Below, one piece after another: positions 1 to 64,000 of a stretch of 64,000 bases of DNA; the first letter of the stretch is position 1, and every line of letters begins with the position of its first letter. Source of the stretch: Amycolatopsis australiensis (GTDB taxonomy: Bacteria; Actinomycetota; Actinomycetes; Mycobacteriales; Pseudonocardiaceae). The position numbers were made by a program, and so were the translations under genes. The notes beneath the pieces were generated by a model. That model ran no database searches, was not told the DNA's origin, and was given only the letters and a program-made list of their open reading frames with translations. The DNA lies in NCBI RefSeq assembly GCF_900119165.1, contig NZ_FPJG01000006.1, positions 806,001 through 870,000 on the forward strand, written 5' to 3'.

Positions 1-599
1 GCCTCGTCGAGGCCGCGGCGGGACAGGCCCACCACGTTCACGCCGGTGACGCGGGCCGGGTTGCCGACGGCGATCGTGAACGCGCCGATCTCGCGCCGCA
101 CCGCCGAGCCCATCCCGATCATCGCGCCGGGGCCGATCACGACCTTCTGGTGCAGGATCGCGCCCATGCCAAGGTTGGCGCCGTCCCAGATGTGGCAGTG
201 GCCGCCGGTGACGGCGTTGGAGGCGACCGTCACGCCGTCGCCGACCAGGCAGTCGTGGGCGATGTGGGAGTTGCGGAGGAAGTAGCCGTCGCTGCCGACG
301 GTCGTCGTCCGCCAGGTCCCTTGGTGGACGCTCACGTACTCGCGGATCCGGTTGCGGCTGCCGATGACGACGCCGTGGCCGTCGTGATCGGGGTCACCCA
401 CCGGCGCGGCCTCCCAGGCGGCCGGGTGGGGCCGGTTGCGGTCCTCGCCGGGCGTGCCGATCGTCACGTGCGGGCCGATCCAGTTGCCGTCACCGATCCG
501 CGTGGGCCCGACGATCACGGCGAACGGCCCGATGACGTTGTCCTCGCCGAGCTCGACGCCTTCGCCGATGACGGCGGTCGGGTGGATGCGGTTGGCCAC
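1..599 (-). CDS. LpxA-like acyl-ACP/UDP-sugar O/N-acyltransferase (C-terminus beyond window)
   Basis: Left-handed beta-helix acyltransferase of the LpxA family. The frame opens at a GTG at 599 with residues [18 protein letters not shown] and continues through repeated hexapeptides such as [15 protein letters not shown] and TRIGDGN. LpxA-type landmarks are present: EYVSVHQGT, then [14 protein letters not shown] with the His expected to be catalytic, then [14 protein letters not shown] and [17 protein letters not shown]. The frame runs off the window edge, so the C-terminal helices are missing. LpxA normally acylates UDP-GlcNAc for lipid A, which Gram-positives lack, so the substrate is more likely a modified UDP-amino sugar. 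It is divergent from an aminotransferase/oxidoreductase pair that could make UDP-GlcNAc3N. Family call is firm; substrate is inference. Confidence 0.82.
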
Positions 600-749
600 G
601 GGTGGTCGTCCGTTTCGTCGGCGGCTGGGTACTGGGCGTGCTGCCGCGCCCGGTAACGTGTGGCCCGCGTTGCTGCAGGGCGGCCGGGCGCAGAACCGGC
701 GGCTCACTGTACCGGACGCGCCGAAATCGCCTGCCGAGAGAGACTGCCC

Positions 750-1856
750 ATGATCCCCATCACCGTGGTCGACGTACGCGACGCGGAGGACCTCGTCGTC
801 GAGGTGCTGCGCTCGGGCGCCATCGCACAGGGACCGATGGTCAAGCGCTTCGAAGACGCCTTCGCGGCGGTCTCCGGGACGAAGCACGCGATCGCGGTCA
901 ACAACGGGACCACCGCGCTGGTCGCCGCCCTCCAGGTCCTCGACCTGAAGCCGGGTGACGAGGTCATCACCTCGCCGTTCACCTTCGTCGCGACGCTCAA
1001 CGCGATCCTCGAGGCCGGCGCGACCGTCCGGTTCGCCGACATCCGGCGCGACGACTTCGCGATCGACCCCGACGCCGTGGCGGCCGCTCTCACCGACCGC
1101 ACCAAGGTGCTCATGCCGGTGCACCTCTACGGCCAGACCGCGGACATGGGCAAGCTCGCACCGCTGGCCGCCGAGCGCGGCCTGCAGGTGATCGAAGACT
1201 CGGCGCAGGCCGTCGGCGCGTCGTTCGAGGGCAAGCCGGCCGGCTCGTTCGGCATCGGCTGCTTCTCGCTGTACGCGACGAAGAACATCACCACCGCCGA
1301 GGGCGGCGTCATCACGACGGACGACGACGCGCTGGCCGACAAGCTGCGCATCCTGCGCAACCAGGGCATGCGCGCCCGCTACCAGTACGAGGTCGCCGGG
1401 CACAACTACCGGATGACCGACCTGCACGCCGCCGTCGGCATCCCGCAGCTGGCCAAGCTCGACCAGCTGACCGCCGCCCGCCAGGCGAACGCGAAGCGGC
1501 TCTCCGAGGGCCTCGCCGGCACGCCAGGCCTCGACGTCCCGCAGGTGCTGCCGGGCCGCGAGCACGTGTGGCACCAGTACACCGTGCTGGTCGGCCCGCA
1601 CGCGTTCCTCTCGCGCGACGAGCTGGCCGCGGCGCTGACCGAGCGCGGCATCGGCAACGGCATCTACTACCCCAAGATCGTCTTCGACTACGACTGCTAC
1701 GCCGGTCACGAGCTGATCCCTGGCGCGCGCGTCGAGGACTTCCCCGTCGCGAAGTCGGTCGCCGAACAGGCGCTGTCGCTGCCGGTGCACCCGCACCTGA
1801 CCGAGTCCGACCTGGACACCATCATCGAGACCGTTCGTGAGGTACTGGGCGCATGA
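750..1856 (+). CDS. DegT/DnrJ/EryC1/StrS PLP-dependent sugar aminotransferase
   Basis: Transfers an amino group, usually from glutamate, to a keto-nucleotide sugar. The 368-residue length fits the family. The N-terminus [14 protein letters not shown] leads into [24 protein letters not shown], the cofactor phosphate region, then [20 protein letters not shown]. The PLP lysine is in [30 protein letters not shown] and the C-terminal [11 protein letters not shown] also match. The ATG at 750 is chosen because homologous sequence starts there; an open frame extends upstream but is not family-like. The stop overlaps the next ATG (ATGA at 1853-1856), so it is translationally coupled to the oxidoreductase. 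It resembles the WbpE/WlbC/GnnB group that aminates the 3-keto position of UDP-GlcNAc derivatives; that assignment is inference. Confidence 0.88.
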
Positions 1857-2809
1857 CGCATCGGATCGCTCTGGTCGGGACCGGCAACATGGGTTCCCTG
1901 CACGCGCGCGTGCTCGCCGCCAACGAGCGCGTCGACCTGGTCCGGGTGATCGATCCGCGCGAAGAAGCGGGCAAGGCCGTCGCCGACCGCTACGAGACGC
2001 AGTGGACGCCGGAGATCGGCTCACTGTCCGATGTGGACGCCGTCGTGCTCGCGTCGGCCACCGAGGCGCACTACGACCTGGCGCAGGAGATCCTCGGCCA
2101 AGGCAAGCCGGTGCTGGTGGAGAAGCCGGTCTGCAACAGCTTCGAGAAGTCGCAGGAGATCGTCTCGCTGTCGGCGTCGAAGGACGTCCCGCTGATGTGC
2201 GGCCTGCTGGAGCGCTACAACCCGGCGGTGATGACCGCGCGCGCACTGGTGAACGAGCCGGTGCACCTGATGGCGCGCCGCCACGGCCCGTACGCGCCGC
2301 GCATCAAGACCGGCGTCGCGTGGGACTTGCTGGTGCACGACGTCGACCTGGCGATCCAGTTCTTCGGCGGCGCGACTCCGACGCGCGTCACCTCGGGTGC
2401 GGGCTACTTCCACCCGCAGTCGGTCGAGGGCGCCGAGGACACGATCGAGACGGTGCTGTCGTTCCCGACCGGTCTGGCCACGGTTTCGGCCTCGCGGCTG
2501 GGCCAGCGCAAGGTCCGCTCGCTGGTGGTGTCGGAACTGGACCGGCTGATCGAGATCGACCTGCTGCGCCGGGACGTGACGATCTACCGGCACGTCTCCC
2601 ACGACTCCGTCACCCCGGACGGCCTCGGCTACCGGCAGCAGACGGTGATCGAGATCCCGGAGCTCGTCACCGCCCGCGAGCCGCTGGCCACGCAGCTGGA
2701 CCGGTTCTGCGACCTCCTCGAAGGCAAGATCGACGCCGACACCGAGCGTGAGCTGATCCTGCCGTCCCACCACGTCGTCGAGCAGGTCCTGACGCAGGCC
2801 GCCGCCTAG
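1853..2809 (+). CDS. Gfo/Idh/MocA family NAD(P)-dependent sugar oxidoreductase
   Basis: Rossmann-fold oxidoreductase of 318 residues. The dinucleotide site is [18 protein letters not shown] at residues 3-20; the EKPV motif lies near residue 90 ([16 protein letters not shown]). The catalytic helix [17 protein letters not shown] near residue 160 carries the conserved His and Asp. The C-terminal part is the usual substrate/oligomerisation sheet. It overlaps the upstream aminotransferase by 4 nt, a pairing seen in WlbA-WlbC and GnnA-GnnB systems where this enzyme oxidises C3 of a UDP-GlcNAc derivative and the partner aminates it. Its stop is interlocked (CTAG) with the convergent M28 peptidase. 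Family is certain; the exact sugar is not. Confidence 0.88.
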
Positions 2810-4209
2810 CTGACCGGTACCGGGAACGCGGCGGGGCTCCGGCGCCCGTCGGGTCCCACCGCGCGGACGCCGAAGAAGACGTTGTCCTTGGACAGGTCGA
2901 TCTTCGCCGTCCGTGCCGGGCCGACGTCGATCGCGTGCGTCCAGTCCGGGGCCGTCGTCTCGCGCCAGAGGACCTCGTAGCCCGCGGCGCCCGGTGTGGC
3001 GTCCCAGAGCAGCTCCGAGTCGTTCGTCAGCGCCGCCGTGCGGATCTTCACGCCCTTCGGCGTGCCCGGTGCCGTCGCCAGTGACCACAGCGCGGCGCCG
3101 TTCACCCGCGCGACCCGCGCGATGAACGGGAAGTCGCAGAACTCCGGCAGGTCGCCGTACTGGACGCCGTTCTCCACGCGGACGTCCTGGTGCTGGTGGG
3201 CGAAGTCCTCGGCGGGCTCGGTGAACCGCGCCGCCGGGTAGCCCTGTTCGAGGAAGCCGATGTGGTCGCCGCCGCGCAGGTAGCGGTCGCGGCGGTAGAT
3301 GATCCGGACGTTCATGCCGGTCGCGTCGTTCTCCGCGACGGACTTCACGAACCGGGCCAGCTGCCGCGGCGGGGAGTCGTTCTCGCCGCCGATGCTGCGG
3401 CGCAGGTTCGCCTCGGCCGGCGTTTCCGCGGTCGGGACGCCCTCGGCGAACAGGCGGATGGTGAACGGGTCGCGCGTGCCGTCGTCGGCGCGGCTGGAGC
3501 CGACGATGTCGTCGGTGAACATCGCCTGGACGTCGGTGCCGGCGGCCTTGAACTGCTGCGCCATGTGCCGCGCGCCGTAGAGGCCCTGTTCTTCACCGGC
3601 AACGGCGGCGAAGACGATCGTCGCGGCCGGCTGCCGGGTCGAGAGGACGCGCGCCAGCTCCAGGGCGACCGCGACACCCGAAGCGTCGTCGTCCGCGCCC
3701 GGGGCGTCGCCGGTGAAGTCCATGACGTCGCTGCGGCGCGAGTCGTAGTGCCCGGAGACGACGTACACGCGTCCCGGGTCGGTGGCGCCATGCAGGGTCG
3801 CGACGACGTTGGTGATCTTCGTCGGCACCGGGATCCGGTCGGCGGGCGGCTGGACGTACGACTGCAGCTCGACGCTCAGCCGGCCCCCGGAGGCCGCCGC
3901 GACCTGCTGGAACTGCGCGAAGAGCCAGTCACGCGCGGCGCCGATGCCGCGCGCCGGGTCGTCCTGCGCCGACAGCGTGTGCCGGGTGCCGAACGCGGCC
4001 AGCCGCCGCACGGTCGCCTCGATCCGCCGCTCGTCGACCTGGCGGAGCAGGGCCCGCAGCTCGGGACCGGGACGTTGCGGCCGGACGGGGACGCCGGGCC
4101 CGCGGTCCCCGAGTTCGGCGGCGCCGGCCGGAACTCCGGCCGCCGAAGCCAGGCCGAGCGCGGCCGAGGCAGTGAGGAACACTCGTCGAGAGGTCACGGT
4201 GGGGTTCAT
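2806..4209 (-). CDS. Secreted M28 family zinc peptidase with Tat signal
   Basis: Predicted exported aminopeptidase of 467 residues. The N-terminus [20 protein letters not shown] has a twin-arginine motif and hydrophobic stretch, with likely cleavage after AGAAE-type residues near 30. The metal centre of clan MH is visible: HYDSR (near residue 152), [10 protein letters not shown] (about 168), [10 protein letters not shown] (about 201) and a C-terminal [20 protein letters not shown] fibronectin-III-like tail follows ([20 protein letters not shown]). It starts 28 bp after the membrane regulator of the upstream sigma factor, so it is probably the third gene of that leftward operon and a candidate target of the sigma factor. 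Peptide specificity cannot be read from sequence. Confidence 0.88.
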
Positions 4210-4237
4210 ACGCTCCCTACGCGCCGGCCGGTACCGC

Positions 4238-4945
4238 CTACCTGGTGAGCCGCTTGCCCGCCGCGTCGTAGGCGATCAGCGGCGTGAGGACGCCGGAGTT
4301 CGGGACGGCGGCCGGGTCGAACCAGAAGATGACCACGTTCGGGTCTTCGGTCCACCTCGCCAGCTTGGCTTCGACGGTCCTGCCGTGCACCGTCGTCGTG
4401 ATGCGGGCCGCCGGGCCGGCGAAGTAGCCGAACACCGGGATCCGCTCGTTGCCGGCCAGCTCGCCGCCGTCGGTGGCGTGGAAGCCGAACGAGCGGTCGG
4501 AGCCGCGGATCTCGTTCGCCATCAGCACGGACTGCAGCGAGCTGCCGGACCGGAAGCCCGCCACCAGGCCGAAGTGCACGCCCGGCAGCTCCGGCAGGTC
4601 GACGGCCCGCGCGAAGAACACGAGTTCGCCGGACTTCGTCTGGATCCCGGTGCCGACGACGTCGCCCATCGGCGCCGCCGCGGGTGGCGCACTGGCCGTC
4701 GGCGTCACGGAAACGGGTGACGGCGGTTGCGCGACCGGGGCGGGCGCGGGCTGCCGCACCTGGACGGCGAAGGCGACGACGAGCACGACAGCGGCCGCGG
4801 CGGCGATCCCGGCCGCGCCGGTCAGCACGCGGCGGCGACGGCGCAGGCGTGTGCCGTCGGCCATGATCCGGGCGAGGTCGGGCTCGGCGAAGGGCTCGTC
4901 GGGCGGCTGCCGGAGGGCCGCGCGGAAGTCGTCGAGGTCGTTCAT
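4238..4945 (-). CDS. Single-pass membrane protein paired with SigE-type sigma factor (putative anti-sigma or regulator)
   Basis: 235 residues. A short acidic cytoplasmic head ([19 protein letters not shown]) is followed by an RRRRR cluster, one transmembrane helix at about residues 41-63, and a Pro/Ala-rich linker. The globular outer domain (about 95-235) has no motif I recognise. This layout is typical of the gene after SigE-family ECF factors in actinomycetes. It overlaps the sigma gene by 4 nt, so it is probably translated in a fixed ratio to it. No zinc-binding HxxxCxxC anti-sigma motif is present, so anti-sigma function is a guess from context. A second pair of the same design lies at 62.5-64 kb. 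Confidence 0.7.
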
Positions 4946-5451
4946 CGCCCGCTCCCTCCGATCAGCGTGTCCTCGGTGCCGGCTTCGACGCGCAGCTTGG
5001 CCAGCGCCCGCGAGTTCGTGCTCTTCACGGTACCCAGCGAAACGCCCAGCTCACGGGCCACGTCGGCTTCCGGCAGGTCGAAGAAGTGGCGCAGGACGAC
5101 GACCGCGCGTTCCCGTTCGGTCAGCGTCTTGAGCACGGCGGCGAGCCAGGCGCGCTGGGTGACGGCCTGGTCGACGTCGAGCCGGTCCTGCCGGTCGGGC
5201 ATCGCCTCGGTGGCGTACTCGCGGATGGGCCGCCGCCAGCCGTCGATGACGTGGTTGACCAGGACGGTCCGCGCGTAGCCGTAGGCGTCCTTGTGCCGGA
5301 CCCGCGCCCAGGCGGCGTAGGTGCGGGTGAAGGCGGTCTGAGCGGCGTCCTCCGCCTGGTGGCGGTCACCGGTGAGCAGGTAGGCGGCGTGGGTGAGCCG
5401 GGCGGAGGACGCGCGCACGAACTCCGCGAACTCGTCGTCGCCGCGCGCCAT
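4942..5451 (-). CDS. ECF RNA polymerase sigma factor, SigE family
   Basis: 169-residue extracytoplasmic-function sigma factor. Region 2 begins at FVRASSARLTHAAYLLTGDRHQAEDAAQTAFTR (about 10-42). Region 4 is ERERAVVVLRHFFDLPEADVARELGVSLGTVKSTNSRAL (about 110-150), with the helix-turn-helix VARELGVSLGTVKS. The ATG at 5451 has a purine-rich upstream segment (GGGAGGAACGGGGG). It heads a leftward operon with the membrane regulator (4-nt overlap) and the Tat-exported M28 peptidase. Signal and regulon are unknown; autoregulation is usual for the family but I cannot identify a cognate promoter. Confidence 0.88.
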   Translation of the reverse strand: MARGDDEFAEFVRASSARLTHAAYLLTGDRHQAEDAAQTAFTRTYAAWARVRHKDAYGYARTVLVNHVIDGWRRPIREYATEAMPDRQDRLDVDQAVTQRAWLAAVLKTLTERERAVVVLRHFFDLPEADVARELGVSLGTVKSTNSRALAKLRVEAGTEDTLIGGSGR

Positions 5452-5644
5452 GCGTCACCCCCGTTCCTCCCCCAGCGACGGCCGGGCCGCGGGAAAGGTT
5501 GCTTTCTCGATCATCCCGAGCGTACGCGCCGGATGCGCGATCGAAACGTTGCGTAACCGATATTTCGCACTGGGTCACAGCGCATTAGATTGTCACCGTG
5601 CGCTTTCGTGCGCAGGAGCCCACCGCCAGACGGGCGGTTTTCGA

Positions 5645-5681
5645 GACGGCGGCGCCGGCGGTCGGCGCCGGCGCCGCCGTC
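5645..5681 (-). terminator. GC-rich perfect hairpin, probable terminator of the 10-5.7 kb leftward operon
   Basis: Arms at 5645-5659 (GACGGCGGCGCCGGC) and 5667-5681 are exact reverse complements over 15 bp with a 7-nt loop. It lies 26-62 bp beyond the stop of the small membrane gene ending at 5707, where the leftward glycan operon should end. There is no U tract, which is common for actinobacterial terminators. It also separates that operon from the sigma-factor promoter. Confidence 0.6.
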
Positions 5682-5706
5682 ATCCACTTCACAGCCGATC
5701 GGATTG

Positions 5707-6081
5707 TCACCCCCGGCGGACGGCGAGCCACTGCCAGCGACGGCGCTCGGTGACCACCGTGGCCGCCGCCAGCAGCGTCACGGCAAGAGCCGCCCACATC
5801 GGCCACGCCAGCCATGAACTGACCACCGCCGCGACGAGCTGCAGCAGCACCAGCAGGATCGTCACCCAGCCCGGCACCGCGATCAGCACCTTCGCCTTGT
5901 CGCCCGGGGTCGAAAAGCACGTCGGGAGGCCGATCAGCACCACCACCGACAGCACCGCGAGCACCCACGAACACCCGGCCAGCGCCCACGGCGCGGCCAC
6001 CCACGCGACGAGTTCCGTCGCGAAACGCAGTACGGACGGAACGCGGTCGTCGGGCCGTTCCGCCGGAGATTCCCCAGTCAC
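5707..6081 (-). CDS. Small four-helix membrane protein, DUF2568 (YrdB)-like
   Basis: 124 residues with about four hydrophobic helices: VLRFATELVAWVAAPWALAG, WVLAVLSVVVLIGLPTCF, WVTILLVLLQLVAAVVSSWLA and PMWAALAVTLLAAATVV. It ends in a basic/aromatic tail, RRRWQWLAVRRG. The spacing and the first helix resemble the YrdB/DUF2568 family, but I hold this loosely. It begins 9 bp after the hexapeptide acyltransferase, so it is the last gene of the leftward glycan operon. No function is known. Confidence 0.6.
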   Translation of the reverse strand: MTGESPAERPDDRVPSVLRFATELVAWVAAPWALAGCSWVLAVLSVVVLIGLPTCFSTPGDKAKVLIAVPGWVTILLVLLQLVAAVVSSWLAWPMWAALAVTLLAAATVVTERRRWQWLAVRRG

Positions 6082-6090
6082 CCGCCGAAA

Positions 6091-6714
6091 CTACTCCGGA
6101 AAGTCGCCCGGTGGCGCTCCCCAGCCCGAAGACTCTCCGCGTTCCTCCGCGATCGCCCGGCGGCGGGCGTTCTCCGCCCGTACGCGCTCCACTTCGGACT
6201 GGATGTACTCCTCGTCGTAACGCTGGAACACCCGCGCCGGGTTGCCCGCCACCAGCGTTCTCGGCGGGACGTCCTTGGCCACCACCGAATTGGGCTGCAC
6301 CGTCGCGAAGTCGCCGATCGTCACGCCCGCCATGATCACCACCAGGCCGCCGATGAAGCAGCCCTTGCCGATCTTCACCGGCTTGCGCTCGATCAGGTCG
6401 CTGCCCGAGTGGTTCTGCAGCGTCATGTTCGCCAGCCAGCTGGAGTGGGTGAAGATCAGCGTGTTCAGCCCGATGCTGGTGTGCTCGCCGATCTCGAGGC
6501 CGCCGCTCGCGTCGAGCGCCGCGCCCTCGCCGATCCAGCAGTGGTCGCCCATCTTGAGGTTCTCGGGGCTGATGATCTTGACGCGCTCGCGCACGCGGCA
6601 CGTCGGAGGCAGCCCGTAGAACGCCGCGCGCTCGGCGTCGTTCATGTACTGCGAGACGAGCTCGGTCAGGATCTGCGGGCGCAGCCGGTGGCTGCGCTCG
6701 TCATCGAAGAACAT
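6091..6714 (-). CDS. Hexapeptide-repeat O-acetyltransferase (CatB/maltose-acetyltransferase type)
   Basis: 207-residue left-handed beta-helix acyltransferase, presumably transferring acetyl from acetyl-CoA to a sugar. The N-terminal MNDAERAAFYGLPPTCRVRERVKI resembles the maltose-acetyltransferase cap. Hexapeptide turns follow: ENLKMGDHCWIGEGAALDASGGLEIGEHTSIGLNT, then HSSWLANMTLQNHSG with the His region, then KIGKGCFIGGLVVIMAGVTIGDFATVQPNSVVAKDVPPRTLVAGNPARVF. The start at 6714 overlaps the upstream glycosyltransferase stop by 14 nt; a second Met at 6639 is possible. It sits in an operon with DegT, epimerase and GT4 genes, so it probably acetylates the product glycan. Acceptor unknown. Confidence 0.82.
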   Translation of the reverse strand: MFFDDERSHRLRPQILTELVSQYMNDAERAAFYGLPPTCRVRERVKIISPENLKMGDHCWIGEGAALDASGGLEIGEHTSIGLNTLIFTHSSWLANMTLQNHSGSDLIERKPVKIGKGCFIGGLVVIMAGVTIGDFATVQPNSVVAKDVPPRTLVAGNPARVFQRYDEEYIQSEVERVRAENARRRAIAEERGESSGWGAPPGDFPE

Positions 6715-7933
6715 CGGCTTCCGACACCAGCTTTTCGAACGTGCGGAGGTGTTCCTCCGCGACGACGTCGAGGCCGAAGTTCGCCCGCACCAGCTCGCTC
6801 TCCCGCTGCGCGATCAGGGCCCGGCGATCCGGGTCGTCGAGCAGCTCGATCACCGTCCGCGCCACGGCCTCCGAGTCGTCCGGGCGGACCAGCAGCACGT
6901 TCTCGCCGTTGCGCAGCTCGATGCCCGGGTAGTTGTCCTCGGTGACCGACGCGATCGTCGCCGTGCCGGACAGCATCGCCTCCAGCGACGCCGTGCCGCA
7001 GCCGCCGTTCAGGTCGTGCGTGACGATGTCCGCCGCCGCGAAGTACGCCGGGACGTCCTCCTTCGGCACCGCGCCCGTGACGACCAGCGCGTCCGACACG
7101 CCCAGCTCCGCCGCGCGCTTGAGGAACGCGTCGTGGTAGACGCGGCCGACCACGACCACCCGCACGCCGGGGTGCTTGTCCAAAATGGACGGCAACGCCT
7201 CGATCAGCGGCAGCCGGTTGCGCAGCGGGATGACGTGCCCGAGCGAGACGATCAGCGGCGCGTCGCCGACTTCGTGCTCCGCGCGGACGTCCTTCGTCAC
7301 CGGCTTCGCGAAGTGGCCGGTGTCGACCGCGATCGGGAAGTACTCCGAGTTCGCGTCGCTCGTGCCATAGCGCTCGACGCAGTAGTCGACCCCGAGCTTG
7401 TCGAGGATGACGTACCGCGGCCGGATGTAGGACAGGATCGGCCGGACCAGCGCCGCGTCGAGGAACCGGAACACGCCGCCGTACAGCTTGTTGTCGCTGA
7501 TCAGCAGCGTGTGGATGGTCAGGAGGGCCGGGATGCCGTGCCGCCGCGCGTAGACGCCGGCCAGCCACGACAGGTCGAAGAACTGGCCGTGCAGGTGGAC
7601 CGCGTCCGGCTGGAACTCGTCCAGCAGCTTCCACAGCCGCCGCCAGTTACCGGGCCGCAGCGCCGTGAAGCTCATGTCGAAGTCGATCGACAGCCCGATC
7701 TGCGGCATCTTCACCGCGGGGAGCCGCACGACGCGGTAGCCGTCGCGCTCCTCCTCGGCCGGGGCTTCGCCGTACGCGGCCGTGATCGCCAGTACCTCGT
7801 GCCCGGCCTTGACGAACTCCGCCGCCAGCGACGCCGCCATGTGCGCGCTGCCGCCCACGCGCGGCGGGAAGAAGTTGTTCACCACCGCGATGCGCATCGC
7901 ACGTCCTCGGGCCGGCCCCGCGGTGGCACTCAC
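6701..7933 (-). CDS. Glycosyltransferase family 4 (GT-B)
   Basis: 410-residue retaining GT-B enzyme. The N-terminal domain has MRIAVVNNFFPPRVGGSAHMA, the usual GT4 opening, and HLHGQFFDLSWLAG. The C-terminal domain has IVSLGHVIPLRNRLPLIEALP, then VVVVGRVYHDAFLKRAAELGV. The nucleotide-sugar site is near NGGCGTASLEAMLSGTATIA. A GTG at 7933 gives a GTGA overlap with the epimerase stop, suggesting coupling; the ATG at 7897 (MRIAV) is the alternative and the conserved start. It also carries one GTCCANNNTGGAC motif (7178-7190). Donor is likely made by the adjoining epimerase/aminotransferase genes. Confidence 0.88.
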   Translation of the reverse strand: MSATAGPARGRAMRIAVVNNFFPPRVGGSAHMAASLAAEFVKAGHEVLAITAAYGEAPAEEERDGYRVVRLPAVKMPQIGLSIDFDMSFTALRPGNWRRLWKLLDEFQPDAVHLHGQFFDLSWLAGVYARRHGIPALLTIHTLLISDNKLYGGVFRFLDAALVRPILSYIRPRYVILDKLGVDYCVERYGTSDANSEYFPIAVDTGHFAKPVTKDVRAEHEVGDAPLIVSLGHVIPLRNRLPLIEALPSILDKHPGVRVVVVGRVYHDAFLKRAAELGVSDALVVTGAVPKEDVPAYFAAADIVTHDLNGGCGTASLEAMLSGTATIASVTEDNYPGIELRNGENVLLVRPDDSEAVARTVIELLDDPDRRALIAQRESELVRANFGLDVVAEEHLRTFEKLVSEADVLR

Positions 7934-8859
7934 TCCGTTTCCTTGACCAGTTCCCGCATCCCGTCCTCGACGGTGATCCGCGGCTCCCAGCCCAGCACCT
8001 CGCGGGCGCGGCTGATGTCGGCGGCGCGGCGCGAGACCAGCACGTCACGCTCGTTGAACAGCGGCTCGACGTCGACGCCGACGGCCTCGATGAGGATCTT
8101 CGCCAGCGCCGCGATCGAGGTGTCGATGCCGGTGCCGATGTTGATCGGCAGGTTCGCCCGCTCCGACTCCAGCGCCGCGACGACGGCCCGCGCGAGGTCG
8201 GTGACGTGCACGAAGTCCATCGACTGGTCGCCGCGGCCGTCGATGATCGGCGGCTGGCCGGCGCGCAGGCGCTGGATGAAGTGGTTGATCACCGACGTGT
8301 AGTAGGCCTCGATCTTCTGGCCGGGGCCGTACACGTTGAAGAACCGCAGCGCGTTCCAGGACAGGCCCTCGGTGCGCTCGTAGAAGCCGAGCAGGTCCTC
8401 ACCGGCGCGCTTCGAGATGCAGTACGGCGTGAGCGGGCGCAGCTCGTCGTCCTCGTGCATCGGCAGCCGCTTCGGGTCGCCGTAGACCGACGCCGTCGAG
8501 GCGAACACCAGGCGCTCGACGCCTTCGTCGGCGGCCGCCGCGAACACGTTGTGGTTGCCGATCATGTTGATGTCGATCGACTCGTGCGGGTCGGCGATCG
8601 ACTTGTTGATCGACACGGTCGCGAAGTGGATGACGTGCGTGCAGCCGCGCATCGCCTCGCGGACCGCGCCGCCGTAGCGGACGTCCTTCTCGACCAGCTC
8701 GACCTTGCCGGTGGCGACGAACTCGTTGACGCGGGCGCGGTCGCCGCGCGTCATGTTGTCGAAGATGCGGACCGTGTAGCCACCTTCGATCAGGAGCGGG
8801 ATCACGTGCGCGGCGATGAAGCCACCGCCCCCGGTGAAGAGCACCTTCTTGTCGGACAC
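7930..8859 (-). CDS. NAD-dependent nucleotide-sugar epimerase/dehydratase (SDR family)
   Basis: 309-residue extended SDR. The GTG at 8859 is preceded by GAGGAG at 6-8 nt. The cofactor site is KKVLFTGGGGFIAAHVIPLL, with Ala in place of the third Gly of GxxGxxG. VFASTASVYGD and the catalytic TPYCISKRAGE (YxxxK) follow, then NALRFFNVYGPGQ and VHVTDLARAVV, as in UDP-glucose 4-epimerase relatives. It lies between the second DegT aminotransferase (23 bp upstream) and the GT4 gene (4-nt overlap). It probably prepares or modifies the UDP-sugar used by that transferase. 4-epimerase versus 4,6-dehydratase cannot be settled here. Confidence 0.87.
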   Translation of the reverse strand: MSDKKVLFTGGGGFIAAHVIPLLIEGGYTVRIFDNMTRGDRARVNEFVATGKVELVEKDVRYGGAVREAMRGCTHVIHFATVSINKSIADPHESIDINMIGNHNVFAAAADEGVERLVFASTASVYGDPKRLPMHEDDELRPLTPYCISKRAGEDLLGFYERTEGLSWNALRFFNVYGPGQKIEAYYTSVINHFIQRLRAGQPPIIDGRGDQSMDFVHVTDLARAVVAALESERANLPINIGTGIDTSIAALAKILIEAVGVDVEPLFNERDVLVSRRAADISRAREVLGWEPRITVEDGMRELVKETE

Positions 8860-8882
8860 CAATTTCTCCTCGGTAGGCGGCT

Positions 8883-10016
8883 TCAGGACAGGGACAGCAC
8901 GGCTTCGCGCACGACCTCGGCGACGCGCGTGACCTCGGCGTCGGTCAGGTTGGCGTGCATGGGGATCGCCAGCTGACGCGCGAACGCGTCGGCCGAGACG
9001 GGCAGCGGCGCCTGCGGGCCGTAGATCGGCTGCAGGTGCGAGGCGTAGGTGCCGAAGTTGCACTGGACGCCCTGTTCGCGGATCCGCAGGGCCAGCGTGT
9101 CGCGGCTGACCTCCGGCGCGACCGTGAGCAGGTACGCCTGCCACGGGTGCTCGCGGTCGGGCAGCTCGACCGGCACGGTCAGCGCCTCGACGTCGGCGAA
9201 AGCCTCGTGGTAGCGCTTCGCGACCGAACGGCGGGCGGCGAGGAGGTCCGGCAGGCGGTCGAGCTGGACGTTCATGATCGCGGCCTGGACGTCCGACAGG
9301 CGGAAGTTCCAGCCCAGCTCGTGGAACTCCGGGATCGGCAGCGTGTCCGAGCCTTCGCGGCTGATCGCCGGCTCGATGCCGTAGGTGTGCAGCTTGCGGG
9401 CGTGCGCGATGAGGTCCTCGCGGTCGGAGACCAGCGCGCCGCCCTCCCCCGCGGTGATGCCCTTGCGGCCGTGGAAGGAGAACGCGGCCAGGTCGGCGAG
9501 GCTGCCGGCGGGGCGCGTCTTGTAGGTCGCGCCGGCGGCGCACGCCGCGTCCTCGAAGAGCCAGAGACCGTGCTTGTCGGCGATCGCGCGGTACTCGTCG
9601 AAGTCACCGGGCTGCCCCGCGACGTCGACGGCGAGGATGCCGACGGTCCGCGGGGTGACGAGAGCTTCGACGTGCGCCGGGTCGGCGCTGAAGATGTCCG
9701 GGCGGATGTCGGCGAACACCGGGGTCGCGCCGGCCTGCACGACGGCGTGGCCGGTGGCCGGGAACGTGTAGTCGCCGACGATGACCTCGTCGCCGGGTTT
9801 CACCCCGAGGACCTTGAGGCCCAGGAAGAGCGCCGAGCCGCAGTTCGCCGTGGTCAACGCGTGCGCGGTGCCCGTGACCTGCGCGAACCGCTCCTCGAAA
9901 CGACGGCAAGCGGGGCCGGCGCCGGCCAGCCAGCCGGAACGGAAGACCTCGGCTACGGCGGCGAGCTCCTCTTCGCCGACGGTCGGTTGACCGAGGGCAA
10001 TGCTGTCGGACGCCAT
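8883..10016 (-). CDS. DegT/DnrJ/EryC1/StrS aminotransferase (second copy)
   Basis: 377 residues, starting MASDSIALGQPTVGEEELAAV at an ATG preceded by GGGAGAGGT. Landmarks: TGTAHALTTANCGSALFLGL, FPATGHAVVQAGATPVFADI, EDAACAAGATY, and the PLP lysine in SFHGRKGITAGEGG. LGWNFRLSDVQAAIMNVQL and QLAIPMHANL complete the fold. It is clearly diverged from the copy at 750-1856, so the two probably act on different keto sugars. First gene of the leftward glycan operon; a -10-like TACACT lies in the divergent region upstream. Substrate is not determinable. Confidence 0.88.
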   Translation of the reverse strand: MASDSIALGQPTVGEEELAAVAEVFRSGWLAGAGPACRRFEERFAQVTGTAHALTTANCGSALFLGLKVLGVKPGDEVIVGDYTFPATGHAVVQAGATPVFADIRPDIFSADPAHVEALVTPRTVGILAVDVAGQPGDFDEYRAIADKHGLWLFEDAACAAGATYKTRPAGSLADLAAFSFHGRKGITAGEGGALVSDREDLIAHARKLHTYGIEPAISREGSDTLPIPEFHELGWNFRLSDVQAAIMNVQLDRLPDLLAARRSVAKRYHEAFADVEALTVPVELPDREHPWQAYLLTVAPEVSRDTLALRIREQGVQCNFGTYASHLQPIYGPQAPLPVSADAFARQLAIPMHANLTDAEVTRVAEVVREAVLSLS

Positions 10017-10130
10017 ACCTCTCCCATTGCGTGGGGACCCGGCGAAGTGTATAGACGCGCGCTCAGCCGGCTCACAGGCCCACACCCAACGCCATTTTCG
10101 AGTGACGTCCCCCGCCGGTCGCGGACGTCC

Positions 10131-10136
10131 TAGGCT
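10131..10136 (+). promoter_or_regulatory. -10 box TAGGCT for a leaderless AfsR-type gene
   Basis: TAGGCT ends 6 nt before the ATG at 10143. There is no Shine-Dalgarno sequence, so transcription should start at or beside the start codon. Confidence 0.6.
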
Positions 10137-10142
10137 GAACGC

Positions 10143-13100
10143 ATGCGATTCGGGGTGCTGGGGGCGGTCGCCGCATGGCGCCCGGACGGCACGCAGGTGA
10201 CGATGGGCGGCCCCCGCTCGCGGACCCTGCTCGCGCTGCTCGCGCTGGAGGCCGGCCGGTTCGTCCCGGCCGAACGGCTGATCGACGGCATGTACGGCGA
10301 GCACCCGCCCGAAGGCACCGCGAACGCCCTCCAGTCGCAGGTGTCGCGGCTGCGGACGGCGCTCAAGGAGCTGGCCCCGGTCGAGTTCACCGCGGCCGGG
10401 TACCGCTTGGCCGTCGAACCGGACGAAGTTGACGCCCTGGCTTTCGAACGCCTGCTGTGCGAAGGCCGGGCGCTGCTGAAGAACGGCGAAGCCGCTCGCG
10501 CCGCGCAGCTGCTGGGCGACGCACTGGCGCTGTGGCGCGGGCCCGCGTTCAGCGACCTGGCGGACGCGCCGTTCGCCGCCGCGCAGGCCACCCGGCTCGA
10601 GGAGCTGCGGGCCGACGCGGCGGACGACCACGTCGAGGCCCGGCTGGCGCTGGGCCAGGCCGAGGACGTGCTGGCCGGGCTGCGGGAGACCGTCGCCGCG
10701 CAGCCGCTGCGGGAACGGCCGCGCGCGCAGCTGGTGCGGGCGCTGGCCGCCGCGGGCCGCCCGGCCGACGCGCTGGCCGCGTTCGAGGACGCCCGCCGCA
10801 CGCTGGCCGACGAGCTGGGTGCCGACCCCGGCCCCGAACTCGCCGAAGCCCACCTCGCCGTGCTGCGGGGCGAGCCGGAGAAGCCGGCGGTTCCGGCGTT
10901 GCCCGCGCAGCTGACCAGCTTCGTCGGCCGGTCCGGCGAGCTGCGGCAGGTCTCCGAGCTGCTGGCCCGCAACCGGCTGGTGACGCTGACCGGGCCGGGC
11001 GGCACCGGCAAGACGCGGCTCGCCGTCGAGGTCGCGGCGGCCGAGGCGGGGCCGGTCGCCTTCGCCGAGCTGGCCGCGCACGACGGCACCGGCGTGGCCG
11101 GCGCGGTGCTCGGCGCGCTCGGCCTGCGGGAAAGCTCGCGCGGCGGGCCGCAGGACCCGGCCGAGCGGCTGGTCGGGGCGTTGCGGGACCGCTCGATGCT
11201 GCTGGTGCTCGACAACTGCGAGCACGTCGTCGACGTCGCGGCCCGGCTGGCGGGGCGGCTGCTCGCCGCGTGCCCGGGCCTGCGGGTCCTGGCCACCAGC
11301 CGCGAGCCGCTCGGCATCACCGGCGAGCAGCTGGCGCCGGTGCCGCGCCTGGCCGTCCCGCCGCCCGGCACGCCCGCGGCGGAAGCGTTGACGTACCCGG
11401 CGGTCCGGTTGTTCGCCGACCGCGCGGCCGCGAGCGATCCCGCGTTCGCCGTCGACGAGTCGACGATCGGCGACGTCCAGCACATCTGCGCGGCGCTCGA
11501 CGGCCTGCCGCTCGCGCTGGAGCTGGCCGCGGCGCGGGTCCGCGGCCTCGAGCTCGGCGAGATCGCGACCCGGCTCGACGACCGGTTCCGGCTGCTGGCC
11601 CGCGGCAGCCGGACGGCCGAGGCACGCCACCGGTCGCTGCGGGGCGTCGTCGAGTGGAGCTGGGAGCTGCTCGGCGACGAGGAACGCGAACTGGCCCGGC
11701 GGCTGTCGGTGTTCCCCGGCGGCGCGACCCTCGCGGCGGCGGCCGAAGTCTGCGGCGCCGACGACGCGCTCGTGCTGGAGCTGGCCGACAAGTCGCTGGT
11801 CGAAGCCGTCGGCGGCCGGTTCCGGATGCTGGAGACGATCCGCGCGTTCGGCGCGGAAAAGCTCGCCGAAGCGGGCGAGGCGGAGACGTACCACCGCGCG
11901 CACGCCGAGTACTTCCTGCGCTTCGCCGAGGAAGCCGATCCGATGCTCCGGACCGCGGCGCAGCTGGAATGGCTCGACCGCGTCGACGCCGAGTACGACA
12001 ACCTCCTGGCCGCGCTGCGCTGGGCGACCGACCACGACGTCACGCTGGCGTTGCGCCTGGTGCCGCTGCTGGCCATGTACTGGTGGATGCGCGGACGGCG
12101 GTCCGAGGGCGCGGTGCTTTCGCTGGCCGTGGTTTCGCAGTGCCCGCCGGAGCTGCAGGAGGAGTACGCCGAGGAGTTCCTCGTGTGCGTGCTCGGCGCG
12201 TTGTCCGGGCAGCCGCACGAGTCGCTGGAGCAGCACCTGCCGCTCGTCCGGCGCTACGCGGCCGACGGCGACTGGTCGCCGCGCAACCCGATGCTGGTGA
12301 TGCTGATGGGCGTCGTCGTGGGGCCGCCTGCCGACGACGAGCAGGTGCTCGGCCGCGGCGAGGGCCTTCTGGCGCAGGGAGACGCGTGGGGCTGGGCGCT
12401 GCTGCCGACGGGCATGGGCCTGCGGGCGATGATGGCCGGCGACCTGGCCGCGGCGGAGGAGGGACTGCGCGAGGGCGCGGCGCAGTTCCGCGCGCTCGGC
12501 GAGCGGTGGGGCCTGTCGATGGCGCTCGACCACCTGTCGCTGCTGCTGACCTGGCGCGGCGAGCACGACGCCGCCTTGCCGCTGATGGACGAGGCACTCG
12601 GCCTGATGTCCGAGATCGGCGCGACCGACGACGCCGCGGACCTGATCTGCCGCCGCGCGTGGACGCGCCTGCTCGCGGGCGACCGGGCCGGCGCCCGGGC
12701 GGACTACGAACTGGCGGCGGCAACGGCTCGGCGCTCGGGAATGCCGGAGTCCCGCGCGGCGGCGTACGTCGGGCTGGCGACACTGGCGCGGCTGTCGGGT
12801 GACCTTGCGGCGTGTCGCGACCTCTGCGAGCGCGCGTTGGCGGTGTGCACGGGCGGGTCGTTCGCGGCGGAAACGGCCCGGGCGTCGGCGCTGATCGCGC
12901 TGGGCTGGCTGGCGGCCGTGGAGGGCCGTCCCGCCGAGGCCGCGGCCTTGCACCGGGACGCGTTGCTGACGGGCCGCCGCTGGCACGCGGGCGACGTGGT
13001 GGCGTTCGCGTTGGAGGGCCTGGCGGGCACGGCGGAAGCCCCGGAGCAGGCCGCGGTCCTGCTGGGCGCGGCGGCAGGCGTGCGCGGGACGGCGATCGCC

Positions 13101-13235
13101 GGGGATCCGGACGCGTCGTCGGTGCGAGCCAGGGTGCGGGGCTCGCTGGGGACGGACGGGTTCGACCGCGCCTACCGCGCCGGGCTGGGGATGGGGGCGC
13201 AGAAGGCGCTGACCGCGGCCGGGCTGGCGGACTGA
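10143..13235 (+). CDS. AfsR/SARP-type transcriptional regulator (wHTH-BTAD-NB-ARC-TPR)
   Basis: 1030-residue regulator. The N-terminal OmpR-like winged helix (MRFGVLGAVAAW to about 90) leads into a bacterial transcriptional activation domain (about 95-245, DDHVEARLALGQAEDVLAGL). An NTPase domain follows: Walker A GPGGTGKTR near residue 285, Walker B LLVLDNCEHVV near 355, and TSREPLGITGEQ, typical of STAND ATPases. The last 450 residues are helical TPR-like repeats, e.g. AAEEGLREGAAQFRALGERWG. Such proteins are pathway or global activators in actinomycetes. It is divergent from the glycan operon start and may control it; this is inference. Confidence 0.9.
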   Translation: MRFGVLGAVAAWRPDGTQVTMGGPRSRTLLALLALEAGRFVPAERLIDGMYGEHPPEGTANALQSQVSRLRTALKELAPVEFTAAGYRLAVEPDEVDALAFERLLCEGRALLKNGEAARAAQLLGDALALWRGPAFSDLADAPFAAAQATRLEELRADAADDHVEARLALGQAEDVLAGLRETVAAQPLRERPRAQLVRALAAAGRPADALAAFEDARRTLADELGADPGPELAEAHLAVLRGEPEKPAVPALPAQLTSFVGRSGELRQVSELLARNRLVTLTGPGGTGKTRLAVEVAAAEAGPVAFAELAAHDGTGVAGAVLGALGLRESSRGGPQDPAERLVGALRDRSMLLVLDNCEHVVDVAARLAGRLLAACPGLRVLATSREPLGITGEQLAPVPRLAVPPPGTPAAEALTYPAVRLFADRAAASDPAFAVDESTIGDVQHICAALDGLPLALELAAARVRGLELGEIATRLDDRFRLLARGSRTAEARHRSLRGVVEWSWELLGDEERELARRLSVFPGGATLAAAAEVCGADDALVLELADKSLVEAVGGRFRMLETIRAFGAEKLAEAGEAETYHRAHAEYFLRFAEEADPMLRTAAQLEWLDRVDAEYDNLLAALRWATDHDVTLALRLVPLLAMYWWMRGRRSEGAVLSLAVVSQCPPELQEEYAEEFLVCVLGALSGQPHESLEQHLPLVRRYAADGDWSPRNPMLVMLMGVVVGPPADDEQVLGRGEGLLAQGDAWGWALLPTGMGLRAMMAGDLAAAEEGLREGAAQFRALGERWGLSMALDHLSLLLTWRGEHDAALPLMDEALGLMSEIGATDDAADLICRRAWTRLLAGDRAGARADYELAAATARRSGMPESRAAAYVGLATLARLSGDLAACRDLCERALAVCTGGSFAAETARASALIALGWLAAVEGRPAEAAALHRDALLTGRRWHAGDVVAFALEGLAGTAEAPEQAAVLLGAAAGVRGTAIAGDPDASSVRARVRGSLGTDGFDRAYRAGLGMGAQKALTAAGLAD

Positions 13236-13275
13236 CGCCGTCTCAGCCGCTTGGCCAGGCCCTTCACCGCTCGCG

Positions 13276-13281
13276 TAGCCT
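13276..13281 (+). promoter_or_regulatory. -10 box TAGCCT for lhgO
   Basis: TAGCCT lies 8 nt before the GTG at 13290, with no ribosome-binding site in between. This supports 13290 rather than the upstream ATG at 13251 as the start. Confidence 0.5.
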
Positions 13282-13289
13282 GGTCGATC

Positions 13290-14477
13290 GTGCGCAACGT
13301 GGTGGTCGTCGGGGGCGGGATCGTCGGTCTGGCCGTGGCCTGGGAGCTGACCAGGCGGGGGCTGGACGTCACCGTGCTGGAGAAGGAGTCCCGCTGGGCG
13401 GCCCATCAGACCGGGCACAACTCGAACGTCGTGCACGCCGGGCTCTACTACAAGCCAGGGTCCTTCAAGGCGCGGATGTCCGTCGCCGGCAACCGGTCCA
13501 TAGTGGACTTCGCGCGCCAGTACGGCGTGCCCGTCGAGGTGTGCGGGAAGCTCGTCGTCGCCACCAGCGAGGCCGAGGTGCCGGCCCTGAACACCCTCGC
13601 CGAGCGGGCCGAAGCCAACGGCGTTCCCGCGAAGAAGATCTCGCCCGCCGAGGCCCGCGAGTACGAGCCCGAGGTCGCCTGCGTCGCCGCGCTGCGCGTG
13701 GAGTCCACCGGGATCATCGACTTCCCCGGCGTCTGCCACGCGCTCGTCCGCCTGCTCGACGAAGCCGGCGTCGACCTGCGGCTGAACAGTCCCGCGCTGG
13801 CCATCCGGGCCGGTCGCGCCGGCGGGGTCGAGGTCGCCACCGGGGACGACGTCGTCGCCGCCGACGCGCTGGTCAACTGCGCCGGCCTGCACTCCGACCG
13901 CGTCGCGCGGCTGGCCGGGCTGACGCCGTCCGCGCGGATCGTGCCCTTCCGCGGCGAGTACTACGAACTCAAGCCGGACCGGCGGCACCTGGTCCGCGGC
14001 CTGATCTACCCGGTGCCGGACCCGACGCTGCCGTTCCTCGGCGTGCACCTCACGCGGATGCTCGACGGCAGCGTCCACGCCGGTCCGAACGCCGTCCTGG
14101 CCCTGCGCCGCGAGGGCTACCGCTGGGCCGACTTCTCCGCGAAGGACGTCGCCGAGGTCGCGGCCTTCCCCGGGATCTGGCGGCTCGCGCGCAAGTACGC
14201 GTTCCCGACCGGGCTCGACGAGGTCCGGCGGTCGTTCTCGAAGAAGCGCTTCGCCGCGAGCCTGGCCCGGCTGGTCCCGGCCGTCACCGAGGACGACATC
14301 GTCCGCCACGGCTCCGGCGTGCGCGCCCAGGCGATGCGCCGCGACGGCTCGCTCGTCGACGACTTCCTCATCGAGACCGCGCGCGACCAGGTGCACGTCC
14401 TGAACGCGCCGTCGCCGGCCGCGACGAGCGCGCTCGAGATCGCGCGCCACATCGCCGACCAGGTCGCGAAGGACTAG
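13290..14477 (+). CDS. lhgO: L-2-hydroxyglutarate oxidase (FAD-dependent)
   Basis: 395-residue DAO-fold flavoprotein that oxidises L-2-hydroxyglutarate to 2-oxoglutarate. The FAD site is RNVVVVGGGIVGLAVAWEL at residues 2-20. The LhgO signature HQTGHNSNVVHAGLYYKPGS follows near residue 41; then VEVCGKLVVA, NCAGLHSDRVARLAG and FRGEYYEL, all characteristic of this family. The GTG at 13290 is preferred over the ATG at 13251 because the Rossmann strand starts there and a TAGCCT -10 sits 8 nt upstream. It carries one GTCCANNNTGGAC motif spelled with the very rare ATA codon (13496-13508). Its stop interlocks (CTAG) with the convergent lipoprotein. Confidence 0.9.
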   Translation: MRNVVVVGGGIVGLAVAWELTRRGLDVTVLEKESRWAAHQTGHNSNVVHAGLYYKPGSFKARMSVAGNRSIVDFARQYGVPVEVCGKLVVATSEAEVPALNTLAERAEANGVPAKKISPAEAREYEPEVACVAALRVESTGIIDFPGVCHALVRLLDEAGVDLRLNSPALAIRAGRAGGVEVATGDDVVAADALVNCAGLHSDRVARLAGLTPSARIVPFRGEYYELKPDRRHLVRGLIYPVPDPTLPFLGVHLTRMLDGSVHAGPNAVLALRREGYRWADFSAKDVAEVAAFPGIWRLARKYAFPTGLDEVRRSFSKKRFAASLARLVPAVTEDDIVRHGSGVRAQAMRRDGSLVDDFLIETARDQVHVLNAPSPAATSALEIARHIADQVAKD

Positions 14478-15475
14478 CCCGGCAGGTTCGCCGTCACCAG
14501 CGGCAGCCCCTGCTTGACCAGATCGCAGGTCTTGGAGTCGTCGCCGATGAACCCGCTGACCACCTGCACCGACGACGTGTCGGTGATCGCCAGCGTCGCG
14601 CCGCAGGTCACGCGCAGGCCGCCCATGTTCGGGAACAGGCCCCACTTCCGGCCGCCGACGTCGACGGTCTCGGCCGGCGTGACGCCCTTCGCGCCCGGCC
14701 ACTCACCGACCGGCGTGCTCGGGCCGAACCAGACTTCGAACGCCTTCTGGCCCTCGTCGCCGTCGGTGTCGTCCCACAGGCAGTAGGTCGCGTTCGGCAC
14801 CGAAGACGAGGTGTCCTTTTCGCCGGTGGGCGAGATGTTCTTCAGCTGCGCCACTTGATCGGGCTTCAGCATCGCGCAGGGATCGGCCGACAGCAGCGGT
14901 CCGCCCGGCTCCGGCTTCGCCGACGTCGTCGGCGTGATCGGCGGCGCCGGCTGCCCGCCCGGCAGGTGTGCGGCGGCCTGCGGGATCGCGGCCTTCGCCA
15001 GCTCGCACGACTTCTCCAGCGGCGGCTCCGACACGCTCACGTACGCGAAGGACCGGTCCCCGAGGATCGTGTACAGCACGCAGTCGTCGGCGAGGATCGA
15101 GGCGTACCGCGTCCAGGTGAGGCCGCCGATCTGCTCCGGCTGGGACTTCGGGACGGCACCGGCGATGAACTCGTTGAAGTCCATGTCCTTCGTGTAGCCG
15201 ACGTTCAGGATGGCCGACGGCTCGACGTCGTCCTTGGTGTTCCAGAGGCACATCGCCGTCTGATCGTGGTCCTTGTTCTCCGGCACCGACCGGCCGGGCG
15301 ACTCGTAACCGAGGGCGTCGACCTGCTCCGGCGTCAGCAGCGAGCAGGCGTCGACGGCCTGGGCCACCGGACCCTGGCCCGGCACGGGCGACGCCGACCC
15401 GCTGACCGCCACCGTGCAGCCGGACACCACGGTCAAGGCCGCCGAAGCCACCACGACCTGCCACTTCACGCGCAT
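14474..15475 (-). CDS. Lipoprotein with two DUF3558 domains
   Basis: 333-residue lipoprotein. The signal peptide MRVKWQVVVASAALTVVSGC has its lipobox Cys at residue 20. Two tandem DUF3558-type domains are visible, each opening with a Cys/Leu/Pro motif: DACSLLTPEQVDALGY (about 42) and DPCAMLKPDQVAQLKN (about 200), each followed by a CLW (TAMCLWNT, TYCLWDD). The linker QPAPPITPTTSAKPEPGG is proline-rich. DUF3558 proteins are abundant surface lipoproteins of Pseudonocardiaceae with no established function. The duplication is likely internal. It shares a CTAG with the lhgO stop. Confidence 0.82.
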   Translation of the reverse strand: MRVKWQVVVASAALTVVSGCTVAVSGSASPVPGQGPVAQAVDACSLLTPEQVDALGYESPGRSVPENKDHDQTAMCLWNTKDDVEPSAILNVGYTKDMDFNEFIAGAVPKSQPEQIGGLTWTRYASILADDCVLYTILGDRSFAYVSVSEPPLEKSCELAKAAIPQAAAHLPGGQPAPPITPTTSAKPEPGGPLLSADPCAMLKPDQVAQLKNISPTGEKDTSSSVPNATYCLWDDTDGDEGQKAFEVWFGPSTPVGEWPGAKGVTPAETVDVGGRKWGLFPNMGGLRVTCGATLAITDTSSVQVVSGFIGDDSKTCDLVKQGLPLVTANLPG

Positions 15476-15539
15476 GAATCCTCCCGTTCGGCCCGGACTG
15501 TACTGGGACGAACGACAACAGCACGCGGATCCGCCCGAT

Positions 15540-16799
15540 TCAGCGCGGGGTGAGGACTTCCTTGCCGCCGACGAACGGGCGCAGCGCCTCGGGCACGCGC
15601 ACCGAGCCGTCCTCCTGCTGGTGGTTCTCGACGATAGCGACGATCCACCGGGTGGTGGCCAGCGTCCCGTTGAGCGTCGCGGCGATCTGCGGCTTGCCGT
15701 TCTCGTCGCGGTAGCGGACCGACAGGCGGCGGGCCTGGAACGTCGTGCAGTTCGACGTAGAGGTCAGCTCGCGGTAGGTGTCCTGCGTCGGGATCCACGC
15801 CTCGCAGTCGAACTTGCGGTGCGCCGACGTGCCGAGGTCGCCGGTCGCGGTGTCGATCACCCGGTAGGGCACCTCGATCTTGGCCAGCATCTGCTCTTCC
15901 CAGCCGAGCAGCCGCTCGTGCTCCGCCTCGGCGTCGGCCGGCTTGGCGTAGACGAACATCTCCACCTTGTCGAACTGGTGGACGCGGATGATGCCGCGCG
16001 TGTCCTTGCCGTACGAGCCGGCCTCACGGCGGTAGCAGGACGACCAGCCCGCGTAGCGCTTCGACTCGGTCAGGTCGAGGATCTCGTCGGCGTGGAAGCC
16101 GGCGAGCGGCACCTCCGACGTGCCCACGAGGTACAGGTCGTCGTCCTCGAGGTGGTAGATCTCGCTCGAGTGCTGGCCGAGGAAGCCGGTACCCGCCATG
16201 ATCTCCGGGCGCACCAGCGACGGCGTGATCATCGGCGTGAAGCCGTTCTCGAGGGCCTGGGCGATGGCCATGTTGAGCAGGCCGAGCTGCAGCTGCGCGC
16301 CGACGCCGGTGAGGAAGTAGAACCGCGAGCCCGACACCTTCGCGCCGCGTTCCATGTCGACCCCGCCGAGGCCTTCGAGCAGCTCGAGGTGGTCACGCGG
16401 GGTGAAGTCGAACTTCGTCGGCTCGCCGACGTGCTTGAGCACGGCGAAGTCGTCCTCGCCGCCGACCGGCGCGTCCGGGTGCACGAGGTTCGGCACGGTG
16501 CGGAAGAGCTGGTCGAACTCCTCCGACGCGGTGTTCTGCTCGGCCTCGGCGGCCTTGACCTGCGCGGCGAGCTCCTTGGCCGTGGCCAGCAGCTGCTGCT
16601 TCTCCGCCGGCGGCGCCTTCGGGATCTGCTTGCCCAGGAGCTTCTGCTCGTTGCGCAGCTTGTCGGCGGCCGCGATCGAAGACCGGCGCCGGGAGTCGAG
16701 GGCGAGCAGCTTGTCGACCACTCCCTCGTCCTCACCACGGGCGCGCTGCGACGCGCGCACGGCTTCCGGGTCTTCGCGCAGAGTCCTGGGGTCAATCAC
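15540..16799 (-). CDS. serS: Seryl-tRNA synthetase
   Basis: 419-residue class II synthetase that charges tRNA-Ser. The N-terminal tRNA-binding coiled coil spans about 25-105 ([23 protein letters not shown]). Motif 2 is [31 protein letters not shown], motif 3 is [33 protein letters not shown]; the serine-binding TSEVPL is also present. The GTG at 16799 ([14 protein letters not shown]) is the family-conserved start; TACCCT lies 8 nt upstream. No T-box or other leader structure is seen upstream. Confidence 0.96.
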
Positions 16800-16918
16800 G
16801 AAGACAGAGGGTAGTCCGTACACACTGTGCGGCCGTACTGGGTTATCCCGACAGTCTGATCGTTGAAGCCCTGTTCACGGCGTCCCCATACTCCAGGGAA
16901 ACCCTGAGGAGGCGCCCG

Positions 16919-18214
16919 ATGACCGACGAGCTGCTGGCCCGGCACCGCGCTGTCATGCCGTCCTGGATGTCGCTGCTCTACGAGGAGCCGATCGAGATCG
17001 TGCACGCGCACGACCGGCGGATGACCGACTCGCAGGGCCGCACGTACCTGGACTTCTTCGCGGGGGTGCTGACCAACTCGATGGGCTACGACGTCGCCGA
17101 GATCGGCGACGCCGTCCGCAAGCAGCTCGACACGGGCATCCTGCACACCTCGACGCTGTACCTGATCCGGTCGCAGGTGGAGCTGGCCGAGCGGATCGCG
17201 AAGCTGTCGGGCATCCCGGACGCGAAGGTGTTCTTCACCAACTCCGGCAGCGAGGCCAACGACACGGCGTTGATGCTGGCGACGCAGTTCCGGCGCAGCA
17301 ACCAGGTGCTGGCGATGCGCAACTCCTACCACGGGCGCTCGTTCGGGACGGTCGCCATCACCGGCAACCGCGGCTGGTCGGCGTCGGCGCTGAGCCCGGT
17401 GAAGGTCAGCTACGTCCACGGCGGGTACCGGTACCGCAGCCCGTTCCGCGATCTGTCCGACGCGGACTACATCAAGGCGTGCGTGGCGGACCTGGTGGAC
17501 GTGCTGGACACGGCGACGGCGGGCGACGTCGCGTGCCTGATCGCGGAGCCGATCCAGGGCGTCGGCGGGTTCAGCCTGCCGCCGGACGGGCTGTTCCGCG
17601 CGATGAAGGAGGTCCTGGACTCGTACGGGGTGCTGTTCGTCTCGGACGAGGTCCAGACCGGCTGGGGCCGGACGGGCGAGCACTTCTGGGGCATCACGGC
17701 CCACGGCGTTACGCCGGACATGATGACGTTCGCCAAGGGGCTCGGCAACGGACTGGCGGTCGGCGGCGTGGTGGCCCGCGGCGACATCATGGACTGCTTC
17801 CAGGCCCAGTCGTTCTCGACGTTCGGCGGCAACCCGGTCTCGATGGCCGGCGCGACGGCGGTGCTGGACTACATCCAGGACCACGACCTGCAGGCGAACT
17901 GCGCGGCCCGGGGCGCGCAGCTGCTGTCCGGCCTGCGGGCGGCCGCGTCACCGCTGGTGGCGGAGGTGCGCGGCAAGGGGCTGATGATCGGCGTGGAGCT
18001 GATCAAGCCGGGCACGACGGAGCCGAACGTCCCGGCGGCGGCGCGGATGCTGGAGGAGACGAAGAAGCGCGGACTGCTGATCGGCAAGGGCGGCCTGCAT
18101 GGGAACGTGCTGCGCCTCGGGCCGCCGATGACGCTGACGGCGGAGGAAGCCCAGGAAGGCTTGGACATCCTGGTCGACTCGCTCGCGGCCACCCACGCGG
18201 CACTGGGCGGATGA
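16919..18214 (+). CDS. Class III PLP-dependent aminotransferase (GabT/AGXT2-like)
   Basis: 431-residue fold-type I aminotransferase. The ATG is preceded by GAGGAGG at 7 nt. Features: FFTNSGSEANDTAL (cofactor phosphate), RNSYHGRSFGTVAITG, LIAEPIQGVGGF, VLFVSDEVQTGWGRTGEHFWG (the Asp bonds the pyridine N), and the Schiff-base Lys in TFAKGLGNGLAVGG. STFGGNPVSMAGATAVL is also conserved. It could act on an omega-amino acid such as 4-aminobutyrate or beta-alanine, or be an alanine-glyoxylate-type enzyme; these are not separable by eye. A TetR gene with its own operator follows by 34 bp, so the two may be functionally linked. Confidence 0.85.
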   Translation: MTDELLARHRAVMPSWMSLLYEEPIEIVHAHDRRMTDSQGRTYLDFFAGVLTNSMGYDVAEIGDAVRKQLDTGILHTSTLYLIRSQVELAERIAKLSGIPDAKVFFTNSGSEANDTALMLATQFRRSNQVLAMRNSYHGRSFGTVAITGNRGWSASALSPVKVSYVHGGYRYRSPFRDLSDADYIKACVADLVDVLDTATAGDVACLIAEPIQGVGGFSLPPDGLFRAMKEVLDSYGVLFVSDEVQTGWGRTGEHFWGITAHGVTPDMMTFAKGLGNGLAVGGVVARGDIMDCFQAQSFSTFGGNPVSMAGATAVLDYIQDHDLQANCAARGAQLLSGLRAAASPLVAEVRGKGLMIGVELIKPGTTEPNVPAAARMLEETKKRGLLIGKGGLHGNVLRLGPPMTLTAEEAQEGLDILVDSLAATHAALGG

Positions 18215-18223
18215 GCGAACGCG

Positions 18224-18249
18224 ATGAAACGGACTATGCTCCGTTTCAT
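18224..18249. promoter_or_regulatory. Perfect inverted repeat on the TetR start codon (putative auto-operator)
   Basis: ATGAAACGGA (18224-18233), spacer CTATGC, then its exact reverse complement TCCGTTTCAT (18240-18249). It covers both a -10-like TATGCT (18235-18240) and the ATG at 18248. Binding here would block initiation of the regulator's own transcript. Confidence 0.75.
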
Positions 18250-18871
18250 GGCTGACGGCACCACCACCGGAGCGCGAGCCGCTGCCGCGGAGGCGGCGGA
18301 GGCGCGCGCGCTGCGGGCGGACGCGACCCGCAACCGCGACCAGTTGCTCGCGGTGGCGACCCGCATGTTCGTGGCGGCCGGCGCCGAGCCGTCGATGCGG
18401 GCCATCGCCCGCGAGGCCGGCGTCGGCATCGCCACGCTCTACCGGCACTTCCCGACCCGCGAGTCGCTGGTCGACGCGGTCTACCGGGACCAGGTCGAGC
18501 GGCTGACGGCCGGCGCCCGCGAACTGCTCGACCGGCTGCCGCCCGCCGCGGCGATGCGGCACTGGATGGACTTGTTCGGGGACTGGATCGCCACCAAGAA
18601 CGGCATGCTCGACACGCTGCTCGCGATGATCGAGGCGGGCGAGATCGCCCATGCCCGGACCCGGACCGAGCTGCTGGCGGCCATCACCACGATCCTCGAC
18701 GCCGGACGTGCGGCGGGTGACCTCCGCTCCGACGTCACCGCCGAGGACATCGCCGCCGCCCTCATCGGCATCTTCACCGTGGCCCCCCGCCCCGAGCACG
18801 AAGCCCAGGCCGCCCGCCTGCTCGACCTCCTGATGGACGGCCTGCGCCCCCCGGCCCGGCCTGCGCCCTAA
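18248..18871 (+). CDS. TetR/AcrR family transcriptional regulator
   Basis: 207-residue repressor-type regulator. The DNA-binding domain is about residues 30-75: LLAVATRMFVAAGAEPSMRAIAREAGVGIATLYRHFPTRESLVDAVYRD, with the HTH in IAREAGVGIATLYRHF. The ligand-binding part has no identifiable effector motif. The ATG at 18248 is chosen over 18224 because TATGCT ends 7 nt before it and both lie in a 26-bp inverted repeat, a textbook autoregulatory arrangement. Its stop overlaps that of the convergent dehalogenase. Targets may include the preceding aminotransferase or the dehalogenase; unproven. Confidence 0.88.
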   Translation: MADGTTTGARAAAAEAAEARALRADATRNRDQLLAVATRMFVAAGAEPSMRAIAREAGVGIATLYRHFPTRESLVDAVYRDQVERLTAGARELLDRLPPAAAMRHWMDLFGDWIATKNGMLDTLLAMIEAGEIAHARTRTELLAAITTILDAGRAAGDLRSDVTAEDIAAALIGIFTVAPRPEHEAQAARLLDLLMDGLRPPARPAP

Positions 18872-19773
18872 CCTCGCACGAACCGGGCCACGTGCTCGGC
18901 CAGCTCCTCGCCCGCGTCCTCCTGCAGGAAGTGGCCCGCGCCCGTGATCACCGGGTGGTCGAGCCCCTGCGCGCCCTTCATCGAACGCCGCAGAATCGGG
19001 GCCATCCCGCCGGTGATCGGGTCGCCGTCGGAGAACGCCACCAGGAACGGCAGGTCCAGTTCCGTCAACGTCCGCCACGCCGCTCGGTTCGCCGCCGACT
19101 CCGGGTTGTCCGGGCGGTAGGGCACCAGCGCAGGCATCGCCCGCGGGCCCGCCTTGTACATCTCGTTCGGGAACGGCGCGTCGTACGCCGCCCTGACCTC
19201 GGGGGACAGCGGAGACGAGCAGCCGGACTGCACCAACCTGCCGATGTCCAGCACCGGCGCCTTCTGCACGGCCTCGCGGAACGAGTGCCACACCGCCGGC
19301 ATGTCGACGTCTCCGGTGGGCAAGCCCGTGTTGGCCGCCACCACCCGAGAGAACCGGGACGGGTCCGAGGCGACCAGCCGCAGGCCGATCAGCCCGCCCC
19401 AGTCCTGGCCGACCAGCGTCACTTCGCGGAGGTCCAGCGCGTCGAACGCGAACGCGCGCAGCCACTCGACGTGCCGCGCGTACGTGTGGTCGGCCAGGTC
19501 GCCCGGCTTGTCGGACCGGCCGAAGCCGACCAGGTCCGGCGCGATCGCGCGCAGCCCGGCCGAGGCCAGCACCGGCAGCATCTTCCGGTACAGGAACGAC
19601 CAGCTCGGCTCGCCGTGCAGCAGCAGCACGACCGGGCCGTCCGCCGGGCCCGCCTCGACGTAGCCGACTCTGATCACGCCGCCGTGTGGGTCGCCGAACT
19701 CGGCGTACCGGGGTTCGAAGGGGAAGTCGGGCAGGTCCGTGAACCGGTCGTCCGGTGTCCTCAGCAGGCGCAC
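18868..19773 (-). CDS. Haloalkane dehalogenase-like alpha/beta hydrolase
   Basis: 301 residues. It opens MRLLRTPDDRFTDLPDFPFEP, the usual start of haloalkane dehalogenases. The oxyanion region is LLLHGEPSWSFLYRKML and the nucleophile elbow VGQDWGGLIGLRL puts an Asp at the catalytic position followed by the halide-binding Trp. The catalytic His is in VITGAGHFLQEDAG near the C-terminus. The GTG at 19773 is preferred over 19782 because a TAGCGT -10 ends exactly 7 nt upstream (leaderless). It would hydrolyse a carbon-halogen bond to an alcohol and halide; natural substrate unknown. Convergent with TetR. Confidence 0.85.
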   Translation of the reverse strand: MRLLRTPDDRFTDLPDFPFEPRYAEFGDPHGGVIRVGYVEAGPADGPVVLLLHGEPSWSFLYRKMLPVLASAGLRAIAPDLVGFGRSDKPGDLADHTYARHVEWLRAFAFDALDLREVTLVGQDWGGLIGLRLVASDPSRFSRVVAANTGLPTGDVDMPAVWHSFREAVQKAPVLDIGRLVQSGCSSPLSPEVRAAYDAPFPNEMYKAGPRAMPALVPYRPDNPESAANRAAWRTLTELDLPFLVAFSDGDPITGGMAPILRRSMKGAQGLDHPVITGAGHFLQEDAGEELAEHVARFVRG

Positions 19774-19812
19774 GCGCCCCACGCTAGTGCGACCGGGCGA
19801 ACGCAGCCAGGC

Positions 19813-20265
19813 TCAGGAGATGCCGATCGCCACCACGAGACCGAGGCCGATGTGCGCGGCTGCCACGACGACGCTCACCGGGGCGAACTTCTCGCTCTCG
19901 ATGGTCGACGCGACGTCGATCCGGGTCGCCCACTCCAGCAGCCGGACGGCGACCACCTGGACGACGATCCCGAGCAGGCCGTAGACCAGCGACGTGATCA
20001 GGCCCTCGGTGAGGTCGCTCGCCGAGTTGAAGATCGCCACCACGACGATGAACGACATCGCGAGCAGCCCGGACGCGGTCACGATCACCGCGTTCGGCAG
20101 GCCGGCGTGCACGAGCTTCGACAGCTTGCCCGGCGTGGTCCAGTCGATCGCGTAGAAGCCGGCGAACATCAGCAGCAGGCCGACGACGCCGTACAGCAGG
20201 ATCGCGCCGATCCCCCGCACGAGGTCGGAGCCGAACGTGTCGGACAGCGCAAGGGTCGAGGTCAC
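19813..20265 (-). CDS. DUF350 integral membrane protein (YjfL-like)
   Basis: 150-residue membrane protein with about four helices: IGAILLYGVVGLLLMFAGFYAIDW, AVIVTASGLLAMSFIVVVAIF, ITSLVYGLLGIVVQVVAVRLLEW and VVVAAAHIGLGLVVAIGIS. The two-fold similarity between halves is typical of DUF350. GTG start. It lies 44 bp after the glutathionylspermidine-synthase-like gene. In E. coli a DUF350 gene (yjfL) also neighbours a DUF1190 gene and a GSP-synthase-like gene; no function is established. Confidence 0.82.
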   Translation of the reverse strand: MTSTLALSDTFGSDLVRGIGAILLYGVVGLLLMFAGFYAIDWTTPGKLSKLVHAGLPNAVIVTASGLLAMSFIVVVAIFNSASDLTEGLITSLVYGLLGIVVQVVAVRLLEWATRIDVASTIESEKFAPVSVVVAAAHIGLGLVVAIGIS

Positions 20266-20309
20266 GGGTCACTCCTGGGTGAAAAGGGCGGATCGGCAGC
20301 GGTGTTCTA

Positions 20310-21476
20310 TCACGGCTCGGGAATCCGATGTGGGACGAATGCCGCACCGTCGTCGGTCACCAGCCCGCCGGTCTCGCGGATGCCCAGCCCCGCGGAGCTG
20401 TCACCGACGATCCACGCGCCGAGCGCCGGCCGGTAGCCGTCGAACTCGGGCAGCGGGTCGAACGCCTGGTAGACGAACCCTTCGGCGCCGTAGACGCCGT
20501 CGGTCTGGGTCTCGTAGCCGGTCGCGACGATCTGGACGTTCGCACCTTCGCGGCCCAGTTTCGGCTTCCGGACGTACTCGGTGAGGATGCCGGGGTCGTC
20601 GGCGAACGCGGGCAGCAGGTTCGGGTGGCCCGGGTAGTTCTCCCACAGGATCGCCAGCAGCGTCTTGTTGGAGAGGATCATCTTCCACAGCGGCTCGATC
20701 CACAGCGTCCGCGGCAGCGACTCGACGGCGTGGCGGCCGAACTCCTCGTCGACGATCCACTCCCACGGGTACAGCTTCAGCACGGTCGCCATCTGCGCCT
20801 CTTCGAGGTCGACGAACCGCTTGAGCACCGGGTCCCAGCCGATCTCCTCGATCGCCAGGCCCACCGTGTCGAGCCCGGCCTCGGCCGCCGTCTCCTGCAG
20901 GTACGCCGTGGTGACGTTGTCCTCGCCGGTCGGGTCGGCCGCCGACCAGGTGAAGTGCAGCTCGTTCGACGGCAGCTTGTCCCGCAGCAGCCCCCAGCGC
21001 TCGACCAGCTTCTCGTGGATCGAGTTCCACTGGTCGTCGTCCGGGAAGACGTCGGTCTTCCAGTGCCACTGCAGCAGCGACGCCTCCAGCAGCGTGGTCG
21101 GCGTGTCCGCGTTGTACTCCAGCAGCTTGGCCGGCGACTTGCCGTCGTAGCGCAGGTCGAACCGGCCGTAGACGTGCGGGTCCTGCCGCTTCCACGACTC
21201 GGCGATGTGCGGCCAGACCCACTCGGGGATGCCGAAGCGCTGGTAGCCCTCGGTCGTCACGACGTTGTCGACGGCTTCGAGGCACATCGAGTGGAGCAGC
21301 TCGACGTCGGCCTCCAGCGACAGGACCTCGTCCATGTCGAAGACGTAGTGCACCGACTCGTCCCAGTACGGCCGCACGCGGCCGCTGCTGTCGCGGGCCG
21401 GCGTGCCGTAGACGAGTCCCTGCTCCTCGACGATCCGCTGCCAGTCGCGCCGCGGCTCACGTCGGTCCCGGTACAC
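20310..21476 (-). CDS. Glutathionylspermidine synthase-like ATP-grasp protein (YgiC/YjfC family)
   Basis: 388 residues matching the synthetase half of GSP synthase: GRFDLRYDGKSPAKLLEYNADTPTTLLEAS near residue 97, ENYPGHPNLLPAFADD near 275, and YVRKPKLGREGANVQIV near 300, which is the ATP-grasp nucleotide region. It lacks the amidase domain. Actinomycetes generally make mycothiol rather than glutathione, and the E. coli YgiC/YjfC homologues have no known GSP activity, so a different carboxylate-amine ligation is likely. The GTG abuts the TAG stop of the preceding gene with zero spacing, so it is tightly coupled to the YgiB-like protein. Confidence 0.83.
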   Translation of the reverse strand: MYRDRREPRRDWQRIVEEQGLVYGTPARDSSGRVRPYWDESVHYVFDMDEVLSLEADVELLHSMCLEAVDNVVTTEGYQRFGIPEWVWPHIAESWKRQDPHVYGRFDLRYDGKSPAKLLEYNADTPTTLLEASLLQWHWKTDVFPDDDQWNSIHEKLVERWGLLRDKLPSNELHFTWSAADPTGEDNVTTAYLQETAAEAGLDTVGLAIEEIGWDPVLKRFVDLEEAQMATVLKLYPWEWIVDEEFGRHAVESLPRTLWIEPLWKMILSNKTLLAILWENYPGHPNLLPAFADDPGILTEYVRKPKLGREGANVQIVATGYETQTDGVYGAEGFVYQAFDPLPEFDGYRPALGAWIVGDSSAGLGIRETGGLVTDDGAAFVPHRIPEP

Positions 21477-22073
21477 CTACGATCCCCCGCTCTTGCCGCT
21501 GCCGCCGCTGCCGCTCTTGCCGCTGATGCCGAACCCGCCGCGCTGGACGGACTTCCCGCTCTTCGTCGTGACGTTGGTGCGCGCCGACGGCGGGTCGTAC
21601 GAGCCGCCGGAGACGTGCTGGCCGATCGTGCCGGTGCCGCCGTAGTTGTACCGGTAGCTCTGGTAGCCGCCGCCGGGGATCGGGATGAACCAGAATCCGC
21701 CGCTCGAGTAGCCGTGGTGGCTGGTCACGTACGACTCGTCGCAGTAGTCGTCGTTCTGGACGACGCCGTTCGCGTCGGTGCAGACCGCGGTGACGTTCTC
21801 GGTCTTGGCGACCGAGTAGAACGTCGCGACCAGGCCCACGAGCCCGACGGTGACGCCGCTGCCGATGAGGATCTTGCGCCGCGTGGCCGCCTTGGCGTCG
21901 GCCTGGCGGGCCAGTTCCTCGTCCCGCTCCTGCTGCGCCAGCGCCTGCTGCCGCGCCCGCTGCTCGGCGATCGACGGCTGCTTCGGCTGGGTGTTCGAGT
22001 CCTGGAACCTCATCGAGCCACGCTTCGGCGGCTCGGGGGGCGGCTGGTCCCCAGTGTTGCTGTCCTGCGTCAT
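21477..22073 (-). CDS. YgiB/DUF1190-like membrane-anchored protein with Gly/Ser/Tyr-rich tail
   Basis: 198 residues from the ATG at 22073 (MTQDSNTGDQPPPEPPKRG). A basic, Gln/Ala-rich coiled segment (IAEQRARQQALAQQERDEEL) precedes one transmembrane helix (ILIGSGVTVGLVGLVATFYS). A Cys pair (VCTDANGVVQNDDYCDE) follows, then a low-complexity tail rich in Gly, Tyr and Ser (FWFIPIPGGGYQSYRYNYGG, then SGKSGSGGSGKSGGS). The cysteines, aromatic/Gly tail and place before a YgiC homologue resemble YgiB, but this is a context-assisted call. Its TAG touches the next GTG. Confidence 0.6.
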   Translation of the reverse strand: MTQDSNTGDQPPPEPPKRGSMRFQDSNTQPKQPSIAEQRARQQALAQQERDEELARQADAKAATRRKILIGSGVTVGLVGLVATFYSVAKTENVTAVCTDANGVVQNDDYCDESYVTSHHGYSSGGFWFIPIPGGGYQSYRYNYGGTGTIGQHVSGGSYDPPSARTNVTTKSGKSVQRGGFGISGKSGSGGSGKSGGS

Positions 22074-22167
22074 GTGCGCTCCGTAATCACCGGCCACCAC
22101 GAAACCGTGACCACCCTAACCACCCGGATCGCGCACGTCGCGCGCGGCGCGGGCATCATGGACTGCG

Positions 22168-23193
22168 ATGTCTCCCAGCGCCGATCGGTTCCCCACCGCC
22201 ACGCAGACGCTGCGCACCCGCGTCGTGATGGGCGGGATCTTCGCGGGCGCGCTCATCGCGCTCGCGCTCAGCGTCGTGTTCTCGTGGAGCGACGGCATCA
22301 CCGGCGGCTCCGGCGGCGGGACGGGCAAGCTGTCCGCGGCCGCCGAGGAAGCCTTCCACTCCCCGCCGGGCAGCTGTCTGACCTGGGACAACCCGGACGC
22401 GAGCGACGCGCGCAAGGTCGCCTGCACCCAGCCGCACCTGTTCGAGGTGACCGCGCTCGTCGACATCGGCGCCCAGTTCCCGGCCGGCGCTCCGGTGCCC
22501 TCGCTGGAGCAGTGGCAGCAGATCGCGCAGCAGAAGTGCACCGCCGACGTGAAGCCCTACCTCGGCCACAACCTCGACCCGTACGGGAAGCTCACCACGA
22601 ACCTGCTGCGCCCGACCCCGTCGCAGTGGGACGACGGCGACCGCCAGCTGCGGTGTGGCCTGCAGTGGGCCGGCCCCGGCGGCAAGCTCCTGCCGACGAC
22701 CGGGCCCGCCAAGGAGCAGGACCAGTCGCTCGTCTTCCCGCCGGGCACCTGCCTGGCGCTGCGGGGCAAGAGCGTCGGCGACCCGATCGAGTGCACCAAC
22801 CCGCACTCCTACGAGATCATCGCGATCCTCGACCTCAAGACGAAGTTCAAGGACGCCTACCCGTCGCAGGACGACCAGAAGGCCTGGCTCGACACCGAGT
22901 GCACCAAGCAGGCCGCCGACTACACCGGCGGCGCCGACCTCGACGCGAAGAAGCTGATCCTGACCTGGGACGTGCGCGAGCAGGAGAGCTGGGACGCCGG
23001 GTCGACGAAGGTCAACTGCAAGGTGGCGGCGCTGCTGCCGGACAAGAGCGGCCTGCAGGCCGTCACCGGCAGCATCAAGGCCGCGCCCGGCGGCCCCGAC
23101 GGTGGCCAGCCCCAGGACGGCGGCCCGCCGTCGGACGGCGGCGGCGGCCCGAGCACGAACTCCGCCCCGCCGTCGACGAAGCAGAACGGCTGA
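22168..23193 (+). CDS. Membrane protein with two septum-formation (Septum_form-type) domains
   Basis: 341 residues. A cytoplasmic head is followed by one transmembrane helix (VVMGGIFAGALIALALSVVFSW, about 19-40), then two similar extracytoplasmic Cys-containing domains. Repeat 1 is GSCLTWDNPDASDARKVACTQPHLFEVTAL; repeat 2 is GTCLALRGKSVGDPIECTNPHSYEIIAIL. The paired CL...C..PH.[FY]E pattern is that of the actinobacterial septum-formation family. A Pro/Gly/Asp-rich tail ends the protein. It overlaps the next gene by 1 nt (TGATG), so the zincin is co-translated. Direct role in septation is inferred from the family name only. Confidence 0.78.
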   Translation: MSPSADRFPTATQTLRTRVVMGGIFAGALIALALSVVFSWSDGITGGSGGGTGKLSAAAEEAFHSPPGSCLTWDNPDASDARKVACTQPHLFEVTALVDIGAQFPAGAPVPSLEQWQQIAQQKCTADVKPYLGHNLDPYGKLTTNLLRPTPSQWDDGDRQLRCGLQWAGPGGKLLPTTGPAKEQDQSLVFPPGTCLALRGKSVGDPIECTNPHSYEIIAILDLKTKFKDAYPSQDDQKAWLDTECTKQAADYTGGADLDAKKLILTWDVREQESWDAGSTKVNCKVAALLPDKSGLQAVTGSIKAAPGGPDGGQPQDGGPPSDGGGGPSTNSAPPSTKQNG

Positions 23194-23543
23194 TGCCCGT
23201 CGAGATGAGCCGGGAGCGGTTCGAGGAGCTGGTCTCGGAAGCGCTGGACGAGGTCCCGCCGGAGTTCGCGCGGGCGATGGACAACGTCGTCGTCCTCGTC
23301 GAGGAGTTCAACGACGAGGCACCGGAGATCCTCGGGCTCTACCACGGGATCGCGCTGACCGAGCGGACGTCCTCCTACGGCGGGGTGCTGCCCGACCGGA
23401 TCTCGATCTACCGGCAGCCGATCCTCGCCATGTGCGAGGACGAGGACGAGGTCGTCGAGGAGGTCCTCATCACCGTCGTGCACGAGCTGGGCCACCACTT
23501 CGGCATCGACGACGCGCGCCTGCACGAGCTCGGCTGGGGTTGA
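23193..23543 (+). CDS. Zincin-like metallopeptidase family protein (DUF1025 type)
   Basis: 116-residue small metallopeptidase-fold protein. It opens MPVEMSRERFEELVSEALDEVPPEF. The zinc motif HELGHHFGI (HExxH-like with Leu-Gly inside) is near residue 95 and a third ligand may come from DDARLHELGW. The family is widespread in actinobacteria and usually annotated as metallopeptidase with no known substrate. The start codon overlaps the stop of the septum-formation gene. Confidence 0.83.
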   Translation: MPVEMSRERFEELVSEALDEVPPEFARAMDNVVVLVEEFNDEAPEILGLYHGIALTERTSSYGGVLPDRISIYRQPILAMCEDEDEVVEEVLITVVHELGHHFGIDDARLHELGWG

Positions 23544-23657
23544 CCGCCGCCGGTTTTCCGGCACCGGTAGTGACAATGTGACCACACCGGGCCCGGCCCG
23601 CCGTTATCCTTGTCACCCAAAGTCGTGGGGTGACTTCGATTCGTGCGGGGAGGCACA

Positions 23658-24923
23658 GTGAACGAAGCCCGGAACGACGGGAGCGGCCGAAGACTCACGT
23701 GGCTGCTGACGTCGAGCGCGGCGTCCCACCTGGGGGACGGGATCGGGAAGGTCGCGCTGCCGCTGCTGGCCACGACCCTGACCCGGGACCCGGTGCTCAT
23801 CGCCGGGTTGTCCGCCACCCAGTTCCTGCCGTGGCTGCTGTTCGCCGCGGTCGCCGGCGCGCTGGTCGACCGGATCGACCGGCGGCGCGCGATGATCGTC
23901 GCGAACACCGCGCGCGCCGCCGCGGTCGGGACGCTGGCGGTGCTCGTCGCCTTCGGCGGGATGACGATCTGGCTGGTCTACCTGACGGCGCTGGTCATCG
24001 GGACCGCCGAGACGATCGCGGACAGCGCGGCCAACGCCCTGATCCCGGCGGTCGTCGGCGACGGCTCGCTCGACGCGGCCAACAGCAAGCTGCAGGCGTG
24101 CGAGATCGTCGGTCAGACGTTTCTCGGTGGCCCGGTCGGCAGCCTGACTTTCGCGCTCTTCGCCGCGTTGCCGTTCATCCTCAACTCCGCGGGCTTCGCG
24201 ATCGCGGCGGCGGTGCTGCTCGGGCTGGCCGGCACCTACCGCGCGAAGGCGGAAACCCCGGTCAAGCCGGCGAAGCTGCGCACCGAGCTGGCGGACGGCC
24301 TGCGCTGGTTGCGCGGGCACGCGCTGCTGCTGCGGCTGGTCGTCGTCGCCGGATTGCTCAGCCTGGTCAGCGAACTCGCGCAGGCGCAGCTGGTGCTCTA
24401 CGCGCTCGAAGACCTGCACTTGTCCGACGCGACGTACGGGCTCTTCGCGTTCGTCGGCGGGATCGGCGGGCTGCTCGGCGCGGGCGTCGCCCCGCGGCTG
24501 GTGCGCGCGACCGGCCGTCGCGTGGTCGTGGTCGGCGGGATCGTGTGCTGCGCCGCCGGGTTCGGCGGCATGGGCCTGGTGCGGTCGCCGGTCGCGGGCG
24601 CGGCGCTGTTCGGCCTGTTCGCGGCGGCCGTGGTCGCGGTGAACGTCGTGCTCGCCACCGCGCGGCACACGCTGGTGCCGGGCGAGCTGCTGGGCCGGGT
24701 GCTCGGGGTGTGGCGCACGGTCGTCTGGGGCGCGATCCCGCTCGGTGCCCTGCTCGGCGGCGTGCTCACCGAGGCGCTCGGCACGGCGGCGCGGACGTTC
24801 GCGGTGTCCGGATTGGCGATGCTGCTGATCGCCGGCTTCGCCGCCGTCGCGCTGCGCCGGTTCTCGCTCGATGACAAATCGGACTCAGCCGCGGCGCTGA
24901 CGCACCAGGATCCCGGATTGTGA
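23658..24923 (+). CDS. MFS transporter, MFS_3 (EntS-like) exporter
   Basis: 421 residues with about 12 hydrophobic segments. It opens TWLLTSSAASHLGDGIGKVALPLLA, as in the EntS-like branch. Cytoplasmic loop 2-3 carries GALVDRIDRRRAMI (a variant of the MFS GxxxDRxGRR motif), and the matching loop after TM8 is GVAPRLVRATGRRVV. The GTG at 23658 is preferred over 23643 because GGGGAGG ends 4 nt upstream. Substrate (drug, siderophore or other) cannot be read. Confidence 0.83.
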   Translation: MNEARNDGSGRRLTWLLTSSAASHLGDGIGKVALPLLATTLTRDPVLIAGLSATQFLPWLLFAAVAGALVDRIDRRRAMIVANTARAAAVGTLAVLVAFGGMTIWLVYLTALVIGTAETIADSAANALIPAVVGDGSLDAANSKLQACEIVGQTFLGGPVGSLTFALFAALPFILNSAGFAIAAAVLLGLAGTYRAKAETPVKPAKLRTELADGLRWLRGHALLLRLVVVAGLLSLVSELAQAQLVLYALEDLHLSDATYGLFAFVGGIGGLLGAGVAPRLVRATGRRVVVVGGIVCCAAGFGGMGLVRSPVAGAALFGLFAAAVVAVNVVLATARHTLVPGELLGRVLGVWRTVVWGAIPLGALLGGVLTEALGTAARTFAVSGLAMLLIAGFAAVALRRFSLDDKSDSAAALTHQDPGL

Positions 24924-24961
24924 GCTGAAATATCTCATCACCCAGGTGGTGGGAGGCGGCT

Positions 24962-25444
24962 ATGCGCACCGTGGAACCCGGCACCGGCACCGACGCCGGT
25001 CCCGACTTCGACGAACCCCCGGCGGAATCCGGCGAGGTCATGGCGGCACCTCAGCCGTCGCGGCGGCTGCTGGTGCTGTGCGCGGTCGCCGGGTTCGTGC
25101 TCGGCGGCGGGGTGCTCGGCCTGCTGTGGGGCCTGTCCGGCGTGCACGCCGGGGCGCTCGACGACGCGCTGGCCGCGTGCCAGGCCCTCGACCGGGTCGG
25201 CGAGCTACCGGACACGAGCCGGGACGCGCAGCCGTCGCTGACGCCTGGCCTCACGCCCGAACGGCTGCACCGGATAACCGCCGCCCGCGAGCTGTCGGCG
25301 GCGGCCGCACAGGTCAACGCGACCTACCAGCCGCTGGCCGACCACATCGACGGCGTGGCCAGGATGGTGCTGAGCCTGCACTTCAACGACATCTCCGGCC
25401 AGCGGCACCTGGTCCAGGCCCAGGAGATCTGCGCCCGGATCTGA
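24962..25444 (+). CDS. Actinobacterial single-pass membrane protein of unknown function
   Basis: 160 residues. An acidic, Pro/Gly-rich N-terminus (about 1-33) precedes one transmembrane helix, LLVLCAVAGFVLGGGVLGLLWGL. An outer helical domain follows with two Cys (ALAACQALDRV and the C-terminal QEICARI), possibly disulphide-linked. The ATG has GGTGGGAGG just upstream. It follows the exporter by 38 bp and may be cotranscribed. Not recognised. Confidence 0.65.
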   Translation: MRTVEPGTGTDAGPDFDEPPAESGEVMAAPQPSRRLLVLCAVAGFVLGGGVLGLLWGLSGVHAGALDDALAACQALDRVGELPDTSRDAQPSLTPGLTPERLHRITAARELSAAAAQVNATYQPLADHIDGVARMVLSLHFNDISGQRHLVQAQEICARI

Positions 25445-25450
25445 CCCGCG

Positions 25451-26092
25451 TCAGGCCGGGTGGACCGTCTTGACCGCGAGCTGGTTGCCCGGGATCTTCG
25501 TGCTCGCGCAGCCGGTGCCCTCGGCCGGGACGAAGTTCGACGCGGTCTCCTGCGGCAGGTAGATGCGCAGGCCCTTCACCGGCGTCGGGTCGCAAGTGCC
25601 GGGGTCGAAGTTGTGCACGTTGACGAACTGGATGTCGGCGGCGGCTGTCTGGCCCGGGTCCAGCTTGACCGCGTTGCCCTTGGTGCCTTCGCGGAAGGCG
25701 TCCTTGCCGACCTGGTGGCCGTCGCTGCCCGCCACGTACGAAACGCCGGGGAAGCCCTGGATGGTGCACGGCTTGGAGCTGACGTTCTTGATGAGCAGCG
25801 GCCGGTAGACCGAACCGGCGCCGGCGTCGCCCTGGCCGAGGGACAGCTTGACGTCCCCGGCCTTGCACAGGCCGTTGTCCGCCGGCTGCGCGGCCGGCGG
25901 CGTCGTCGCCGCGGAGCTGGTGGCGCTGGACTCGGTGGTGGTCACGGTGGTGGAGGTCGGGGACGCCGTGGTCGACGGCGTCGAGCTGCTCGCCGAGTTC
26001 GTCGTCCCGCCACTACCGCAGGCGGAGAGCGCGAGAACGCCCGCCGAAGCCGCGACGACCGGGAACAACCGTGAAAGCTTCGTCCGAACCAT
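25451..26092 (-). CDS. DUF4232 lipoprotein
   Basis: 213 residues. The signal peptide ends in the lipobox LALSAC (Cys 25). A long Ser/Thr-rich linker (TNSASSSTPSTTASPTSTTV) precedes the DUF4232 domain: LCKAGDVKLSLGQGDAGAGSVYRPLLIKN, then SSKPCTIQGFPGVSYV and the C-terminal Cys in GTGCASTK. Surface-exposed with a flexible stalk; function unknown. The upstream 120 bp is relatively AT-rich and should hold its promoter, but I cannot pick a clear -35/-10 pair. Confidence 0.82.
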   Translation of the reverse strand: MVRTKLSRLFPVVAASAGVLALSACGSGGTTNSASSSTPSTTASPTSTTVTTTESSATSSAATTPPAAQPADNGLCKAGDVKLSLGQGDAGAGSVYRPLLIKNVSSKPCTIQGFPGVSYVAGSDGHQVGKDAFREGTKGNAVKLDPGQTAAADIQFVNVHNFDPGTCDPTPVKGLRIYLPQETASNFVPAEGTGCASTKIPGNQLAVKTVHPA

Positions 26093-26214
26093 GTCAATCG
26101 CCTCCCTGGTGTGCTGCTACTGGGTAGACGTGCGGGTCTCCGGCGGGTTGGCCCGTTCTGTTAATTCCCCACCAAACGTATCTCAAACGTGACGGGATTA
26201 CACTTTCGTGACGA

Positions 26215-26832
26215 TCAGAGCGGCGTGTCAACCCAGGTCAGGCAGTGCCACCCGCCCTCCGGACGCGCCGCCAGCTCCACCAGGCCGGTGTTCGGGATCA
26301 ACGCCGCGTTGGCGACGTCCGCGTGGACGTTCGGCGCGAGCCACTCGCCGGCCAGCCGGATCGCGCCGCCGTGGCTGACCAGTGCGACCACGCCGTCGGG
26401 ATCGGCCTGCTCGTGCTTGGCGCGCAGCCGGGCGACCGCGTCGAGCATGCGGGTGCGCACGCTCGTGCCGCTCTCGCCACCGGGCAGCGACGGCGTCAGC
26501 TCGCCGAGGGTCCACCGCCGGACCGTGTCCATGTACGTCCGGATCGACTCGTGGTCGGTCGCGCCTTCCAGGTCACCGGCGACGACCTCGTGCACGCCGT
26601 CGACGACCTGCACGTCCAGCCCGAACTGCGCGGCCAGCGGCGCGGCCGTCTGCTGGGCCCGGGTCGCCTGCGACGCGTAGACCGCCACGATCGGCTCGCC
26701 CGCTAGCCGCGCGGCGAGCTTCTCGGCCTGCGCGCGGCCCAGCTCGGTCAGCGGCGGGCCGGGCAGGGCGGTGTCGAGCGCGCCGCGGACGTTCCCTTCG
26801 GTCTGACCGTGGCGGATGAGCAGCAGCCTCAC
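26215..26832 (-). CDS. Histidine phosphatase (phosphoglycerate-mutase-like) family protein
   Basis: 205 residues. It opens VRLLLIRHGQTEGNVRGALDT; the RHG motif carries the phospho-acceptor His 8. ELGRAQAEKLAARL, VYASQATRAQQTAAPLA and GDLEGATDHES follow, and the second catalytic His is in VVALVSHGGAIRLA near residue 155. GTG start overlaps the pheA stop (GTGA at 26829-26832), so it is translated after pheA. In actinobacteria this gene often follows pheA; the substrate is unknown. Confidence 0.87.
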   Translation of the reverse strand: MRLLLIRHGQTEGNVRGALDTALPGPPLTELGRAQAEKLAARLAGEPIVAVYASQATRAQQTAAPLAAQFGLDVQVVDGVHEVVAGDLEGATDHESIRTYMDTVRRWTLGELTPSLPGGESGTSVRTRMLDAVARLRAKHEQADPDGVVALVSHGGAIRLAGEWLAPNVHADVANAALIPNTGLVELAARPEGGWHCLTWVDTPL

Positions 26833-27737
26833 GCCAGGTCCCCCTTGCGGACCGCGTCGGCCCACACCGCGGCGTCGACGAAGTCGTCGTTGCCGAAGCC
26901 GGGCTCGATCGTGGTACGCGTCCCATCGGCGCGCGGGTGCGAGCCGAGGAACCGGAGGTTGCGGCACTGCCGGCGCAACGCCGTCAGCGCGTCGAGGATC
27001 CGCGGCTCGGCCACGTGCCCCTCGAAGTCGATGAAGAAGCGGTACTCGCCGAAGTTGTTCCGCGTCGGCCGCGCGTCGAGCCGGGTCAGGTTGATGCCGC
27101 GGGTCGCCAGCTCGGTGAGCAGCTCGGCGAGCGTGCCGGTGCGGTTCGCGGCCGCGGCCACGACCGACGTCCGGTCCGCGCCCGTCGGCTCCGGCAGCTC
27201 CCCCGGCGCGCGGACCAGCAGGAACCGCGTCGCCGCGTCGGTGACGTCGGCGACGTCGGTGGCCAGCACCTCGAGGTCGTAGTGCTCGACGGCGACCGGC
27301 GCGCAGACCGCGGCGTCGAACTGGCCCTCCAGCACGCCGACCGCGGCCGCCGAGGTCGAGGAAGACGCCACCGGGTGCGCGTCCGGCAGGTTCGCCTCCA
27401 GCCATTCGCGGACCTGGGCGAGCGCGTGCGGGTGGCTGGCGACGGTCTTGACGTCCCCGCTGCCGCGCCGGGTCAGCACGCTGAAGCGGATCGGCAGGAT
27501 GGCCTCGGCGACGGCCACCAGCGGCGTCGACTCGCTCAGCGCGTCGAGCGTGGCAGGCACCACCCCTTCGACCGAGTTCTCGATGGGGACGCACGCGGCG
27601 TCCGCCTCGCCCGTGCGGACGGCCGTCATCGCCAGCCGCACGGTCTCGACCGGAAACAGTTCTTCGCCGCCGGCGAGGACCCGCGCGGCTTGTTCGGTGA
27701 AGGTCCCTTGGGGGCCGAAGTATGCGATCCGTGACAC
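26829..27737 (-). CDS. pheA: Prephenate dehydratase
   Basis: 302 residues; converts prephenate to phenylpyruvate in phenylalanine synthesis. It opens SRIAYFGPQGTFTEQAARVL. CVPIENSVEGVV and the catalytic-region DVTDAATRFLLV (TRF motif) are present. The C-terminal ACT regulatory domain contains RTGTLAELLTELATRGINLTRLDARPTRNNFGEYRFFIDFEGH, including the ESRP-like phenylalanine-sensing region here read as DARPTRN. GTG start with a TAGCCT -10 six nt upstream (27744-27749), suggesting a leaderless mRNA. No chorismate mutase domain is fused. Confidence 0.95.
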   Translation of the reverse strand: MSRIAYFGPQGTFTEQAARVLAGGEELFPVETVRLAMTAVRTGEADAACVPIENSVEGVVPATLDALSESTPLVAVAEAILPIRFSVLTRRGSGDVKTVASHPHALAQVREWLEANLPDAHPVASSSTSAAAVGVLEGQFDAAVCAPVAVEHYDLEVLATDVADVTDAATRFLLVRAPGELPEPTGADRTSVVAAAANRTGTLAELLTELATRGINLTRLDARPTRNNFGEYRFFIDFEGHVAEPRILDALTALRRQCRNLRFLGSHPRADGTRTTIEPGFGNDDFVDAAVWADAVRKGDLA

Positions 27738-27743
27738 AACCCC

Positions 27744-27749
27744 AGGCTA
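27744..27749 (-). promoter_or_regulatory. pheA: -10 box TAGCCT for pheA
   Basis: Minus-strand TAGCCT lies 6 nt before the GTG at 27737, with no Shine-Dalgarno sequence between; leaderless start expected. Confidence 0.55.
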
Positions 27750-27834
27750 CGGGGCCTCGCCGTGGCGACTTTCACTCGGACAGCCGGTACTCGAACCGGT
27801 TACGCCGGGTGGCATTTTTTGCGATGCTAGGGAC

Positions 27835-28512
27835 GTGACCGCCGACTCGGGCACGCACACCGGCCGTGAGGGTACGAACCCGCCGGTCTCCCCTCGCACA
27901 CCGGAGCTGGTGCTGTGCGCCGTCGATGAACCACTCGCCACCGCCTGGACCACCGTCGCCGAGAAGCTGTGTTCAACCGGGGCTCCGCCCCGGGCCGGGG
28001 GCTCCGCCACCCGGACCCCCGAAGGCGTTCCAACGGGCCGGGTCCGGGTGCACCGCGGGTCGGTCCTCGACGTCGTCGCCCAGGCCGTGGTCAGCCCGGC
28101 CAACTCCTACGGCTGGATGCGCGGCGGCATCGACGCCGTCTACGCGCGGGCGTTCCCCGGCGTGGAGCAAAGCGTCCGCAGCGCCGTCCTGGCCTTTCAC
28201 GGCGGTGAGCTACCCATCGGCGAGGCCGTGGTCGTGCCGACCGGCGAAGCCGAGCCGGCCTGGCTGATCAGCGCGCCGACCATGCGCGAGCCCGGCGAGC
28301 TGCTGCCCGCCGACACCGTGCACCCCTACCTCGCGGCTCGCGCCGTGTTCCTGCTGTGGCGCGACGGCAAGCTCGACCAGGGACCGGTACGCGAAGCCGT
28401 CGACACGATCGCGATGCCGGGCCTGGGCACCGGCGTCGGCGGCGTCGACCCCGCGACGTGCGCGCGGCAGGTCGCGGCGGCCTGGGACGAGGTTTTTCGT
28501 CACGCGCGGTGA
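27835..28512 (+). CDS. Macro domain protein with an in-frame palindromic-element insert
   Basis: 225 residues. The macro domain (ADP-ribose or O-acetyl-ADP-ribose binding) is seen in RVRVHRGSVLDVVAQAVVSPANSYGWMRGGIDAVYARAFPG and the C-terminal IAMPGLGTGVGGVDPATCARQ. Between the first beta strand/helix (ELVLCAVDEPLATAWTTVAEKL) and RVRVHRGS lies an odd stretch, TGAPPRAGGSATRTPEGVPTG. It is encoded by a 50-bp palindromic repeat found three more times within 4 kb. It would form a surface loop. GTG start; GATGCT lies 6 nt upstream. Whether it binds or removes ADP-ribose cannot be told. Confidence 0.83.
   Translation: MTADSGTHTGREGTNPPVSPRTPELVLCAVDEPLATAWTTVAEKLCSTGAPPRAGGSATRTPEGVPTGRVRVHRGSVLDVVAQAVVSPANSYGWMRGGIDAVYARAFPGVEQSVRSAVLAFHGGELPIGEAVVVPTGEAEPAWLISAPTMREPGELLPADTVHPYLAARAVFLLWRDGKLDQGPVREAVDTIAMPGLGTGVGGVDPATCARQVAAAWDEVFRHAR
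27970..28025 (+). repeat. Palindromic element copy A (inside the macro-domain gene)
   Basis: Core is GGGGCTCCGCCCC (hairpin) followed by CCGGG...CCCGG (second hairpin) and ACCCCCGAA. It encodes GAPPRAGGSATRTP in the host frame. Compared with copy D on the opposite strand, about 45 bp are nearly identical. Confidence 0.75.
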
Positions 28513-28626
28513 TTCCTCGTAAAGGCGAGGTGGACTACATCACAGCGCGTTCACCCGCGGTAAGCCCTACCGTTAATCACGCAGGTGAACGTCCGCCAGT
28601 GCAGGCGACGGCCGGAGGAGTGTGCG

Positions 28627-29559
28627 ATGACCCGGGTCCGCGAACTCAGCCCGTATGTCGAGCTGCACCGGGAGCAATGGAAGGAACTGCGCAGTTCCAC
28701 GCCGTTGCCGCTGACGGCGGCCGAGCTGCTGCGGCTGCGCGGTCTGGGCGAACAGGTCGATCTGGCCGAGGTCGCCGACGTGTACCTGCCGCTGTCCCGC
28801 CTGATCAACCTGCAGGTCGCCGCGCGCCAACGGCTCTACGAAGCGACCACGACGTTCCTCGGTGACGACTCCCGCGGCACGAAGGTGCCGTTCGTGATCG
28901 GCATCGCCGGGAGCGTGGCGGTCGGCAAGTCGACCACCGCGCGCATCCTGCGCACGCTGCTCGCCCGCTGGCCCGACCACCCCCGCGTCGACCTGGTCAC
29001 CACCGACGGCTTCCTGTACCCGCGCGCCGAGCTGATGCGGCGCGGGATCATGCACCGCAAGGGCTTCCCCGAGAGTTACGACCGGCGGGCGCTGCTGAGG
29101 TTCGTCACCGAGGTCAAGTCGGGTGCCGAGCGGGTCACCGCGCCGGTGTACTCGCACCTGGCCTACGACATCCTGCCCGGCCAGGAGCAGGTGGTGCAGC
29201 AGCCGGACATCCTCATCCTCGAGGGCCTGAACGTGCTGCAGCCGGGGCCGCGGCTGATGGTGTCCGACCTCTTCGACTTCTCGATCTACGTCGACGCGCA
29301 CACCGACGACATCCAGCGCTGGTACATCGAGCGGTTCCTGGAGCTGCGGCACACGGCGTTCGCGGACCCGGCGTCGCACTTCCACCACTTCGCCGGCCTG
29401 CCCGACGACGAGGCCCGCGCCGAGGCGCGGCACCTGTGGCGCTCGATCAACGAGCCCAACCTGATGGAGAACATCAAGCCGACCCGGCCCCGCGCGACGC
29501 TCGTGCTGCGCAAGGACGCCGACCACACGATCAACCGGGTCCGGCTGCGCAAGCTCTGA
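28627..29559 (+). CDS. coaA: Pantothenate kinase, type I
   Basis: 310 residues; phosphorylates pantothenate in the first step of CoA synthesis. Walker A is [15 protein letters not shown] near residues 91-105. [28 protein letters not shown] carries the pantothenate-binding and catalytic Asp region; [16 protein letters not shown] and [21 protein letters not shown] complete the type I signature. The ATG has GGAGGAG at about 6 nt. Type I enzymes are usually inhibited by CoA. 220 bp separate it from the next gene. Confidence 0.95.
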
Positions 29560-29779
29560 CGTCGTCACGCACCACGTCACCCACATGCCCGCGATTCGCA
29601 CGCTGAGCGAAGGCGCGGACACGGTTCGTCAGGGCTTTGCGACTCTCCGCGCCGGAACCCCGGCCGATCGGCCGAGGCGGGCCGTTCAGCCGTAACCGGT
29701 TGGCCGATACCCCCGGCCGCCGGTGAAAGCGACCCTGAAGGAGTCAGGAAAACGGCTCTGAGCTGGGAGGAGGCCCACG
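29560..29779. other. Intergenic region after coaA, no recognised element
   Basis: 220 bp between coaA and the small membrane gene. It holds the short palindrome GGCCGATCGGCC and a Shine-Dalgarno GGGAGGAGG just before 29780. I looked for c-di-AMP, cobalamin and SAM riboswitch cores and saw none. Presumably the promoter of the following gene. Confidence 0.5.
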
Positions 29780-29986
29780 ATGTTCTCGATGATCCTCACG
29801 TGGGTCGGCGCGGTTCTCGGGCTGGCCTTGCTGATCGCGATGGCCGCCGGAACGTTCGTCGTGGACTTCGACGACCGGTTGCAGGAGCGCCGCCGCAAGG
29901 CTGTGCCAACCGGGGCCGGGGGCTTCGCCACCCGGAACCCCCGAAACCTCGCGAAGCCCGCCGAACCGGCAGGCCCCCTCCCCTAG
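29780..29986 (+). CDS. Small single-pass membrane protein with repeat-derived C-terminus
   Basis: 68 residues. One transmembrane helix (MILTWVGAVLGLALLIAMAAGTFVV) is followed by a charged stretch (DFDDRLQERRRKAV), then PTGAGGFATRNPRNLAKP. The last part is encoded by copy B of the palindromic element and resembles the peptide the element makes in two other proteins. The ATG is preceded by GGGAGGAGG. The native C-terminus has probably been replaced or extended. Function unknown. Confidence 0.6.
   Translation: MFSMILTWVGAVLGLALLIAMAAGTFVVDFDDRLQERRRKAVPTGAGGFATRNPRNLAKPAEPAGPLP
29903..29958 (+). repeat. Palindromic element copy B (3' end of small membrane gene)
   Basis: Shortened copy: the first hairpin (GGGGCTCCGCCCC) is missing but CCGGGGGCTTCGCCACCCGG and the following CCCCCGAA remain. 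Read in the same frame as copies A and D (GAGGFATRNP). Confidence 0.65.
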
Positions 29987-29989
29987 GCG

Positions 29990-31498
29990 TCAGAGTCCGG
30001 CCAGCGCCGCCACGTAGGCGTCGGCGTCGTATTCGAGCGTTTCCACGTCCACCAGGCTGTTCTCCAGCGCGTCGATCAGCTGCTCGAAGATCTCGTCGCG
30101 GTCGAGCTCGCCCTCCTGCAGGCGTTGCGCGGCCTGCCAGGCTTCGGCGGGCTCGTCGTCCCAGAGCTGGTCGACGACGGTCGCGCGCAGGATCAGCCGC
30201 TGCTCGTCCTCGTCTTCGTCGGCTTCGGCGATGACGAGCGCCCGGCGCTGCTCCGGGTCGGTCGGGTCGAGGTCGACTTCCTCGTCCTCGATCTCCGTGG
30301 TCAGCGACGGCACGGCGAACATCCGGCGTTCCAGCGCGTCCGCCAGCTCGGTCGGCGACAGGTCGCCGACGTCGCCGAAGTAGCGCTCCAGCGGCGAGTC
30401 GTCTTCGTCGGCGTACTCGCTCAGGTAGTCGGCGACGGCTTCGTCGAGCGCGGCGATCGCCGTCTCGGTCAGCCCGGCCCGCTCGGCCGTCCACTGCACC
30501 CAGGCGAGGACGACCGGCTCGACGGCGTCCTCGTGGTCGGCGTCCAGCTCGTACTCCTCGCCGAGCACGCCTTCGAGGAACCGCGCGATCTTCTCGGGCC
30601 CGACGCGCAGCGGGTTCGCCGGGTCGGTGCGCAGGCCGTGCTCCAGCAGGAGCGTCCCGATCGCGCGAGCGGCGTCGGCGTCTTCGCCGCTCGCCGCGAC
30701 GAACTGCTCGACGACGGCGGCCCGTTCGTCGTCGGACCACGCGGCGACCTCGGGGACGAGCGCGGGTTCGGGCAGCTCGCGCGACCACGTCAGCGCGATG
30801 GCGTGGAAGCGCCCGTAGTCCTCGCTGACGTCGGCGTCCTCGAGGTGGTCGGTCGCGGCGAGGCCGTCGGAGAGCAGGCGGTGCGCCTCGGCGGGGTCGA
30901 CCGCCTCGAACACGACCAGCTCGGGATCTGCTTCGGCCTGTTCGCGCATCTCGGCGAGGACGTCCGCGGGCTGCTCGATCACGACGAGGTCCCGCACCCG
31001 GCCGCCTTCGGTGAAGTCGAGCAGCGCAAGCAGGCCGTACGCCGTGTCGCCGTGGGAGAAGACGCAGAGCAGGGACGATTCGTCGCCGTAGACGTCACCG
31101 GTCCGCCAGCACTCGCCGGCGGTGACGCGGCCGAGGTCCGCGGCCCAGGCGGGCTCGGGAATGCCGCGACCGAGGACGACCTGCAGCCCGGCCTCGGCGG
31201 CCTTGCGCTCGACGTCGGTCTCCGCGACGACCTTCAGCGCGGCCAGCAGCGCCGCGGCGCCGGGCGTGATCTTGCGCTGCGCGAAACCGATCAGCTCCAG
31301 GCCCAGCGGCTCGTCGCCGTCTTCGAGCGGCACGTCGCGGAACTGGCCGAGGACTTCGGAGGCGAGCAGCTCGACGTCGACCGGCGCGGGGTCGGCGCCC
31401 AGCGCCGAGAAGTCGTTCAGGATTTCCTTGAACAGGCCGGTCACGCTGTGGGTGACGGGCTGCGGGGCCTTCTTGCGGGCGCGACTCACCGGGCTCAT
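29990..31498 (-). CDS. Conserved actinobacterial hypothetical protein, 502 aa
   Basis: A soluble, acidic protein. The N-terminus MSPVSRARKKAPQPVTHSVTGLFKEIL is basic, the rest strongly acidic (e.g. TEIEDEEVDLDPTDPEQRRALVIAEADEDEDEQRL). No signal peptide, membrane helix or catalytic motif is visible. Segment GLLALLDFTEGGRVRDLVVIEQPADVL looks like a folded alpha/beta core. I know this type only as an uncharacterised actinobacterial family. It starts 254 bp before the TPR-like gene ending at 31753, with an unusual hairpin in between. Confidence 0.7.
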   Translation of the reverse strand: MSPVSRARKKAPQPVTHSVTGLFKEILNDFSALGADPAPVDVELLASEVLGQFRDVPLEDGDEPLGLELIGFAQRKITPGAAALLAALKVVAETDVERKAAEAGLQVVLGRGIPEPAWAADLGRVTAGECWRTGDVYGDESSLLCVFSHGDTAYGLLALLDFTEGGRVRDLVVIEQPADVLAEMREQAEADPELVVFEAVDPAEAHRLLSDGLAATDHLEDADVSEDYGRFHAIALTWSRELPEPALVPEVAAWSDDERAAVVEQFVAASGEDADAARAIGTLLLEHGLRTDPANPLRVGPEKIARFLEGVLGEEYELDADHEDAVEPVVLAWVQWTAERAGLTETAIAALDEAVADYLSEYADEDDSPLERYFGDVGDLSPTELADALERRMFAVPSLTTEIEDEEVDLDPTDPEQRRALVIAEADEDEDEQRLILRATVVDQLWDDEPAEAWQAAQRLQEGELDRDEIFEQLIDALENSLVDVETLEYDADAYVAALAGL

Positions 31499-31529
31499 GG
31501 CTTCATGTTTTCACCTGCGCGACTTCATG

Positions 31530-31562
31530 CGGGGGCCCGGGTGGCGAAGCCCCGCATGTCAC
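31530..31562 (-). repeat. Palindromic element copy C (intergenic, partial)
   Basis: Minus strand reads GGGGCTTCGCCACCCGGG, the core of copies A, B and D. Here it is enclosed by CATGCGGGG/CCCCGCATG arms, making its own hairpin just upstream of the gene starting at 31498. Confidence 0.55.
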
Positions 31563-31571
31563 AGCTCAGCG

Positions 31572-31653
31572 GTCGCGGTGGCCCTGGCGCGGGTCCCGCC
31601 GGGTGCTCGACGGGGAGGCGCCGAGCCGGACGGCGGGACAGGGCCACCGCGAC
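31572..31653. repeat. 82-nt long hairpin element
   Basis: Outer arms GTCGCGGTGGCCCT (31572-31585) and AGGGCCACCGCGAC (31640-31653) pair perfectly. GTCCCGCCG (31593-31601) pairs with CGGCGGGAC (31631-31639) after a 7-nt bulge, and GCTCG/CGAGC pair inside. A roughly 23-bp stem in total, with no ORF. Could be a terminator, a structured RNA or a non-autonomous insertion. Confidence 0.6.
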
Positions 31654-31752
31654 GTCGCTGGCCAGAGCGGCGTCATCGCCTTGGCGCGCTAGCGGTGTCC
31701 CGGTGCACGTGCACACCGGTTCACCGGGGTCAACGAGAGGCGTGGGGCGAGG

Positions 31753-31820
31753 TTACGAGGCTTTTCGGGGGGTCCGGGTGGCGGCGCCCCCGGCCCGGGG
31801 CGGAGTCCCGGCTGTCACGG
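31753..31820 (-). repeat. Palindromic element copy D (3' end of TPR-like gene)
   Basis: On the minus strand it matches copy A over about 45 bp: ACTCCGCCCCGGGCCGGGGG then CGCCACCCGGACCCCC. It supplies the last codons and the stop of the host gene (AGTPPRAGGAATRTP). Confidence 0.75.
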
Positions 31821-33138
31821 CTTTGGGCAACGCGATTCGCGCGGCGCGGATTTCCGTGATCAGCCGGGTTTTCCGGCGGTGGGTTTCCACCAGCGCGGCG
31901 AGGTAGGCGGTGAACTCGTCCGCGGTCTCGGCGCGTTTGTGCAAGGTGCGCAACAGCTTCAGCCGGCGCGCGGCCTCGCGGTAGGCGTGCGGGTCCTTGC
32001 GCTCGATCAGCTCCTCGACGTGCTCGCGGAACACCGGGATCGTCTCGGCCGGGTGCTCGGCGGCCCGCTGTTCGGCCAGTTCGAGCTTGAGCTGCGGTGA
32101 CGCCCCGAACCGGACGCAGGCGCGCCAGGCTTCGTCGGGACGGCCGTCCTCGAGCAGCACGCGGGCCAGCTCGTCGGCCTGCTCGACGCCTTCGGCGGCC
32201 AGCTCGCGCAGCCGGGCGAGCGCGGCCCGGCGTTGCGCCGTCCACTTCCCCTCGGCCTGCGCGGCTTCACGCAGCGCAAAGTACGTCTCGCGGCTTGGCC
32301 GGTCGTCGAACTCCCTGCGCCGCCGGGTCGTTTCGCTGTCGCTGTCGCTGTCACGGCTCGCGGGCTCCGGCGGGTGCTTGTCGTGCGTGAGGGCGCGGGC
32401 GGCGTGGGCGATGGCCTCGCTGTGCCGTCCGGCGGCCCGCAGCACCCGGACGATCTTGAGGCTGACGTCGACGCGCGGCGGCTTGGCCGAGAGGATCGCG
32501 ACCAGCTCGTCGACGTCGCCGCGCACTTCCGCCAGCTGCTCCCGCAGCCGTTCGGCCACGTCGCGGCGGTGCCCGGACACGCCCGTGGCGAGCACGTCGT
32601 CCACAGTGGACTTGATGCGCGCGAGCCCGCGCTCGCCCAGCGCCGTCGCGAACTCGGCGAGTTCGAGCACCGGCCAGCCGGGACCGTCGAACTCGACTTC
32701 GAGGATCCAGTCCGCCAGCTTCTCCGGGTCCGGCGGCCGGGCGGCGCACGCGCGGGCGTACAGCTCGACGGCGCGTTCCAGCCGGTCACCGAGGTCGCCG
32801 GCGTGGTCGCCGGACTGCTCGAGGACCTCGCTGATGTCGTCGACCGTCCGGCGGGCGAGCGGGGCCAGGTCGGCGCGGCTGCCGGCGTCGAGCATGCGCT
32901 GCAGCGTGTCGAGGACCGCGCCGATCTTCGCGGTGTACTCGACGTTCCCGTCGGTCACCGCGGTGTCCAGCAGCCGGTGCGCCTCACTGACGTCACCGGA
33001 TTGGGTGGCGGCGCGCAGTTCGAGCGAATGCCGTAGCTCAGGGTCACGCTCGGCTTGGGCGTGCAGCAGGTCCGCCAGCGTCTCCGCGTCCAAAGTGCGC
33101 AGGTAGGGGCGAAGATCCGAGTGGGGACTCACGCGCAC
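31753..33138 (-). CDS. Helical TPR-like hypothetical protein with repeat-derived C-terminus
   Basis: 461 residues, almost entirely helical and rich in Ala/Leu/Arg/Glu, with TPR-like periodicity (e.g. RALTHDKHPPEPASRDSDSD after AAGRHSEAIAHAA, and EADELARVLLEDGRPDEAWRACVRFG). It opens MRVSPHSDLRPYLRTLDAETLADLLHAQAERDP. No catalytic motif. The last 20 residues (TAGTPPRAGGAATRTPRKAS) come from copy D of the palindromic element and probably replace the original end. One GTCCANNNTGGAC motif lies at 32599-32611. A start 6 nt downstream (33132) is also possible. Unknown role, perhaps a scaffold. Confidence 0.68.
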   Translation of the reverse strand: MRVSPHSDLRPYLRTLDAETLADLLHAQAERDPELRHSLELRAATQSGDVSEAHRLLDTAVTDGNVEYTAKIGAVLDTLQRMLDAGSRADLAPLARRTVDDISEVLEQSGDHAGDLGDRLERAVELYARACAARPPDPEKLADWILEVEFDGPGWPVLELAEFATALGERGLARIKSTVDDVLATGVSGHRRDVAERLREQLAEVRGDVDELVAILSAKPPRVDVSLKIVRVLRAAGRHSEAIAHAARALTHDKHPPEPASRDSDSDSETTRRRREFDDRPSRETYFALREAAQAEGKWTAQRRAALARLRELAAEGVEQADELARVLLEDGRPDEAWRACVRFGASPQLKLELAEQRAAEHPAETIPVFREHVEELIERKDPHAYREAARRLKLLRTLHKRAETADEFTAYLAALVETHRRKTRLITEIRAARIALPKAVTAGTPPRAGGAATRTPRKAS

Positions 33139-33220
33139 CAGTCTGCCCGACCACGTCGGCTCGGCGTGTGGGCCAACCGCGTGCTCTTTTCGGCGTAACC
33201 GGTGACGGCGGGTGACGTGC

Positions 33221-34171
33221 TCATCGACGGCGCAAGTCGTCGAGCACGGCTTTCATCGGCCAGGGTTCGGGTGCGCGCGGCCGTCGTGACGCTGCGTGCC
33301 GGGGTCGCGGGATCGCCGCCCGCATCGTCGGCACCATGATCGGCACGACCGGCACCGGCACGCGCGCGACCAGCCGCCGCACGACGACGAGCAGCAGCGC
33401 GGCCCCCAGCAGCAGCGCCGCACTCGCGGCGAGCGCGCCGGTCAGCGTCCGGCGGCCTTCGTCGAGGGTGAGCTGCACGGCGTACTGGTTCTGCTGCGTG
33501 TACAGGAAGCCGAGTTGCTGCGACACGGTGTACGCGGCGCTGCGCCAGGTGGACTCGGGGACGGGCAGCGGCCGGCCGGCGGCCAGGGCGTCTTCGGCAG
33601 CGGTCAGCGTGGTCCAGTCGGCGCTGCGGGTGAGCGACTCGTATGCCGTCCGGCCACTGTCGGTGAGCTGCGGCGCGATCCGGGCCAGCCCGGTCCGGTA
33701 GCCGGCGACGGCCTCGGCGAACGACGGCCGCGTGACGTCGTCGAGCCCGGCCAGCGCGAGGGAATCGGAGCGGTACATGCCTTCGGCGGCGGAAAGCAGC
33801 TCGACCGCGGTCATCTGCTGGTAGGCCGATTCCGCGTCCGGCGCGTGACGGGCGTAGTCGCGCAGGCCGTCGATGGCGGTGTCGATCCGCCGGGTGAAAT
33901 TCGCGTACGCGGCGGAACGCCGGCCAGGCACGGACATCGCTTCACTGCGCTGGGTCCGGAGCGCGACCACGGCGCGGGCGGTCCGGTCGGCGGCGTTGGC
34001 CGTCTCCACCCCGGCGTCGCGGGTGCGATCGGCTTGCTGCACCAGGAAGAACGCGATCACGAGGGCCACGAGGACGAGCGCGCCGCCGGGGACGAACGCG
34101 ATGCACAACATGCGGCCGCGGACGGATCGCAGGTACTTCAAGACGTTCCTTTCCCGGTCTTGGGCCCGCAC
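33221..34171 (-). CDS. NIT (nitrate/nitrite-sensing)-like membrane sensor lacking a kinase
   Basis: 316 residues. Two transmembrane helices (MLCIAFVPGGALVLVALVIAFFLV and ALAASAALLLGAALLLVVV) flank an all-helical outer domain of about 190 residues (ANAADRTARAVVALRTQRSEAMS, then YQQMTAVELLSAAEGMYRSD) as in NIT-domain sensor kinases. After TM2 there are only about 60 basic/Pro-rich residues: no HAMP, HisKA or ATPase. The start may instead be the TTG at 34141, which has AAAGGA 5 nt upstream. Either a truncated kinase or a stand-alone sensor. Confidence 0.65.
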   Translation of the reverse strand: MRAQDRERNVLKYLRSVRGRMLCIAFVPGGALVLVALVIAFFLVQQADRTRDAGVETANAADRTARAVVALRTQRSEAMSVPGRRSAAYANFTRRIDTAIDGLRDYARHAPDAESAYQQMTAVELLSAAEGMYRSDSLALAGLDDVTRPSFAEAVAGYRTGLARIAPQLTDSGRTAYESLTRSADWTTLTAAEDALAAGRPLPVPESTWRSAAYTVSQQLGFLYTQQNQYAVQLTLDEGRRTLTGALAASAALLLGAALLLVVVRRLVARVPVPVVPIMVPTMRAAIPRPRHAASRRPRAPEPWPMKAVLDDLRRR

Positions 34172-34274
34172 ACATCCCGACGAAGTTCAACCTATTGAGT
34201 GAGAGATTCACCGGTCAACGGCAGTCCGCCATACGGCTGTTAGCGCACCGTGACGGCCGGGGACAATCGGCACC

Positions 34275-34592
34275 GTGACCTTCGACGACGTGACCGAGCG
34301 GCTCCGCGGCTTCGCGGCGGCCCGCGCCTGGGAGCCGTACCACACCCCGAAGAACCTAGTGATGGCGTTGTCCGGCGAGGTCGGCGAGCTGACCTCGTTG
34401 TTCCAGTGGCTGACGCCGGAGGAGTCCGACGCGTGGCGCGAGGATCCTTCGCTGGAGGCGCAGGTCCTGGACGAGATCGCCGACGTCACGCTCTACCTGC
34501 TGCAGCTGGCGGACCGCCTCGGCGTGGACCTGGCGGCCGCGGCGCACGCGAAGATCGACCGCAACGAGCTGCGCTTCCCGCCGCCGGACTGA
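34275..34592 (+). CDS. MazG-like nucleotide pyrophosphohydrolase (RS21-C6/DCTPP1 type)
   Basis: 105 residues. The all-alpha NTP pyrophosphatase motif is present: NLVMALSGEVGELTSLFQW (ExxE) and VLDEIADVTLYLLQLADRLG (ExxD), which bind Mg2+. KIDRNELRFP ends the domain. It would hydrolyse a non-canonical or dCTP-like nucleotide to NMP and PPi (house-cleaning). GTG start; GACAAT lies 7 nt upstream. Confidence 0.86.
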   Translation: MTFDDVTERLRGFAAARAWEPYHTPKNLVMALSGEVGELTSLFQWLTPEESDAWREDPSLEAQVLDEIADVTLYLLQLADRLGVDLAAAAHAKIDRNELRFPPPD

Positions 34593-34593
34593 G

Positions 34594-34881
34594 TCAGAGC
34601 CGGCCGAGCAGGGGCGGCGGAGTGCTGGCGACGGGCCCGTCCGGATCGGCCAGCCACCCGCCGGCGCCGTCGGACCGCAGCATCGACCAGATGCCGAAGG
34701 AGTCGAGCCGCAGCTGCGCGATGTCCCGCTCGGTCCCGGCGTCGGCGTGCAGTTCGACGATGGTGACCACCCCGTCCCGGACCCGGCACTCGACGGTGAG
34801 GCGATCACGGAGGTGCTCGGGCACCCGCCGCGCGCACCACCGTTCGATCTGCCGCAGCGCGAGTTCGGGGATCACGGTCAT
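34594..34881 (-). CDS. DUF3024 family protein
   Basis: 95 residues. It opens MTVIPELALRQIERWCARRVPEHLRDRLTVECRV, then VTIVELHADAG, as in DUF3024 proteins, whose function is unknown. Convergent with the MazG-like gene (1 bp apart). Alternative upstream starts are not family-like. Confidence 0.75.
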   Translation of the reverse strand: MTVIPELALRQIERWCARRVPEHLRDRLTVECRVRDGVVTIVELHADAGTERDIAQLRLDSFGIWSMLRSDGAGGWLADPDGPVASTPPPLLGRL

Positions 34882-34904
34882 GACTCCAGTGAACAACACG
34901 GCCC

Positions 34905-35465
34905 TCAGCGGGCGGAAACCCCGTCGACCAGCGCGACGACATCGGCATAGGTCTGCTCGGGCGTGCGCCCGCCGGTGGGCACTACAAGGCAGCCCGGCCG
35001 CAGCGGGAGGTAGGCGGCGAGCTGGTCGTGAATGCGTTCGACGACGGCGGCCCCACCGAGTTCGTTGACGACGTCGTCGACGCCACGGGTCGTGGCGTCC
35101 CCACCGGCGGCCCGCCCGGCGAACCGCGCGCAGGCAACGGGTTTCGGCGCGGTCAGCAGGATCTCCCGGTATTCGGCCCCACACTGCCGAGCAGCGGTTT
35201 CGAAGGGCTCGACATCGGCAACGCGGGTGGCGAGCTGCGGCATGACGACGTCGTGCCCGGTCCGCAGGTGCGTCTCGGCCATGGCGAGCGCGAGCAGCTG
35301 CGCGGCCCTGAAGGTCTGGAAGAAGGTGTCCCGCCAGCCCCCGATGAGGCAGACGACCCGATCGGTGTCGAGATCGAGCACGCCGGGATGCCGTTCAGCG
35401 TAACTGAGCGCGATCGTCGACTTCCCGATCCCGGAGGGCCCGTTCAGGTGGATGAGCCGTGGCAC
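34905..35465 (-). CDS. P-loop ATP-binding protein, small-molecule kinase-like
   Basis: 186 residues. Walker A is LIHLNGPSGIGKSTIALSYA at the very N-terminus; LDLDTDRVVCLIGGWRDTFF resembles the substrate-binding part of chloramphenicol-phosphotransferase/gluconokinase-like AAA_33 proteins. An Arg-rich lid region (CARFAGRAAGGDATTRG) follows. GTG start at 35465 with TACGGT (35473-35478) 7 nt upstream, so leaderless. Divergent from the helicase-associated gene. Substrate unknown. Confidence 0.78.
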   Translation of the reverse strand: MPRLIHLNGPSGIGKSTIALSYAERHPGVLDLDTDRVVCLIGGWRDTFFQTFRAAQLLALAMAETHLRTGHDVVMPQLATRVADVEPFETAARQCGAEYREILLTAPKPVACARFAGRAAGGDATTRGVDDVVNELGGAAVVERIHDQLAAYLPLRPGCLVVPTGGRTPEQTYADVVALVDGVSAR

Positions 35466-35503
35466 CGGCCCGACCGTACCGGCGGCGGTGAACCGGTCGC
35501 CAG

Positions 35504-35509
35504 TAGCCT
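35504..35509 (+). promoter_or_regulatory. -10 box TAGCCT for the helicase-associated gene
   Basis: TAGCCT lies 6 nt before the ATG at 35516. With TACGGT on the other strand (35473-35478) it gives two divergent leaderless promoters in a 50-bp gap. Confidence 0.55.
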
Positions 35510-35515
35510 CGGAGC

Positions 35516-37753
35516 ATGACCACCGCCGACGAGCTGCTCGGCAGGCTCGCTGCCATGGGGCGGGACGAGCTGGCGGACGTGCTGGGCCACCGGCCGGACG
35601 TGCTGCGGGATCCGTGGCCGCGGCGGCTCGACGTCGTCGCGGCGCGGCTTGCCTCCGCCCAGTCCGTCAACGATGCCGTGCTCGGGCTTGCCCTGCCGCA
35701 GGTGCAGGTCGTGCGCGCCGTTCAGGTCGGGTACGCCTTGGGAAAGCGGCCCATGCCGGTCACCGAAATCGCGCGGCTCCTCGGCGCCGCTCCCGGTCGC
35801 GTCGAGTCCGTTGTGGACGAACTTACTGCGCGGGCCCTGCTGTGGCGCGACTCCGGCGGCGTCACCCTTCCCGACCTCCTGCGCAAGAACACCTTTCGCG
35901 CCGAAGGACTCGGGCAGCCGGTCGCGGATCTGCTGGGGGAAATCGGCCACATGCGCCGCGCGCGGCTGTGCCGGGTCCTCGGGCTGCCCGAAGGACTGCA
36001 GAACCTCGTGCGCTTCTACCGCGACGGTGACCGCGTGCGCGAGCTGTTCCGCACCGCGCCCGAGCCGGCGCGGAAACTGTTGCGGGACATGGCCGACGGC
36101 GTTCCCGAAATCGACGGCGTCGCGCCGGACGGCTGGCCGTTCGAGCACGGTTTCCTGTTCGCCACCCACCACGGCGGCGCCGTCATGCCGATCGAGGTGG
36201 CGCTCGCCCTGCGCGGTCCGGACCACCAGCTGCCGTTCACGCCCGACGAGCCCGGGTGTCCCGTCACGCACGTCGGCACGGAGTCGGCCGAAGCCACGTC
36301 GTCGGCCGCCGCCTTGCGGTTGCTCGACCGCGTCTCGGCGCTCCTCGACCTGGCCGCCGAACCGTTGCCGCTGCTCAAGGACGGCACGATCGGGACGCGC
36401 CTGGTCAAGAAGCTCGCCAAGGAGACCGGCGCGACACCGCCGGAGATCGAGCTGGCCCTCGACCTCGCGGCGCAGGCCGGGCTGCTGCTGGCCGACGAGC
36501 CGCCTCCGGCGCGTCGCGGCCAGCAGGCGCCCACGCTCGCGCCCGACCCCGGCCTGGCCCGGCCGGAACCGGCGCTGCTCTACCGTCTTCTGCTCACGAC
36601 CTGGTGGGACCCGGTGCCGCCGGAGTACGAGACGGACGTCGCCACGCTGGTGCGGCACCTCGTCGTGCGGCTGCTGGCGCGGCTCGAACCCGGCACGGCG
36701 ATCGCGGATGTCGACGCGCTGACCACGCTCGCCGAGTGGCACGCGCCGATGCTGCCGACCGAGGACTTCGCCGGGCAGGTCCAGGACGCGCTTTCCGAGT
36801 CCGAGCTGCTCGGCGTCGTCGCGCACGGCGCCGTCACCGCGGCCGGTCGCGCCCTCCTCGGCGACGGCAAGCTGGTCGAAGTCACCGGCGAGCTGGTCGC
36901 CCGCGCGCGGACGACGGCGTTGTTCGGCACCGACCTGACCGCGATCGTGCCGGGTTCGCCGGACGCCCGGCTCGCCGCGTCGCTCGACCGCGTCGCCGAC
37001 CGCGAGGCTCAGGGCACCGCGACCAGCTGGCGGTTCTCGCCCGCCAGCGTGCGACGGGCGTTCGACCAGGGCACGACGGCCGCGGAGCTGCTCGGCGAGC
37101 TGCGCGCGATCGCCGCGGGCGAGCTGCCGCAACCACTGGTGTACCTGGTCAACGACGTCGCGCGGCGGCACGGCGAGGCGCAGGTGCACGAGGTCGCGAG
37201 CGTCGTCGTCGGGGAACCGGCCGTGCTCGCGGAACTCGCCGCGCACCGCAAGCTGGCCAAGCTCGGCCTGCACGCGGTGGCGCCGACCGTGCTGACGTCC
37301 ACGGTGGACGCTTCGGGCACGCTGGAGGCGTTGCGTGACGCGGGGTACGCGCCGACCCGCCACGCCGCCGACGGCAGCATCGTGCTGCCCGCCCGCGAAC
37401 CGGCGGCGCCGACGGCCGTCATCCGGGACGCGCAGCCGGCCGATGGGCCGCCCGATCCGCTCCGCCACGCCGAACGGCTGCTCGCGGCGCCGGCGACCGG
37501 GCCCACCCTGCTGCGCGGGCAGCTGGCCCGTGCGATGAGCGACCGCTACGCGGGCCGTCTGACGCCGAAGCAGCAACAGCTCTGCTGGCAGCTGGAGGCC
37601 GGCATCCCCGCGGAGGTCGTCTATCGCGGGGACGCCGGGCCCGTCCGGCTGGTGATCGCGTACCCCGAGCTGGACGGCGACGTCCTGGACGTCTGGTCGC
37701 TCGGCGACCGCGGCTACCGGCGGCTCGAGCTGGCCCGGGTCGATCTGGCCTAG
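35516..37753 (+). CDS. Helicase-associated (XPB/Ssl2-like, Helicase_C_3) protein
   Basis: 745 residues. The N-terminal half has repeated winged-helix-like segments (MPVTEIARLLGAAPGRVESVVDELTARALL). The C-terminal part contains the XPB/Ssl2-like domain: GLTAIVPGSP-type text here reads GTDLTAIVPGSPDARLAASLDRVADREAQGTATSWRFSPASVRRAF, then LVYLVNDVARRHGEAQVHEVASVVV. A WYL-like end (GPVRLVIAYPELDGDVLDVWSL) follows. There is no Walker A, so it is not itself a helicase motor. A mycobacterial-type gene of unknown role, perhaps in DNA repair. One GTCCANNNTGGAC motif lies at 37297-37309. Its stop interlocks with the sortase (CTAG). Confidence 0.8.
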   Translation: MTTADELLGRLAAMGRDELADVLGHRPDVLRDPWPRRLDVVAARLASAQSVNDAVLGLALPQVQVVRAVQVGYALGKRPMPVTEIARLLGAAPGRVESVVDELTARALLWRDSGGVTLPDLLRKNTFRAEGLGQPVADLLGEIGHMRRARLCRVLGLPEGLQNLVRFYRDGDRVRELFRTAPEPARKLLRDMADGVPEIDGVAPDGWPFEHGFLFATHHGGAVMPIEVALALRGPDHQLPFTPDEPGCPVTHVGTESAEATSSAAALRLLDRVSALLDLAAEPLPLLKDGTIGTRLVKKLAKETGATPPEIELALDLAAQAGLLLADEPPPARRGQQAPTLAPDPGLARPEPALLYRLLLTTWWDPVPPEYETDVATLVRHLVVRLLARLEPGTAIADVDALTTLAEWHAPMLPTEDFAGQVQDALSESELLGVVAHGAVTAAGRALLGDGKLVEVTGELVARARTTALFGTDLTAIVPGSPDARLAASLDRVADREAQGTATSWRFSPASVRRAFDQGTTAAELLGELRAIAAGELPQPLVYLVNDVARRHGEAQVHEVASVVVGEPAVLAELAAHRKLAKLGLHAVAPTVLTSTVDASGTLEALRDAGYAPTRHAADGSIVLPAREPAAPTAVIRDAQPADGPPDPLRHAERLLAAPATGPTLLRGQLARAMSDRYAGRLTPKQQQLCWQLEAGIPAEVVYRGDAGPVRLVIAYPELDGDVLDVWSLGDRGYRRLELARVDLA

Positions 37754-38388
37754 TCCTCGACGGCCGTGAGCCGCGCGTAGACCACGACGTTGTCCAGGTA
37801 GTTTCCACTCGATCGGTCGAATTCGCCGCCGCACGTGATGAGCCGCAGCTCGGGCTCGGCCGTGTCGCCGTAGACCTCGTCCGTCGGGAACTCCGCCTTC
37901 GCGTAGCGGTCCACGCGGTAGACAGTGAAGACCGCGGTCCGGCCATCCGCGCGGCGGACCTTCGCCTGCTCACCCGGACGCAGCTCCTTCAACCGGAAGA
38001 AGGCGCCCGGGACGTGCTTGTAGTCGACGTGCGCGGCCAGCACCGCCGGCCCGATCTCGCCGGGCGACGGCGCGCCGGTGAACCAGCCGACCGTCGTCGC
38101 GTCGCCCGGGACCTCCAGCTCGCCGTTCGGCGTCAGCCCGAGGTCCTTGATGCCGTCGGCCCGCACGCCGATCGCCGGGATGCTCAGGGACGCCGGCTTC
38201 GCCGCCGGGAGCGCGCCGCCGGAGGGTGTGGCCGTGGTCGCCGGCGCGATCTCGACGGGCGTGGCGGACGGCGGTGCGAGCGGGACCGCCGGGCGCGGCG
38301 AGAAGGCGAAGATGGCGGCCACCACGAAGATCGCGCCGAGCGCGGCGGCGACCGCCGTGACCGCCGGCCACAGGCGCGGGTGCCTCAA
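37750..38388 (-). CDS. Class F sortase
   Basis: 212 residues. One N-terminal membrane anchor (VTAVAAALGAIFVVAAIFAF) and a Pro/Thr linker precede the sortase barrel from SLSIPAIGVRADGI. The catalytic triad is visible: His in LAAHVDYKH (about 117), Cys in LRLITCGGEFD (about 183) and Arg in FDRSSGNYLDNVVVYA. It would cleave and transpeptidate a surface protein signal. Start is a TTG overlapping the stop of the excalibur gene (TTGA at 38385-38388), so it is coupled to its likely substrate. Confidence 0.85.
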   Translation of the reverse strand: MRHPRLWPAVTAVAAALGAIFVVAAIFAFSPRPAVPLAPPSATPVEIAPATTATPSGGALPAAKPASLSIPAIGVRADGIKDLGLTPNGELEVPGDATTVGWFTGAPSPGEIGPAVLAAHVDYKHVPGAFFRLKELRPGEQAKVRRADGRTAVFTVYRVDRYAKAEFPTDEVYGDTAEPELRLITCGGEFDRSSGNYLDNVVVYARLTAVED

Positions 38389-38852
38389 CTCGTGCGCCGG
38401 CGCAGGTAGAGCACCATGCCACCGGAGGCCGCCGCGGCGAGCAGCGCGCCGCTTGCCACCAGGAACCCGGGCACGCTCTCGTCCGGCTCACCGCCGCCGG
38501 TGGCCACGCCGCCGACCGGCTTGATCTTCACCTGGCTGCCCGTCGCGGGCTTCTTGGCCGTGGTTTTCGGCGCGGTTTTCGCCGTGGTGGCGGCCTTTTC
38601 CGGCACCGGCGCGGTTGTGTGCTGCCGCGGGCGCGACGGCAGCGACTCGCAGGCCTTGCCGTCCTTGTCCTCGTCGAGGTGGTTGGGGTCGGCCGGATCC
38701 CGGTCGAGCACCGCCTGCGCGTCTTCCTGGTACTGGAAGTCCGAGCAGTCCCTGTCCGCGGCGAGCTGCGCGGAGGCGAGGGGAATGGGGCCGACGAAGG
38801 CGAGGCCGGCGGCGACGGCGGCCGTCGTCAGGGCACGGCGGAACAAGGACAC
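38385..38852 (-). CDS. Secreted excalibur-domain protein with C-terminal membrane anchor (probable sortase substrate)
   Basis: 155 residues. Signal peptide ends near LASAQLA. The excalibur calcium-binding motif is DRDCSDFQYQEDAQAVLDRD then DPNHLDEDKDGKACESLP, with two Cys and the DxDxDG loop. A Lys/Thr/Pro linker follows. The tail is KPVGGVATGGGEPDESVPGF, then a hydrophobic helix and RRRTS. That tail looks like a sorting signal, with GGVATGGG in the place of LPxTG. Coupled to the class F sortase by a 4-nt overlap. Confidence 0.8.
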   Translation of the reverse strand: MSLFRRALTTAAVAAGLAFVGPIPLASAQLAADRDCSDFQYQEDAQAVLDRDPADPNHLDEDKDGKACESLPSRPRQHTTAPVPEKAATTAKTAPKTTAKKPATGSQVKIKPVGGVATGGGEPDESVPGFLVASGALLAAAASGGMVLYLRRRTS

Positions 38853-39113
38853 CGGAAGTCCTTTCGGGGAAGAATCGGGGCGAATGTGCTGGTTACTATC
38901 GCGGCCGCGGCGGCCCTGTTACGGAGTTTCGCGAATGTCGGCGGCTCACCGGAACCGGTCTGGCTGGTGATTCTTTCTCGTTCGTCTTTGACCTGCGTAG
39001 TCGTCGGCGGAAATACGCACCCGCGGAACTGTTACGTGGTTTCCGGTCACACTTTGGGCGTATGGCCGGTGTGACGTGCGGACCGGACGTCACCACGGCG
39101 CCGGCACACCCCG

Positions 39114-39119
39114 TAGCCT
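39114..39119 (+). promoter_or_regulatory. -10 box TAGCCT for the LuxR response regulator
   Basis: TAGCCT lies 6 nt before the ATG at 39126. The 273-bp region upstream is AT-richer than its surroundings and should hold control sites. Confidence 0.55.
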
Positions 39120-39125
39120 GGGGAT

Positions 39126-39752
39126 ATGCCGATCCAGGTACTGCTCGTCGACGACCACGAACTGGTCCGCCGAGGGCTCCGCGACCTCCTCGGCGACGAG
39201 CCCGACATCGAGGTCGTCGCCGAGGCGAGCAGCGTCGAAGAGGCACTGGCGGTGGCCATGCACGTCGAGCCGGAGGTCGCGGTGGTCGACGTCCGCCTCG
39301 GCGACGGCGACGGCATCACGCTCTGCCGCGAGCTGCGGTCCAAGCCGAACCCGCCGGCCTGCCTGATGCTGACGGCGTTCGACGACGAGGAGGCGATGGT
39401 CGGCGCGATCATGGCCGGCGCCGCCGGCTACCTGCTCAAGCAGGTGCGGGGGCAGGACGTCGTGCACGCGGTGCGCGAGGTGGCAGCCGGGCGGTCGCTG
39501 CTGGACCCGCTGAGCACCGCGCGGGTGCTGGACAAGATGCGGCACCCGCCGACGGACGAGCTGGCGACGCTGACCGAACGTGAGCGGGACGTGCTGGAGC
39601 TGATCGGCCAGGGGTTGTCGAACCGCGAGATCGCCGAGCGGCTGTTCCTCGCCGAGAAGACGGTCAAGAATTACGTCACGTCCGTGCTCGCGAAGCTGGG
39701 CATGCAGCGCCGGACGCAGGCCGCCGCCTGGATCGCGCGCCGGGAGAAGTGA
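39126..39752 (+). CDS. NarL/LuxR-family response regulator (DevR-like)
   Basis: 208 residues. The receiver domain opens IQVLLVDDHELVRRGLRDLL with the acidic pair DD at 9-10; the phosphorylated Asp is in VAVVDVRLGDGDG (about 54); Lys in GYLLKQVRG (about 105). The LuxR HTH is LTERERDVLELIGQGLSNREIAERLFLAEKTVKNYVTSVLAKLG (about 145-188). It faces a GAF histidine kinase 188 bp away whose gene ends the cytochrome bd operon, the likely partner. The pair resembles DevR/DevS hypoxia sensing; this is inference. Confidence 0.9.
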   Translation: MPIQVLLVDDHELVRRGLRDLLGDEPDIEVVAEASSVEEALAVAMHVEPEVAVVDVRLGDGDGITLCRELRSKPNPPACLMLTAFDDEEAMVGAIMAGAAGYLLKQVRGQDVVHAVREVAAGRSLLDPLSTARVLDKMRHPPTDELATLTERERDVLELIGQGLSNREIAERLFLAEKTVKNYVTSVLAKLGMQRRTQAAAWIARREK

Positions 39753-39940
39753 CTCTGCGCGGCAATCGTGTCCGCAAGCCTCCGTTCGCTGCGTTGTGGT
39801 CACGGACTGCCATGTCGATCAGCGCTTTTCCCGCTTCACTTTCACTCGAACGTGAGTCGAATATGTGTTCGACGAACCGGTACGATCTTCCTTGAGGGCG
39901 AGGAAGGGAGGCTGGATGACCCGAGAAGGCTAGATCGCGG

Positions 39941-41341
39941 TCAATCGAGTGGGAGGTCGAACGCGACGAGTGTGCCGAGACTGGGCGAGGAGTTCAGGAA
40001 GAACTTGCCGCCCGCGGCGTCCGCGCGTTCGGCGAGATGACGCAGGCCACGAGTGGCGACGCCTTGGGGAACACCGGAACCGTTGTCCCGGACGCGGAGT
40101 TTCACGCCGCCGGCGTCCCTGGTGAGGGTCACGCGGGTTTCACTGGCACCGGAGTGTCTGACCACATTGGACAGTGCTTCGCGCAGCGCGGCCCGGATGT
40201 GGTCGGCGCGTTCGGCGGGGATGTCGGCGAATTCGCCGGACAGCTCCAGGGTCGGCGGGTACCCGAGCAGCTCGCCGGCGATGCGGACCTCGCCGCGCGC
40301 CGACTCGGCGAGGTCGGTGGGCGTGCCGGTGTCGTGGCGAGGCTCCGGTGACCGCAGCGCGCGCACAGTGCCCCGGATCTCCTCGATGGTCTGGTCGAGC
40401 TGGTCGATCGCGTCCGAGAGGCGAGCACCATCGGCCTGAGCGAATCGTTTGCGCATGTTGCGCCGGACCCGGTCGAGCTGCATGCCGGCGCCGTAGAGCC
40501 GCTGGACGATGACGTCGTGAAGCTCGCGGGCGATCCGCTCCCGCTCTTCGTAGAGCGCGACGCGGTGCCGGGCGTTGGCGCCTTCGGCGAGAGCGAGCAC
40601 GACGCCGGCCTGGGCAGCGAAGGCGACGAGCATCTCGACGGTCCCGGCCGAGAAGGGCTCACGGCCCCGCTTGCGGTAGACGGTGAGAGCGCCGAGAACC
40701 CGCCCTCCAGAGCCGAACGGTGCGGCGGCGAAGGGGCCGTAGCCCTGCAGCTCGGCGGGCACGAAAGGCGCCGTACGTGGATCGACGGTGAAGTCGGCAC
40801 TGGCGACGGGCTCACCACCGCGGGCCACCCGCCCGGCAGCGGAGTCCGCGGGGAGGGCCAGGCCGCGGAGGGATTCACCGGCGGTCGTGGACGTGCCCTG
40901 GTCGCGGGACGGTTCGGCGGCTGCTGGTCGCGCACTCGCGGCGGCAGTTGGCTCGCCCGGCGCAGGGCTGCCCGCTGCCCCGGCAACGTCGACCACTGGT
41001 CGCGCACTCGCGCCGGCGGTTGGCTCGCCTGACGCGAGGCTGCCTGCTGTCCCGCTGCCGGTCGCTGGCGGCTCCGCCTCCGTGCTCCAGCCGGCGCGCG
41101 GGTCGGCCACCTCGCCTACCTCCGGGTGGGGGTTTGCGTAGTGCGCCGCTTCCACCACCACTCGGCCGTCTTCCGCGCTCACCATCGCCAGGCCCAGGTC
41201 CGCGTCCGCCAGTTCGGCCGCCCTGGCCACGACCGTGTCCAGCACCGCTCCCGGGTCGTCGCCGGACAGGGCGGTGCTCGTGATCTCCGTGGCTGCGGAC
41301 AGGGCCCGCGCGGCAAGCGTTGGATCCATGAGTTCCGTCAT
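39941..41341 (-). CDS. GAF-domain histidine kinase (DevS/NarX type)
   Basis: 466 residues from MTELMDPTLAARAL. One GAF domain (about 10-235) is interrupted by an Ala/Ser/Pro-rich insert of about 75 residues that contains two 24-residue repeats. The HisKA_3 dimerisation helix has EERERIARELHDVIVQRLYGAGMQL with the phospho-His near residue 270. ATPase: REALSNVVRHSGASET and RVRDNGSGVPQGVATRGL. A frame start at 41392 overlaps the CydDC stop as GTGA; 41341 is the conserved-looking start. Last gene of the cyd operon and convergent with its probable response regulator. Haem or redox sensing is plausible but no haem ligand can be named. Confidence 0.85.
   Translation of the reverse strand: MTELMDPTLAARALSAATEITSTALSGDDPGAVLDTVVARAAELADADLGLAMVSAEDGRVVVEAAHYANPHPEVGEVADPRAGWSTEAEPPATGSGTAGSLASGEPTAGASARPVVDVAGAAGSPAPGEPTAAASARPAAAEPSRDQGTSTTAGESLRGLALPADSAAGRVARGGEPVASADFTVDPRTAPFVPAELQGYGPFAAAPFGSGGRVLGALTVYRKRGREPFSAGTVEMLVAFAAQAGVVLALAEGANARHRVALYEERERIARELHDVIVQRLYGAGMQLDRVRRNMRKRFAQADGARLSDAIDQLDQTIEEIRGTVRALRSPEPRHDTGTPTDLAESARGEVRIAGELLGYPPTLELSGEFADIPAERADHIRAALREALSNVVRHSGASETRVTLTRDAGGVKLRVRDNGSGVPQGVATRGLRHLAERADAAGGKFFLNSSPSLGTLVAFDLPLD
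40925..41068 (-). repeat. Two tandem 72-bp repeats inside the GAF kinase gene
   Basis: TGGTCGCGCACTCGCG recurs at 40925 and 40997 (period 72 bp, 24 codons). The encoded units read SPAPGEPTAAASARP and SLASGEPTAGASARP. The period keeps frame. Confidence 0.75.
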
Positions 41342-41388
41342 TATCGCGCGGTGCTGCGGCGGGGCGGCAAGCACGCTTCCCGAATCGA

Positions 41389-44300
41389 TCACGAAACCGG
41401 CACCCGCGCGACGACCCGCCCGTCGCGGACCTCCAGCACCACGTCCGCGCCTTGCGCCTCCTCCGGGCGGTGCGTCACGTGCACCACAGTCCGGCCCGCC
41501 AGCGCGTCACGCAGCCTCGCGCGCACCGCCTGAGCCGTCGGCTCGTCGAGGTGCGCCGTCGGCTCGTCCAGCACCACCAGCCCCGACGACGGCGCCCCCA
41601 GCAACGCCCGCGCCAACGCCACCCGCTGCGCCTGACCACCGGAGAGGCCGCTGCCGCCGCTGCCGAGCAATGTCGACAACTCGACATCATCCAACGCCGC
41701 CTGGTGCAACGCCTCGCGCAGCTCGTCCTCGGTCGCCGTCGGGCGGGCGAGGCGCAGGTTTTCCGCGACGGTCGTGGCCGCGAGCATCGGCTCCTGCGGC
41801 GCCCACGCGACGGCCTCCGGGACCGCCACCACTCCGCGCCGAGGCTCGAGGAAGCCCAGCAACGCGGCCATGAGCGTCGACTTCCCGGCGCCACTCGGCC
41901 CGACGACCGCGGCGTACGTCCCCGGCGCGAGGTCGAGGTCGACGTCGCGCAGCACCACCGGTCCGCCCGGCCAGCCGAGGTCGGCCTCCCGCAGCACCAC
42001 GCGGCTGTCGACGACTCGCGACGCGGGCCGCTCGGGTGTGTCGGCCAAGCGACGGCGGGCGCGCTGCAGCGTGTCCCAGTGCTGGGCCACCGGCGGCAGC
42101 AGCGCCAGCACCTCGGCCAGCGCCAGGGGCACCAACGCCAGCAGCGGCGCAAGCACCGGGTCGAGCCGTCCGGCCGCGACCGCGGCCCCCGCGAGTGCTG
42201 TGCTCGCCACCGCTGCCGCGCCGCAGGTCAACGTCACCACGGCTTCGGCCGCACCCGCGCCGAACGCCTGCCGGCGCGCCTCCGCCACCAGGCGCGTGTC
42301 GGCCTCCGCGAGGGCTTGGCGGTGGTCGCGGGCCTTGCCGAAGGCGAGCAGTTCGGCCGCCGCTTCGAACATCACCAGGACTCGCGACGACACCTCACGC
42401 CGCCCGTCCGCCAGCGCCGACGTCGCACGACGCTCCACCCGCAACGCCACCCAAGGCGTGCACAGGCCCAGCGCGACCGCCGCCGTCAAGGCCAGTCCCG
42501 CCGCGGGCAGGACCCACGTCTGCACGGCGATCGCCCCCGCCGCGACCAGCGCCACCACCAGCGGCGGCGATACCACCCGCGGCAGCAGGTCGCGCACCGT
42601 GTCGACGTCGGCGACCAGGCGACGCTGTCCTTCGCCCGCGCGCAGGCTCCGCGCCGGCCCGAGGCGGACCAGCGAATTCCACAGCCGCACCCGCAGCCCG
42701 CCCGCGATGCGGAACGCGGCGTCGTGCGTGACCAGCCGTTCCACGTACCTCAGCCCCGCGCGGCCGAGCCCGAACGCGCGGACGCCGACCACCGCGACCG
42801 TCAACGTCAGGATCGGCGGCTGCTGCGACGCCTTGGCGATCAGCCAGCCCGACGTCGCGGTCAGCGCCACCCCGGCCAGCAAGGCCACCGCACCCAGCAC
42901 GGCGCCGCCGAAGAGCCGGCCGTCGAGCAGTGCCCGCCAGCCGAGCGGCGGCCGAGAATCGTCCACTGTGGACGTCTCCGGAACGGCCGCCGCTTCTGGC
43001 GACATGTCGACAGCCGTCGTGCGCTCGTGGGCCGCGATGATCGCCGCCGCGCCGTTGTCGACGGCGCGCTGCACCGCGTCGAGCACCAGGCGGGCGTTGA
43101 CCTCGTCGAGGTGCGCCGTCGGCTCGTCGAGCAGCAGCAGCCACGCGCCGCTCCGCACCCGATGCAACGCGCGCGCCACCGCGACGCGCTGACGCTGCCC
43201 CAGCGACAGCCGGTCCACCGGGCGGTCCGCGAGCCCGTCGAGACCGAGTTCGGCGAGCGACGCACCCGAGCCGACCTCCTCGCGGACCGTGCCGCCGGTG
43301 AACACCGGGGACTGCGGCACCCACGCGACCTGCTCGCGCCAACGCTCGAGGTCGGCGTCGGCGAGGTTCGTCGTGCCGACCGTGATGGCACCGTCGTGCG
43401 CTGGGACGAAGCCGAGCAGCGCCGAAAGCGTCGTCGACTTGCCGCCGCCGCTCGGGGCGCGCAGCCAGACCGTCTCGCCCGGACGGACGACGAACGTCTC
43501 GCCGTCCGGCGCGAACCCGCTGCGGCGCGCCACGCGCAGCGACGAAACGCGCAGCTCGCCCCGCGGCGGGACGGCGCTCCCGCGAGCGGCGACCGGCAAC
43601 GCCGGCAGGTCGGCGACGCGCCGGACCGCCTCGACACCGTCTTCGCTGGCGTGGAACGCGGCGCCGACGGCCCGCAGCGGCTGATAGCACTCCGGCGCGA
43701 GGATCAGCACGCCGAGCCCGATGGCCAGCGGCAGGTGGCCGCCGACGAGCCGGACACCGATCACCACCGCGACCAGCGCCACCGACAGCGTCGCGATCAG
43801 TTCGAGTACGAACGCCGAGGAGAAGGCGACCTTCAACGTCTTGAGCGTCGCGCGGCGGTGGCGTTCGGACAGCTGCCGGACGGTCTCGGCCTGCGCGGTG
43901 GCCCGGCGGAACGCGGTCAGCACCGGCAGCACGCGGACGAGTTCCAGGAGCCGTTCGGACATCCGGTGCGTCGCGTCCGTCGCCCCGGCGACGCGTCCGG
44001 CCGTGAACTTCCCGACGAGGATCGCGAACACCGGCAGCAGCGGGACCGTCAGCGCGACGATGACGCCGGACGGCCAGTCGGCGAACAGGATCGCCGCGCC
44101 GGCGCCGAGCGGCACGACGGCCGCCGTCACCAGCGCGGGCAGGTATTCGCGGAAGTACGCGTCGAGGGCGTCGAGCCCGCGGGTGGTCAACGCCGTCAGC
44201 TCGCCGTGCCCGCGGCGGGCGATCCACTCGGGACCCAGGCGAAGCGCGTGGTCGACGGCCCGGGCGCGCAACTCGCGTTGCGCCGTCGCGGCCGCGCGGG

Positions 44301-44603
44301 CGGAGACCGTGCGCACCGCCCAGCCGGTCACGGCGCGCGTCGCGACGAGCGCGAGCAGCGCGGCCAGCTGGGCGGTGCGTCCCCCGGAACCTGCTCCGAC
44401 GATCGCCGCGAGGACGTCGGCGAGCAGGAATGCCTGTGCCACCAGCGCGGCGGCGTTGAGGAACGCGAGGAACCCCACCAGGGCCAGCGCCCGGCGCACG
44501 GCAGGCACGAGGGCCGGCAATGCGCCGAGCGGGCCCTTTCCCGGCCGCGCCGAGTCCACTGTGGACTCCGAGGCGGAAAGGGGAGCGCGTCCGGGAAGAT
44601 TGG

Positions 44604-44607
<4 letters not shown>
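41389..44607 (-). CDS. cydDC: Fused CydD-CydC ABC exporter for cytochrome bd assembly
   Basis: 1072 residues: two complete ABC half-transporters in one chain. Half 1 has about six membrane helices then Walker A RAPSGGGKSTTLSALLG (near 387) and signature LSLGQRQRVAVARAL. A linker (PETSTVDDSRPPLGWRALLDGR, near 545) leads to half 2 with Walker A GPSGAGKSTLMAALLG (near 905) and LSGGQAQRVALARALLG. CydDC exports reductant/haem-related thiols needed for cytochrome bd. In E. coli these are two genes; the fusion is common in actinobacteria. ATG at 44607 overlaps the cydB stop by 4 nt. It carries two GTCCANNNTGGAC motifs, one near each half's start. Confidence 0.9.
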
Positions 44608-45611
<1,004 letters not shown>

Positions 45612-45642
45612 CACGCACCTCCACCCGACCAGTCGCGGTGAG

Positions 45643-45686
45643 TTATCCACAGCAAGGCGAGTTGTCCACAGATTGACTGTGGGTAA
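45643..45686. promoter_or_regulatory. Cluster of three DnaA boxes between cydA and cydB
   Basis: TTATCCACA (45643-45651), TTGTCCACA (45662-45670) and, on the other strand, TTACCCACA (45678-45686). The first fits the TTATNCACA consensus and the second the actinobacterial TTGTCCACA. Boxes 2 and 3 also form an imperfect hairpin. Confidence 0.65.
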
Positions 45687-45725
45687 CTCGGGAGAGTGAT
45701 CACATCGGCACCCATGGTCAGCACC

Positions 45726-47195
45726 TCAGTAGGCGAAGGCGAGCGCGTCGCCTTCGGTCTTGTCGGAGTCCTTCTTCGGGGGCATCACCGCTTCGACGCC
45801 GCCGCGGATGTACTTGCGCATCAGGAACAGCTCGACCACGCCCAGTGCCGCGTACACCGTCGTCAGCGCGATCAGCGACGTCCACACCTCGCCCGTCGTC
45901 AGCCTCGACACGGCCTGGGCCGTGAACATCCACACGCCGTCGACACCCGACGGGTTGGGGGCGACCACGAACGGCTGACGACCCATCTCGGTGAAGATCC
46001 AGCCCGCGCTGTTGCCGAGGAACGGCGTCGCGATGCCGCCCAGGACCAGCAGCGGGAACCAGCGGCCGTCCGGGACACGGCCGCGACGGGTCAGCCACAG
46101 CGCCAGCAGGCCGATGCCCGCCGAGATCGCGCCGAAGCCGATCATCATGCGGAAGCCCCAGTACGTCACCGGCAGGTTCGGCACGTAGTCGATCGGCTTG
46201 CCCGCCAGCGACCCGAGGTCCGGGTCGTCCGGGTAGTTCGTGCCGTACTTGGCCTGGTACTCCGTGACGAGGTTCTCCACGCCCTTGACCTCGGTCCTGA
46301 AGTCGTTGTGCGCCAGGAAGGACAGCAGCGCGGGCACGTTGAACGTCTTGACGTCCTCGCAGTTGGCGCCCGACACGTCCCCGATCGCGATGATCGAGAA
46401 GCTCGCCGGCTTTTCCGTGTGGCACAGCGCTTCGGCCGACGCCATCTTCATCGGCTGCTGCTCGAACATCAGCTTGCCCTGCGCGTCACCGGTGATCGCG
46501 AGCACCGCGAACGCCGCCACGCCGACCCAGCCGCCGAGACGCAGCGAGGAACGCCAGACGTCCGCGTGACCGCGCCGCCGCCACAGGTGCCAGCCCGCGA
46601 CACCCACCAGGAACGCGGCCGCCACCGAGAACGCGCCGGCCAGCGTGTGCGGGATCGCGGCCAGCGCCGTGTTGTTCGTCAGCACCGCCCAGATGGAGTT
46701 CATCGTCGGCTTGCCGTTCTCGAACGTCACGCCGACCGGGTGCTGCATCCACGAGTTCGCGGCCAGGATGAAGTACGCGGAAGCCATCGTGGCCAGGGAA
46801 AACGCCCACACGCACGCCAGGTGCACCTTCTTCGGCAGCCGGTCCCAGCCGAAGATCCACAGGCCGAGGAACGTCGACTCGACGAAGAACGCGACGAGCC
46901 CTTCCATCGCCAGCGGCGCGCCGAAGACGTCGCCGACGAAGCGGGAGTACGCGCTCCAGTTCATCCCGAACTGGAACTCCTGCACGATGCCGGTCACGAC
47001 GCCCATCGCGAAGTTGACCAGCAGCAGCTTGCCCCAGAACTTCGTCATCTTCAGGTGCCGCGGCTCACCGGAGCGGGCCCACATGGTCTGCATCGCCGCG
47101 ACCAGGATCGACAGCCCGATGGTCAGCGGGACCATCAGGAAGTGGTAGACGGTGGTGATGCCGAACTGCCACCGCGCTAGCTCAAGGACCTCCAC
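45726..47195 (-). CDS. cydA: Cytochrome bd menaquinol oxidase subunit I
   Basis: 489 residues. GTG at 47195 gives VEVLELARWQFGITTVYHFLMVPLTIGLS with the haem b595 His near residue 18. NSWMQHPVGV carries the haem b558 His; the Q-loop/GRQP motif reads EMGRQPFVVAPNPSGVDG. The length fits the short Q-loop class. It is the terminal high-affinity oxidase that reduces O2 with menaquinol. CAGGCT lies 7 nt before the GTG, a near -10. First gene of cydA-cydB-cydDC-kinase. Confidence 0.95.
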   Translation of the reverse strand: MEVLELARWQFGITTVYHFLMVPLTIGLSILVAAMQTMWARSGEPRHLKMTKFWGKLLLVNFAMGVVTGIVQEFQFGMNWSAYSRFVGDVFGAPLAMEGLVAFFVESTFLGLWIFGWDRLPKKVHLACVWAFSLATMASAYFILAANSWMQHPVGVTFENGKPTMNSIWAVLTNNTALAAIPHTLAGAFSVAAAFLVGVAGWHLWRRRGHADVWRSSLRLGGWVGVAAFAVLAITGDAQGKLMFEQQPMKMASAEALCHTEKPASFSIIAIGDVSGANCEDVKTFNVPALLSFLAHNDFRTEVKGVENLVTEYQAKYGTNYPDDPDLGSLAGKPIDYVPNLPVTYWGFRMMIGFGAISAGIGLLALWLTRRGRVPDGRWFPLLVLGGIATPFLGNSAGWIFTEMGRQPFVVAPNPSGVDGVWMFTAQAVSRLTTGEVWTSLIALTTVYAALGVVELFLMRKYIRGGVEAVMPPKKDSDKTEGDALAFAY

Positions 47196-47266
47196 GTGGT
47201 CCAGCCTGCTCCGGCGCTGGTGACGCGGCCAGATCAAGTGGTCCCGTCCGGCCCGGGACCAACGTC

Positions 47267-48226
47267 CTAGCGCCGGTCGAGCGCCTGCCGTGCCTCTTCC
47301 GCGACCAGCCGCCGCGGACCGGTGTCACCCAGTTCGAGGACGTGCTTGAGCGCCAGCTCGTACGCCGTGTCGAACGCCTGGTCCGCCACCACCGGGATGT
47401 CCGGCCGGACGCCGGTGCCCTCCCAGTTCTCGCCCGTCTCCGGGTCGAACGACCGCGCGATCGAGACCGTCACGTCGAGGTAGGTGTCGATCTTGTACTG
47501 CTCACGCGGGTGGGCGCCGCCGCGGGTGGCCTCCCCCACCGTCTTCGCCCGGCCCTGCCGCTGGAGCGAGAACGCGAGGTCCTCACCGCCGGAGAACGTC
47601 TGTGGGCCGGTCAGCACCCAGATCGGCTTGGTGCCGCCGAACCGCGGGCCGGGGACGTACGGCAGGGTCCACATCTGGGTCGTGCGGTCGCCCTCGCGCT
47701 CGTAGATGTCGAGGTAGTGCACCGGCTCGTCGACCAGGTAGGTCTGCAGCAGGGCGCTCGTGCCGGGACTGCCACCGCGGTTGCGCCGGACGTCCAGCAG
47801 CAGCGCGTCGGACGGCGCGAGCAGCGTCATCGCCGCCGTGATCGCCGGGCCGGCCAGTTCGGGCTGGTAGAGCATCGTCGTGTCCAGGTAGCCGACGTTG
47901 CCGGCCAGCCGCCGGACCTCCGCGACGCCGAAGCCCTCCAGCTCTGCCTGGAGCCGGTACTCGTCGGAGTTCGCCTCCGCGTCGCCGTCCTCGGCCACCG
48001 GGTCGACGTGGTGACGCAGGCGGAGGTGCTTGTCGCCGTTCACCGACTGCAGGTCCGCTGTGACGAGCGTCGCGAACTCGGCGTCGCTGACGTCGGCGTA
48101 CGCGCCTTCGCCGAGACGCTGGCGAAGCACCTCCGCGAGCTTCGTCGCGACCTCGGGGAACACGTAGTGAGCTTCCAACCGGCGGATGACCTCTTCGACC
48201 TGCGCAGAACGCGCCTCAGACCCCAT
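47267..48226 (-). CDS. S41 family peptidase (C-terminal processing/IRBP-like)
   Basis: 319 residues, no signal peptide. The N-terminal helical cap VEEVIRRLEAHYVFPEVATKLAEVL resembles the interphotoreceptor-retinoid-binding-like group. The core has GNVGYLDTTMLY, DALLLDVRRNRGGSPG, and the catalytic Ser in GPQTFSGGEDLAFSLQ (about 210). GTGVRPDIPV ends the domain. ATG at 48226 with TAGGTT 7 nt upstream (48234-48239), so leaderless. A cytoplasmic or non-classically exported Ser peptidase; substrate unknown. Confidence 0.84.
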   Translation of the reverse strand: MGSEARSAQVEEVIRRLEAHYVFPEVATKLAEVLRQRLGEGAYADVSDAEFATLVTADLQSVNGDKHLRLRHHVDPVAEDGDAEANSDEYRLQAELEGFGVAEVRRLAGNVGYLDTTMLYQPELAGPAITAAMTLLAPSDALLLDVRRNRGGSPGTSALLQTYLVDEPVHYLDIYEREGDRTTQMWTLPYVPGPRFGGTKPIWVLTGPQTFSGGEDLAFSLQRQGRAKTVGEATRGGAHPREQYKIDTYLDVTVSIARSFDPETGENWEGTGVRPDIPVVADQAFDTAYELALKHVLELGDTGPRRLVAEEARQALDRR

Positions 48227-48256
48227 GGCAGTCAACCTACCCCAGGCCACAAACGA

Positions 48257-48276
48257 GTTTTCGGCATGCCGAAAAC
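48257..48276. promoter_or_regulatory. Perfect 20-bp palindrome between S41 and GDT1 genes
   Basis: GTTTTCGGCATGCCGAAAAC, a perfect palindrome with no spacer. It lies 31 bp from the S41 start and 126 bp from the GDT1 start. Likely an operator for a dimeric repressor; no match to known boxes that I recognise. Confidence 0.6.
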
Positions 48277-48401
48277 AAATGTGCGCCGCGACTGGATGAC
48301 AAATTCATGGATGCCGACGGGGCAATTTCGCAGAAGCCATCAGCTTGCGACGTTCAGAACCGTCCCTTTATCGTTGCAGTGAAAGGGGCGCAGAAATTCT
48401 C

Positions 48402-49001
48402 ATGACTACCGCGATGGTGGCGCTGATCAGCGCGTTCGGCCTGGTGCTCGCCGTGGAACTGCCGGACAAGACGCTGGTCGCGACCCTGGTGCTGACCACC
48501 CGTTTTCGCGGCGGGCCGGTTTTCGCCGGAGTCTGCGCGGCGTTCGCCGTGCAATGCGTGATCGCGGTCGCGTTCGGCAGCGTGCTGACGCTGTTGCCCG
48601 ACGTGGTCCTTTCATTGGTCGTCGCCGGGCTGTTCGGCCTCGGCGCTTTCATGCTCCTTCGCGAGGGATTCAGCGAAGCGGACGAAGCCGGCGAAGACGC
48701 TTCGCGCATCGGCCCCGCGCCGAAGTCCTTCATCCGCTCCGCGATGACATCGTTCGGCGTGCTCTTCGCCGCCGAGTGGGGTGACGCGTCCCAGCTCGCG
48801 ACGGCCAGCCTGACGGCCCGGATCGGCAACCCGGTCGCCGTCGGCGTCGGCGCCTTCGCCGCGCTCGTCGTGGTCGCCGGGCTCGCCGTGTTCATCGGCG
48901 GGAAGATCCGCAGCCGGATCCGCCCGAAGCTGATCCAGCGCTGCGCCGGGTTCGTGTTCGCCGGGTTCGCCGCGTTCGCCCTGCTCCAGCTGGCCTTCTG
49001 A
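48402..49001 (+). CDS. TMEM165/GDT1 family (UPF0016) cation transporter
   Basis: 199 residues, six membrane helices in two halves. The paired family motifs are AVELPDKTLVATLVL (E-x-G-D-[KR]-[TS], here with Pro for Gly) near residue 16 and LFAAEWGDASQLATASL near 125. A cytoplasmic loop (EADEAGEDASRIG) divides the halves. Members move Mn2+ or Ca2+ with H+ exchange. A 20-bp palindrome upstream could be a metal-responsive operator. I do not see a yybP-ykoY riboswitch. Confidence 0.86.
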   Translation: MTTAMVALISAFGLVLAVELPDKTLVATLVLTTRFRGGPVFAGVCAAFAVQCVIAVAFGSVLTLLPDVVLSLVVAGLFGLGAFMLLREGFSEADEAGEDASRIGPAPKSFIRSAMTSFGVLFAAEWGDASQLATASLTARIGNPVAVGVGAFAALVVVAGLAVFIGGKIRSRIRPKLIQRCAGFVFAGFAAFALLQLAF

Positions 49002-49028
49002 CCGCTGCTTCACAGGTTCGCCAGGTAA

Positions 49029-49046
49029 CCTTTCGGAAACGAAAGG
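49029..49046 (+). promoter_or_regulatory. Hairpin with GAAA tetraloop overlapping the DUF998 ribosome-binding site
   Basis: CCTTTCG (49029-49035), loop GAAA, CGAAAGG (49040-49046). The right arm runs into AAGGGAG, the presumed Shine-Dalgarno for the GTG at 49058. It could also be the terminator of the GDT1 gene or a DNA operator. Confidence 0.5.
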
Positions 49047-49057
49047 GAGAGCACCAG

Positions 49058-49723
49058 GTGAACTCGAAGTCGCTGCACGCCGTCTCGCCGGTGCACGGCA
49101 GGCTCGCGCTCGGCGGAATCGGCCTCGCCGTGGCCATCTCGATCGACCTGCACCTGCGGCTGTCCGCGCAGGTCAGCCCGATCTGGCAGACGCTGTCGGA
49201 GTACGTCTACGGCAAGCTCGGCACGTCATCGGCCGCTCCCCTGTTCAGCGTGATGTGCCTGGCCCTGTCGCTCGGCTCGGTCGCCCTGCTCGCCGGCATC
49301 GCGAAGGCCCACCGGCCCGGCACCACCGCCGTGTGCGTGCTGCTCGGCACCTGGTCGGCCGGCCTGCTGGTGTGCGGCCTGGTCCCGGTCGACCCGGACG
49401 GCCAGGCGCGTTCGCTGTCCGGACAGGTGCACAACCTCGCCGCGCTCACGGCGTTCGTCGCCCTGCCCGCCGCCGCGTTCGTGCTGACCCGGCGCGGCCG
49501 CGAGCGCTGCCCGTGGGAACCGCGCCGGACCACCATCCGGCGCCTGGCCACCGCGAGCTTCACCAGTGTCGGCGTGGTCCTCGGCGGGTTCGTCCTCACG
49601 CTCGTCCTCGGCCCGGCACAGCAGGACGTCACGCTCGGCCTGTTCGAGCGCCTGCTGTTCACGATCGACGTCGCCCTGCTGCTGACCATGGTGCGGCCGC
49701 TGCTGGCGGTCTCGCGGCGTTAG
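49058..49723 (+). CDS. DUF998 membrane protein
   Basis: 221 residues with about six helices. Landmarks of DUF998: TLSEYVYGKLG near residue 47 and GLVPVDPDGQARSLSGQVHNLAALTAF near 107. TRRGRERCPWEPRRTTIRRL is a basic cytoplasmic loop. Function unknown. GTG start with AAGGGAG upstream. Ends in a 4-nt overlap with the convergent IclR gene (TTAG). Confidence 0.8.
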   Translation: MNSKSLHAVSPVHGRLALGGIGLAVAISIDLHLRLSAQVSPIWQTLSEYVYGKLGTSSAAPLFSVMCLALSLGSVALLAGIAKAHRPGTTAVCVLLGTWSAGLLVCGLVPVDPDGQARSLSGQVHNLAALTAFVALPAAAFVLTRRGRERCPWEPRRTTIRRLATASFTSVGVVLGGFVLTLVLGPAQQDVTLGLFERLLFTIDVALLLTMVRPLLAVSRR

Positions 49724-50361
49724 GCGTCCGCGCGCAGGATGTCGGCCAGCCGTCCGGCGGCCGCGACGACCTGGGGGCCCACCTCGGCCGCCCGCAACGG
49801 TTCCAGCGAGACGACGCCGACGCTCGCCTTCAGTCCCGGCACTCCGCGGACCGGTGCCGCGACGCCGGATGCGCCCGCCTGCAGCTCGCCCGTCGACGTC
49901 ACCCAGCCGTCGCCGCCCGGGCGCAGGCTCATCGCCTTGCCGGCCGCGCCGGCGGTCAGCGAATGCCGGCTCCCGACGCGGTAGGCGACGTGGAAGCTGG
50001 TCCACGACGGCTCGACGACGGCCACCGCAAGCGCTTGCTCCCCCTGCGCGACCGACAGGTGCGCCGTCGCGCCGACCTTCTCGGCCAGCTGGCGCAGCAC
50101 CGGCCCGGCCGCGTCCCGCAGCTGCGGCAGCACCTGCCCGGCCAGCCGCAGGAGGCCGACGCCGAGCCGGACCTTCGTGCCGTCCCGCCACACCAGCCCG
50201 CGGTCCGACAGCGGCACGAGCAGCCGGTAGACGGCCGCCCGGCTGGCTCCGATGGCCACGGCCAGCTCCGAGATGGTCGCCGCGTCGCCGCCGGCGTCGG
50301 CGACCGCCTGCAGCAGCGCCAGGCCCCGGTCGAGCGTCAGCGACCCTTCCCGGCTGGTCAC
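49720..50361 (-). CDS. IclR family transcriptional regulator
   Basis: 213 residues. The winged helix is LTLDRGLALLQAVADAGGDAATISELAVAIGASRAAVYRLLVPLSDRGLV (about 8-58); the effector domain has LRQLAEKVGATAHLSVAQGE and RHSLTAGAAGKAMS. Shorter than the usual 250-residue IclR. Overlaps the upstream hypothetical by 4 nt (GTGA), so it is in one operon divergent from homogentisate dioxygenase, the probable target. IclR proteins control tyrosine catabolism in other actinomycetes; here it is inference. Confidence 0.87.
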   Translation of the reverse strand: MTSREGSLTLDRGLALLQAVADAGGDAATISELAVAIGASRAAVYRLLVPLSDRGLVWRDGTKVRLGVGLLRLAGQVLPQLRDAAGPVLRQLAEKVGATAHLSVAQGEQALAVAVVEPSWTSFHVAYRVGSRHSLTAGAAGKAMSLRPGGDGWVTSTGELQAGASGVAAPVRGVPGLKASVGVVSLEPLRAAEVGPQVVAAAGRLADILRADA

Positions 50362-51251
50362 AGCAAGCCGAGCTCGCCCATGTCGGCAACGGGCTGCTCG
50401 AACGAAGCCGCCGCGTACGACGCGAAGAGCGCCCGAACGGCCTTCGCGGCCTGCTCGGACAACGCGCGCGCCTCGTCGGCCAGCGCTTGGCCGTCGGTCG
50501 ACTGCAGCGCCGCGCGGACGTCACCGCCGGAGAGGCTGCGCGCGGACGCCACGAGCAGGTTCAGGAAGCCGTGGTGCACGAACCCGGTGTCCGGGTCGGT
50601 GTGCCGGACCGCGCGGTGCAGGCTGTTCGTCGCCTTGAACGACGCACCGGTGGACCCGCTGACGACGGCCAGGAAGTCGGCCACCTCGTCGACGCTGGGG
50701 AAGTTCTCGCCGGCCTGGCCGCCGCAGCGGATCTTCGGCCAGCTGCCGTGCTCGATCACCTTGCGCACGCCGTCGAGCCAGCCGACACCGCGCCGCGGCT
50801 CGACCACGCGGATGACGTCCTCGGGCACGAACTCCGAGACGCGCTCCAGCCACACCTCGTCGACGTCCGACGGCGCGGGCATCTCGACCATCCGCAGCGC
50901 CAGCAGCTCGCTGCGCGACTCGACGATCGAAATCGCCTTCGGGACGCCGCCCAGCCCGGTGTCGATGATCAGCGACAGCGGCAGCGGCTGCTTCGGCTTG
51001 ATCTTGATCAGCTCGGTGATCAGCTCCGGCAGCCGGGACGCCTGGCAGAGGAAAACCCCCAGTACACCGGCGTGCTCGGACTCCCGGATGGCGAAGTGCG
51101 CACGCAGCGCTTCGGGCATCGCCGCGTCGCCCGGAGGGAACAGCGCCGAGTCGTCGACGAGCCTCGCGAACAGGGGAGGAATTCCACGGGGGCCGGGGGG
51201 CGTGAGTTCCACAGCGCTTGACACGACTGACACGCTAGTAGCGTACGACAT
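50358..51251 (-). CDS. Conserved hypothetical protein next to homogentisate dioxygenase
   Basis: 297 residues, soluble, probably an alpha/beta barrel-like fold (LSLIIDTGLGGVPKAISIVESR, IRVVEPRRGVGWLDGVRKVIE, PKIRCGGQAGENFPSVDEVADFLAVV). The segment GFVHHGFLNLLVASARSL is well ordered. No catalytic motif I know. It is divergent from hmgA and coupled to IclR, so a role in homogentisate/tyrosine catabolism is suggested by context only. Confidence 0.68.
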   Translation of the reverse strand: MSYATSVSVVSSAVELTPPGPRGIPPLFARLVDDSALFPPGDAAMPEALRAHFAIRESEHAGVLGVFLCQASRLPELITELIKIKPKQPLPLSLIIDTGLGGVPKAISIVESRSELLALRMVEMPAPSDVDEVWLERVSEFVPEDVIRVVEPRRGVGWLDGVRKVIEHGSWPKIRCGGQAGENFPSVDEVADFLAVVSGSTGASFKATNSLHRAVRHTDPDTGFVHHGFLNLLVASARSLSGGDVRAALQSTDGQALADEARALSEQAAKAVRALFASYAAASFEQPVADMGELGLL

Positions 51252-51297
51252 CAGGACAAAATCGTTCGCACAACGGACACGTCAGAAGGGGGTGCCG
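51252..51297. promoter_or_regulatory. Divergent control region of hmgA and the IclR operon
   Basis: 46 bp. It contains CGTTCGCACAACG, an imperfect inverted repeat (CGTT-N5-AACG), flanked by direct GGACA repeats 17 bp apart. A candidate IclR site. Confidence 0.4.
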
Positions 51298-52470
51298 ATG
51301 CCTTACTACCGGCAAGTAGGCGAAGTCCCGCACAAGCGGCACACCGCGTTCCGGAAGCCGGACGGCGGGCTCTACGCCGAAGAGCTGATGGGCGTCGAGG
51401 GCTTCTCCGCCGACTCCGCGCTGCTCTACCACCGCGGGCTGCCGACGGCGATCGTCGACGCCGTGGCCGTCGAGGAAGACCGCGGCCCGCTCGCGCCGAA
51501 CCACCCGCTCAAGCCGCGGCACTTCAGGACGCAGGACCTCAAGTTCGGCGGCGACACCGACGCGGTGACCGACCGGCGCCGGCTGTTCGGCAACAACGAC
51601 GTCACCATCGGCTTCGTCAGCGCGACCGCGCCCAGCCCGCTCTACCGCAACGCGATCGGCGACGAGCTGTTCTACGTCCAGGGCGGCTCCGCGACCGTCG
51701 AGACGATCTACGGCCGCCTCGAGGTCGGCGACGGCGACTACCTCGTGATCCCGACGTCGTGCACCTACCGCGTCCTGCCCCACGGCGAGGTCGGCCTCTT
51801 CGTGCTGGAGGCGCGCGGCCACATCGGGCCGCCGAAGCGGTACCTGTCGGCGAAGGGCCAGTTCCTCGAGCACTCGCCGTACTGCGAGCGCGACATCCGC
51901 GGGCCGTCCGAGCCGCTGCTGGAAGACGGCGAGGACGTCGACGTGCTCGTGCGCCACCGCGCCGGGCTCACCCGCTACACCTACGCGACGCATCCGTTCG
52001 ACGTCGTCGGCTGGGACGGCTGCCTCTACCCGTGGGCGTTCAACATCGACGACTTCGAGCCGATCACCGGCCGCGTGCACCAGCCGCCGCCCGTGCACCA
52101 GACGTTCGAGGGCCCGAACTTCGTCGTCTGCTCCTTCTGCCCGCGGAAGGTCGACTACCACGAGGACTCGATCCCGGTGCCGTACAACCACGCGAACGTC
52201 GACTCGGACGAGCTGATGTTCTACGTGCGCGGCGACTACGAGGCCAGGAAGGGCTCGGGGATCGGGATCGGCTCGCTGTCGCTGCACCCGTCCGGCTTCA
52301 CGCACGGCCCGCAGCCGGGCGCGGCGGAGGCGTCGATCGGCGCGGAGTTCTTCGACGAGACGGCGGTCATGGTCGACACGTTCGCGCCGCTGGAGCTGGG
52401 CGAAGCCGCCGAGGCGTCCGAAGATCCCGGCTACGCGTGGACGTGGTCGCGCCGCGGCCCCAAGGGATAG
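51298..52470 (+). CDS. hmgA: Homogentisate 1,2-dioxygenase
   Basis: 390 residues; opens the ring of homogentisate to maleylacetoacetate in tyrosine catabolism. The cupin iron site is seen in YNHANVDSDELMFYVRGDYE (about 295-314, His and Glu ligands) and LHPSGFTHGPQPG (about 328-340, His). CLYPWAFNIDDFEPITGRVHQPPPVHQTFEG is a family hallmark. It opens MPYYRQVGEVPHKRHTAFR. GGGGG lies a few bases before the ATG. No fumarylacetoacetase or isomerase gene is in view. Confidence 0.95.
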   Translation: MPYYRQVGEVPHKRHTAFRKPDGGLYAEELMGVEGFSADSALLYHRGLPTAIVDAVAVEEDRGPLAPNHPLKPRHFRTQDLKFGGDTDAVTDRRRLFGNNDVTIGFVSATAPSPLYRNAIGDELFYVQGGSATVETIYGRLEVGDGDYLVIPTSCTYRVLPHGEVGLFVLEARGHIGPPKRYLSAKGQFLEHSPYCERDIRGPSEPLLEDGEDVDVLVRHRAGLTRYTYATHPFDVVGWDGCLYPWAFNIDDFEPITGRVHQPPPVHQTFEGPNFVVCSFCPRKVDYHEDSIPVPYNHANVDSDELMFYVRGDYEARKGSGIGIGSLSLHPSGFTHGPQPGAAEASIGAEFFDETAVMVDTFAPLELGEAAEASEDPGYAWTWSRRGPKG

Positions 52471-52539
52471 CCGAAATACCGTCCCCTCCCCCTTCCGTTG
52501 CCGGATAATGGAATCTCCGGCCGAAGGGGGAGGGGCTCG

Positions 52540-54348
52540 ATGATCAATTCCCAGCCAGCGCGGCGGAGGAGAAAAATTCTCCCGTTCGCGGCCGCTGTCG
52601 TGGTCGCCGCCGGGCTGATCATCGGCATCCGGGTCTGGACCAGCGGTTCGGGTGACGACGCCGACGCGCCGAAATGCACCGGCTCGGACGCGGTCGCGCT
52701 CAATGTCGCTTCTTCACCCGAAAAGGTGGGAGTCGTCCAGGAAGCCGCGAAGGCGTACTCCGGTCGCTCGGTCGCCGGCCACTGCGTCGACGTGGTCGTG
52801 CGGTCGAAATCGTCGGGTGTGGCGATGCAGGCGCTGGCCAACGGGTGGAACGAGGCCGTCGACGGGCCGCGCCCGGACGTCTGGACGCCGGCCGCCGGCG
52901 GCTGGGTCAACCTGCTGCGCGTCAACGCCAAGGGCGACACGGCGTCGATCGTGCCGGACGGCGATCCGCCGTCGATCGCGAACGCGCCGCTGGTCGTCGC
53001 CATGCCCAAGCCGATGGCCGAGGCCCTCGGCTGGCCGGGCAAGGAGATCGGCTGGAAGGAGCTCGCCGGCTTGGCCACCGACCCGGCCGGCTGGGCGAAG
53101 TACGGTCACCCGGAGTGGGGGAAGTTCCGGCTCGGCAAGACGAACCCGAATATCTCGACGTCGGGCCTCAACGCGACGATCGGCGCGTACTACGCCGCCA
53201 CCGGCACGTCGTCCGACCTCACCGCGGCCGCGCTCGAAAAGCCCGAGGCCAAGCAGTTCGTCACGAACATCGAGCAGGCGATCGTGCACTACGGCGACAC
53301 CACGCTGACCTTCCTGACCAACCTGCAGAAGGCCGACGACAAGGGCGCCGCGCTGTCGTACATCTCCGCGGTCACCGTCGAGGAGAACTCACTCATCGGC
53401 TACAACCAGGGCAACCCGACCAACGACCCGGCGAAGGTCGGGCAGCACGCGCCGCCGAAGGTGCCGCTGGTGGCCATCTACCCGGGTGACGGGACGCTCA
53501 ACTCCGACCACCCGTTCGTCACGCTGAACTGGGCCGACCAGACGCGCAAGCAGGTCGCCGCCGACTTCCTCGGCTACCTGCGCGGCCAGGAGACGCAGGC
53601 GAAGTTCGCCGCGCTCGGGTTCCGCTCGTTCGACGGCAAGCCGGGCCCGCAGGCGACCACCGCGAACGGCGTGCAGCCGGACGCGAAGATCAGCTTCCTG
53701 CGGCCGCCGTCGCCGACGGTGCTGGCCAAGCTGCTGACCACGTGGACCGACCTGCGCAAGAAGGCGAACGTGCTGCTGGTCGTGGACGTCTCGGGGTCGA
53801 TGGGCGACGAGGTGAAGGGCACCGGCAAGAGCAAGATCGACCTGGCGAAGCAGGCCGCGATCGACTCGCTCGGCCAGTTCGTGCCGCGCGACCAGGTCGG
53901 GCTCTGGCAGTTCTCCACCCACCTCGACGGCGACAAGGACTACCAGGAGCTGGTGCCGGTGCAGGCGCTGGGCAACAGCGGCAAGGAGACACTGGCGATG
54001 CGGCTCAGCGGGCTGACGCCGCAGGCGGGCACCGGGCTCTACGACTCTTCGCAGGCCGCGTACGAGTACATGAAGGCGCACCTCGACCCGGCCGCGATCA
54101 ACGCGGTCGTGGTGCTCACCGACGGCCGCAACGAGGATTCCGGCGGCGTCGACCTCGAGCACCTGCTGCCGGAACTGCGTCCGGAAGGCAACGCGGAGAC
54201 CGTCCGGCTCTTCACGATCGCCTACGGCTCGGACGCCGACCAGGACGTGCTGAAGCAGATCGCGGAGGCGACCGAGGGATCGGAGTACGATTCGTCCAAA
54301 CCGGACTCGATCAACCAGGTGTTCACATCCGTGATCTCCAATTTCTGA
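52540..54348 (+). CDS. Membrane-anchored solute-binding plus von Willebrand factor A protein
   Basis: 602 residues. A basic start and one membrane helix (ILPFAAAVVVAAGLIIGI) lead to a bacterial extracellular solute-binding domain (about 45-390: VDVVVRSKSSGVAMQALANGW, then PNISTSGLNATIGAYYAATG). A VWA domain follows: MIDAS VLLVVDVSGSMGDE (DxSxS, about 412), the Thr in PQAGTGLYD and Asp in VVVLTDGRNED. The ATG at 52540 has GGGGGAGGGG 6 nt upstream. It overlaps the coiled-coil gene by 1 nt (TGATG). The pairing suggests a surface ligand-binding system; ligand unknown. Confidence 0.85.
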   Translation: MINSQPARRRRKILPFAAAVVVAAGLIIGIRVWTSGSGDDADAPKCTGSDAVALNVASSPEKVGVVQEAAKAYSGRSVAGHCVDVVVRSKSSGVAMQALANGWNEAVDGPRPDVWTPAAGGWVNLLRVNAKGDTASIVPDGDPPSIANAPLVVAMPKPMAEALGWPGKEIGWKELAGLATDPAGWAKYGHPEWGKFRLGKTNPNISTSGLNATIGAYYAATGTSSDLTAAALEKPEAKQFVTNIEQAIVHYGDTTLTFLTNLQKADDKGAALSYISAVTVEENSLIGYNQGNPTNDPAKVGQHAPPKVPLVAIYPGDGTLNSDHPFVTLNWADQTRKQVAADFLGYLRGQETQAKFAALGFRSFDGKPGPQATTANGVQPDAKISFLRPPSPTVLAKLLTTWTDLRKKANVLLVVDVSGSMGDEVKGTGKSKIDLAKQAAIDSLGQFVPRDQVGLWQFSTHLDGDKDYQELVPVQALGNSGKETLAMRLSGLTPQAGTGLYDSSQAAYEYMKAHLDPAAINAVVVLTDGRNEDSGGVDLEHLLPELRPEGNAETVRLFTIAYGSDADQDVLKQIAEATEGSEYDSSKPDSINQVFTSVISNF

Positions 54349-55085
54349 TGAAGTTCGCCCGTGAGCTCGCCGAGCCGTGGGGGCTGCTGCTCGCCGCCAC
54401 CTCGGCCGGCGTGGCGTGGGCCGTGCAGCTGCCGGTCGTCGCGTCGGTCGGAGTCGGCGTGGCCGTGCTGGCGGCGTGGGCGGGCGTGGCCGCCGCGACC
54501 CGCGAGAAGGAGCCGGAACGGCGTGAAGCGCGCGTGCTCGACGTCGCGCCCGGGTCGGCCGAGGAGAGCTGGCTGCGGCGGGCCGAAGGGGCGGCGGCCG
54601 GGTTCTCGTCGCTGAGCGAATCCCTCGACGCGGGGCCGCTCGCCGACCGCGTCGCGGACATGGAACCGGTGGTCCGCGAGACGCTGACGACGCTGCGGCG
54701 CCTGGCGGGCCGCGCGTCGGCGACCGGCAAGGCGCTGGCCAGGGTGGATCTGGACGCCGTCACGCGGGAACGGCGCCGGCTGGAGCAGTCGCTGGCGTCG
54801 GCGCGCGAGGAGGTCCGCGGCGACCTCGAACAGGCGCTGACGGCGGTCCAGGCGCAGGCGGACGTGCACGCGCGGCTGTCCGGCGCGCGGGACAAGCTGC
54901 TGGCGCAGCTGCAGTCGGGCGCGCTGGGGCTGGACAGCCTGGTGGCCCGCGTCGCGGAGCTGACGGCGGCGACGACGGACGTCGCGGTGGACACCGGCGC
55001 GGTGCGCGAGCTCAGCGACCAGCTGGAGGGGATCCGGCAGGGTGTGCTGGAGACGGAGCAGGCGACGCGAAAGTCGCTGGGTTAG
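54348..55085 (+). CDS. Membrane-anchored coiled-coil protein, partner of the SBP-VWA protein
   Basis: 245 residues. Two short hydrophobic segments (WGLLLAATSAGVAWAV, VASVGVGVAVLAAWAGVAAA) then a cytoplasmic-looking coiled coil of about 150 residues (RRRLEQSLASAREEVRGDLEQALTAVQAQADVHARL). It overlaps the previous stop by one base, so it is translated with the SBP-VWA protein. Its last 74 bp overlap the convergent MFS gene. Unrecognised; might relay VWA-domain state to the cytoplasm. Confidence 0.7.
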   Translation: MKFARELAEPWGLLLAATSAGVAWAVQLPVVASVGVGVAVLAAWAGVAAATREKEPERREARVLDVAPGSAEESWLRRAEGAAAGFSSLSESLDAGPLADRVADMEPVVRETLTTLRRLAGRASATGKALARVDLDAVTRERRRLEQSLASAREEVRGDLEQALTAVQAQADVHARLSGARDKLLAQLQSGALGLDSLVARVAELTAATTDVAVDTGAVRELSDQLEGIRQGVLETEQATRKSLG

Positions 55086-56274
55086 GCGTCCGGGGCAGCA
55101 TCAGCGGGGTCGCCAGCACCAGCACGCCGGCGATCCCGATCGCGACGCGCGGACCGGTCAGGCTCGCGAGCACGCCCCACAGCGCGGTCAGCGCGGCGAT
55201 CGACGCCTTCGTGCTGACCGACCAGGCCGACAGCGTCCGCGCGACGCGGTCCGCGGGCAGCTGTTCGAGCCGGTAGGTGGCGAGCACCGGGTTGAACACG
55301 CTGCAGGAAGTGATCAAGCCGAGTTCGACGACCATGACGAAGACGAGCCCGCCGGTCCCGCTCGGCAGGAAGGCCAGCCCGAGCAGCCAGCACGCCCGGA
55401 ACGCGCCCGCGCCGCGGAGCACGCGGTGCCTGCCGAACCGCTCGACGAGCCGCGGGGTCAGCCGGGAGCCGGCGAGGCCGCCGAGGCACGGCACGGCGAA
55501 CGCGAGCCCGTACTGCCACGGCGTGAACCCGAGGTGGTTCAGCATCAGCACGGCCAGCAGCGGTTCGGTGCCCATGATCAGGCCGTTGAACAGCAGGACG
55601 TTGCCGTACAGCGGCCGCAGCCCGGGGTGCGCCAGGATCGTGCGCCAGCCGTCGGCCAGGTCCCGGGCGCGCAGCCGGGCGGTGTTCCGCGGCCGGGGCT
55701 CCCCGGTGCCGATGGCCCGGATGCCGAGCGCGGAGAGCAGGAAGCTGACGGCGTTGGCGAGCACCGCGGTGACCGGCCCGAAGAGGGCGAACGCGGCACC
55801 ACCGAGCGGCGGCCCGAGCGCGGTGGCGGTCCAGTTCGTCGACTCGAACCGGCCGTTCGCGACGAGCAGGTCTTCGGGCGGCACGAGTCCCTTGAGGAAG
55901 GCACCACTGGCGGAGGTGAAGGTGATGTCCGCCGCGGCGACCACCACGGAGACGGCGAGGAGCTGGCCGAAACTCAGCCGGCCGAGGGCGTAGGTGGCGG
56001 GGACGCTGATCAGCGCGCCGAAGCGGACGAGGTCCATGGCGACCATGACGGGCCGCTTCCGGCGGTGGTCGACCCACGGACCGAGCGGAACGGCAACGAG
56101 CGCCCCGACGGCAGGCCCGACGGCGGCGAGCGCGGAAACGGCCGCGGGCCCGGTGTGCAGCACGAGGATGGCGAGCATGGGAAAGGCCCCGAAGCCGAGC
56201 CAGGTGCCGAAGGCACTGACGGCATAAGCGGACCAGAGCCACCTGAACCGCGGCCCCAGCGACCGCCCGCGCAT
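55012..56274 (-). CDS. MFS transporter, DHA/MFS_3 type exporter
   Basis: 420 residues, about 12 helices. It opens MRGRSLGPRFRWLWSAYAVSAFGTWLGFGAFPML. Loop 2-3 is GPWVDHRRKRPVMV, a variant of the MFS signature. The C-terminal 25 residues (NPATFASPAPSPAHPAGSPP) are Pro/Ala-rich and not membrane, and lie in the part that overlaps the coiled-coil gene. ATG at 56274 is chosen over 56337 because the first helix starts close by. Divergent from a LysR regulator that probably controls it. Confidence 0.83.
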   Translation of the reverse strand: MRGRSLGPRFRWLWSAYAVSAFGTWLGFGAFPMLAILVLHTGPAAVSALAAVGPAVGALVAVPLGPWVDHRRKRPVMVAMDLVRFGALISVPATYALGRLSFGQLLAVSVVVAAADITFTSASGAFLKGLVPPEDLLVANGRFESTNWTATALGPPLGGAAFALFGPVTAVLANAVSFLLSALGIRAIGTGEPRPRNTARLRARDLADGWRTILAHPGLRPLYGNVLLFNGLIMGTEPLLAVLMLNHLGFTPWQYGLAFAVPCLGGLAGSRLTPRLVERFGRHRVLRGAGAFRACWLLGLAFLPSGTGGLVFVMVVELGLITSCSVFNPVLATYRLEQLPADRVARTLSAWSVSTKASIAALTALWGVLASLTGPRVAIGIAGVLVLATPLMLPRTPNPATFASPAPSPAHPAGSPPAGR

Positions 56275-56369
56275 CACCGGGAGATCAAAGCGAGAAAGGG
56301 CACCGGGAGGCAAACAACCGGCACGGCGGCGAGCCACAACGCCGCGTTGTGAATCTAGAGTCGGTCGCC

Positions 56370-57293
56370 GTGGACCTCGATGCCGTGCGCACCTTCGTCG
56401 CCGCTGCCGACGCAGGTCGCTTCCAGGACGCCGCGGCCGATCTTTCGATCACGCAACAGGCGGTCTCGAAGCGCATCGCCGCGTTGGAGAAGGCCCTCGG
56501 CGTGCGGTTGTTCACGCGGACCGCGCGTGGAGCCGTCCTCACCCGCGAGGGGACGGCTTTCCTGCCGCACGCCCGCGATCTGCTGCTCGGAGAGGCGCGG
56601 GCGATCGCGTCGGTGCGGGGCGGACCACTCCGGGTCGACGTCATCGGCCGTCGCCTCCGTCCGGCGGCGCTGCTTCGCGGGTTTCACGAGGCGCACCCCG
56701 AGGTCCCGCTGGAAGTGGTGACCCTCCCCGGCACGGCGCTCGCCGCGATCCGGGACGGTTCGATCGACGCCTCTTTCCGCGCGGTGGCCGAGGTGCGCGA
56801 GGGCATCGAGGCACAGTGGGTGGACGACGAGCCGATCCAGCTGCTGTGCGGACCTGGTCACGCGCTCGCGGCCGAACCGGCCGTCACACCGGAGCAGCTG
56901 GTGGGGCACCGGATCTGGATGCCCGGCGTGGTGCCCGGGACCGAGTGGGGCACCTACTACGCCGAGTTCGCGGCCGCGTTCGGGCTGTCGATCGACGCGG
57001 CCGGGCCGAACTTCGGGACCGAGGTCGTGCTGGACACGATCGCGAAGACACCCCGGCTGGCGACCCTGGTCGGGGCGGGCAGCCGGGTGCTCTGGCCGCC
57101 CGGGCACGACCTGCGGCGCGTGCCGATCGACGACCCGGTGCCGGTGTATCCCCATTCGCTGGTCTGGCGCCGGGACAACGCACACCCCGGACTGGCGGCG
57201 CTGCGGAGCCATCTCGAGCACGGCCAGTGCATCGCCGGCGCTTGGCGGCCCGGCTGGGCTCAGCCCAGCCAGACCGTGCCCAGCACCGGGTAA
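56370..57293 (+). CDS. LysR family transcriptional regulator
   Basis: 307 residues from the GTG at 56370 (VDLDAVRTFVAAADAGRFQDAAADLSITQQAVSKRIAALEKALG), the conserved LysR start; an in-frame GTG at 56349 is the alternative. The HTH covers residues 16-45. The effector domain has PLRVDVIGRRLRPAALLRGF. It is divergent from the MFS exporter with a 95-bp gap. Its last 34 nt overlap the convergent membrane gene. Confidence 0.87.
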   Translation: MDLDAVRTFVAAADAGRFQDAAADLSITQQAVSKRIAALEKALGVRLFTRTARGAVLTREGTAFLPHARDLLLGEARAIASVRGGPLRVDVIGRRLRPAALLRGFHEAHPEVPLEVVTLPGTALAAIRDGSIDASFRAVAEVREGIEAQWVDDEPIQLLCGPGHALAAEPAVTPEQLVGHRIWMPGVVPGTEWGTYYAEFAAAFGLSIDAAGPNFGTEVVLDTIAKTPRLATLVGAGSRVLWPPGHDLRRVPIDDPVPVYPHSLVWRRDNAHPGLAALRSHLEHGQCIAGAWRPGWAQPSQTVPSTG

Positions 57294-58285
57294 CCCGGCA
57301 CCCCCGCCGTCGCTCCGCCTGGCCTCGGGATACCCGCTATCCACAGGCGTCCCGTTGTGGCGATGTTCGCTGCCATCGACGGGTCCGCCTTGACCATGCG
57401 GAAGCCCACCACCGTTCCGTCGGCGAGCATCGTCAGGCCGCTCAGCCGGGCGCCGCGGCGGCCCATGCGGACCGGGCCGTCCAGGACCGCGCGCAGTTCC
57501 GTCCAATGGTCCGCGGCCAGCGGGCGGCCGTACGCGAACGAGCGCGTTGCCGCGACCAGCGCCGTCAGCAGGGCGCCGCCCGCGCACGTCCACGCGATCC
57601 AGCCCGTCGCCGGGAAGTCGTGCCGCACCCACACCGCGAAACCCGCCAGTACCAGCAGGAACGCGGCCGCCGCGCGTAAGTCTCTGGCGATCCGGCGCCG
57701 GTGTGCCGTCAGGACCGGGTCCAGCCTCGGGGTGCCGGCACCCGTTGCCGGTGGCACCGCCACCGCACCCGCCGGCGGCGTCGCGAAGATCCGGCCGCGG
57801 CGGACCCGCACCACGCCGGAGAAGCCCACGAACACCTTCGGCCCCCGGCCGAGCAGCCACACCCGGCGGTGCCCGGCCAGCAGCAGCCGGTACGGCTCGT
57901 CCAGCCGGATCCGCAGCCAGCGGCCGTCCGGCAGGCGCACGCCGACCGTCCGCCCGGCCGCGACCAGCCCGTCCGCGGCGATGTCCACCTGCCGGAACGC
58001 TTCCCGCTTCAGCCGCGTCTCCGGTACACCGACGTACGCGCGGTACCACCACATCGCCTCGGCCGAGCCGGCCAGCGCGAGGATCCCGACCGGCAGCACG
58101 ACCCCGGCGCCCGTGAAGAACTGGGCCACCCCGAACAGCAGGAAGAACCACGACAGCAGCCGCCGGTCGGCGGCGTTGCGGCCGATCCGGTCGAGGTACT
58201 CGCCGAAGATCGGCAGCGCTCCCGACGGCATGGCGGGGTCGAGTTCGAACGCGCGCACGCGTTCGGGAACCGGGACGATCTGCAC
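57260..58285 (-). CDS. Hypothetical membrane protein, four helices
   Basis: 341 residues. Helix pairs LSWFFLLFGVAQFFTGAGVVLPVGILALAG (about 45-75) and AAAAFLLVLAGFAVWV / GWIAWTCAGGALLTALVAATRSF (about 205-250) flank a soluble beta-rich domain of about 110 residues (RTVGVRLPDGRWLRIRLDEPYRLLLAGHRRVWLLGRGPKVFVGFSG), which looks like a YcxB- or PH-like sheet. Not recognised further. Convergent with LysR. ATG at 58285 is plausible but unsupported by a clear ribosome-binding site. Confidence 0.6.
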   Translation of the reverse strand: MQIVPVPERVRAFELDPAMPSGALPIFGEYLDRIGRNAADRRLLSWFFLLFGVAQFFTGAGVVLPVGILALAGSAEAMWWYRAYVGVPETRLKREAFRQVDIAADGLVAAGRTVGVRLPDGRWLRIRLDEPYRLLLAGHRRVWLLGRGPKVFVGFSGVVRVRRGRIFATPPAGAVAVPPATGAGTPRLDPVLTAHRRRIARDLRAAAAFLLVLAGFAVWVRHDFPATGWIAWTCAGGALLTALVAATRSFAYGRPLAADHWTELRAVLDGPVRMGRRGARLSGLTMLADGTVVGFRMVKADPSMAANIATTGRLWIAGIPRPGGATAGVPGYPVLGTVWLG

Positions 58286-58406
58286 GCTGGGCCCCCACCG
58301 TGTCGGCTTTGGTCACCGGCCTTTTCGGGAATCTGCACAGCGGCGTTACCGGATGCTCCGTTCAGCGGAGCCCACGTGACGGGCACGACTACCCAGGCCG
58401 CGTGAT

Positions 58407-58425
58407 TCAGGTTAGGCTCACCTAA
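58407..58425. promoter_or_regulatory. IdeR/DtxR iron box upstream of the DUF2470 gene
   Basis: TCAGGTTAGGCTCACCTAA matches the consensus TTAGGTTAGGCTAACCTAA at 17 of 19 positions. It lies 15 bp before the GTG at 58440, where bound repressor would block transcription under iron sufficiency. Confidence 0.82.
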
Positions 58426-58439
58426 GTAGGAGGTGAGCC

Positions 58440-59234
58440 GTGACCGAGGCACCCGCATCCATCCGCCGCCCGCCGGCGCCGAACCCCGCCGAGCGCGCCA
58501 AGACGATCGCGACCCGGGGCGGTCCCGCGTCGGTGCTGCCCACCTGCGAACGCGCCGGCCTGGACGGCGAACGCGTCGTCCCGCTCCTGCACCACGTGCA
58601 CCACAGCGGCAGCGTCAGCGTGCTGCTGGCCGACGACCACCCGATGGTCGACGCGGCCAAGCAGACCCAACGCGGCGAGCTGGCCGTGATGCTCGAGCTG
58701 GCCGACCACGCGCCCGTCGACCTGCGGGAACCGATCCGCGGGCTGCTGTGGATCACCGGCTGGCTGCGGCCGCTCTCACCGGTTTCGGCCCGCGCGCGGG
58801 CGGTGGCGATCGCCGAGTCGCGGCCGGACGAACGCCTCCTCGACGTCGGCCACGGCGTCACGCTGCTGCGGCTGACCCCGGCGTCCCTCGTGCTCGCCGA
58901 CGCCGAAGGCACGCACTCGCTGCGCCCGCACACGTTCAGCGCGGCGCCACCCGATCCGTTCCACGACTACGAGGCCCAGTGGCTGCGGCACCTGGAAAGC
59001 GAGCACGCCGACGTCGTCGGGCAGCTCGCCCGGCACCTGCCGGCGGAGCTGCGGGGCGGCCGGATCCGCCCGCTCGGGCTCGACCGGTTCGGGCTGCGGC
59101 TGCGCGTCGAGGCCGAGGCGGGCGACCACGACGTCCGGCTGGCGTTCTCGCGGTCGGTCGAAAGCCCGCCGCAGCTCGCGGCGGAGCTGCGGCGGCTGGT
59201 CGGCTGCCCGTTCCTGCGCGGGGCGTCAGGCTAG
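58440..59234 (+). CDS. DUF2470 family protein, iron-regulated
   Basis: 264 residues. The N-terminal part (RAKTIATRGGPASVLPTC, then VSVLLADDHPMVDAAK and GELAVMLELADHAPVDLREPIRGLLWITGWL) is split-barrel-like. The C-terminal DUF2470 helical domain is DYEAQWLRHLESEHADVVGQLARHL then RPLGLDRFGLRLRVEA. Related proteins (HugZ/HutZ) degrade or store haem. GTG start with TAGGAGG 6 nt upstream; the IdeR box points to iron control. Haem use is inference. Its end overlaps the PPOX gene by 9 nt. Confidence 0.8.
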   Translation: MTEAPASIRRPPAPNPAERAKTIATRGGPASVLPTCERAGLDGERVVPLLHHVHHSGSVSVLLADDHPMVDAAKQTQRGELAVMLELADHAPVDLREPIRGLLWITGWLRPLSPVSARARAVAIAESRPDERLLDVGHGVTLLRLTPASLVLADAEGTHSLRPHTFSAAPPDPFHDYEAQWLRHLESEHADVVGQLARHLPAELRGGRIRPLGLDRFGLRLRVEAEAGDHDVRLAFSRSVESPPQLAAELRRLVGCPFLRGASG

Positions 59235-59687
59235 TTCGGCGGGGAAGCCGCCCTTGGCGATCGGGCCCCAGCTCTCGATGGTCACCCGGATGATGCTCTT
59301 GCCCTGCTTGACCATGGCTTCGCGGTATTCGTCCCAGTCCGGGTGTTCGCCGGAAATGGCGCGGAAGTACTCCACGAGCGGCTCGACCGAGTCGGGGATG
59401 TCCAGCACCTCGGCGGTGCCGTTGATCTGCACCCACTGGTCGTTCCACTCGTCGGAGAGGACACAGGCGGAGACCTTCGGGTTGCGCTTCACGTTCACGA
59501 CCTTGGCGCGCTTCGGGTAGGTCGACACGACCAGCCTGCCCTCGGCGTCGACGCCGCAGGTGACCGGCGACAGCTGCGGGCCGCCGTCGGCCTTCGTGGT
59601 CAGCAGGATCGCGCGGTGACGGGTGGACAGGAACTCGACCAGCGCGGCGCGGTCGACGGTTTCGTTGGTGGCGATGCTCCTCGGCAT
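59226..59687 (-). CDS. PPOX-class F420-dependent oxidoreductase-like split-barrel protein
   Basis: 153 residues. VEFLSTRHRAILLTTKADGGPQLSPVTCGVDAEGRLVVSTYPKRAKVVNVKRNPKVSACVLSD is the flavin/F420-binding split barrel. NDQWVQINGTAEVLD and MVKQGKSIIRVTIESWG are typical of the mycobacterial F420-binding group. ATG at 59687; minus-strand TACCTT (59694-59699) is 6 nt upstream. Substrate unknown. Its promoter overlaps that of the divergent CPBP gene. Confidence 0.82.
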   Translation of the reverse strand: MPRSIATNETVDRAALVEFLSTRHRAILLTTKADGGPQLSPVTCGVDAEGRLVVSTYPKRAKVVNVKRNPKVSACVLSDEWNDQWVQINGTAEVLDIPDSVEPLVEYFRAISGEHPDWDEYREAMVKQGKSIIRVTIESWGPIAKGGFPAELA

Positions 59688-59693
59688 ACCCCG

Positions 59694-59703
59694 AAGGTAG
59701 CGT
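59694..59703. promoter_or_regulatory. Overlapping divergent -10 boxes
   Basis: Minus-strand TACCTT (59694-59699) serves the ATG at 59687 (6-nt gap). Plus-strand TAGCGT (59698-59703) serves the ATG at 59710 (6-nt gap). The boxes share two bases in a 22-bp intergenic space. Confidence 0.6.
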
Positions 59704-59709
59704 GCGCTC

Positions 59710-60522
59710 ATGACGTTCACCGCGCGATCGTGGCTGGCCCCGGCCCGGCCCGAGTTCCCCGGCGCGATCGAGGACCCGGCCGAGCGCCGGGCCGTCAAGC
59801 TGGAGCTGCTGATCGTCTTCGGCATCACGCTCGGGCTGTCCGGCGTGCGCAGCCTGCTGTCCCTTGTGGACTCGCTGCTGCAGCCGACGCCGCTGGCCCA
59901 GCAGCAGGTCCAGCTCAACGTGCCGCAGGCGGCGGCGAGCCTGATCGACCTGCTCAAGCAGCTGCTGTCGGCCGCCCAGCTCGTCGGCTGGGGCGCGCTG
60001 GGCCTGTACCTGCTGTGGCGGGCGGGCATCAAGATCGCGCGGATCGGCCTGGACCGCCGGACCCCGGGCCGCGACGCGCTGCTGACGCTCGGGCTCGCCG
60101 CGCTGATCGGGATTCCGGGCCTCGCCCTGTACTTCGTCTCCTACGACCTCGGGTTCAGCCTGGCGGTGCAACCGTCCACTTTGAACGACACGTGGTGGCG
60201 GCCGATCTCGCTGACGCTCTCGGCGTTCGGCAACGCGTTCGCCGAAGAGGTCCTGGTCGTCGGCTACCTGCTGACGCGGCTGCGCCAGCTCGGCGTCCGG
60301 GAGAACACCGCCGTGTTCGGCGCCGCGGTGCTGCGCGGGTCGTACCACCTGTACCAGGGCTTCGGCGGGTTCATCGGGAACTTCGTCATGGGGCTCGTGT
60401 TCGGGCGGCTGTGGCAGAAGACCAACCGGCTGTGGCCGCTGGTCGCCGCACACACGCTGTTCGACTTCGTCTCTTTCGTCGGGTACGCGTTGCTCAAGGG
60501 TCACGTTTCGTGGTTGCCCTGA
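59710..60522 (+). CDS. CPBP family intramembrane metalloprotease
   Basis: 270 residues, about seven helices. Motif 1 is [21 protein letters not shown] with the paired Glu near 178-179; motif 2 HYxxxF-like is [16 protein letters not shown] (His near 211); motif 3 is [11 protein letters not shown] (His and Asp near 246-250). This is the CAAX-protease/bacteriocin-processing fold. Leaderless start. 14 bp before the arcA GTG. Confidence 0.87.
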
Positions 60523-60523
60523 G

Positions 60524-60529
60524 TACGCT
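60524..60529 (+). promoter_or_regulatory. arcA: -10 box TACGCT for arcA
   Basis: TACGCT lies 6 nt before the GTG at 60536, directly after the stop of the CPBP gene. arcA may thus be transcribed on its own. Confidence 0.5.
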
Positions 60530-60535
60530 CACTGG

Positions 60536-61750
60536 GTGATCGACGAAACGACACCTCCCCGGGTGGACAGCGAAGTCGGACCCCTGCGCGCGGTGCTGCT
60601 GCACCGGCCCGGCAACGAGCTCAAAAGGCTGACGCCCCGCAACAACGACCAGCTCCTGTTCGACTCGATCCCGTGGGTCGACCGGGCCCAGGCCGAGCAC
60701 GACGCGTTCGCCGACGTGCTGCGCGGCCGCGGCGTCGAGGTCCTGCTGCTGGCCGACGCGCTCCGGACGGCACTCGCGGACGACCGGGCGCACGCGGCGG
60801 GCGTGCACGCGGCGGTCGACGACCGGCGTCTCGGCGGCGACCTCGCCGACTCGCTGCGTTCGCACCTGTCCGGCGTCGACGCGGCGGCCCTCGCCGAGGT
60901 GCTGATGGCCGGGATGACGTTCGAGGAGCTGCCGTCGTCGGAAGGCGCGTCGCTGGTGCGGATGATGAACCACCCGCACGATTTCGCCGTCGACCCGCTG
61001 CCGAACCTGCTGTTCACGCGCGACTCGTCGGTGTGGATCGCCGACCGGGTGGCGATTTCGTCGCTGACCATGCCGGCGCGCCGCCGGGAAACCGCCGTGC
61101 TGGACCTGATCTACGCCTACCACCCGCAATTCCGCCACGCCGCCCGCGCGTACGGCGCCCATTCCGCGCCGATCGAGGGCGGTGACGTGATGCTGCTGGC
61201 GCCGGGCGTGCTCGCCATCGGCGTCGGCGAGCGGACGACGGCAGCCGGCGCCGAGTCCCTCGCCCGGTCGGTGTTCGCCGACGGCATCGCGCACACCGTG
61301 CTGGCGGTGCCGATCGAGCAGTCCCGCGCGACCATGCACCTGGACACGGTGTGCACGATGGTCGACGTCGACGCCGTGGTGATGTACCCGCTCGCCCGCG
61401 ACTCGCTGACGGCGTTCACGCTGCGCCCGACCGGCGACGGCGGCGTCAAGGTCGCCGGTCCGGCGCCGTTCCTGGTGGCCGCGGCCGAGGCGATGGAGAT
61501 CGACCGGCTGCGCGTCATCGACACGGGCCTCGATCCGGTGACGGCCGAACGAGAGCAGTGGGACGACGGCAACAACACGCTCGCACTGGCGCCCGGCGTG
61601 GTCGTCGGCTACGAGCGCAACGTCGAGACGAACGAGCGGCTGGAGGCGGCAGGCATCGAGGTGCTGCCGATCGCCGGGTCGGAGCTGGGGTCCGGGCGCG
61701 GCGGCCCGCGATGCATGTCCTGCCCGGTGCGTCGCGATCCCCTGCCGTAA
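60536..61750 (+). CDS. arcA: Arginine deiminase
   Basis: 404 residues; hydrolyses arginine to citrulline and ammonia. The guanidine-modifying fold is seen in [38 protein letters not shown] (about 160), [10 protein letters not shown] (about 215), [12 protein letters not shown] (about 270) and the catalytic Cys in [12 protein letters not shown] (about 395). GTG start. No ornithine carbamoyltransferase or carbamate kinase gene follows, so it is not in a complete ADI operon. A long hairpin/iron-box region follows the stop. Confidence 0.94.
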
Positions 61751-61751
61751 A

Positions 61752-61839
61752 TGAAGTAAGCCTTCCCTAAAATTGACACGCCGTTTTAGGGAAGGCTTAC
61801 TTAAATAAGGTTCGTCTTCTTTAGGAATGGTAACCCTAA
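61752..61839. promoter_or_regulatory. Three IdeR-type iron boxes upstream of ferritin, two forming a 19-bp inverted repeat
   Basis: Box 1 (61752-61770, minus strand TTAGGGAAGGCTTACTTCA) and box 2 (61786-61804, TTAGGGAAGGCTTACTTAA, 15/19 to consensus) form perfect 19-bp arms (61754-61772 and 61784-61802). Box 3 is at 61821-61839 (TTAGGAATGGTAACCCTAA, 13/19). Centres are about 34 bp apart. The hairpin can also end the arcA transcript. Confidence 0.75.
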
Positions 61840-61887
61840 TCGGGGGTCCATCACCACCCCGAAGTGGCAATCCGGCGAATCTTGATC

Positions 61888-61893
61888 TATTCT
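61888..61893 (+). promoter_or_regulatory. -10 box TATTCT for ferritin
   Basis: TATTCT lies 7 nt before the ATG at 61901. All three iron boxes are upstream of it, the position expected for activation rather than steric repression. Confidence 0.6.
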
Positions 61894-61900
61894 GATCTGC

Positions 61901-62455
61901 ATGGCCCTCACCAAGAAGAAAGAACCGCGCTCGAAGTTCTTCGAACTGCTGCAGGCGCAGATCCACAACGAGTTCAACGCGTCCCAGCAGTACATCGCGC
62001 TCGCGGTCTGGTTCGACGCCGAGGACCTGCCGCAGCTGGCGAAGCACTTCTACAAGCAGTCCGTCGAGGAGCGCAACCACGCGATGGCGCTCGTGCAGTA
62101 CATGCTCGACCGCGACCACCACGTCGAAATCCCCGGCACGGGTGAAGTGCGCAACGACTTCTCCAGCGTCACCGAGCTGATCGAGCTCGCGCTCGAGCAG
62201 GAGAAGGAAGTCGCCGCCGACATCTCCGCGATGGTCAAGGCCGCGCGTGCCGAAGAGGACTACATCAGCGAGCAGTTCACGCAGTGGTTCCTCAAGGAGC
62301 AGGTCGAAGAGATCTCGCAGATGAACACGCTGCTGAACGTCGTCAAGCGCGCGAACGGCAACCTGTTCGAGGTCGAGAACCACCTCTACCGCGAGTCGGT
62401 CGGCGACGGCGGCCGCGACTCCGGCATGCCGCCCGTGGCCGGCGGCGCGCTCTGA
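61901..62455 (+). CDS. bfrB: Ferritin (BfrB-like)
   Basis: 184 residues; stores iron as ferric mineral in a 24-mer shell. Four-helix bundle with ferroxidase ligands in LLQAQIHNEFNASQQYIALAVW (Glu near 24), KQSVEERNHAMALVQYM (Glu and His near 57-61), ALEQEKEV and EDYISEQFTQWFLKEQVEE. It lacks the Met of haem-binding bacterioferritins, so it is of the non-haem type. The C-terminal tail (YRESVGDGGRDSGMPPV) extends as in mycobacterial BfrB. Promoter has three IdeR-like boxes. Confidence 0.92.
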   Translation: MALTKKKEPRSKFFELLQAQIHNEFNASQQYIALAVWFDAEDLPQLAKHFYKQSVEERNHAMALVQYMLDRDHHVEIPGTGEVRNDFSSVTELIELALEQEKEVAADISAMVKAARAEEDYISEQFTQWFLKEQVEEISQMNTLLNVVKRANGNLFEVENHLYRESVGDGGRDSGMPPVAGGAL

Positions 62456-62460
62456 CCTAC

Positions 62461-62502
62461 CGGAAACCCGGGCTCTCCCCCTGTGGACAGCCCGGGTTTC
62501 CG
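62461..62502. terminator. Bidirectional terminator hairpin after ferritin
   Basis: CGGAAACCCGGGCT (62461-62474) and AGCCCGGGTTTCCG (62489-62502) are exact 14-bp arms around a 14-nt loop. It serves ferritin and the convergent gene ending at 62517. Confidence 0.82.
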
Positions 62503-62516
62503 CATGCGGCCGGGGT

Positions 62517-63341
62517 TCAGCCGGCGCAGTCCTGGTTGACGCTCGCGAGGCTGATCTGCACGACCCCGGAGCCGTCGAGCCGGAAGTGGTATGCGGCGGC
62601 GGAGGTGACTGGCGCGACGACACCGCCGGTTTCGTCCTTCGCGGCGGGGTAGGCGGCGAGCACCTGTTCCTTGGTGGCGCCCGCGCCGATGCCCTCGGCG
62701 GTGTGCGCCGCCTGTTCCGGCGTGACGACGGTGAGGCCGGCCGCCTTCGAGACCACCACGGTCGCGCTTGACGGCACCCCACCCCCCTGTGCCTTGTAGA
62801 CGGTGCAGCTCGCGCTCGCCTGCGGGTCACTGAGGGTGACACCCTGCGCGGCGATCTGGGTCTCGGTCATGCCGAGCTTGAGGGCGCCGAAGCCGTCCGG
62901 GCCGAGCTGCGGCCCGCTCAGCACGGTCGGGGGCTTCGACGACGGCCGTTCCGACGGCGGGCGCGACGCCCGGGACGTCGGCGTGGGCGCAGGCACCGAA
63001 GCCTCGATGTCGTGGGTGCCGGTCGGTTCCGGGATCGACGGCTGGGGCTGCCGCCCGGCCGTGAGGTTCTCGGGTGGCTTGACGCTGAGCGACGACCCGC
63101 CGGCGGACATGACCGCGGTGCCGTCCTCGGTGTGGAGGTTGAGCAGGGTGAGGCCGCCCGAGACGGCCACCACAGCCGCCGCGACCCCGGCGGCGGCGAG
63201 CACACCCTGACGGCGGCGGCGGCGCCGTCGCGCGCCGGCGACGATGACCGCCCCGGCGTTCGGCGGTGGCGGCAAGTCGAGCCGCTCGTCGGCGAACAGC
63301 GCGCGCAGGCGCTGCTCCAGCTCGTCCTCGGAGATGTTCAA
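62517..63341 (-). CDS. Single-pass membrane protein paired with a SigE-type sigma factor
   Basis: 274 residues. An acidic head (MNISEDELEQRLRALFADERLD) and a run of Arg precede one transmembrane helix (GVLAAAGVAAAVVAVSGGLTLL). A long Pro/Ser linker (about 90-140) leads to an outer domain (GFGALKLGMTETQIAAQGVTL, then SCTVYKAQGGG and the C-terminal NQDCAG). Same plan as the gene at 4238-4945, but the outer domains are not similar. Overlaps the sigma gene by 4 nt. Anti-sigma role is inferred from context. Confidence 0.72.
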   Translation of the reverse strand: MNISEDELEQRLRALFADERLDLPPPPNAGAVIVAGARRRRRRRQGVLAAAGVAAAVVAVSGGLTLLNLHTEDGTAVMSAGGSSLSVKPPENLTAGRQPQPSIPEPTGTHDIEASVPAPTPTSRASRPPSERPSSKPPTVLSGPQLGPDGFGALKLGMTETQIAAQGVTLSDPQASASCTVYKAQGGGVPSSATVVVSKAAGLTVVTPEQAAHTAEGIGAGATKEQVLAAYPAAKDETGGVVAPVTSAAAYHFRLDGSGVVQISLASVNQDCAG

Positions 63342-63976
63342 CCCGCGTCACTCCCTTCGCCTTCGATGCCGGCCGCCGTGAGTTTCATCCGCAGCGACGC
63401 GATCGCCTTGCTGGCCTGGCTCTTCACGGTGCCCTGCGTGACACCGAGGGCCGCGGCGATTTCCGCTTCCGACAGACCCTCGTAGTAACGCAGCACCATC
63501 ACGGCCCGTTGTCTCGGCGGCAGGGTTCGTAACGCGCGCCACAGCGGCTCGTGCTCGAACGGGTCATCCGGCACGTGCGGACTGGTGTCCGGCAGGTCGG
63601 CGACGAGGTTCTCCCGCCGCGTCCGCCGCCACCGGCTGACGTGCGCGTTCGCCATCGACCGGCGCACGTAGGCCAGCGGGTCACCCGTCTTTTCGTGCAC
63701 GTAGGCCCAGCGCGACCCGATCTTTTCCAGCACGGTCTGGACGAGATCCGCCGCGTCGTGCGGGTTGCCGGTGAGCGCGTGGCCGTACCGCAGCAGCCCG
63801 GGCAGGGTGGCCTGCACGAAGTCGCCGAAGTCGGCCAGCTCACCTGGCAACGTGGCGGCCCTCCCTCGGCCTGCGCTGGTCACCCAGGTATCTCCCCCGG
63901 TGAAGACGGGTGCCGCAGCGGTCACCGTATCGCCTCCCATCGGGATCGAGCCGCTTTCCTCCCCAACACGCATCAC
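63338..63976 (-). CDS. ECF sigma factor, SigE family (second copy)
   Basis: 212 residues. Region 2 is DFVQATLPGLLRYGHALTGNPHDAADLVQTVLEKI (about 50-85); region 4 is LPPRQRAVMVLRYYEGLSEAEIAAALGVTQGTVKSQASKAIASL (about 150-195). The N-terminus is about 40 residues longer than in the first copy; internal Met/Val codons (for example the Met of MGGDT, 63940) are alternative starts. Followed by the membrane regulator with a 4-nt overlap. The gene lies close to the window's right edge. Confidence 0.86.
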   Translation of the reverse strand: MMRVGEESGSIPMGGDTVTAAAPVFTGGDTWVTSAGRGRAATLPGELADFGDFVQATLPGLLRYGHALTGNPHDAADLVQTVLEKIGSRWAYVHEKTGDPLAYVRRSMANAHVSRWRRTRRENLVADLPDTSPHVPDDPFEHEPLWRALRTLPPRQRAVMVLRYYEGLSEAEIAAALGVTQGTVKSQASKAIASLRMKLTAAGIEGEGSDAG

Positions 63977-64000
63977 AGCCCCCTCAGGTTGCCCGCGTTC

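Follow-up and report, generated by a model that had tools for sequence, protein, structure and literature searches.

The window analysed here, a stretch of 64,000 nucleotides of Amycolatopsis australiensis (genome G000 in our set) with a GC content of 71.6 %, contains four copies of a short palindromic element within 4 kb, all of them present where an earlier note on this DNA had placed them. The copies, named A to D, and the three host genes are given with their positions and strands in the window.

27835..28512, plus strand: host of copy A, a macro-domain protein of 225 aa including the insert (Pfam Macro 86-212)
27970..28032, plus strand: copy A, full, with two hairpins and a variant 5' end (GTGTTCAACC), 63 bp net, in frame in the macro-domain gene
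29780..29986, plus strand: host of copy B, a small membrane protein of 68 aa here and 51 aa in its common form, with AEPAGPLP as its conserved end
29903..29953, plus strand: copy B, shortened by the loss of hairpin 1 and in frame with the 68-aa membrane protein
31520..31562 (ends approximate), minus strand: copy C, shortened and intergenic, with hairpin 2 and the GTGACA end
31753..33138, minus strand: host of copy D, a DUF6880 (TPR-like) protein of 461 aa
31757..31818, minus strand: copy D, full, 62 bp, inserted 5' of a GTAAC that lies close to the end of its host gene (DUF6880/TPR-like)

Copies A and D, for which a match of about 45 bp on opposite strands had been claimed, are 94 % complementary over 47 nt. 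The double hairpin that had been ascribed to all four copies is kept in A and D; B and C have lost hairpin 1. A shared strand and a shared frame of element and host, likewise claimed for A, B and D, hold locally for these three. Copy A adds 21 residues (CSTGAPPRAGGSATRTPEGVP), which make up residues 46-66 of the macro-domain protein. Copy B makes its host 17 residues (51 bp) longer than the common form; it sits upstream of the conserved ...AEPAGPLP end and does not supply the new C-terminus once attributed to it. Such a C-terminus does exist at copy D, whose 62 bp shift the frame over the last codons and replace the end of the host (VTAGTPPRAGGAATRTPRKAS here, where relatives end in VTSPRTPR or a similar sequence).

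The AlphaFold model of the macro-domain protein (37 sequences) has a mean pLDDT of 71.9, with values below 50 in the segments 1-19, 49-67 and 89-99, and places the insert between a helix (32-47) and a strand (70-74). A Foldseek search with this model returned macro-domain structures, the best being the yeast ADP-ribose-1''-monophosphatase 1njr (E 2e-9, 219 alignment columns). The insert most likely forms a floppy loop that precedes the main sheet; the Pfam Macro match starts at residue 86.

Anatomy of the element

In aligned copies the unit is about 63 bp long and runs from a GTGACA- end through hairpin 1 and hairpin 2 to a GAAAAGC-like tail. The consensus order is GTGACA(A/T)CC, hairpin 1 (CCGGGGCTTCGCCCCGG), GCC, hairpin 2 and last a tail of some 12 nt, which varies and is GAAAAGC-like at its start. 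Hairpin 1 has a 7-bp stem (CCGGGGC TTC GCCCCGG), and hairpin 2 consists of CGGGGG, a bulged C, TCCG, the loop CCACC, CGGA, any nucleotide and CCCCCG. Some units form arrays, head to tail on the same strand with a period of 62-65 bp, and other copies stand singly. Base counts over 111 distinct copies (93 array-last, 93 array-first) show that the two ends of the element are unlike each other, and no terminal inverted repeats were seen in them. Five of the six frames of the consensus are free of stops, and one sense frame meets a TGA.

Paired changes were counted in an alignment of ten rows, two of which come from one array. Hairpin 1 has five double-changed cells compared to 1.4 in shuffles, a value not reached in any of 500 shuffles; counted as double-changed pairs, there are two compared to 1.2, and 178 of 500 shuffles were as high, so this second count is not above chance. 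Of four copies folded as single-stranded DNA, two show the two hairpins of the drawn structure, a third has both in a weaker form and the last takes a different fold. The folding energy is clearly better than that of shuffles for one of the four (z -3.84; the others -1.75, -0.25 and -0.73).

Copy number, empty sites and insertion junctions

The earlier note had proposed a search of the whole genome and of related genomes with the core of the element. A 24-nt core, allowing up to three mismatches, occurs at 39 places in the 9.3-Mb genome and nowhere in the reversed control, and the number is therefore not due to chance. A covariance model built from ten copies found 46 places at E<=0.1 and 41 at E<=1e-5 (150 candidates scored). 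With at most one mismatch the core matches 34 of 80 genomes of the genus, 28 of which hold 9-118 copies and six a single one; the 52 genomes other than these 28 hold none or one core copy each. Apart from G000, the carriers are those 27 relatives that score best for PanK. Copies of the element are thus concentrated in a single clade of Amycolatopsis. In a sample of the family 18 of 346 genomes match the core, 16 within the genus and two outside with one match each, and the reversed control gave one match outside the genus as well. In a sample of the class 10 of 394 genomes match; nine besides G000 have 1-3 places each, twelve in total versus none in the reversed controls. Related single hairpins may therefore exist elsewhere at very low copy. 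Six of these nine genomes come from one genus (code g71), and some of the matches have a CCCCCC loop. A candidate Streptomyces-like pattern was seen in one of 98 genomes, at eight places.

Empty orthologous sites, which the earlier note had named, if clean-ended, as support for mobility, were found at A, B, C and D. All 80 genomes of the genus contain PanK. The syntenic region of 7 kb was retrieved for 60 of the 79 congeners; these 60 loci contain 18 core copies at up to five substitutions compared to none in reversed controls. Site A is empty in all 59 congeners in which both flanks could be aligned; copy A is a clean in-frame addition of 63 bp, and its residues are absent from all 36 aligned relatives (36 of 80 loci, which were in turn the top 80 among 167 relatives). 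None of the 27 closest relatives has an insertion at site D. Of the same 27 relatives 25 lack the element at site B, one of them with a single extra codon, and the other two have the full 63-bp element (L044) or a 15-bp remnant (L040), all in frame. The intergenic site C is occupied in nine and empty in 18 and is thus polymorphic between close species. Copies A and D look recent, being private to G000 among the sequences compared. At the level of sequence comparison, insertion into pre-existing sites is demonstrated by the empty orthologous sites.

Pairs of filled and empty sites place the insertion 5' of GTGAAG, GTAACC, GTGCAGG or a similar sequence. At site D the junction in the empty relatives reads AAAGCC|GTAACC; the target is GTAAC and the left end of the element GTGAC, and this left end is therefore part of the element and not a target duplication. 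The junctions at A, B and the diacylglycerol (DAG) kinase gene described below are less exact. A GT beside the tail is a tendency with a modest excess (at position 12, counted from the C run, GT reaches 17 % compared to 5.7 % background), and a duplication between flank and tail, searched in 54 single copies with a recognised start, gave a weak excess in one window (best z close to 2, a level that 10 of 500 shuffles also reached). Any overlap in the empty sites does not go beyond a short GT(GA)-like stretch. All twelve alleles at the coding sites A, B and DAG kinase have net lengths that are multiples of three (12 of 13 when D is counted), eight DAG-kinase alleles being so partly by construction since both flanks were sought in one frame. 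L048 and L052 were counted once together with L036. At the intergenic site C two of eight distinct net lengths are multiples of three.

The DAG-kinase gene occurs in all 80 genomes of the genus, and among the 43 loci that were read eight are filled (G000, G007, G030, G041, G043, G050, G051 and G065) and 35 have the short form. In the other 37 loci the match spans 54-75 bp less than the query, which agrees with the lack of an insert. The insert sits between GGDGTVNEVVNGLLAD and PALGVVPGG within one Pfam match and adds 54-63 bp, always a multiple of three, partly by construction. The AlphaFold model of this protein is poor (mean pLDDT 39). The insert evolves nearly neutrally, the dN/dS ratio of its core being 0.81 compared to 0.03 and 0.13 in the two coding flanks. 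Its presence is scattered, with six changes on a tree of PanK and DAG kinase and eight on each of four flank trees. In several of the eight the tails are similar by eye and suggest one old insertion followed by repeated precise loss or exchange; the trees do not tell repeated insertion apart from precise loss or from exchange between species.

Copies inside genes

The relation to genes was studied in three genomes with 158 loci (43 from G000, 45 from G007, 70 from G028). G007 was sampled at 45 regions for its 74 copies and G028 at 70 loci for 118 copies. Arrays were merged and loci without the central core dropped, and 144 units in 124 orthologous groups were kept. Genes were called by a codon model trained in this analysis. 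This model overlooked the 68-aa gene at site B and placed the start of the macro gene behind the insert, and copies in short genes or at gene starts are therefore probably undercounted.

By coding signal, reading continues in frame through the element in 19 of the 124 groups. The frame that A, B and D have in common is not fixed elsewhere, as all five open frames are used, each encoding a different peptide: sense VTSGAPPRAGGSATRTP in five groups, sense CDNRGFAPGRGLRHPDPRK in four, antisense GSGWRSPRP in two, antisense GGPGGGAPGPGRSPG in four and antisense GVRVAEPPARGEAPVV in four; the sense frame that meets TGA is used in none. In 14 of the 144 units the upstream gene stops at the first bases of the element itself. 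Predicted genes contain 28 % of the units, compared to 86 % of random positions taken in the same loci, and 101 of the 144 units lie between two predicted genes. The intergenic units are spread over gene orientations much as random intergenic positions are (convergent 0.14 compared to 0.19, divergent 0.23 compared to 0.21), a picture expected of a selfish insertion under the filter of selection and not of a terminator. The read-through hosts include DAG kinase, an AMP-binding enzyme, MFS, GH53, methyltransferase, NRPS and PKS proteins. All 19 were scanned, and in six the insert lies inside one Pfam match above the cutoff (DAGK_cat, Methyltransf_14, AMP-binding twice, MFS_1 and Glyco_hydro_53); one of the AMP-binding hosts also has an acetyl-CoA synthetase N-terminus. 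In several NRPS and PKS hosts the insert falls between Pfam matches. Cases in genes other than A, B, D and DAG kinase are based on coding signal and domains and not on empty sites.

Origin of the family and related systems

The earlier note had likened the copies to Rickettsia palindromic elements (RPE). RPE and Wolbachia palindromic elements are small palindromes found in frame in conserved proteins and also between genes (PMC2229807; PMC3733652). As small palindromic repeats in frame in genes as well as intergenic, the Amycolatopsis copies resemble them, and the comparison is supported by clean empty sites, high copy number in one clade and in-frame copies in many conserved proteins; copies in frame in unrelated conserved genes together with empty orthologous sites were found at A, B, D and DAG kinase. 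The elements differ in length, RPE having 105-146 bp and the present unit about 63 bp with two unlike hairpins, in the end, CGTC being reported for RPE-4/6 and GTGAC seen here, and in the host, which here is a high-GC actinobacterium. By analogy the element would work like an RPE, which does not make it a proven one. Searches of open-licence papers gave no report of such an element for Actinobacteria or Amycolatopsis, in agreement with the earlier statement that no named family of this kind is known in this group; in-frame REPs and RPEs are known from other bacteria (PMC3733652; PMC2229807).

We consider it likely that the copies form a family of about 63-bp selfish, non-autonomous mobile elements, RPE-like in their working and moved by a trans-acting enzyme. 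An enzyme acting in trans would recognise the unit by its hairpins and the GTGAC end. Copies have entered existing sites, often just 5' of a GTGA-, GTAA- or GTGC-like sequence. Copies in genes would survive if the net insertion keeps the frame and a loop of about 17-22 residues, probably disordered, is tolerated, or where just the last codons change; the encoded peptide would be a passenger and not a selected domain. In large free-living antibiotic producers, a compact family with clear bounds would provide many natural pairs of filled and empty sites, close species for comparison, five different peptides and enzyme hosts open to assays, and with them a way to study how proteins tolerate a foreign loop of about 20 residues and how short hairpin DNA moves in genomes in which no Y1 transposase is found. 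In the annotation and engineering of NRPS/PKS genes such loops could be taken for functional linkers. No enzyme is known to mobilise RPE. The evidence comes from genome comparison, in which no transposition event as such was observed. A more far-reaching proposal, which we consider rather doubtful, is a miniature element that is still active or was so recently, with a mobilising enzyme of an unrecognised class and with precise insertion and exit; as species diverge, enzymes, NRPS/PKS megasynthases among them, would acquire such a ready-made loop of some 20 residues and lose it again.

Other explanations are less likely. Terminators of transcription or regulatory RNA hairpins that selection maintains, included in reading frames now and then, are very improbable: some paired changes in the hairpins and the mostly intergenic position fit them, but the spread over gene orientations is close to random, site C differs between close species, 19 groups are read through in genes, and the region has no Rfam match at the gathering threshold. 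A spread that needs no transposase, through replication slippage, hairpin-primed template switching or recombination, is improbable. Arrays in tandem with identical tails, and copies at one position shared by several NRPS modules of a single genome, show local duplication, and no mobilising enzyme was found; dispersed single copies with a constant 5' end at unrelated loci are not easily explained in this way. A peptide selected in its hosts as a useful linker or localisation module is very improbable, too. Its retention in the DAG kinase of eight species and at three A-domain sites of one genome would fit, but the nearly neutral evolution of the DAG-kinase insert, the five different peptides of the five frames in use and the lack of relation among the hosts speak against it.

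As a further alternative, a REP-associated Y1 (HUH) tyrosine transposase, a member of the IS200/IS605 group that may have been lost by now, could have moved the copies as a REP/BIME family. GTAG-REP/RAYT systems and CGTC-REPs share with the copies high-copy hairpins behind a short fixed tag at one end and some copies in genes, in which intragenic REPs encode 20-30 residues (PMC3733652). Head-to-tail arrays and insertion beside a short sequence without clear target duplication fit as well, and CGTC-type REPs are likewise described without a dedicated transposase in that paper. However, the tag in alignments and base counts is GTGAC, neither GTAG nor CGTC, the other end is the variable GAAAAGC-like tail, and the close arrays seen here are head to tail on the same strand whereas HH dimers are said to predominate among REPs (PMC3733652). 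A search for the Y1 transposase domain (PF01797 at E<=0.001) came up empty in G000 and in every one of the 80 genus genomes, even though copies A and D look recent; it was positive in 5 of 14 control genomes. A RAYT or IS200/IS605 transposase in this genome or genus was accordingly rejected, and we regard a REP/BIME origin as improbable. ERIC/RU and Correia/NEMIS are also small non-autonomous repeats that can fuse in frame, but PMC2229807 tabulates them with TA ends, target duplication and terminal inverted repeats, whereas here the two ends are unlike each other and a target duplication has the weak signal given above.

Insertions around PanK and an inverted repeat beside copy C

In the clade of carriers about seven distinct insertion sites of the element lie within 7 kb around PanK (window positions 27126-34126 together with 27 syntenic loci of the closest relatives, L033-L059). 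This is far above the mean density, as given by 1035 copies of the 24-nt core in 27 genomes of 9-11 Mb. The PanK region is possibly an insertion hotspot, with a density that the choice of this particular window has inflated. Directly downstream of the DUF6880 gene and adjoining copy C, the shortened intergenic element, a further repeat is found:

31572-31586 / 31639-31653: perfect 15-nt inverted repeat, arms GTCGCGGTGGCCCTG / CAGGGCCACCGCGAC, the letters of which were checked

Its first arm is kept in relatives, and the repeat could be the terminator of the DUF6880 gene.

Element copies at protein ends

Near the C-terminus of RecO an element is present both in the genome of the window (L011; matching Pfam RecO_N and RecO_C) and in the counterpart of the Amycolatopsis genome G028 (L342), and both share the reading frame of copies A, B and D. 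At the other end, the N-terminal start of one protein shared by the window's genome (L018) and the related genome G007 (L148) is lengthened by the element and reads MRKT-insert-VLALAAVAGLLFATAAPA; judged by eye, this extended start looks like a signal peptide. A shortened copy likewise lengthens a protein start that is lipoprotein-like (L024).

Copies in tandem and in NRPS modules

One array is located elsewhere in the window's genome:

G000:C6:1515465-1515683: four head-to-tail element copies, period 65 bp, tails near-identical

Such an array is a sign of local tandem duplication. In NRPS adenylation regions the element directly follows GD(L/V)VRW, at an equivalent position for one copy in G007 (L160) and three copies in G028 (L322, L323, L324). 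The latter are spaced about 4.3 kb apart, and the NRPS copies look as if they had been duplicated together with the modules.
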